From positions 1-25,857 of the forward strand of contig JAUUZA010000007.1 of assembly GCA_030590165.1 (NCBI GenBank): a DNA stretch of 25,857 bases, in the 5' to 3' direction. Within the stretch, counting starts at the first letter, position 1. Each line of letters begins with the position of its first letter. The DNA comes from Candidatus Altarchaeota archaeon (GTDB lineage: Archaea > SpSt-1190). Shown piece by piece: positions 1-25,857 of the stretch. The notes under the pieces are model-generated. The model was not told the origin of the DNA. It saw only the letters and a program-made list of their open reading frames with translations, and searched no databases. Both the position numbers and the translations under genes were made by a program.

Positions 1-388
1 CAACAGAAATTACGAGATTCGCTGTCTTTCTACCAACACCGGGCAGTTTTACAAGCTCATCTATGGTTCTTGGCACTTTTCCACTGTAGTCGTCAAGTAT
101 CATGCGGGATAGCCCTAAAAGAAATCTTGCCTTATTTTTGTAGAAGCTCACAGGATAAATTAATTGTTCTAATTCAGTTTGAGTTAATTTCAGAATGTCT
201 TTAGCTGTTTTAACCCTTGAAAACAAACGTTCAGAAGCAATTGCAGTCGTTTCATCCTTTGTTCTGGCACTCAAAAGAGTAGAAACTACAACCTTGAAGG
301 GATTCTTCAAACGGTCAACATAAGGTCTTCGTTTAAGTGTCTTTTCCGCAGTTTTCAACGCCTTTTCTATCTCTTTTTCTGAAATCAC
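1..388 (-). CDS. nth: Endonuclease III-type DNA glycosylase/AP lyase, 5' part
   Basis: The gene runs off the left edge; 129 codons are visible, from a GTG at 388. Endonuclease III removes oxidised pyrimidines from DNA and nicks the abasic site, as part of base-excision repair. The visible N-terminal half contains NPFKVVVSTLLSARTKDE, typical of the first helices of the HhH-GPD fold, then LIYPVSFYKNKAR. It ends with the helix-hairpin-helix LPGVGRKTANLVISV, which is diagnostic of Nth. The catalytic Lys and Asp and any iron-sulfur cysteines would lie beyond the edge. The GTG start gives a natural N-terminus (VISEKEIEKALKTAEKTL). The gene is divergent from tRNA-Pro, about 50 bp away. The closest alternative is another HhH-GPD glycosylase, but the LPGVGRKTA motif favours Nth. 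Confidence 0.88.
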   Translation of the reverse strand, partial: MISEKEIEKALKTAEKTLKRRPYVDRLKNPFKVVVSTLLSARTKDETTAIASERLFSRVKTAKDILKLTQTELEQLIYPVSFYKNKARFLLGLSRMILDDYSGKVPRTIDELVKLPGVGRKTANLVISV

Positions 389-408
389 ACATAGAGAAAA
401 ACGGGAAA

Positions 409-418
409 TTTATATTAG
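409..418 (+). promoter_or_regulatory. TATA box of tRNA-Pro
   Basis: The sequence TTTATATT, centred near 413, lies about 27 nt upstream of the tRNA 5' end. This is normal archaeal TATA/BRE spacing and would give a 0-2 nt leader. It could also serve the divergent nth gene, but the fit there is poorer. Confidence 0.5.
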
Positions 419-440
419 GCACTTGTTCAGAATTAACTGC

Positions 441-515
441 GGGGCCATGGTGTAGTTTGGCTAGCATGCGAGCTTTGGGAGCTCGTGATCCGGGGTTCGA
501 ATCCCCGTGGCCCCA
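441..515 (+). tRNA. tRNA-Pro (anticodon TGG)
   Basis: A complete cloverleaf can be drawn. The acceptor stem is GGGGCCA/TGGCCCC. The D arm is GTGT/GCAT. The anticodon stem is CGAGC/GCTCG with loop TTTGGGA, giving anticodon TGG, which reads CCA and other Pro codons. The T stem is CGGGG/CCCCG with loop TTCGAAT. The discriminator base is A at 515. There is no intron. The 3' CCA is not encoded (ACC follows), so it must be added by CCA-adding enzyme. Confidence 0.96.
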
Positions 516-520
516 ACCAT

Positions 521-566
521 TCCTCGCTACTCCCTCGCTTCGCTCGGGATTCGCTCGGAATCGTTG
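521..566. repeat. GC-rich CGCTCGG repeats after tRNA-Pro
   Basis: Just past the tRNA is a stretch with TCGCTTCGCTCGG followed by a second TTCGCTCGG and then GAATCG. It is much richer in GC than its surroundings and partly self-complementary, but it has no clean long stem and no clear T-tract. It may be a processing or termination spacer, or a short repeat left by insertion. It also lies between the tRNA (plus) and the convergent thioredoxin-like gene (minus). Confidence 0.4.
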
Positions 567-585
567 ACGATTTTGAGTATGCTTT

Positions 586-1137
586 TCAAATTACAAAAGT
601 TTCATTTAGATTTCTACAATTGTTTTCCTTACAAAAATCTAGTAAGTACTTAACTGAAAAATCATTCCCAAGCATCATTCCACTTGGTAAATTACAAAAT
701 TGATAAACTTCATTTTCAAAAAAAGGAGTACCTCGTTGTGCCTCACAAATATTTTGTTCAAAATCTTTTCCTATAAAGTATCCCTCTTTATTTTGAGACC
801 CAGATGGAAAACCCTCCAAAATTTTAATTTCACTATATGACACCCCAAATAAAATAGGCACGCCAAACTTCCAATCAATATCATACTCTAATAAAAATTT
901 TGCAACTTCAGGGGCGTCTTTTGTCTTTATTAAATTTATTCCAGTTTCATTTAATTCAATATACTCCATAAGTGAATGACAATGTGAACATGAAGGAGAA
1001 TAAACAAGATAAACAAAGGGAAGATTTTCAGAAACAGTTACATTGGTACTAAAACTTAAAGGAGAATCATAATAAAAGAAGGCAAAACTAAAGCCAATCA
1101 AGGCAACTAACGCAACCCAAATCCAAATATGTTTCAT
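586..1137 (-). CDS. Membrane-anchored thioredoxin-fold protein
   Basis: This 183-residue protein has one N-terminal hydrophobic segment (about residues 4-22), a membrane anchor or signal peptide. A thioredoxin-like domain follows, probably outside the membrane. The redox motif CSHC is at about 50-53 (VYSPSCSHCHS), and a cis-proline-like GVPIL comes later. Four further cysteines in the C-terminal half are unusual and might form a structural disulfide. I chose the ATG at 1137 because it overlaps the stop of the CcdA-like gene by one base (TAATG), which suggests translational coupling; a longer in-frame start at 1215 would put the protein inside that gene. The pair would move reducing equivalents across the membrane to extracytoplasmic disulfides. 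The exact substrate cannot be read from the sequence. Confidence 0.8.
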   Translation of the reverse strand: MKHIWIWVALVALIGFSFAFFYYDSPLSFSTNVTVSENLPFVYLVYSPSCSHCHSLMEYIELNETGINLIKTKDAPEVAKFLLEYDIDWKFGVPILFGVSYSEIKILEGFPSGSQNKEGYFIGKDFEQNICEAQRGTPFFENEVYQFCNLPSGMMLGNDFSVKYLLDFCKENNCRNLNETFVI

Positions 1138-1793
1138 TATTTCACCATGAATATTACTGCTAAAAGCAATATACCTGCAATTAGGTGCAGCTCCTTTATG
1201 TGTTTTTCTTTCCACTTCATTATTTTTGCAGGACTAGTTCCAAATGCAGCAATAAATGTCAATGCAAACATTGGAAGAGTGAATAAGAAATTATAGTATA
1301 TCATTAAAGGTATACGAAAAGCAAGGGTATATGTTGAAATAATCATTAAAGCCGTAACATATGGTCCAGACGAACAGGGCAAAAGTAAAAAAGAACAAAG
1401 TGCTGCTGCTGGAATTGCCATCCAAGGATTATCAACTGATGTAGTAATTTTCTTTACAAAAGGACGGATTGCCATTGGCATTTCCATCGCGCCGGCCCCA
1501 GGTTTATATTTAAAATACGCTTTAAGTTCAATAAAAGCCATGAATATAAGAAGTGCACGCAAAATCCATTTTATAATTGACTCAATTCCAAATGCATAAA
1601 TTATTTGAAGTACGCCAATTCCATAAAGGGCATACATGAAAAAAATTGTAAGTGTAAATAAGAGTCCCCCTAAAATTACTTCCTTCTTTCCCTTTGTTAA
1701 AACGAGGGCAGATAAAAGTAAAACTTGAACTGCAAGAGTACAAGGATTTACTGCATCAACTAAACCGAGTGAAGTAATTTGAGCGAGTACCAT
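1137..1793 (-). CDS. CcdA/DsbD-like transmembrane thiol-disulfide transporter
   Basis: This 218-residue integral membrane protein has about six hydrophobic segments. Family members carry electrons from cytoplasmic thioredoxin across the membrane through a pair of intramembrane cysteines. Both expected sites are present: NPCT (C18) in the first helix and LLLPCSSGPY (C140) in the fourth, the hallmark of the DsbD beta domain and CcdA; C133 is extra. It is the first gene of a two-gene operon with the thioredoxin-fold protein, which is the likely partner. The ATG at 1793 is about 26 nt from a TATA-like AATATATAT centred near 1819, so the transcript is probably leaderless. A palindrome immediately upstream suggests regulation, perhaps by redox state. 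Confidence 0.88.
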   Translation of the reverse strand: MVLAQITSLGLVDAVNPCTLAVQVLLLSALVLTKGKKEVILGGLLFTLTIFFMYALYGIGVLQIIYAFGIESIIKWILRALLIFMAFIELKAYFKYKPGAGAMEMPMAIRPFVKKITTSVDNPWMAIPAAALCSFLLLPCSSGPYVTALMIISTYTLAFRIPLMIYYNFLFTLPMFALTFIAAFGTSPAKIMKWKEKHIKELHLIAGILLLAVIFMVK

Positions 1794-1807
1794 TATACAC
1801 TAAGACT

Positions 1808-1847
1808 GAAACCATATATATTAATTGGTTTCACCAAGTGAAACCAA
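1808..1847 (-). promoter_or_regulatory. TATA box with palindromic operator for the ccdA-type operon
   Basis: A perfect inverted repeat, TTGGTTTCAC (1825-1834) and GTGAAACCAA (1838-1847), is separated by CAA. It abuts the AT-rich TATA region (1814-1824). A further GAAACC half-site lies on the other side at 1808-1813, so the TATA box is bracketed by GAAACC and GGTTTC. This geometry suits a repressor or activator that acts on TATA/BRE access. The stem could instead end the transcript of the permease gene just upstream, but no T-tract follows it. Confidence 0.55.
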
Positions 1848-1854
1848 GACTAAA

Positions 1855-2889
1855 TTAAACAAAAAGTTGAGCTAAAAGGAATAACCAAATGAATAAAGTC
1901 ATTCCAAGAAGATAGTATGCAAACTTAACTAATTTCTTCGCCTTTATTGCGGTTAAAGAAACAATCGCTGCATACATCGAAACCCCAAAACCTGCCGAAG
2001 CAATCACTATGTGGAAGGGTATTCTGAATAAATTTGTTAGGACATATAAGAAAAGAGTTCCTAATACAACAATCAAAAGACCTCGAAGATTAAAACCAAA
2101 ATCTCCCATTAAATGAAGTCCAAAAATTACAAAAGAAGTATAAAAAACAACAACAGCCAAAAGATCAATTATAGATGAAAAGGGATTTGAAAAAAAGGAG
2201 GCTAAATGTTCCGTTGCAATCCCAGATACCCCAGTACCTGAAACTGCAATAGTGAATGGTAAATATAATAAAAATACAATAGAAAGTGCAGTGTAAAATG
2301 CTTTCTTTGTTTTATTTTTATTTCTAAGTATAGTACGAATTCGTGGTATCATATTGTGACCAAAAAAAGCAAAAATTGATGCTAAGAAAAGAGAAATCAT
2401 TGAAGATGTTTTAACTCCTGATGTGGAAAAAAGAGTTGAAGGAATCTCCATTGAAGGAACAGTTCCAAGAGTTAAAGCAGATAAAAATACAAGAATAAAA
2501 AAAGCAAGAAATTGAGTGAAAACTGCAGGAAAGTGAAGCTCAAGAATTAAAGGAAGGGCAAGTATTGAAAATATTAAAAAATCGTGAACGGGTAAGTGTG
2601 CTTTAAGCCCAATAATATACGACACCAATGCCAAGAACATAATTCCATATTCAATTACTCTTAAAATTAATTTCATTTTTTTACCAAATTGAATTTCAAC
2701 TTCTTCCTCAACAGTTCCTGGCGTCATTTCAATTATAACATACCCAAGACCAAGCATATACACAAATGCAACCAAAATAAAAACTGCCGACATTAAACCA
2801 AGTTGACCCGCAATTACAGGTAAAGCAAAAACCCCAGCACCAACAACAGAAGAAATTATGAGCGAAACAGAAGTATCAAACTTATCCAC
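1855..2889 (-). CDS. AAAP-type amino acid permease, probably aromatic
   Basis: This 344-residue protein is almost entirely hydrophobic, with about ten or eleven transmembrane helices. The first helix carries ISSVVGAGVFALP, the glycine-rich substrate-site signature of the amino acid/auxin permease superfamily (relatives include Trp/Tyr permeases). It would import an amino acid with H+ or Na+. It begins with GTG at 2889, only 19 bp after pheT, and appears to be the third gene of a pheS-pheT operon. That context suggests phenylalanine or another aromatic amino acid as substrate, which is inference. A six-base inverted repeat (ACTCAA/TTGAGT, 2888-2906) overlaps the start codon. The family assignment is firmer than the substrate. 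Confidence 0.78.
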   Translation of the reverse strand: MDKFDTSVSLIISSVVGAGVFALPVIAGQLGLMSAVFILVAFVYMLGLGYVIIEMTPGTVEEEVEIQFGKKMKLILRVIEYGIMFLALVSYIIGLKAHLPVHDFLIFSILALPLILELHFPAVFTQFLAFFILVFLSALTLGTVPSMEIPSTLFSTSGVKTSSMISLFLASIFAFFGHNMIPRIRTILRNKNKTKKAFYTALSIVFLLYLPFTIAVSGTGVSGIATEHLASFFSNPFSSIIDLLAVVVFYTSFVIFGLHLMGDFGFNLRGLLIVVLGTLFLYVLTNLFRIPFHIVIASAGFGVSMYAAIVSLTAIKAKKLVKFAYYLLGMTLFIWLFLLAQLFV

Positions 2890-2908
2890 TCAAGAGATAG
2901 TTGAGTAA

Positions 2909-4444
2909 CTATAAAATCCTTTCCAGATTAAGTTCAAAAGCGGCCAAAGGCACACCAAATTTCTCTGAAATAGCTGGAGACACCTCTCCATAAACTCCAA
3001 ATTCTGAAAGTGCAGTTCTTCCTTCCATAAAGAATGGATGATTCCCTAATTCCCACTTTGCTTTAATTGAAAACATTTTTACAAGCCTATCTACTACTGC
3101 TTTAATTTCAGCAAAGTTTGCATCTGTGTGTGCAATTATTCCTGAAAGTTTAAGTTTTTCATCAGGAGTAAATATATGACCAAGCTCAAAAACATTATGT
3201 GGATACTGCGCATTAGTGTTTATTGATAATACATCAAACAACCCAGGTAAAAGTGATTGCCTTAGTGTTGAATATTCACTACTTTTTGGATTAGTAACTT
3301 CTAAAGTTGGACTCCCTGCCATTGACAATAAAGAGGGTGAAGTAAGCATGTATGTTTTTAATTCAATGAATTTCATTCCCGTCATAATCTTTCTAATTTC
3401 TTGTTCAAGTTCTCTAACTTTGAGTGATTCACCGGGGGAATATGAAGGAGGTAATTCACCTTTGAACTTTGTATACCCATGAGCAATTGCAATATCTTCA
3501 GCAATATCTATTTTATTAAAAATATCAAATCTATATGAAGGAATTAAAATATCGCCATCAAAACCAAACCTCATTTTAAGTAAGGCATTTTGAAGTTTAG
3601 TTTTAGTTAAATTAAGTCCTGTAATTTTATTCAAATAACTTTGATCTAATTTCATTCTTCGTGGAAGATATGTTGGTCCAGGAACCACTATTCCCAGTGA
3701 ACCGCCTCTTTGAACCAAGCTCGTAGTAATTAAAGTAACAACACTATCTGTCCCTTTCTCCGTTCCCGTAGAATCAACAAAGAAATTCTTTGTGTCCTTA
3801 GTTACCTTACAATAATCTGCACCAGTTATTGGTGCCATTGCCATAATTCTATTTTTTTCATCCATCAAAACGGGAGCAGTATCTCCAAGTAAATGTGCAA
3901 AGTCCATTCCTTTTTCAGTTGATTCAAGAATTTCATACCCTGTCATTTCTGATTTTTCCCCAATGGGTTTAAATTCAATTTCCTTAAGTGGCATTTCTTT
4001 GTAAGTAACTTGTTTACCAATTTTATCAGTGTCATAAACACCAATACTATATTTTCTCCTATTTCTACCAATGGAAACGTGAAGTTTTTCTTGAAGTTGC
4101 ATTAATGATTTTAATGCCACTTCAGTGAATGGAACATCTTGAACTGAAGAAAAACTAATAAAAGGACGAGTCTTAGATTTTCCAACAACGGTTTCAATTC
4201 CACTTGGCATAAGATTCCATAAAGGATATCCAACACTATGACCTAAAAATCCGTCGAGTGAACGAGCAATCCCTTCAGGACTAAGCATATCTACTCTATT
4301 AGGAAAAACTTCAACTCTTAAAATATCTTTATCAAATTCATCAACAGGAGTTCCAAACATATCAAGTGCTTTCACTATTTGTTCAAGTGATGCCTTCACT
4401 TTTAATAAACTCGCAAGTTCTTTATACGGAATTTCAACTATCAT
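2909..4444 (-). CDS. pheT: Phenylalanine-tRNA ligase beta subunit
   Basis: This 511-residue protein is the beta subunit of the (alpha-beta)2 enzyme that charges tRNA-Phe. Archaeal features are clear. EVFPNRVDMLSPEGIARSL at about 45-63 is in the N-terminal module. LQEKLH at 117-122 and IGRNRRKYSIGVYD at 125-138 belong to the B3/B4 editing region, which hydrolyses mischarged Tyr-tRNA. A B5 domain follows around 270-340. A catalytic-like domain covers the C-terminal third (IRKIMTGMKFIELKTYMLTS). It lacks the EMAP and anticodon-binding extensions of bacterial PheT, as expected for archaea, and is slightly shorter than many archaeal versions. The ATG at 4444 overlaps the pheS stop (ATGA, 4 nt), so the two subunits are likely translationally coupled. 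Confidence 0.95.
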   Translation of the reverse strand: MIVEIPYKELASLLKVKASLEQIVKALDMFGTPVDEFDKDILRVEVFPNRVDMLSPEGIARSLDGFLGHSVGYPLWNLMPSGIETVVGKSKTRPFISFSSVQDVPFTEVALKSLMQLQEKLHVSIGRNRRKYSIGVYDTDKIGKQVTYKEMPLKEIEFKPIGEKSEMTGYEILESTEKGMDFAHLLGDTAPVLMDEKNRIMAMAPITGADYCKVTKDTKNFFVDSTGTEKGTDSVVTLITTSLVQRGGSLGIVVPGPTYLPRRMKLDQSYLNKITGLNLTKTKLQNALLKMRFGFDGDILIPSYRFDIFNKIDIAEDIAIAHGYTKFKGELPPSYSPGESLKVRELEQEIRKIMTGMKFIELKTYMLTSPSLLSMAGSPTLEVTNPKSSEYSTLRQSLLPGLFDVLSINTNAQYPHNVFELGHIFTPDEKLKLSGIIAHTDANFAEIKAVVDRLVKMFSIKAKWELGNHPFFMEGRTALSEFGVYGEVSPAISEKFGVPLAAFELNLERIL

Positions 4445-5820
4445 AGAAAAACCTCCCTATTTCGTAACCAATTTATATTACTCTTGTAAAGCTCACGAAT
4501 GTCCTTTAATCCATAGTATAACATGGCAATTCTTTCAATACCCAATCCCCAAGCTAAAACAGGAACATCAACACCAGTTAAAGGTTTAACAACTTCAGGC
4601 CTAAAAATTCCAGACCCGCCTAATTCAAACCAAGTTCCTTTTTCTTCGAGCCAAACATCAACCTCAGCCGACATCTCAGTATATGGAAAATATGCTGGGC
4701 GTATCCTAATTTTTTTGAATCCTAATTTTCTGAAAAAATCTTTAAGGTATCCCACTAAATTATTAAAATTAACATTCTCGTCAAAAACAATTCCATCAAC
4801 TTGATGAAATTCTGCAAGATGTTTATAATCAACAGTTTCATTTCTAAAAACTTTTCCAATAGTGAAAATCTTTGCAGGTGGTTTTGCTTTTGAAAGAGCA
4901 TGAGCCGAAACAGAAGTCATATGAGTTCGTAAAACTTGTCTCTGTGCCTCACGCTTACTCCAACTCCCCCACGATTTTTTATGTATATCTGCAACTGATT
5001 TTGCAAGCTCAGGTAATTCCTGTTTTCCCTTCATATAGAAAGTATCTTGCATTTCCCTCGCAGGATGGTCTTGAGGGACAAATAAAGCATCAAAATCCCA
5101 AAAAGTACTTTCAATATGCTTTCCTTCTACTTCAGTGAATCCCATCTCAAGAAAAACTCTACGAATTTTCTGGATGATTTCATTTAATGGATGAAATCGC
5201 CCAGCATAAATTTGAGGAACAGGTGTATTTGGTGAAAAAGCTTTAAATTTTTTTTCCTTCCATTTTCCATTCACTAACATTGCAGGCGTCATTTGAGTAA
5301 TTTGTTCTTCTATTTCTTTCACTCCCCCTGCTTCAGTCAAACAAATAATGTAATCAAAATCTTCTTTGAAAGAAATCCATTTTCTTTTTTTTAATACTTT
5401 TAATTTTGAATCTTCATGTGATAATTTTTTAAAATTTTTAAGCCAAATTTCTTCATTAGTTGTTGGGGTTTTTTCAACAATACGAACAACTTTTCCCTCC
5501 TTCACTTCAGCCCACCCACGTTTAAGTGCCCAATTAAGTGCAATTTTCTCAGAGCCTTGAAGTTTATTTGGTTCAATAGGTAATTTCTTGAGTAATTTTT
5601 TTTCAATTAAACCATTTTTTAAAACATCTTTTCCTTCAGAAGTTAATCGAGAAGTTCTTGTTTTAACTTTTTCTATAGTCAAAAGATTTTTCTTACTTAA
5701 ACTATAGGCTAAACGCCCAATAATGTCTTTTCCTATTCCCAAACTTTGAGATAAGTCAGAAGCCTTGGCTTTTTGCTTTTCTTTCATTAATCGCATAAGC
5801 TTTGCTTCTGAAGGATGCAT
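4441..5820 (-). CDS. pheS: Phenylalanine-tRNA ligase alpha subunit
   Basis: This 459-residue catalytic subunit forms Phe-AMP and transfers Phe to tRNA. The first 100 residues or so form winged-helix modules (SDLSQSLGIGKDIIGRLAYSL), as in archaeal and eukaryotic PheS. The class II core begins near residue 205. Motif 1 lies around HPLNEIIQKIRRVFLEMGF, motif 2 contains GKVFRNETVD and EFHQVDG, and motif 3 is WGLGIERIAMLYYG. I chose the ATG at 5820 rather than an in-frame ATG at 5937. The longer form would add 39 residues unrelated to PheS, would read through the divergent promoter, and would overlap the neighbouring regulator gene. A TATA box centred at 5844 makes this start leaderless. Confidence 0.95.
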   Translation of the reverse strand: MHPSEAKLMRLMKEKQKAKASDLSQSLGIGKDIIGRLAYSLSKKNLLTIEKVKTRTSRLTSEGKDVLKNGLIEKKLLKKLPIEPNKLQGSEKIALNWALKRGWAEVKEGKVVRIVEKTPTTNEEIWLKNFKKLSHEDSKLKVLKKRKWISFKEDFDYIICLTEAGGVKEIEEQITQMTPAMLVNGKWKEKKFKAFSPNTPVPQIYAGRFHPLNEIIQKIRRVFLEMGFTEVEGKHIESTFWDFDALFVPQDHPAREMQDTFYMKGKQELPELAKSVADIHKKSWGSWSKREAQRQVLRTHMTSVSAHALSKAKPPAKIFTIGKVFRNETVDYKHLAEFHQVDGIVFDENVNFNNLVGYLKDFFRKLGFKKIRIRPAYFPYTEMSAEVDVWLEEKGTWFELGGSGIFRPEVVKPLTGVDVPVLAWGLGIERIAMLYYGLKDIRELYKSNINWLRNREVFL

Positions 5821-5839
5821 AAGAGAAAGTATGATAGTT

Positions 5840-5848
5840 CTATAAAAG
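5840..5848. promoter_or_regulatory. Shared bidirectional TATA box (pheS / COG1395 regulator)
   Basis: CTATAAAAG reads CTTTTATAG on the other strand, so it is an acceptable TATA box both ways. Its centre (5844) is 24 nt from the pheS ATG (5820) and 24 nt from the regulator GTG (5868). No other TATA-like site is visible in the 47-bp gap. Confidence 0.6.
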
Positions 5849-5867
5849 GTTGTGGTGCAGTACTTAT

Positions 5868-6578
5868 GTGGGATGGAAAGAAGCCCTAAACAAAAGGGGA
5901 AAACTTGCAGAAGTAAAAGATGAACGTTCTCGTGCATTTGATATTGCTTATGCAGAAGACCGAGCGTATCTAATTAAAGTTGTTCATAATATTGAAAGTT
6001 TGAGTAAGGAACAAGCTGAACTTCTAAAAAAATGTGCATCAGTAGTTGGTGCAGAACCCATAGTAATTAGTGAACGCGGAAAAGATTCATTAAAAGAAAA
6101 AGTAATCTACAATCGTTACGGAATCAATGTAATACATCACAACACATTTGTGAATATTTTAAATGGACAACCTGTTTCAGTTGCCGATCGAGGTGGAATT
6201 AAAGTTCCAATAATGAATCTAAAAAATGCCAGAGAAAAAATAGAAATGACAAGAACAACCCTATCAAAACTTCTTGGGATAAGTACTGAAATGGTAAGAA
6301 AATATGAATGTGGTGCAGACCCAAGTGAAAATATTGCAAAGAGATTAATTGAAATTTTCGGACAAAAAATTCGTAGGTGTCCTCATACTGAAATTATTAA
6401 ATTAGAAAAAGCCTTTATTGGAAAAGCCCCCTTCGATTTGGCTTATCAAAAAAAGAATAAACCTGTTTTAGTTAGTTTTAGCTCACATGAAAAGAGGGTC
6501 AAAAACCTTGAAAATGTTTCAGATGTTCTTGATGCCGAAGCTGTAATAGCCAGAAAACTAGGTGATTTAGACCTATAA
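5868..6578 (+). CDS. COG1395-type archaeal HTH transcriptional regulator
   Basis: This protein has 236 residues from the GTG at 5868. The first 110 or so resemble the N-terminal domain of a conserved archaeal regulator family: a nuclease-like fold with FDIAYAEDRAYLIKVVHNIESLSKEQAELLKK. The family is known only as predicted transcriptional regulators. A Cro/C1-type helix-turn-helix follows at about 127-149 (TRTTLSKLLGISTEMVRKYECG), and a C-terminal domain includes APFDLAYQKKNKPVLVSFS. A TTG at 5850 is an alternative start, but the shared TATA box predicts transcription beginning near 5868, which favours GTG. It is divergent from pheS and lies upstream of the thermosome gene. Its target is unknown; autoregulation through the shared promoter is possible. 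Confidence 0.8.
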   Translation: MGWKEALNKRGKLAEVKDERSRAFDIAYAEDRAYLIKVVHNIESLSKEQAELLKKCASVVGAEPIVISERGKDSLKEKVIYNRYGINVIHHNTFVNILNGQPVSVADRGGIKVPIMNLKNAREKIEMTRTTLSKLLGISTEMVRKYECGADPSENIAKRLIEIFGQKIRRCPHTEIIKLEKAFIGKAPFDLAYQKKNKPVLVSFSSHEKRVKNLENVSDVLDAEAVIARKLGDLDL

Positions 6579-6585
6579 TTTTTTA

Positions 6586-6623
6586 AACAACCGCTTTCCA
6601 ATACATAGCTAACAACCGCTTTC
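6586..6623 (+). promoter_or_regulatory. Thermosome promoter region with 13-bp direct repeat
   Basis: AACAACCGCTTTC occurs exactly twice, at 6586-6598 and 6611-6623, 25 bp apart. Between the copies lies CAATACATAG, a possible weak TATA box (about 6600-6608). A regulator bound to both copies would bracket the box. The 5' leader would then be about 30 nt. The role is inferred from position. Confidence 0.5.
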
Positions 6624-6659
6624 AAACAAATTGAAAATGGTAAGCAGTAGGCGAAAAAT

Positions 6660-8300
6660 ATGGCAGAAGGAAATTTAAGACAACCGGTAATAATTATGCC
6701 GGAAGGAACACAAAGGATTTTGGGACGAAGTGCTCAAAGAATTAATATTATGGCTGCAAAGGCCGTGTCTGAAATTGTACGCAGTACACTCGGACCAAAG
6801 GGAATGGATAAAATGCTCGTTGACAGTATGGGTGACGTTGTCATCACTAATGATGGTGTAACTATACTTGAAACTATGGAAATTAATCATCCAGCAGCAA
6901 AAATGATAGTTGAAGTCGCAAAGGCTCAAGAAGCTGAAGTCGGAGACGGAACAACAACTGCAACAGTATTGGCTGGTGAATTACTCAAACGTTCAGAAGA
7001 ACTTTTAGACCAAGACATACATCCAGCAGTCATTGCTCACGGTTACAAACTTGCAGCAGATGAAGCAATGAAAATAATCAATAAGATTACAATGCCAATA
7101 AAACAAGAAGACATTAAACTCTTAACAGAAGTTTCAAAAACCAGTATGAATGGTAGAGGAACTGAAGGAGGAACATCATACATTGCAGACCTCTCAGTGA
7201 AAGCAGTTCTCAAAGTTTATGACCCCAAAGATGTTGATGTTGACAATATTAAAATTGAAAAGAAAGCTGGTGGGAGTATAGAAAACAGTGAATTAATTGA
7301 AGGAATTGTTCTTGATAAAGAAAGAGTTCACAGTGGTATGCCCTCAAAAATTGAAAAGGCAAACATTGCTCTCTTGAATATGGCTTTAGAAATTAAAGAA
7401 CCAGAAAATGATGCACAAATTCAAATTACTGCACCCGACCAATTAGAAGCTTTCCTCGACAAGGAAGAAGAAATGATTAAAAAATTGGTTGATAAAGTTA
7501 AAGACGCCAAGGCAAATGTTATTTTCTGCCAAAAGGGAATTGATGACTTAGCTCAACACCTTCTTGCAAAGGCAGGACTTGTTGCTTTCCGTAGGGTAAA
7601 AAAGAGCGACATGAAAGTCTTGGCAAAGGCAACAGGAGCAAAAATTGTAACTAATATTAGGGACCTTTCAGAAAAAGATTTGGGATTTGCCAAATCAGTT
7701 GAAGAAAGAAAAATAGCGGGTGAATCAATGACCTTTGTTGAAGGTTGTTTAGAACCAAAGGCAGTCACCATACTTCTTAGAGGTGGAACTGACCACGTAA
7801 CTGATGAAGCTGAACGTGCACTCAAAGATGCATTGAAGGTTTTATTCACTGCAGTTCAAGATGGTAAAATTGTTGCTGGTGGTGGAGCCGCAGAAATTGA
7901 AATTGGACTCGGATTAAATCGACTTGCAAGCAAAATTGGCGGACGAGAACAATTAGCTATTGAAGCTTTTGCTAAATCTTTAGACATTATACCAAGAAGC
8001 CTCGCTGAAAATGCAGGACTAAGTGCAATTGACCTTTTAGTTCACGCAAAAAGTGAACACGGAAAAGGAAACAAATACCATGGTATTGAAGTATTCAGCG
8101 GAAAAATAAAAAATATGGCTGAACTCGGTGTCGTTGAACCCGCAAAAATCAAGAGCCAAGCAATTAAGAGTGCAAGTGAAGCTGCAATAATGATACTCAA
8201 GATTGATGATGTCATTGCTGCAAGCACTATTGGTGGTGGCGGTCCTCCTATGCCTCCTATGGGCGGTATGGGTGGAATGGGCGGAATGCCTGGGATGTGA
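6660..8300 (+). CDS. thsA: Thermosome subunit (group II chaperonin)
   Basis: This 546-residue ATP-dependent chaperonin assembles into double rings and folds cytosolic proteins. Family motifs are in order: [13 protein letters not shown] (about 43-55), [11 protein letters not shown] (60-70), [15 protein letters not shown] (95-109) for nucleotide binding, the apical domain in the middle, and [15 protein letters not shown] near residue 403 in the returning equatorial domain. The tail is a Gly-Met-Pro-rich sequence ([13 protein letters not shown]), the flexible end typical of thermosomes. The ATG at 6660 gives the usual N-terminus. Only one subunit gene is in the window; whether the ring is a homo-oligomer cannot be told here. 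The promoter has a 13-bp direct repeat, and a hairpin terminator follows the gene. Confidence 0.97.
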
Positions 8301-8338
8301 GCATAGCGAACCCCATGCAATGGGGTGAGTATAGCGAA
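8298..8338 (+). repeat. Direct repeat flanking a small hairpin after the thermosome
   Basis: TGAGCATAGCGAA (8298-8310, including the TGA stop codon) and TGAGTATAGCGAA (8326-8338) flank a perfect 6-bp hairpin, CCCCAT-GCA-ATGGGG (8311-8325). No T-run follows this hairpin, so it is not itself a typical terminator. It may protect the mRNA end, or may be a small repetitive element. Confidence 0.5.
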
Positions 8339-8352
8339 ATAAACTTCAACTG

Positions 8353-8395
8353 AAGGGTTTCCCCAAGAGGGAAACCTTTTTTATTTCTTTTTTTT
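8353..8395 (+). terminator. Hairpin plus T-tract terminator of the thermosome gene
   Basis: AAGGGTTTCCC (8353-8363) pairs with GGGAAACCTT (8369-8378) with one bulged G, and a T-rich run follows (8377-8395). T-tracts alone often terminate archaeal transcripts; here a stem is added. The same T/A-rich run may hold promoter elements of the next gene. Confidence 0.75.
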
Positions 8396-8405
8396 ATATA
8401 TTCTT

Positions 8406-9221
8406 GTGTTTAAAGACTACCTCAAAGAAATGCGAATAAGACAGTGGTACAAGGCATTAATTGTTTTTTCTGGTCCACTGTTTTCAACAATGTTATTTTC
8501 TGCATTTGACAAATTAATTCTAAGTTTTTTTGCATTTGGATTTATTGCCAGTTCAATCTATGTAATTAATGATTTGAAAGATGCCAAAAAAGATATGCTC
8601 CATCCAAAGAAAAAATTTCGTCCAATTGCAAGTGAAAAAATTTCACGAGCTAATGCAAAATTATTTGCGGGTTTTCTTTTCTTAATCTCAGTTATTTTGG
8701 CTTCATTAGTGAATACATCTGTTTTACTCTTAGTATTATCTTATTTTATTTTAATGATACTCTACACCTACTACCTAAAAAAACGTTCAGTTATTGACAC
8801 CTTCATTATTGCGACAGGTTTTTTAATAAGGGCTTTTGCAGGATGCTTCGCAATTGGTATAGAAATCACCCCTTGGTTTTATTTAGTAATTTTTTCATTT
8901 GCAGTTTATCTCGCATTTTGTAAACGCCTCACTGAAGTAAAATTAGCAGGTTCGGGTCACAAAAAAAATCTTGAAGTTTACAAACATATTGCAGAAGTAG
9001 GTATTGCAATGAGTGGGTCAGTTTCACTATCCCTTTATGCAATTTATGCCATGACAAAAGGAAGCGCAGTCGTATGGTCAGTTCCTTTTGCCTTCCTTGG
9101 TTTACTCCTACATTTAAGAGAAACTTTTGCAGGAAAAGAAGTACACGAAGCCCTCCTTAACCCAGAGGTCATTTTAGCAGGTCTTGCATTTGGCGTAGCA
9201 GTCTTCATTGGTCTTTATTAA
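8406..9221 (+). CDS. UbiA-family prenyltransferase, phosphoribosyltransferase-like
   Basis: This 271-residue integral membrane protein has about eight or nine helices. The first Asp-rich motif, NDLKDAKKD, is at about 55-63, and is followed by HPKKKFRPIAS. This combination, with an N-terminal RQWYKALIVFSGPLF and LAFCKRLTEVKL in the later half, resembles the decaprenyl-phosphate phosphoribosyltransferase branch of UbiA (mycobacterial DPPR synthase) more than ubiquinone or archaeol-forming enzymes. Such enzymes join PRPP to a polyprenyl phosphate to make a pentose donor for glycans. In this archaeon the product is unknown; supply of a ribosyl or arabinosyl lipid for cell-surface glycans is inference. 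The GTG at 8406 is the best start; an ATG at 8430 is possible. Confidence 0.82.
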   Translation: MFKDYLKEMRIRQWYKALIVFSGPLFSTMLFSAFDKLILSFFAFGFIASSIYVINDLKDAKKDMLHPKKKFRPIASEKISRANAKLFAGFLFLISVILASLVNTSVLLLVLSYFILMILYTYYLKKRSVIDTFIIATGFLIRAFAGCFAIGIEITPWFYLVIFSFAVYLAFCKRLTEVKLAGSGHKKNLEVYKHIAEVGIAMSGSVSLSLYAIYAMTKGSAVVWSVPFAFLGLLLHLRETFAGKEVHEALLNPEVILAGLAFGVAVFIGLY

Positions 9222-9242
9222 TAAAGAAAAATATTGTTTTTA

Positions 9243-9310
9243 GTGATGATAAGAGGGTCGGCTGAGAGCCCAACTTCGTTGGGAATGTGATGAAGCCTCA
9301 CTGAATCTGA
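9243..9310 (+). ncRNA. C/D box sRNA (2'-O-methylation guide)
   Basis: All four boxes are present in order: C GTGATGA (9243-9249), D' CTGA (9262-9265), C' GTGATGA (9287-9293) and D CTGA (9307-9310). The C-D' spacer is 12 nt and the C'-D spacer 13 nt, as expected for guides. Such RNAs bind L7Ae, Nop5 and fibrillarin and direct methylation of the target base paired five nt upstream of D or D'. The predicted target words are CCGACCCUCUUA (D' guide) and AUUCAGUGAGGCU (D guide). The D'-C' linker is 21 nt and folds into CCCAAC-TTC-GTTGGG, longer than usual. A TATA-like TTTATTAATAAAG (9214-9225) overlaps the prenyltransferase stop codon. The RNA ends exactly where the convergent gene ends. Confidence 0.8.
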
Positions 9311-12301
9311 TTATATTAATTCTTCTTGTTTATTATTTCCCCTTGTCGAATAAATCCCAAAAATCAAGATAGCTATGGCAATTATGGTTCTAAAACCAAA
9401 TCCTAAATTTATGGCGGACTTCATCATGGCATATTTTGAATAATACATTGAAGTAATGTAATCTTTCTTGAAATACGCTTCCTCTGCCTTGATAACATAG
9501 GGACCCGCAAGTTTTGACGAAATAATATTTGAAACAGATATTTTAGCTTGACTTAATAATTCCTTGGCTTCATTTTCATAATTACTTGAACGAAAAAGAA
9601 AAGCTTCTAATCCAGAATCTTTGAATAATTTAAAATATCCCTCAACCGCTTGTTGATAATTCTCAGACTTAAAAAGTTCTATATTTTTTTCAACACCCTC
9701 AAGTCTAATGCATTGAAGTTTTGGAAGTTTATGTGTTTTTGAAACCTCTGAAATTATATTAGATTCAACACAACCATATTCACTATGAACTTTTTCAAAT
9801 ATTTCTTTAGCTGCTTCTTCATAATCAGAATAACCTAAAATTTCAGGTACTGAAATTATTTCTTTGCTTTTTTCATCATCTGAAAAAATCATAGTTAAAT
9901 CTGTATTTACTATCACTTCTTTTTCTTCAAAAGGAGAAAGCGTTACACCTATTATTGCGGGTGTATCAAATCCTAATTCTTCAGCCGAAAATTCATTCAC
10001 AAAATCTATTGTTGAATTAACTAAATTTGTTACTAAAAAACCATTATCAGAAGAAATAATTTCAACAGAAGGTCCTTTGAAAACAACTCTTGTTTCCTTA
10101 TTACAAGGAACTGTTACAAAAATATTCGACCCATCATATGTATATGGGTGTGATGCTTCCATTTGTTTTCCACTGAAAGGATGAGACATTGAAACTCTTC
10201 CTTGTGAAAAATCACAAGTCGTGAATACCTTGCATTCAATTTCTGAGGAAAGCCCAATACTAGACGTAATACAGCCATAAGACGCATCACCAAGATTGGA
10301 ATTATATGAAAATTCAAAAAAACTAAGTGCAGGCAAATTTTTCAAATTGAGCCTAACCTTTTCTTCTGAAAAACTAACTGAAGTAAGATAGGAAATATCT
10401 CCTACAAAATTTCCTGAATCAATATTCACAGGCCTAAATTTCAAATCAAGTAATGAACTTGCCTTATCAAGAGAAATTCCCCAAGTATTATTGACAATAA
10501 CTACACATTCAACAACGAAATCTTTACCAATAATAGGAATTTCAGGAATACATTTTACAGTCGAGGGTACATTTGAAGAAAAATCTGAAAGTAAATCAAT
10601 ATAAATTTCATTTAATTCATCAACATACTCTTCGAGTGAAAGATAATAAATTATATTTGTTAACACATTCGGAGTATAAGCAGAAATTTCTAAATTTTTA
10701 ATTTCAGGAAATTCAATATGTGAAGAAAGTTGAGAAATAATTGTTAATAATTTTGCTTTAATCCCTAAAGCCTTGTCTCTATTATTTTTAAAAAAATCTG
10801 AAAATATCTCATCAGATAATTGAATAATTTTCCATTTAAGTTTTTCAGCTTGGTCAGGAAACATTTTATTTGTTGAAATCATAAAACTCAAATCTGACTG
10901 AAATGTTTTGAGTGTATCTGCATATTTTGTTAATAATGAAACAGTGGTATATGGCTCAACCCTAATTAATAATTTTTCAAGAGCTTCCAATTCTCCTTTT
11001 AATTCATTAATTCTTAACACCCAAGCATCTTCATTCAATCCTAATTCTTCCAAGTGTTCGGCTCTCAACTCTAAAAACTTCTTAGATGTCTGTTTTAGCT
11101 TATTTGAAAGGTCTCCTTGAAAAGTACATTCTCCCCCATAAGTCCTACAAAGGTCTTCCATGGTTTCTATTTTTTCTTCCAAAATCCCCCATGAAAGAGA
11201 AACAAAGGTTTCAAAATAATTATAAGTTTTTATTGCGTCTTTAAACAAAATAAATTTTTCACCTAAATTTTTAGATAATTCGGCCGAGTGAATTTTATTT
11301 TTTATATCAATAAATGATTTATTTATTTCAGAAAATTTCAAGTCACGCTCAACAGACAAGAGTCCTTTATTTGGGGACAATTCATTAAGAGCTAAAAGAA
11401 CTGAAGTGTCATTCAAAATATTTTGAAGTGTATTCGCTTGATTAAGAATTCCTACCCCCTTATCTAAATTTAAGAAAGCTTCACTCCTTAACCCACTCAC
11501 ATGTGTATAAACTAAAGAAATATATTTACTAAAATCAACTGCCCAATTTAGACGTGTATTAAGTTCAGACCAATCCGGACCTATTATTGAATATTCTAAT
11601 TGTTCTTGAGTATAATATTCATCTGGAGAACAATATGAAGTAATATCTAAAAATAAATTTTGGTCCATTACATATTTTGGAACTACGAAGTCTGACCCCT
11701 CAAAATTCCAATGACATCCCCACTCTTTAAATGACATTAAAACATTAAACGGACGATAACCCCTAATAATTTTAAAATCCTTAGCGCGCATTTCCAAATC
11801 AATAAAAGTAACCTTGTCTGAAGTTGAAATTTCCCCTGAAAAAACAGAAAGACTTTCTGTTTTCTCAAGCTCATCCATTAAAATTGAAAAATCATATGAT
11901 AGTATTTCTGAATTGAGCTCACCAACTTCATGTTCATAATCCACTAATTTTTCCAATTTCAAAATTAGTCCCTTGTTGAAAAATTTAAGTACGACCTGTT
12001 GGGCAAAATAAGTCCATTTATTCATCTTAAAAATATCACTCTGAACCTCTCTCGCAAGAATTATCATATCGGCACTCTTTTCCCTTAAAAGATTCATTTT
12101 CTCACTCAAATCATTATATTCTGTTTTTGCCCTCCCCTCCAAACCTAAATCTGTAGATGAAATTAAATTCGGAAATTCAGGATGTGAAGCAAGTCGTTCT
12201 GCATAATCTTGTGCGGCGTTAGAGTCCCAAAAAAGTTGTTCAGTAAAAAGATATTCCGCAAAAACTAATGAAAATAAAAAAAATAAACTAAGTTTTTTCA
12301 T
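9311..12301 (-). CDS. Large secreted coiled-coil protein with C-terminal anchor
   Basis: This 996-residue protein belongs to no family I recognise. The N-terminus (KKLSLFFLFSLVFA) is a cleavable signal peptide. Most of the chain is acidic and helix-rich, with several coiled-coil-like stretches (for example LEELGLNEDAWVLRINELKGELEALEKL). A middle region around 600-800 is rich in beta strands and cysteines and could be extracellular Ig- or jelly-roll-like domains. A single transmembrane helix near the end (TIIAIAILIFGIY, about 971-983) is followed by a short charged tail, giving type I topology. It is the last gene of the minus-strand envelope operon, and its start overlaps the preceding gene by 14 nt. 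It may be a stalk, adhesin or scaffold for the pilin-like proteins upstream. Confidence 0.75.
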   Translation of the reverse strand: MKKLSLFFLFSLVFAEYLFTEQLFWDSNAAQDYAERLASHPEFPNLISSTDLGLEGRAKTEYNDLSEKMNLLREKSADMIILAREVQSDIFKMNKWTYFAQQVVLKFFNKGLILKLEKLVDYEHEVGELNSEILSYDFSILMDELEKTESLSVFSGEISTSDKVTFIDLEMRAKDFKIIRGYRPFNVLMSFKEWGCHWNFEGSDFVVPKYVMDQNLFLDITSYCSPDEYYTQEQLEYSIIGPDWSELNTRLNWAVDFSKYISLVYTHVSGLRSEAFLNLDKGVGILNQANTLQNILNDTSVLLALNELSPNKGLLSVERDLKFSEINKSFIDIKNKIHSAELSKNLGEKFILFKDAIKTYNYFETFVSLSWGILEEKIETMEDLCRTYGGECTFQGDLSNKLKQTSKKFLELRAEHLEELGLNEDAWVLRINELKGELEALEKLLIRVEPYTTVSLLTKYADTLKTFQSDLSFMISTNKMFPDQAEKLKWKIIQLSDEIFSDFFKNNRDKALGIKAKLLTIISQLSSHIEFPEIKNLEISAYTPNVLTNIIYYLSLEEYVDELNEIYIDLLSDFSSNVPSTVKCIPEIPIIGKDFVVECVVIVNNTWGISLDKASSLLDLKFRPVNIDSGNFVGDISYLTSVSFSEEKVRLNLKNLPALSFFEFSYNSNLGDASYGCITSSIGLSSEIECKVFTTCDFSQGRVSMSHPFSGKQMEASHPYTYDGSNIFVTVPCNKETRVVFKGPSVEIISSDNGFLVTNLVNSTIDFVNEFSAEELGFDTPAIIGVTLSPFEEKEVIVNTDLTMIFSDDEKSKEIISVPEILGYSDYEEAAKEIFEKVHSEYGCVESNIISEVSKTHKLPKLQCIRLEGVEKNIELFKSENYQQAVEGYFKLFKDSGLEAFLFRSSNYENEAKELLSQAKISVSNIISSKLAGPYVIKAEEAYFKKDYITSMYYSKYAMMKSAINLGFGFRTIIAIAILIFGIYSTRGNNKQEELI

Positions 12302-12884
12302 TTTTCTTCCATCTCCATATCACTAATCCCACTAAGGGGAGAATAAAAAGATAATTTGTTTGTAATTTGAAAGGTGTGTTGGTTTCAATAGGAATATACT
12401 CACCCACTTCATCTTCAAAATAAATATCTTCACCCTTCACTGGAATAGGTCCAGAAAAATTAAGTGTAGCTGACCTTTCAGGAATCCACTTCTCTTCTTT
12501 TAATATAAATGAAATATTTTCTACTTTATTTGAGAAGGTTAATTTATTTGTTTCAACCTTATCTAAAACAAACCCATCATATTCAAAAATACAATTATCT
12601 AAAAAATATTTTATTGAATCATATAATGGAAAAAAATTTGGGTCTTCTGTTTTTGCAAAATTTTCAAGTTCAATTAAATAATCATTAACAATTTCATGAC
12701 ATATTGGTTTTTTTCTTAATGATTCTATCATTAATGATAATGCTTTTTTTCTAGTAATCTCTTTATTGTAAAGTTTATTTCCAATTACTAAATCACGAGA
12801 ATATACATCTAAAACAGAGGGTGTCGTTTTTATTTCTTGATAAGGAATTGCAACTAAGGATGTAATTGTTTTTTCTTTTTTCAA
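12288..12884 (-). CDS. Unknown protein with C-terminal transmembrane helix
   Basis: This 198-residue protein is not recognised. The N-terminal half is helix-rich (KALSLMIESLRKKPICHEIVNDYLIELENFAK). A middle part looks like beta strands. The end is a single hydrophobic helix (NYLFILPLVGLVIWRWKK) with positive residues after it, so most of the chain is probably outside, similar to the topology of the next gene. The start is uncertain: TTG at 12884 lies 12 bp after the upstream stop codon and has no visible signal peptide, while the first internal ATG is about 50 residues in. It overlaps the 996-residue gene by 14 nt, so the two are very likely co-translated and may form a complex. Confidence 0.65.
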   Translation of the reverse strand: MKKEKTITSLVAIPYQEIKTTPSVLDVYSRDLVIGNKLYNKEITRKKALSLMIESLRKKPICHEIVNDYLIELENFAKTEDPNFFPLYDSIKYFLDNCIFEYDGFVLDKVETNKLTFSNKVENISFILKEEKWIPERSATLNFSGPIPVKGEDIYFEDEVGEYIPIETNTPFKLQTNYLFILPLVGLVIWRWKKNEKT

Positions 12885-12896
12885 GAGACTTATTAC

Positions 12897-13418
12897 TTAC
12901 TTAAGTGAATCTTTTTTCACACAAACATTTGCAATATAATCATCTTCAGAAAATTCATAATAAAGTCGAGCGGCATCATTGATTGAAACGCAAGTATAAT
13001 TTGATGAAATTGCAGTCCCAATTGCTGCGGCCATTGCTTCTTTCATTTGTGTAAAACTCATTGCACCCGGTGTTAATGCATCTGAAATAATTTGGGATGT
13101 TGCGGCAGAAACGACAGGAAGTATAGCTAAGGGTATACTTGCGCCTGGAAAAGCTGACGAAATGATGTTTTTCACAAATTTTGAAGTAATAGTAAATTTC
13201 ACTACGCCTTCAATTGACTTCAAGGCCTTCTTTGGGCAGACTTGTTTAAAAGTTCCATAAACGAGCCTATCTGAAAATGAAGGAAAAATTATTGCTGAAA
13301 CTTTTGGGTTTCCCTCTGGATAAACAGCATGTTCCCCTCGAAATTTTACTACATATGTAGACGTACACGCAGAAACAAGCATCAACAAGAAAGCAAGGGA
13401 GAGACATTGCTTATACAT
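12897..13418 (-). CDS. Putative lipoprotein of the pilin-like operon
   Basis: This 173-residue protein has a classic lipoprotein signal: a short basic start, the hydrophobic segment LSLAFLLMLVSA, then Cys18 in the lipobox LVSAC. The mature protein would be attached to the outer face of the membrane by a lipid on that cysteine. The rest includes a second hydrophobic or Ala-rich stretch at about 90-115 and four or five more cysteines. No family is recognised. It starts inside the upstream gene (37-nt overlap) and ends 12 nt before the start of the next, which points to one operon. A role in assembling or anchoring a surface structure is inference. Confidence 0.65.
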   Translation of the reverse strand: MYKQCLSLAFLLMLVSACTSTYVVKFRGEHAVYPEGNPKVSAIIFPSFSDRLVYGTFKQVCPKKALKSIEGVVKFTITSKFVKNIISSAFPGASIPLAILPVVSAATSQIISDALTPGAMSFTQMKEAMAAAIGTAISSNYTCVSINDAARLYYEFSEDDYIANVCVKKDSLK

Positions 13419-13849
13419 GTCAATGATGTTATGACTCCGTAAGTTTTAAAGTTTTTATAATTGATTTCCAAAGTTACACATGTTTTTGCCTTGTTTATTG
13501 GTGAAAATAAAGTATACTCCTTTCTTTGTAAAAGAACTTCATCCAAAAAAACTTCAAATGTTGAGTCAGTTTGTACACATTGTTTTTCAAATACATCTGA
13601 AAAAAATCCATAAGTTACATCACCTCTTGTTTCCCAATATTGTAAAAAATCATCAAAATTATTTTCTGCAACTCTTTTCTTAAAATCAAATTCAAAATTT
13701 CTTGCGGTGTAAAAAGCCTCTTCAGCGTCCATCAAAACTGACTGAACTTCTACTTCATTAGAAATTAATAAATTTTTCATTGAAACCAAACTAATTAAAG
13801 TTGATGCCAAAAGAAAAAACCAACCTATTGCAAACACTCCGCGGAGCAT
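13382..13849 (-). CDS. Pseudopilin-like membrane protein
   Basis: This 155-residue protein begins LRG then VFAIGWFFLLASTLISLVS, a short basic leader ending in Gly and followed by a hydrophobic helix, as in type IV pilin-like proteins. Glu at mature position 5 is absent (Gly instead), as in tip-type minor pseudopilins, so the assignment is tentative. A C-terminal domain has four cysteines (CVQT, TCVTL, TCIS and the final residue), probably two disulfides. It overlaps the upstream pilin-like gene by 25 nt and the lipoprotein gene by 37 nt. The alternative is a simple N-terminally anchored envelope protein. Confidence 0.6.
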   Translation of the reverse strand: MLRGVFAIGWFFLLASTLISLVSMKNLLISNEVEVQSVLMDAEEAFYTARNFEFDFKKRVAENNFDDFLQYWETRGDVTYGFFSDVFEKQCVQTDSTFEVFLDEVLLQRKEYTLFSPINKAKTCVTLEINYKNFKTYGVITSLTCISNVSPLLSC

Positions 13850-14133
13850 ATTCTGTGCTCACCTCCTTCATAAAATCTTAAAGTACAATATTTGAAATTA
13901 TAATTATTATATTCATATTCACATTCACTAATTTTTATGTCATCAATCCAAACCATTCGCTTTGTCGTTGGAATTTCCTCCATTGTTTTACCATACATCA
14001 ACATTTGAGCAAGGTCTTGAGTATATACTTCTGTTTCCCTATACATTATTGGCATCTCTGAATTCATAAGAAAAAAAATGAAGGGTAAGAGAAAGAGTAT
14101 AAGTAAAAGTTCTATTGAAAAGAAACCCTTCAC
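13825..14133 (-). CDS. Type IV pilin-like prepilin
   Basis: This 102-residue protein begins with a textbook prepilin cleavage site: MKG followed by FFSIELLLILFLLP. Gly is at -1, Phe at +1 and Glu at +5, with a hydrophobic helix that would form the filament core. A prepilin peptidase would cut after Gly3. The small C-terminal domain contains four cysteines (ECEYE, KYCTL, RICSAEC). The GTG at 14133 lies 25 nt from a TATA box (CTATATAAT, centred about 14158), so the transcript starts at or next to the start codon. It is the first gene of the five-gene operon. No assembly ATPase or platform protein is in the window, so the machinery must be elsewhere. Confidence 0.72.
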   Translation of the reverse strand: MKGFFSIELLLILFLLPFIFFLMNSEMPIMYRETEVYTQDLAQMLMYGKTMEEIPTTKRMVWIDDIKISECEYEYNNYNFKYCTLRFYEGGEHRICSAECLQ

Positions 14134-14152
14134 CTTTCTCTTATGTGTGGAA

Positions 14153-14162
14153 GATTATATAG
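14153..14162 (-). promoter_or_regulatory. TATA box of the envelope operon
   Basis: CTATATAAT on the minus strand, centred near 14158, is 25 nt from the GTG at 14133. The core is nearly symmetric, so it could also fire to the right into the GC-rich segment. Confidence 0.6.
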
Positions 14163-14282
14163 CCCGCAAACTAACATACCCCATCACCGTATAAGCGATC
14201 CACTCACTCCGGGGGAAAACCCTATCGGGGGCCTATTTGGAGCTCTACGCAGTGTAGAAACCCCTTGAATCCCAGCTCAGAA
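14163..14282. other. GC-rich intergenic segment, possible structured RNA
   Basis: About 120 nt of clearly higher GC content lie between two divergent TATA boxes. A nested fold is possible: GGGG (about 14227-14230) with CCCC (14260-14263) enclosing CTAC-GCAGT-GTAG, with unequal internal loops, and a separate CTCC/GGAG pairing. The shape loosely resembles an H/ACA guide, but I find no convincing ACA box or kink-turn, and the strand is unclear. No ORF fits. It may equally be regulatory DNA for both operons. Confidence 0.35.
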
Positions 14283-14283
14283 G

Positions 14284-14293
14284 GTTTATATCT
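14284..14293 (+). promoter_or_regulatory. TATA box of the 535-residue orphan gene
   Basis: GTTTATATCT, centred near 14288, lies 26 nt before the GTG at 14314, as expected for a leaderless transcript. Confidence 0.6.
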
Positions 14294-14313
14294 TTGTAGT
14301 TTCAGAAGCTTAT

Positions 14314-15921
14314 GTGACGGACTTACCAGCATGGAAAAAAAAGGAAATCCCAAATTGGGCTAAATTAATTAAAACTGGAAAGGAAGAATTAAATGTTAAT
14401 TTTCTTACAAGTAAGGAAAATAAAAAATTAATCCAAAGTGTTGGGGGAAATTTAATTCGTCACGGTGTTAATTTAGACTCTTCAGACCCAAAAGCAGACG
14501 GACTCAGTCCACCAACCCAACCACTCATAATTATGATAGAAGGAAATAATATTACATATGAAAATTTTGTTTATGCTTGGGTTAGTACTTTCGGTGGAAC
14601 TGGTGGATTCAGATTAAATTCCCTTAAATTAAATGAACATTTTTATTATACTGAATCCTCTTCCCAAAATTCAAATATGCTTCAAAAAGTTACATATCAA
14701 CGAGGTCAAGCAAAAGGATATCTTGAATCCATACAAAATTTGAAAACAGCCATAATTAATATTGAAAGTGATTTGGAAAAACTGGAAGAACAAATGAAGG
14801 CATTCAAAGATGGGGATTGGGAAACCATCAAAAGTCTTTTTATTGATAATTTTGGTGGAGCACAACGCAGTTGGACGGCATTAGCCAGAAATGTACCCTT
14901 AATTAGAATGGCCATGACTTGGTTCCTTAGATTAAAAGTAAAATATAACAACGAAGAAATTATGCCTATCAAAAAATTTTCAAAACTTAAAATTAAAGAA
15001 AAAACAAAAAAACCTGACGAAGTTTCAAAAGAGATTGTTAGGTTAAAAGGAATCTTAAACAAAGGTGCAACTAAAAATAAAAAAGCCATGCTCAAAGAGG
15101 TAGATAAATTAATTGAAGATGAACAAATTAATCCTGCAATTGGAAATTATCTTAAAAGAAAAATACAAGAATTTTGGAATTGGATAGTAAATTATGTTGA
15201 CTGGCTAACTCGTTCACAATCAAAAATTGAAACTAATTTGATTCAACAAAAAGCAAATCTCAAGGTGTATATGCATTGGGCAGCAGACCACATAAAACAA
15301 GGTAAAAGATCTGAAATGGACACCAGCCTTGAGGGTGGCACTTCTTTTCCTGAATTTGCTTTCAAGGGTTCCCCACGAGAAATAATAACTATGGACTATT
15401 TCTTTTATGCCGGACCAAATACAAGACCCGATATATATGAACAAACCCGCCCTTGGATTCCTGTCATCTTAACCTCCTTTGTTAGTGGAACAACTATGGA
15501 TGTACCTCAAAAATTCTCAGAAATGGCATTTATTACTTATTATGGTTATATGGAACAAAAAAATGTGGAAATGGTTACACAACTCGCAAAAAGAGATGGA
15601 ATGTCCCTTCTTGATACTATGATTGATGCCGGGGCAATTACTGAAGAAGAACTTCCAAGATTATTTAGTCAAGAGGAAATAGCTGAAATAAAAGGAGAAG
15701 AAGAAAATAAAACGAAAGAAAATTTTGAAGATAAATTACAAAAAGGACTTTCTACTTTAGCTGATAATTTAATTGGATTGGGGGGTATTTTTGGACTAAG
15801 TGCGCCACCAGCAAATCTTCCTTGGACAAAGGAACGCCGAGCGGCGTCCATTGCATCAGACCTTGCACTAAGAGGTCTTGAAAATTTCAAAAAAGCTCAC
15901 GGAATGCTTCTTTTTAGGTAA
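14314..15921 (+). CDS. Unknown 535-residue protein
   Basis: I do not recognise this protein. It has no signal peptide and no convincing transmembrane helix. Visible elements are a Gly-rich beta/turn stretch (VSTFGGTGGFRLNSL, about 88-102), a coiled-coil-like helix at about 130-165 (IESDLEKLEEQMKAF), a Lys-rich helical region at 215-300, a Trp-rich segment (EFWNWIVNYVDWLTR), and a Gly/Pro-rich stretch near the end (LIGLGGIFGLSAPPANLPW). Its base and codon use look like those of its neighbours, with no sign of recent transfer. It has its own TATA box and GTG start, divergent from the pilin-like operon, and the histone gene follows after about 30 bp. It could be a cytoplasmic partner of the envelope operon, but only position supports that. 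Confidence 0.7.
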   Translation: MTDLPAWKKKEIPNWAKLIKTGKEELNVNFLTSKENKKLIQSVGGNLIRHGVNLDSSDPKADGLSPPTQPLIIMIEGNNITYENFVYAWVSTFGGTGGFRLNSLKLNEHFYYTESSSQNSNMLQKVTYQRGQAKGYLESIQNLKTAIINIESDLEKLEEQMKAFKDGDWETIKSLFIDNFGGAQRSWTALARNVPLIRMAMTWFLRLKVKYNNEEIMPIKKFSKLKIKEKTKKPDEVSKEIVRLKGILNKGATKNKKAMLKEVDKLIEDEQINPAIGNYLKRKIQEFWNWIVNYVDWLTRSQSKIETNLIQQKANLKVYMHWAADHIKQGKRSEMDTSLEGGTSFPEFAFKGSPREIITMDYFFYAGPNTRPDIYEQTRPWIPVILTSFVSGTTMDVPQKFSEMAFITYYGYMEQKNVEMVTQLAKRDGMSLLDTMIDAGAITEEELPRLFSQEEIAEIKGEEENKTKENFEDKLQKGLSTLADNLIGLGGIFGLSAPPANLPWTKERRAASIASDLALRGLENFKKAHGMLLFR

Positions 15922-15951
15922 AACATAAATATTTTCCCGAAAAACACTTTT

Positions 15952-16164
15952 ATGACTAAGGATAAAATAATTCCTTTTGCTGCCGTTGAAAGATTGGCGA
16001 GGAAGGCTGGAGCAGAAAGGATTAGTTCCAGTGCGGTTGAAGCTCTAGCTGACATTCTCAAAGATTATGCAAAAGACGTTTCTTTAAGAGCAGTAAAATA
16101 CTCTAAATATGCTAAAAGAAGTACAATAAAAAGAGAAGATGTAGAACTCGCGGCGTCAGAATGA
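15952..16164 (+). CDS. Archaeal histone
   Basis: This 70-residue protein is a single histone fold without tails, which dimerises and wraps DNA. Typical motifs are IIPFAAVERLARKAGAERISSSAVEAL (helix 1 to helix 2) and KYAKRSTIKREDVELA (loop 2 to helix 3), close to HMfB-type histones. The ATG at 15952 begins MTKDK. The stop overlaps the DUF373 start by 4 nt (ATGA), so the two genes are co-transcribed and probably translationally coupled. A second, unusual histone-fold gene lies at 20393-20578. Confidence 0.95.
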   Translation: MTKDKIIPFAAVERLARKAGAERISSSAVEALADILKDYAKDVSLRAVKYSKYAKRSTIKREDVELAASE

Positions 16165-17171
16165 AAATCTTAATTTTATGTATAGATAGGGATGACGATT
16201 TAGGTAGAAAGACCAAGTTGAAGGGCCCGATTATTGGTAAAAAAAATGTATTAAATGCAGCAGTAACCCTCGCAACTTCAGACCCAACTGAAACTGATGC
16301 TAATGCTATTTTTGCATCCATCAAACTCTATAATGAATTAAGTGAAGAAAAAGAAATTGCCGTTCTAACGGGTTCTCCACGTGTTGGCTATGAAAGTGAT
16401 ATTAAAATTAAAAAACAATTAAAATTTGTAAAAAAGAACTTTGAGGCAGATGGAGTCATAATTGTTGGTGACGGTAAAGAAGATGAACTTGTTGCACCAA
16501 TAATTGAATCTCTCATTCCTGTTTTGAGTATTCATCGTATTACAGTAAGTAGCGGGGAAGAATTAAAGGGAGCATATTACACCTTAACAAATTTTGTCAA
16601 ACGCTCTTCAGAAGATTTAAATTTAGCAAAAAATTTATTTGGAATTCCAGCCATTATCCTACTGTTGTATGCACTATTTGGAACTTTTAGTTGGAGAATT
16701 CTTGCTGGTGTTTTTAGTATCTCTTTACTCTTAAAGTGGATGTTATTGAACAAAAAAATAAGTAAAACTTGGGAATATGTAAAAAATTCAGTTTTAACAC
16801 TTAGCCTTTCATTCTTCTTATATCTCATTTCGGGTGTTCTTTTTGTTGTTGCCGCAGTTAAAACCTCATATATACCCTTTACCACAACTATTGAATTTTT
16901 TGCACATATTGCAGTAAAAACAGCTCATCTCTTTTTCTATGGACTATTAGCACTCTTATTTGGGCTTGCCATTGACGCCTTATCCGAAAAAAAGAAGGCT
17001 TTCGGATTTATTACTGCGGGGGTGGGTTTAGGAGTTGTTATGTTAGTTTCAAGAAGCTTAGGTTCTTGGATTTTAGAACCTACTTATCCGTTGTCATATG
17101 TAATTACTACTACACTATTGGGATTAGTTATTGTTACTGTGGTTAAACTATCCTCTAAACTCATTAAATAA
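16161..17171 (+). CDS. DUF373 family membrane protein
   Basis: This 336-residue protein has the two-part form usual in DUF373. A soluble N-terminal domain (about 1-150) begins KILILCIDRDDDLGRKTKLKGPIIG, and also contains ATSDPTETDANAIFASIKLY and AVLTGSPRVGYESD. About five or six transmembrane helices fill residues 165-330. The family is widespread in archaea and its function is unknown; the acidic IDRDDDLG and DPTETDAN motifs suggest a metal- or nucleotide-binding site, which is inference. It overlaps the histone gene by 4 nt, and pairing with a chromatin gene may reflect shared expression only. Confidence 0.88.
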   Translation: MKILILCIDRDDDLGRKTKLKGPIIGKKNVLNAAVTLATSDPTETDANAIFASIKLYNELSEEKEIAVLTGSPRVGYESDIKIKKQLKFVKKNFEADGVIIVGDGKEDELVAPIIESLIPVLSIHRITVSSGEELKGAYYTLTNFVKRSSEDLNLAKNLFGIPAIILLLYALFGTFSWRILAGVFSISLLLKWMLLNKKISKTWEYVKNSVLTLSLSFFLYLISGVLFVVAAVKTSYIPFTTTIEFFAHIAVKTAHLFFYGLLALLFGLAIDALSEKKKAFGFITAGVGLGVVMLVSRSLGSWILEPTYPLSYVITTTLLGLVIVTVVKLSSKLIK

Positions 17172-17219
17172 TAACATCAAAAACATATACTTGAATATAT
17201 ATTTAACAAAATACATAAT

Positions 17220-17228
17220 CTATTAAAA
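17220..17228 (+). promoter_or_regulatory. TATA box of the first wHTH gene
   Basis: CTATTAAAA, centred near 17224, is 25 nt from the GTG at 17249, giving a leaderless transcript. A second AT-rich element (GAATATATATTTAA, about 17193-17207) lies further up and could be an alternative promoter. Confidence 0.45.
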
Positions 17229-17248
17229 CATAGTGAAAAAAGTGTTGC

Positions 17249-17533
17249 GTGGGAGCCAAAGCATTAGAACGTATGTTTCTCCATGAAAAACCGGCTAAAT
17301 TACTGGTTAAAATTAGGGAAGGTAATGGTAAAAAATATGCATCAATCCTAGCCAAGGAAGTAGATTGTACATACTCACATTGTATTAGGATACTCCAGGA
17401 ACTTGAAAAACAGGGACTCGTTAGCTTCGAGAAAGAAGGGAGAACTAAGATGATTATTATGACAAAATCCGGGGAAGATGTTGCCTTCGCATTGGAAAAT
17501 ATTTTCAGACTTTTAGGTCGTTTATTTGACTAA
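17249..17533 (+). CDS. Small winged-helix DNA-binding protein
   Basis: This 94-residue protein is a single MarR/ArsR-like winged helix. VKIREGNGKKYASILAKEVDCTYSHCIRILQELEKQGLVSFEKEGRTKMIIMTKSGEDVA contains the helix-turn-helix (about 32-55) and the wing (FEKEGRTKMIIMT), then a C-terminal helix. There is no ligand domain, so it is probably a dimeric regulator. The GTG at 17249 follows a TATA-like box by 25 nt. Its 3' end overlaps the convergent regulator gene by 12 nt. Its targets are unknown; autoregulation or control of the neighbouring regulator genes is plausible. Confidence 0.78.
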   Translation: MGAKALERMFLHEKPAKLLVKIREGNGKKYASILAKEVDCTYSHCIRILQELEKQGLVSFEKEGRTKMIIMTKSGEDVAFALENIFRLLGRLFD

Positions 17534-17908
17534 AGCAGACACATAACCCTCAATTCTATCAAGTATTTCTTCTAAAACATATCGTCTAAACACCCTAAAA
17601 GCGACGGAAAGGTCATTTTCAGCAAGAAAATATTCCTTTCTCCCATCAACAAGGCGCAATGCCTTTAGGCGCTCTAAATGATATCTAACTGCAGATTCTG
17701 TTATTCCAGTCATCTCAGCTAAATCTTCAACTGAAATGGGTTTTTTTTCCACTAAAATATATTTGAAAATGACCTCAAGTGGGCTTTTCTTTGTCCCAGG
17801 TCGAATAAGCCCCATAGAAAGTAAAAAAAGACGTAAATTTCTATCAAAATCCTCAGTAGGAAGCTCATATTTCCTTAAAGTTACATCAAAAACCGGTTTA
17901 TCAGTCAT
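17522..17908 (-). CDS. wHTH regulator, paralogue A
   Basis: This 128-residue protein has an N-terminal segment with YELPTEDFDRNLRLFLLSMGL, a winged helix (FKYILVEKKPISVEDLAEMTGITESAVRYHLERLKALRLVDGRKEYFLAE, about 49-98) and a C-terminal helical tail (FRRYVLEEILDRIEGYVSALV) that may mediate dimerisation. The same plan and spacing appear in the protein at 18160-18543. The ATG at 17908 is about 27 nt from an AT-rich TATA-like element (ATATTTAATA, centred about 17935). A perfect 20-bp palindrome lies just upstream of that element, so it is probably autoregulated. The regulated pathway is unknown. Confidence 0.76.
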   Translation of the reverse strand: MTDKPVFDVTLRKYELPTEDFDRNLRLFLLSMGLIRPGTKKSPLEVIFKYILVEKKPISVEDLAEMTGITESAVRYHLERLKALRLVDGRKEYFLAENDLSVAFRVFRRYVLEEILDRIEGYVSALVK

Positions 17909-17950
17909 AATAACAATAACTTGTTGGTATTATTAAATATTTCTTGTGAA

Positions 17951-17970
17951 ATTTCGTGAATTCACGAAAT
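17951..17970. promoter_or_regulatory. Perfect 20-bp palindrome, likely operator
   Basis: ATTTCGTGAATTCACGAAAT is identical to its reverse complement. It sits just upstream of the TATA region of the minus-strand regulator gene (17908) and about 200 bp before the plus-strand regulator. A related GTGAAATTTC overlaps its left edge (17946-17955) and recurs at 18118-18127. This fits binding by a dimeric winged-helix protein encoded next to it. Confidence 0.65.
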
Positions 17971-18097
17971 ACCTTCTTCTCCATCACTTACCCCTCCTTA
18001 TCTACATTACACTGCATATACTTTCACTGGCATTCATTTGCAAGTTTATGAAAAATCATTAATGAACGCGAAGAATTACATTATTACTGCGAAAAAT

Positions 18098-18155
18098 GGT
18101 ACCCCATCAGGTACCTAGTGAAATTTCATATAAAATGTGAAAAATTTCGGGTGAT
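18098..18155 (+). promoter_or_regulatory. Promoter of wHTH paralogue B: GGTACC pair, TATA, SD
   Basis: GGTACC occurs at 18098-18103 and 18110-18115, 12 bp apart; each copy is palindromic and together they form an inverted repeat. A TATA box (CATATAAAAT, about 18127-18136) follows, then GTGAAAAATTTC. A good Shine-Dalgarno sequence, GGGTGAT (18149-18155), complementary to an archaeal 16S 3' end, sits 4 nt before the ATG at 18160 and 7 nt before the ATG at 18163. Confidence 0.55.
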
Positions 18156-18159
18156 AGAA

Positions 18160-18543
18160 ATGATGAAAATTGAAATAAAAGAAGTGCCCCTTTCAGGAAT
18201 TAAATCGGTTGAACAATTAGCTGCATTCGTACTCTCCTCCTTAGGACTTTCAAATCTAAAAGATACGAGTGATGTTAAACTTCTCCTTTCCTTTGTAAGA
18301 AGAAGAGAGGGATTAAAGGTAGATGAACTCAAAAAAATTGCTGGCCTAGGACGGACTGCAACATACTCCCGCATCAAAAAGTTCCTAAACGCCGGAATTA
18401 TATACAAAACAAAGGGTTCCCTCTATAGACTCCGAGAAAGAAGCTTAAAAGATACTCTAGACTTCAGAGTAAGGCGAGACATTCAACGTGTTTTTGATAG
18501 TATAATCGAGGTTAGTGAGGAATTAGAATCTAAACTAAAGTAG
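18160..18543 (+). CDS. wHTH regulator, paralogue B
   Basis: This 127-residue protein has the same layout as the minus-strand regulator at 17522-17908. A N-terminal segment with LAAFVLSSLGL comes first, then a winged helix (LLLSFVRRREGLKVDELKKIAGLGRTATYSRIKKFLNAGIIYKTKGSLYRLRE), and a helical tail (RRDIQRVFDSIIEVSEELESKL). I chose the ATG at 18160 (18163 is equally possible) because of the Shine-Dalgarno GGGTGAT just upstream. The GTG at 18118 would add 14 residues, including the promoter TATA. Inverted GGTACC sites lie upstream. It could regulate itself or its paralogue; the ligand and other targets are unknown. Confidence 0.74.
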   Translation: MMKIEIKEVPLSGIKSVEQLAAFVLSSLGLSNLKDTSDVKLLLSFVRRREGLKVDELKKIAGLGRTATYSRIKKFLNAGIIYKTKGSLYRLRERSLKDTLDFRVRRDIQRVFDSIIEVSEELESKLK

Positions 18544-18548
18544 GTTTT

Positions 18549-18572
18549 CACAAAGAAGTTCTTTGTTTTTCT
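18549..18572 (+). terminator. Hairpin plus T-run after wHTH paralogue B
   Basis: ACAAAG-AAGTT-CTTTGT forms a 6-bp stem with a 5-nt loop, followed by TTTTCT, a few bases after the stop codon. Confidence 0.55.
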
Positions 18573-18699
18573 AATATCTTTTGATATTGAAAAACTCAAT
18601 AGTTGTAGGACAAGCTATATAATTTTAGAAAAAAAGAATTGAAAGGTTAAAAAAGTTTAAACTTAAAAAAGACAACCACCATTAAATTTATGCCCAGAT

Positions 18700-18772
18700 A
18701 GCCCTGTGGTGTAGTGGTCAAGCATATGGGACTTTGGATCCTGTGACCCCGGTTCAAATCCGGGCAGGGCTA
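18700..18772 (+). tRNA. tRNA-Gln (anticodon TTG)
   Basis: A full cloverleaf can be drawn. The acceptor is AGCCCTG/CAGGGCT. The D arm is GTGT/GCAT. The anticodon stem is TGGGA/TCCTG (two G-T pairs) with loop CTTTGGA, so the anticodon is TTG, reading CAA and CAG. The T arm is CCCGG/CCGGG with loop TTCAAAT. The discriminator is A and the CCA is not encoded. No intron is present. The sequence closely matches the archaeal tRNA-Gln pattern, which is usually charged with Glu and then amidated by GatDE. A T-run follows (18774-18779). Confidence 0.95.
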
Positions 18773-18861
18773 TTTTTTATCTTGATTTTCTCTATAAAAC
18801 TTCTTGTTAAAACAAATAAGTTTTTTTGATGTTATTGACATCATCTTTTTTAATGTTTTAC

Positions 18862-19029
18862 CTCAATGATGTTACAATGACCTCAATTAAGACTCATTGA
18901 TGTTAATTCGCATACACTACAACCGCATTTTGAGCTCATTTAAGCTCATTGACCTCAAAAAACGACAAACATCAATCTCAATTAACCTCAAATAATCTCA
19001 ATTAATCTTAAAAGACCTCATTGACCTCA
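18862..19029 (+). repeat. Helically phased CTCA-decamer array
   Basis: CTCA words begin at 18862, 18882, 18893, 18935, 18945, 18954, 18977, 18987, 18997, 19017 and 19026, with a CTTA variant at 19007. Many continue as CTCAATTAA or CTCATTGA. In the last block, spacing is 10, 10, 10, 10 and 9 bp. The gaps between blocks (42 and 23 bp) are close to whole helical turns, so nearly all copies face the same side of the DNA. All are on the plus strand. Confidence 0.7.
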
Positions 19030-19221
19030 CTGACTTTTAGTGTTTTTGATAAAAAAAGGAGTTGAAAAGGAAAAATAAGAGGAATTTTGATGTTTTTCCC
19101 TTAAATGAGAGGAATTGTGAGAAATTTTATACTTCTCAAGAGTGTATGGTTTTCCTTTAAGAAGGGGAGGGGGACAGGGAAACAAAGGGATTAAGAGAAA
19201 AATATGAGGAAATACAATGAA

Positions 19222-19342
19222 AGTGAGGGATTTTTCACTGGAATTAGGGAAAAGGGAGGGGAATTCATCAAAAGTGAGGGATCTTTCACTAAAAGTAAGG
19301 AAAAGGGAGGGGGACTTCCTCAAAAGTGAGGTGTTTGTCACT
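19222..19342. repeat. Three 51/52-bp repeats with AGTGA-N8-TCACT
   Basis: Inverted pairs AGTGA...TCACT are at 19222-19239, 19273-19290 and 19325-19342, each with an 8-nt gap, at periods of 51 and 52 bp. The flanks are also related: AAAAGTGAGGG in front and AGG(G)AAAAGGGAGGGG behind. The units are diverged rather than identical, and no cas genes are present. Confidence 0.7.
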
Positions 19343-19548
19343 GAAATTCGTACAAAGAGGTTTAGAATAAAGGAATGTGAGAGTAAGATATGAACGGAGA
19401 AGGTGTGAAAAGGGGTAAAAACACTAAAATGTGAGGGAAATCCCTTAAAATGTAAGGAAAAGGGGATAAAGTATAAAAAACAATAAATGTGTGTTTAAAA
19501 TGGGAAAAGGTGAGCTTAAAACCATTTAAAAGTTATGAAAATAAATTA

Positions 19549-19701
19549 AGTGAATGCTCTTAGTTATATTATAATGTCCTTATTTACCTTAAAATATTTC
19601 ATTCACTTTTATTTTTAATCATTCACTATTATAAACACCATCTAGACACCATTTAACTCCACATAAAAATTACATTCACTTTTGTTTATCTTTCATTCAC
19701 T
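19549..19701. repeat. CATTCACT iterons
   Basis: CATTCACT occurs at 19600-19607, 19620-19627, 19673-19680 and 19694-19701. The pairs are spaced 20 and 21 bp, and the two pairs are separated by 53 bp. The first and third copies continue CATTCACTTTT. One inverted copy, AGTGAATG, is at 19549-19556. The AGTGA core is shared with the 51/52-bp repeats but mostly lies on the other strand here. Confidence 0.72.
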
Positions 19702-20036
19702 CCTTTCTTTATATTCCTTATATTTTTTATGTCCCCCTTTATCCCTCTTAAATTTTATTCTTTCAGTCTGCCAATCAAATAAATTTAAATTGAAGTACCC
19801 CACACAAGTCTTTATTCCATTCTTGAAAAAAGGAATATTAAGCCCCTCTTCCATAAGAAATGAGGAAAAAGGAATAATAATGAAACTCCCCCTTCCCTGG
19901 GTAAAAGTTTGTGTTTCGTCTCCAAAAGGTCGTGACACTTGATTTTTACTATAAATAAAAGGAGTTCTGAGTAATTTTAAAGGTTAATTTGTTTTCTAAA
20001 CACGCCGTATTGTAATTCCTATGTTTTTCTCTATTA

Positions 20037-20056
20037 AAAAAGGAAAAAAGGTAAGA
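20037..20056 (-). terminator. T-rich terminator after the NAC gene
   Basis: On the minus strand, two T-runs, TTTTTTCC followed by TTTTTT, come about 15-35 nt past the NAC stop. U-runs without a stem are the usual archaeal intrinsic terminator. Confidence 0.5.
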
Positions 20057-20070
20057 AAACTCTTTTTTAT

Positions 20071-20370
20071 TTAGTTTTCTTCCATAATATGTAAAATCGC
20101 TTCAGCAACATCACCGTGTTCTTTAAGGTACTTTTCTGCTTTGGCTTTATCACAATCCGTCTTTTCCATAATAAGGTTTAAATCTTCTTCAGATGTATCT
20201 TTAGAAACCAAATAATCCCCTATTACTTGAAATATTCGATTACCCATCATATTCGCTTCAACAACTTGAGCCTTCTCAAATACCCAATTTTCAGAATCAA
20301 ATTCAAAAATGACTCGCTTCGGAGAAAGTTGTTTAGTCTTAAGCTGTTTAGCTAACGCTCGCATATCCAT
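20071..20370 (-). CDS. nac: Nascent polypeptide-associated complex protein (archaeal NAC)
   Basis: This 99-residue ribosome-associated chaperone binds nascent chains as a homodimer. The NAC barrel occupies about 15-60 (RVIFEFDSENWVFEKAQVVEANMMGNRIFQVIGDY). A UBA domain forms the end (EEDLNLIMEKTDCDKAKAEKYLKEHGDVAEAILHIME), with the typical HGDVAEAI turn. It is somewhat shorter at the N-terminus than many archaeal NACs, which start with a Gly/Met-rich segment. The start is ATG at 20370; the ATG at 20364 is also possible. It follows the small histone-fold gene by 22 bp on the same strand, so the two probably share a promoter at about 20609. Confidence 0.9.
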   Translation of the reverse strand: MDMRALAKQLKTKQLSPKRVIFEFDSENWVFEKAQVVEANMMGNRIFQVIGDYLVSKDTSEEDLNLIMEKTDCDKAKAEKYLKEHGDVAEAILHIMEEN

Positions 20371-20392
20371 AAAAATAAAAAAAAGAAGGAGT

Positions 20393-20578
20393 TTAAAGGT
20401 CTACTGCTTTGAGGGTTTTACGCCCGTTACCAGAAGCTCTTCTAGCTGCCTTTGTTAATTCGCTCTCAACGAGTCTATCCATAGCCCCGTAGAATTGCTC
20501 ACTTACTCGGAGGTTCTTCCTTTTTGCGAATTCTCTAATCTCAGTTTTTTTCATGTAAGCCATACCTCTAGGTGTCAT
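20393..20578 (-). CDS. Short histone-fold protein (DUF1931-like)
   Basis: This small protein has 61 residues from the ATG at 20578, or 53 from an internal ATG at 20554. The core, KKTEIREFAKRKNLRVSEQFYGAMDRLVESELTKAARRASGNGRKTLKAVDL, resembles non-classical archaeal histone-fold proteins. VSEQFYGAMDRLVE would be the long central helix, and NGRKTLKAVDL matches the loop 2 and helix 3 region of histones. It may bind DNA or pair with another histone-fold chain. A GAGGT lies between the possible starts and would be well placed (9 nt) for the ATG at 20554, while the TATA box at about 20609 suits a very short leader before 20578. It is first in an operon with nac. Confidence 0.7.
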   Translation of the reverse strand: MTPRGMAYMKKTEIREFAKRKNLRVSEQFYGAMDRLVESELTKAARRASGNGRKTLKAVDL

Positions 20579-20603
20579 AGTTGAATATATGCTTTTCCGT
20601 TAT

Positions 20604-20614
20604 GTTTTTATACC
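20604..20614. promoter_or_regulatory. Shared TATA box between the histone-fold gene and eL41
   Basis: GTTTTTATACC reads GGTATAAAAAC on the minus strand. Its centre, about 20609, is 24 nt from the eL41 GTG (20633) and 31 nt from the histone-fold ATG (20578). No other box is evident in the 54-bp gap. Confidence 0.5.
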
Positions 20615-20632
20615 CTGCACAGAGATTTTCAA

Positions 20633-20746
20633 GTGGTTAAAACATCTCACCCCTGGAAAAAGGTTAGAGGCCGTAAAAGCAGGTGGAAGTGGCGAAAAAA
20701 GAAGATGCGCCGTCTTAAACGACTTAGACGTAAGATGAAGAAGTAA
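20633..20746 (+). CDS. rpl41e: Ribosomal protein eL41
   Basis: This 37-residue, extremely basic protein is easy to miss because of its length. The C-terminal part, RWKWRKKKMRRLKRLRRKMKK, matches eL41 (L41e), the smallest ribosomal protein, a single helix at the subunit interface. Family members are usually about 25 residues; the 12 or so extra N-terminal residues (VKTSHPWKKVRGRKS) come from choosing the GTG at 20633, which is 24 nt from a TATA box. The only ATG codons in frame are near the end (M25 and M35), so GTG is needed. The last 23 nt overlap the end of truD on the opposite strand. Confidence 0.82.
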   Translation: MVKTSHPWKKVRGRKSRWKWRKKKMRRLKRLRRKMKK

Positions 20747-21665
20747 TTTTATCCTTTACTATCTCTCGTAATACGGCAGTTGCGTAGCATCCCTTCGGGA
20801 GATAAAATCTCAATTTAATTGTTTCTTTTTCTATTTTATATATTAAACTGTCAAGAGGAATGAAATATGCCCGACGCCTACCCTTACCTGGAAATTCTTT
20901 TACTTTGAGTTCAAAATCATCTAAAATTTGTTGTTCCATTTCACCTGCCTTCCCCCCAGCAAGTTTAAGTTTTCTCCCAAAAATCGGACCAGCCGGACCA
21001 TATCTAGAAATCAAATCACCTTCAATAACCTCATTACTGAGGCGTTCACTTAAAAGTTTATTAAAAAGAAACGAAGTGAATGCATCTTCCATTAATCTAA
21101 AATATCTTCTTTCAAGAGGAATTCTTAATTCCCTCATTAATTTAATTGCTTCGCTTTTTTTTCCTTTTATTAATAATTCACCAATTATATGATTCTGCCT
21201 ACCAAATCTTTGACTACCATAGAAATTTGGGATAGTTTTCATCTGTTTTAAACAGTTTTCAATATTTTCAGGTTGTTTTGTATCTAAGGTAATTTTGAAC
21301 CAATTACCTAAAAGATTCCCTACTCTCAATCTTTGATCTGATTTTTTGATGACTCTGCAGAAAAAATTGTCTCCCGTTTCTGGGATTTCTCCAGAAGAAG
21401 AAACCCATTGTAATGTTCTTGCATTTCTGTCTTTGAGCCCAGCATATCCTACATCTCTAAAACCAACTTTCCCATATCTCGCAATTTCTTTTACAACATC
21501 AATAGTATTCCTATTCACTTTTTCTACCAGAGCCCAATTATAATTTCCTTCTCCAGTTGGAAAAAAACGAGGAACTTCAAATACTTCAAATTTATTTACC
21601 TCAATGTGAGTTCCGGGGCTGTGTGTAAAATAGCCCACAGCACCCTTAAATTCCTTAAGTATCAT
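20724..21665 (-). CDS. truD: tRNA pseudouridine synthase TruD
   Basis: This 313-residue enzyme makes pseudouridine 13 in tRNA (the Pus7 family in eukaryotes). The catalytic motif GYAGLKDRNARTLQW contains the nucleophile Asp79. Also seen are the N-terminal FKGAVGYFTHSPG/FEVFEVP, and FYGSQRFGRQNHIIGELLIKG, a conserved TruD motif. It is shorter than many archaeal TruD proteins (often near 400), probably through a smaller insertion domain. I chose the ATG at 21665: an in-frame start at 21827 would add a hydrophobic 54-residue stretch lying wholly inside the divergent polymerase gene. The gap to that gene is only 17 bp, so each promoter must lie within the other's coding region. Confidence 0.9.
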   Translation of the reverse strand: MILKEFKGAVGYFTHSPGTHIEVNKFEVFEVPRFFPTGEGNYNWALVEKVNRNTIDVVKEIARYGKVGFRDVGYAGLKDRNARTLQWVSSSGEIPETGDNFFCRVIKKSDQRLRVGNLLGNWFKITLDTKQPENIENCLKQMKTIPNFYGSQRFGRQNHIIGELLIKGKKSEAIKLMRELRIPLERRYFRLMEDAFTSFLFNKLLSERLSNEVIEGDLISRYGPAGPIFGRKLKLAGGKAGEMEQQILDDFELKVKEFPGKGRRRAYFIPLDSLIYKIEKETIKLRFYLPKGCYATAVLREIVKDKITSSSYV

Positions 21666-21682
21666 TATATTTCTTAGAGTAA

Positions 21683-24600
21683 GTGATATTAAGAGATATT
21701 CCCCACACTTCTGTGGAGGACTACTTTGCTGAACTAAAAAAAAGAACAGCTGAACAATATAAAATAGCAATAGAAGCTCGTAAAAAAATGTTAGACCCTT
21801 CAAAAGAGGTTGAAATTCTCTTAGCAACTGAACTCGCAGGACGAGTCGAGAGTTTGGTCAGTATAGCCCTCCCTAAATTATCTGGCTCTGGACTTCGAAA
21901 TAGAATACTTGAACTTGAAAAAGAACTTGGAAAAGGTAATGATGAAGTTGGTTTTGTTATAGCCAGTGAAGTTACAGATGGAAAATTTATTAAATTTGAA
22001 AATGATGAAAAAGCAATTGAAGCAGGAATGAGAGTTGGAACTGCATATTGGACTCTTGGTGTAACTACTGCTCCACTTGAAGGTCTTGCTCATGTTAAAT
22101 TAAAAAAAAGGACGGATGGTGAAAAATACCTTTCACTCTATTTTTCAGGACCAATTAGAAGTGCAGGAGGAACAACTAATGCAATGATAGTTATGTTAGG
22201 TGATTTCCTAAGAAAAAAATTTGATATTAAAACATACGACCCCACACCTCAAGAAGTTGAAAGATATTTTTTAGAATTAGAAACTTATCATAATCGTGTT
22301 ACGCGTCTCCAATATTTCCCAAGTGCTGATGAAGTAAGATTTTTAATAAAACATTTGCCAGTCGAAGTGAATGGCGAAGCAACTGAAGACAAGGAAGTAT
22401 TAGCATATAAAGATTTACCCCGAGTTGAAACCAATCGTATAAGAGGAGGAATGTGTTTAACTATAAGTATGATGGCGCTGAAAGCCGCCAAAATTTTGAA
22501 GCGCGTAAGAAAATATGGAGTTAAATACAAACTTGAAAATTGGTTATGGCTCGAACAACTCTTAGAAACAAAACAAAAGGTTCACAAAAAAGCGACAGCC
22601 GCAATTTATATTGCTGAAATTCCAGGCGGGCGTCCTGTTTTTGGTTATCCTAATCGAATTGGTGCATTTAGACTTAGATATGGAAAAACAAGAAATCTAG
22701 GCCTAGCTGCCATTGGACTTCATCCCGCAACTATGATTATTCTTGATGAATTTATTGCAGTTGGGACTCAACTTAAAACTGAACTCCCTGGAAAAGCAGG
22801 AGCAGTTTCTCCAGTTGACAGTATTGAAGGCCCAATTGTTAGATTAAAGAATGGAAATGTTGTGAAGGTAACAAATGTTGAACAAGCAAAGGAACTAAAA
22901 AATAAAGTTGAAAAAATTTTCTATGCTGGAGATGTCCTAATAGGATGGGGTGAATTTTTAACCAACGGGCATAAATTAGAAAAAGGAGCATGGTGTGAAG
23001 AATGGTGGCGTGAAGAAGTTCGAGCAAAAAAACCTTTCAATAAACTTCATGTAAGTTTTGATGAAGCTGTAAAAATTAGTAAAGACTTGAATATTCCACT
23101 ACATCCAGATTATACTTATTTTTGGGAATCTATAAGTGGAGAAGATGTTCTTAAATTAAAAATGAACCTCAATAAGCTCAATGAGGTTAAATCTATTTTA
23201 GAAATATTGGGAGTTGAACACACATTTGAAAATGAAAAAGTAGTATTGAGTGAATTAGATACAAAAATACTGCAATTTGTTTTTTCAAAAAAAGGTGAAT
23301 TGAAAAAAAGTGGGATTGAAACAATAAATACATTCTCCCCAATTACTATCCGACGCAAGGCTGGAAGATATCTTGGGACTAGAATGGGAAGGCCTGAAAA
23401 AGCCGAACGCCGATTATTGAAAGGAAAACCACACACCCTCTTTCCTGCGGGAAGAATTGAAAGATTAAGAAATATTCCACAAGCGTTAAAGATGGGACTT
23501 AGAGCCGACCTCTCCCTGAGAGTCTGCCCAAAATGTTCCAGAAAAACATATTATTTAATTTGTGATAAATGTGGTGTTGAAGCCATCCAAAAAAGAGTTT
23601 GTATTAAGTGTGGCGCTACTGGGTCATTCACTGAACATTGTGGTATGAGAACAAAGGCCTCAATAATGACAAGCGTAAGTGAAAACATTAGTGAAATTGC
23701 AAGAAAACTTGAAGTTCCCTTACCTACTCTCGTAAAAGGAGTTCGTGGAATGTCCTCTGACCTTAAAATTCCTGAACGTCTTGAAAAAGGAATACTTCGT
23801 TCAAAATATGAATTAAATGTGAATAAAGATGGAACAATACGATTTGATTCAACTGATATGCCTTTAACACATTTCAAACCAAAAGAAATTGGCGTACCAA
23901 TTGAACGTCTCAAAGAACTTGGGTATCTCCTCGACATGAATGGTAAAAAACTAGAAAATGAAGACCAACTCCTTGAACTAAAAGTTCAAGATATTTTACT
24001 TAGTGATAATAAACATTTTTCAAGTTCAAAATATTTAATAAACACATGTAAATTTGTTGATGATTTATTAGTAAAATTTTATGGGCTCTCTCCATTTTAC
24101 AATGTTAAACGAAGAGAAGATTTAGTTGGTCAACTTATAATTGGACTCGCTCCCCATACATCAGCAGGTATACTCGGTAGAATTATTGGTTTTTCAGAAA
24201 TTCGTTCAGGTTATGCACACCCAGCATGGCATGCCGCTAAAAAAAGAAATTGCGACGGAGATGAAGACTCTGTAATTATGCTTCTAGACGCCCTTCTTAA
24301 CTTCTCTAGGGAGTTTTTACCAACTACTCGTGGCGGAAAAACAATGGATGTTCCACTCGTCATTACAACAGAATTGGACTTGGAAGAAGTTGATGATGAG
24401 GTTCTTGACATGGATGTAGTTGACACTTATCCCTTGGCTCTATATGAAGCAGCTGAAAAAGAAGAAATGCCATGGAAAGTCCCAATTATAAATCTTGGAA
24501 AATGGAAAAAGAGGGAAGGATTAAAATTCACTCATAAAACTTCAGATATTGCTGCAGGCCCAACCTTAACTGCATATAAAACCTTGGGGTCCATGATAAA

Positions 24601-24988
24601 TAAAGTGAAAGGTCAACTCTTAATTGGTGAAAAATTAATTGCTGTTGATGAAGATAATGTAGCTGAAAAAATATTATCCACTCATTTTTTGAAGGACATA
24701 AAAGGTAATTTAAGACAATATAGTAATCAACAAGTTAGATGTGTAAAATGTAATACAAAATTTAGGCGCTTCCCCCTCCTTGGAAAATGTGATAGATGTG
24801 GTGGAAAAATTATACTAACCGTCCACGAAGGGACCATTAAAAAATATCTTGAAGCTAGTATTAAATTAGCAGAAAAATATAATGTTTCAGCCTACATCAA
24901 AAGCCAACTCAACCTTTTAGAAAAAAAGTTAGAACTTGCATTCGGAATAAAAGAAAAACAAGAGGAATTAGATCAATGGTTAAATTAA
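21683..24988 (+). CDS. polC: DNA polymerase D large (catalytic) subunit DP2
   Basis: This 1101-residue catalytic subunit of the archaeal replicative polymerase PolD has a two-barrel core like that of RNA polymerase. The N-terminus matches the family (RDIPHTSVEDYFAEL). The active-site loop NCDGDEDS is at about 856-863 and contains the catalytic acidic residues. Zinc-binding clusters are at about 615-640 (CPKC, CDKCG, CIKCG) and about 1019-1042 (CVKCN, CDRCGG). The extreme C-terminus, QEELDQWL, resembles a PCNA-binding PIP box. No intein interrupts the gene, although PolD genes often carry one. The start is GTG at 21683. The partner DP1 is not in the window. It overlaps the next, convergent gene by 4 nt. 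Confidence 0.96.
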   Translation: MILRDIPHTSVEDYFAELKKRTAEQYKIAIEARKKMLDPSKEVEILLATELAGRVESLVSIALPKLSGSGLRNRILELEKELGKGNDEVGFVIASEVTDGKFIKFENDEKAIEAGMRVGTAYWTLGVTTAPLEGLAHVKLKKRTDGEKYLSLYFSGPIRSAGGTTNAMIVMLGDFLRKKFDIKTYDPTPQEVERYFLELETYHNRVTRLQYFPSADEVRFLIKHLPVEVNGEATEDKEVLAYKDLPRVETNRIRGGMCLTISMMALKAAKILKRVRKYGVKYKLENWLWLEQLLETKQKVHKKATAAIYIAEIPGGRPVFGYPNRIGAFRLRYGKTRNLGLAAIGLHPATMIILDEFIAVGTQLKTELPGKAGAVSPVDSIEGPIVRLKNGNVVKVTNVEQAKELKNKVEKIFYAGDVLIGWGEFLTNGHKLEKGAWCEEWWREEVRAKKPFNKLHVSFDEAVKISKDLNIPLHPDYTYFWESISGEDVLKLKMNLNKLNEVKSILEILGVEHTFENEKVVLSELDTKILQFVFSKKGELKKSGIETINTFSPITIRRKAGRYLGTRMGRPEKAERRLLKGKPHTLFPAGRIERLRNIPQALKMGLRADLSLRVCPKCSRKTYYLICDKCGVEAIQKRVCIKCGATGSFTEHCGMRTKASIMTSVSENISEIARKLEVPLPTLVKGVRGMSSDLKIPERLEKGILRSKYELNVNKDGTIRFDSTDMPLTHFKPKEIGVPIERLKELGYLLDMNGKKLENEDQLLELKVQDILLSDNKHFSSSKYLINTCKFVDDLLVKFYGLSPFYNVKRREDLVGQLIIGLAPHTSAGILGRIIGFSEIRSGYAHPAWHAAKKRNCDGDEDSVIMLLDALLNFSREFLPTTRGGKTMDVPLVITTELDLEEVDDEVLDMDVVDTYPLALYEAAEKEEMPWKVPIINLGKWKKREGLKFTHKTSDIAAGPTLTAYKTLGSMINKVKGQLLIGEKLIAVDEDNVAEKILSTHFLKDIKGNLRQYSNQQVRCVKCNTKFRRFPLLGKCDRCGGKIILTVHEGTIKKYLEASIKLAEKYNVSAYIKSQLNLLEKKLELAFGIKEKQEELDQWLN

Positions 24989-25491
24989 ACTAACTTTTCA
25001 TATAATTCAAATTTTGCAGTATTACCCTGTTCAAAATGATTTAGCCATGTGTTTGGCATACCTACATCTTCTTGTTTAAAACTCCAAAAAGCATCATAAC
25101 TCCCTTCTATTTTCTTCAATCCATCTGATTTTTTTAAAGAGTAATGAATTGGAGCTGCCCAAGAATTAATTGGAATTTTTACGAATTTAATTTGTGGATT
25201 ATCTAAATTTGTAACTTTACCAGCGATAATATGATATTCTGTATTTAAAATTTCTGCCACTTTTTCATCAATTCCTTCAACAATTCTACCTAATAAATAT
25301 TTATTCTCATCAACTCTAAATAGTCCTTTGAATTCATTTTTGTCGCCATGATACATATAAGACCCTTTTACACTATATGTTTTTAATTTACCTAATTGTT
25401 TTTCAAGACTTTCTTCAACGGCATTTCTTGAACATCCCGTCCTGAGCCCACTTGAAATTTCATACACATTATCAAAATTTACCCACTCCAT
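24985..25491 (-). CDS. Unknown 168-residue cytoplasmic protein
   Basis: I do not recognise a family. It has no signal peptide or membrane helix. The sequence alternates probable strands and helices. Possibly notable segments are SSGLRTGCSRNAVEESLEKQL near the N-terminus, KGSYMYHGDKNEFKGLFRVDENKYLLGRIVEG, and a Trp-containing stretch (PINSWAAPIHYSLKK, GSYDAFWSFKQEDVGMPNTWLNHFEQG). The middle part looks like a small beta barrel or lipocalin-like fold, but this is a weak impression. ATG is at 25491. Its 3' end overlaps the polymerase stop by 4 nt (convergent). It is divergent from the COG1325-type gene, with a 72-bp gap. Confidence 0.7.
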   Translation of the reverse strand: MEWVNFDNVYEISSGLRTGCSRNAVEESLEKQLGKLKTYSVKGSYMYHGDKNEFKGLFRVDENKYLLGRIVEGIDEKVAEILNTEYHIIAGKVTNLDNPQIKFVKIPINSWAAPIHYSLKKSDGLKKIEGSYDAFWSFKQEDVGMPNTWLNHFEQGNTAKFELYEKLV

Positions 25492-25563
25492 TATAATTTA
25501 TGTTTAAACTATTAGATAAACATTTTTTACAAAATTTTAAAAAAAAGGAAGTTAATTTTTTGT

Positions 25564-25857
25564 ATGGTTAAATTAAAATTATGGGTAAAAATTTGTGAGA
25601 GTGAATCCCCTAAAAAGGTTAAAAAATCCCTATCTAATATACTTCCTGACCTCCCAATTGAGAAAGTTGGTGATTTATTTATAATTAATCCCAATCACCA
25701 AGACCTTAAATTTTTGAGAGAATTAATAAGAGTTAGAAAAATAGGAAAAACTGTTTTGGGTCAAATCATACGACATGAAAAAAATAATAAGAGTAAAATT
25801 ATGTTCAATAAACAAGCCGCATTCATGGGAAAAACAATGTTAGTTGACACTTATGAC
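25564..25857 (+). CDS. COG1325-type RNA-binding protein (predicted exosome-associated), 5' part
   Basis: 98 codons are visible and the gene runs off the right edge. Family members are predicted to be RNA-binding and are often encoded near exosome or ribosomal genes. Supporting features are KLKLWVKICESESPKKVKKSLSNILPD at the N-terminus, DLKFLRELIRVRKIGKTV, and above all FNKQAAFMGKTMLVD, which matches the conserved (L)NKQAA..GK motif of the family. The ATG at 25564 follows a TATA-like TTTTAAAA (25535-25542) by 26 nt, so the transcript is probably leaderless. Confidence 0.72.
   Translation, partial: MVKLKLWVKICESESPKKVKKSLSNILPDLPIEKVGDLFIINPNHQDLKFLRELIRVRKIGKTVLGQIIRHEKNNKSKIMFNKQAAFMGKTMLVDTYD

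Follow-up and report, generated by a model that had tools for sequence, protein, structure and literature searches.

A conserved helix-phased box array downstream of tRNA-Gln in a family of Altiarchaeota

Results

Genes and features around the array

The window, the whole stretch of DNA analyzed here (25,857 nucleotides), is an entire contig (C40) of a 724-kb archaeal MAG. A tRNA-Gln (TTG) gene lies on its plus strand at 18699-18773, and an array of short repeated words starts directly downstream, an arrangement found in all seven genomes of the family. These genomes (G000-G006), which include same-family Altiarchaeota bins from hydrothermal vents and of the SpSt-1190 type, are all incomplete MAGs, with a completeness of 84-88% for G000, G001, G004, G005, and G006. 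Counts over them are not independent, because all seven sequences share ancestry. The gene order DUF373, wHTH, wHTH, TrmB-like wHTH, tRNA-Gln, and array is common to 7/7, while the spacer from tRNA-Gln to the array (98-153 bp in the seven genomes) is not conserved. At its left end, the conserved cluster leading to tRNA-Gln begins with a small histone gene (PF00808, 15952-16164, plus strand). Beyond the array, where contigs reach that far, NAC, TruD, DP2, DP1, and orc1 are encountered. Elsewhere in the window, a 996-codon ORF on the minus strand (9311-12301) matches no Pfam or NCBIfam family.

In G005 and G002, orc1 shares a contig with the array and lies about 7.4 kb and 9.8 kb past the conserved block, respectively; in the window's own genome, it is on a separate contig. 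The gap of about 290 bp upstream of orc1 contains an AT-rich element together with ORB-type boxes, such as ACCTTGGTTTCCAGTGGAA-like ones, that are found in two orientations. This gap, which is probably the oriC of this Altiarchaeota family, corresponds to positions 2804-3076 of L043 (G000, contig C1) and 8868-9159 of L041, where three ORB-type boxes, the AT-rich element, and an inverted box lie beside DP1. The distance between array and probable oriC is about 8-10 kb where both are on one contig. The array itself is not adjacent to orc1/cdc6, as an ORB-type origin would be; its 110-bp block contains no ORB box of the TTCC-N-TGGAA type, and the GC skew does not flip there. Scanning with the family ORB matrix, we observe one site in the window's gap downstream of the array (19845-19869, minus strand, score 14.9, the best in the contig) and none in the corresponding gaps of G004, G005, and G006. 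The ORBs and AT-rich element upstream of orc1 indicate that the array is origin-proximal, but not an ORB origin, so that the origin function considered for the array in the original prediction is not supported.

Repeated words and their spacing

The word CTCA starts at 18862, 18882, 18893, 18935, 18945, 18954, 18977, 18987, 18997, 19017, and 19026, and the variant CTTA at 19007, with successive steps of 20, 11, 42, 10, 9, 23, 10, 10, 10, 10, and 9 bp. The original prediction, made from the sequence of the window, had counted eleven CTCA and one CTTA in 168 bp, with spacings of 10, 10, 10, 10, and 9 bp in the last block, and our recount gives exactly these values. Dinucleotide shuffles of the 168-bp stretch contain on average 2.0 CTCA, and none of 5000 reached 11. 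The longest chain of words at 9-10 bp steps has six members; it was equaled in 0/5000 shuffles and compares with a maximum of two elsewhere in the contig, so that the regularity, for which comparison with shuffled sequence had been proposed, exceeds that of every shuffle. TYAWTRA boxes taken alone are common across the contig, with up to 8 per 175 bp. The proposal that all sites lie on one face of the helix fits within blocks and only roughly between them: the gaps do measure 42 and 23 bp, but 23 bp corresponds to 2.2 turns, which is not a whole number, whereas both gaps had been taken as near whole turns.

A rigid 110-bp core block

A DNA search of 60 relatives recovered the stretch in the same-family genomes. 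In 7/7 of them, a core block of 110 bp (18927-19036, plus strand) aligns with 0 indels and 37 invariant columns, whereas the upstream part of the array (18862-18926, plus strand), with its CTCA words at 18862, 18882, and 18893, is poorly conserved. The ungapped identity of the block averages 67% (57-74%), compared to about 30% for shuffles. The number of gap openings made by the aligner averages 3.1 in the block, compared to 13.9 and 12.9 in the two flanks, which are unalignable when aligned from the tRNA end. Conservation in close relatives, on which the original prediction had staked the array, is therefore observed. Used as a profile, a block model built from the sequences only finds one locus per genome in all seven family members (E from 1e-22 to 1e-26) and no match in the three members of the class outside the family. 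Among about 290 further archaeal genomes, it finds nothing convincing, one match at 9e-4 being near chance when so many genomes are searched. We found no description of such an element in the open-access literature, in line with the earlier statement that no archaeal element with this CTCA repeat had been described. A phage or plasmid origin was rejected, because nothing from phages matched and plasmids gave a single short match (E = 0.01). A protein-coding block was also discarded, since no gene-like ORF runs across it.

The true unit is not CTCA, but a near-palindromic TYA(A)WTRA box occurring every 9-10 bp, as TYAAWTRA at a 10-bp step and as TCANTGA at a 9-bp step. Family-wide, the boxes start at block columns 10, 20, and 29 and again at 52, 62, 72, 82, 92, and 101. 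The first group occupies 18936-18961 in the window (starts at 18936, 18946, and 18955; spacing 10 and 9). The second group, with the consensus TYAAWTRA and TCANTGA in its last two boxes, occupies 18978-19033 (starts at 18978, 18988, 18998, 19008, 19018, and 19027; spacing 10, 10, 10, 10, and 9). Between the two groups, the heptamer ACATCAA (18969-18975, plus strand) is the longest invariant run. Inside the boxes, the invariant letters follow the alternating pattern T-x-A-x-T-x-A, and the places between them vary as C/T and A/G, as when a short palindrome is read in one groove. Because the box is near-palindromic, the plus-strand polarity of the array is only partial. Indeed, TGAG is present in TGAGCTCA, just where the first core box lies, and the block model also matches its own minus strand in the profile search. 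The plus-strand orientation of all sites, as originally described, thus results in part from taking CTCA as the unit.

Downstream promoter, helicase gene, and non-coding gap

An Lhr-type helicase gene is found between the array and NAC in G002 and G003 only (L027 4443-7109 and L026 3582-6218), and it was not detected anywhere in G000, G001, G004, G005, and G006, which are the MAGs with 84-88% completeness. Where the contig reaches, nothing protein-like takes its place in these genomes, and a tblastn search for a helicase remnant in the 1-kb gap gave no significant match. The unrooted tree of four neighboring proteins separates G003 from G002, which makes an ancestral helicase with at least two losses the simplest history, two gains being an alternative that the tree also allows.

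A TATA heptamer occurs 62, 54, 51, 52, and 53 bp after the block in G002, G003, G004, G005, and G006, respectively, that is, in five of the six informative genomes (chance 0.003-0.016 each, for a slot chosen after inspection of the data), the distance in G002 being about one turn off the others. An RTGAGRG element follows 68-81 bp after the block in 6/6 informative genomes (chance 0.002-0.022 each). In the window it lies at 19105-19111 (plus strand), 68 bp after the block, and in five relatives just downstream of the TATA box. In G002 and G003, the TATA box precedes the helicase start codon by about 28-31 nt, as expected for a leaderless archaeal mRNA. Since the distances to TATA and RTGAGRG are kept although the intervening DNA is not conserved, the array and a promoter may work together, a linkage outside what the original prediction foresaw. 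The array is intact in the window's genome, which lacks both the TATA box and the helicase; this argues against the promoter as the sole reason for keeping the array, and for an additional or different role.

In the helicase-less genomes, the gap downstream of the array is non-coding, about 1.0 kb long (1034, 1039, and 994 bp), purine-rich at first, and unconserved in sequence, also when G005 is compared with its sister genome G006. The purine-rich non-coding part of the window (19060-19480) carries GTGAGGG/ATGAGAG words, partly as a 51-bp tandem repeat. RTGAG copies lie within 19223-19437 (plus strand) at 19223, 19274, 19326, 19377, and 19431, about 51-54 bp (5 turns) apart. In relatives, the copies frequently follow one another at 51-54 or 21 bp, which is about 5 or 2 helical turns, and the DNA in between shows no similarity. 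The phase statistic of these copies is exploratory, the motifs having been picked by eye and the window's copies forming a 51-bp tandem repeat. CATTCAC boxes, found on the minus strand at 19600, 19620, 19673, and 19694 (region 19600-19700; spacing 20, 53, and 21 bp), also occur in G005 and G006 and are absent from G004. We regard both the RTGAG copies and the CATTCAC boxes as associated features of putative function.

Discussion

Small dimers sitting next to one another on one face of the helix would be expected to use just such a pattern, with a short palindromic box once per turn and a strict geometry. Taken as a step alone, it is highly probable that the block is a cooperatively filled protein-binding array. 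The cooperative, helix-phased binding put forward in the original prediction is, as an inference, well supported by the absence of indels over 110 bp in seven genomes whose flanks are unalignable, by TYA positions that are the same across the family, and by the lack of any RNA or protein product. The spreading or filament formation of the bound protein, which was proposed along with it, is speculation. Chance clustering or neutral tandem-repeat expansion, to which the AT-rich, low-complexity composition and the many TYAWTRA boxes of the contig could have pointed, has a negligible probability. The spacing chain is beyond all shuffles, and this explanation is ruled out by the gapless conservation in six other genomes, which belong to other genera.

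We tentatively favor the reading that the block is a single-copy, cis-acting protein array, most likely controlling the downstream rightward promoter. A single kind of small DNA-binding protein, probably a dimer, would line the block in many adjoining copies, one per helical turn, each reading one TYA(A)WTRA box. The array would then act as an activator platform or as a silencing operator for a rightward promoter located about 5-6 turns downstream of the block. In G002 and G003, the gene served by this promoter would be that of the Lhr-type helicase; in the helicase-less genomes, the promoter would give a purine-rich non-coding transcript or nothing detectable. Presence of the array in genomes without the helicase speaks against promoter control, as does the fact that the downstream transcript, if there is one, is not conserved between G005 and G006. 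The three neighboring winged-helix proteins, encoded at 18118-18543, 17522-17908, and 17249-17533, are the obvious first candidate binders. The TrmB-like one was rejected as a proven binder, since no array accompanies its relatives in other archaea, its AlphaFold model is poor (pLDDT 54), and a fold search gave generic winged-helix matches only.

The main rival, which we consider rather unlikely, is an origin-proximal chromosome-organizing or centromere-like site independent of transcription, where the same kind of protein filament would segregate or anchor the newly replicated origin region or load condensin on it. The array occurs once per genome, in G002 and G005 about 8-10 kb separate it from orc1 and the ORB origin, and its architecture resembles the direct repeats of parC and tubC (PMC5016525). 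It has also outlasted the helicase and, in the window's genome, the TATA box. Nevertheless, closeness to oriC may reflect plain synteny, and this rival leaves the fixed TATA distance unexplained. A partition site, as suggested in the original prediction, is conceivable, but no ParB, SegB, or RHH partner was found. The ParA-like genes seen in context, two in G000 and one in G005, are of the MinD type, with no ParB neighbor or other small DNA-binding partner adjoining, and none was found in G002; ParA/ParB was therefore set aside for the loci read. RHH_1 (PF01402), the only RHH family searched, is present in just 1/7 array-bearing genomes, which led us to reject an RHH binder. SegB was rejected as well, because its 13-bp palindrome TCTAGASTCTAGA is absent from the block. 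It is doubtful, though conceivable, that the block represents the first centromere-like or origin-proximal anchoring site of an Altiarchaeota/DPANN-type archaeon, built as a filament with one dimer per turn and working without ParA/ParB or SegAB.

The remaining explanations all have a low probability. A nucleosome-positioning sequence for archaeal histones, with A/T steps each 10 bp and G/C half a turn away, would agree with the histone genes found in 7/7 genomes, one of them in the same gene cluster, and with the pooled A/T periodicity of the block, which peaks at 10.4 bp. We consider it improbable: the periodicity does not stand out from background in G003 and G005, being equaled by about 20-29% of ordinary windows, although the boxes are conserved there, and histone positioning needs neither an invariant heptamer nor zero indels. 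It is about as improbable that the array serves as a second replication origin recognized by Orc1 or a paralog. The adjacent replication genes (DP2, DP1, and orc1), the second Orc1-like protein of several relatives, and the one ORB-scoring site in the window's gap are in its favor, but the ORBs and AT-rich element are found upstream of orc1, the gaps of G004, G005, and G006 have no ORB-like site, and no skew change occurs at the array. It is scarcely probable that the block is a non-coding RNA gene or a structured RNA element. Its sequence is indeed conserved downstream of a tRNA gene, but the consensus fold reaches only -0.98 kcal/mol with almost no covariation, and there is no Rfam match.

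To our knowledge, little has been established on how archaea with tiny genomes control or segregate their chromosomes, and we know of hardly any cis-elements described in Altiarchaeota. A rigid and unique 110-bp array that is present in every available family member, lies near the origin, and has outlived its downstream gene offers a concrete DNA bait. Such a bait would allow recovery of the binding protein and a test of a role in transcription versus chromosome maintenance.

Several known systems resemble the array in part. Regularly spaced sites that share one helix face are also used by archaeal regulators of the Lrp type, and the multi-site Lrp/AsnC operators of Ss-LrpB and Ptr2 resemble the array in having several degenerate palindromic boxes near a promoter, about 100 bp being wrapped by cooperating dimers (PMC2995911). 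Nevertheless, Lrp boxes are two or three turns apart from center to center, whereas the array has a step of one turn, and no Lrp gene is recognized beside it. The plasmid sites parC, bound by ParR, and tubC, bound by the small HTH protein TubR, consist of direct-repeat runs (10 bp for ParR) in split blocks that may flank a promoter, and their proteins are small, dimeric, and form a superhelix (PMC5016525). Direct repeats of about 10 bp in one or two blocks, as in parC/ParR-type arrays, are likewise present here. However, parC and tubC lie upstream of their own motor/adaptor operon, whereas the array is chromosomal and has no recognizable motor or adaptor gene beside it. The SegAB system of Sulfolobales (PMC12284271) also uses archaeal chromosomal sites for a small DNA-binding protein, but these palindromes are scattered genome-wide, while the array has another motif at one locus. 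Archaeal oriC with ORB elements occupies the same chromosomal neighborhood in this family, with the ORBs and AT-rich element upstream of orc1 and not in the array. Phased arrays of binding boxes are thus a known kind of element, and what is new here is the sequence, the host group, the position, and, for an archaeal chromosome, the spacing of one turn.
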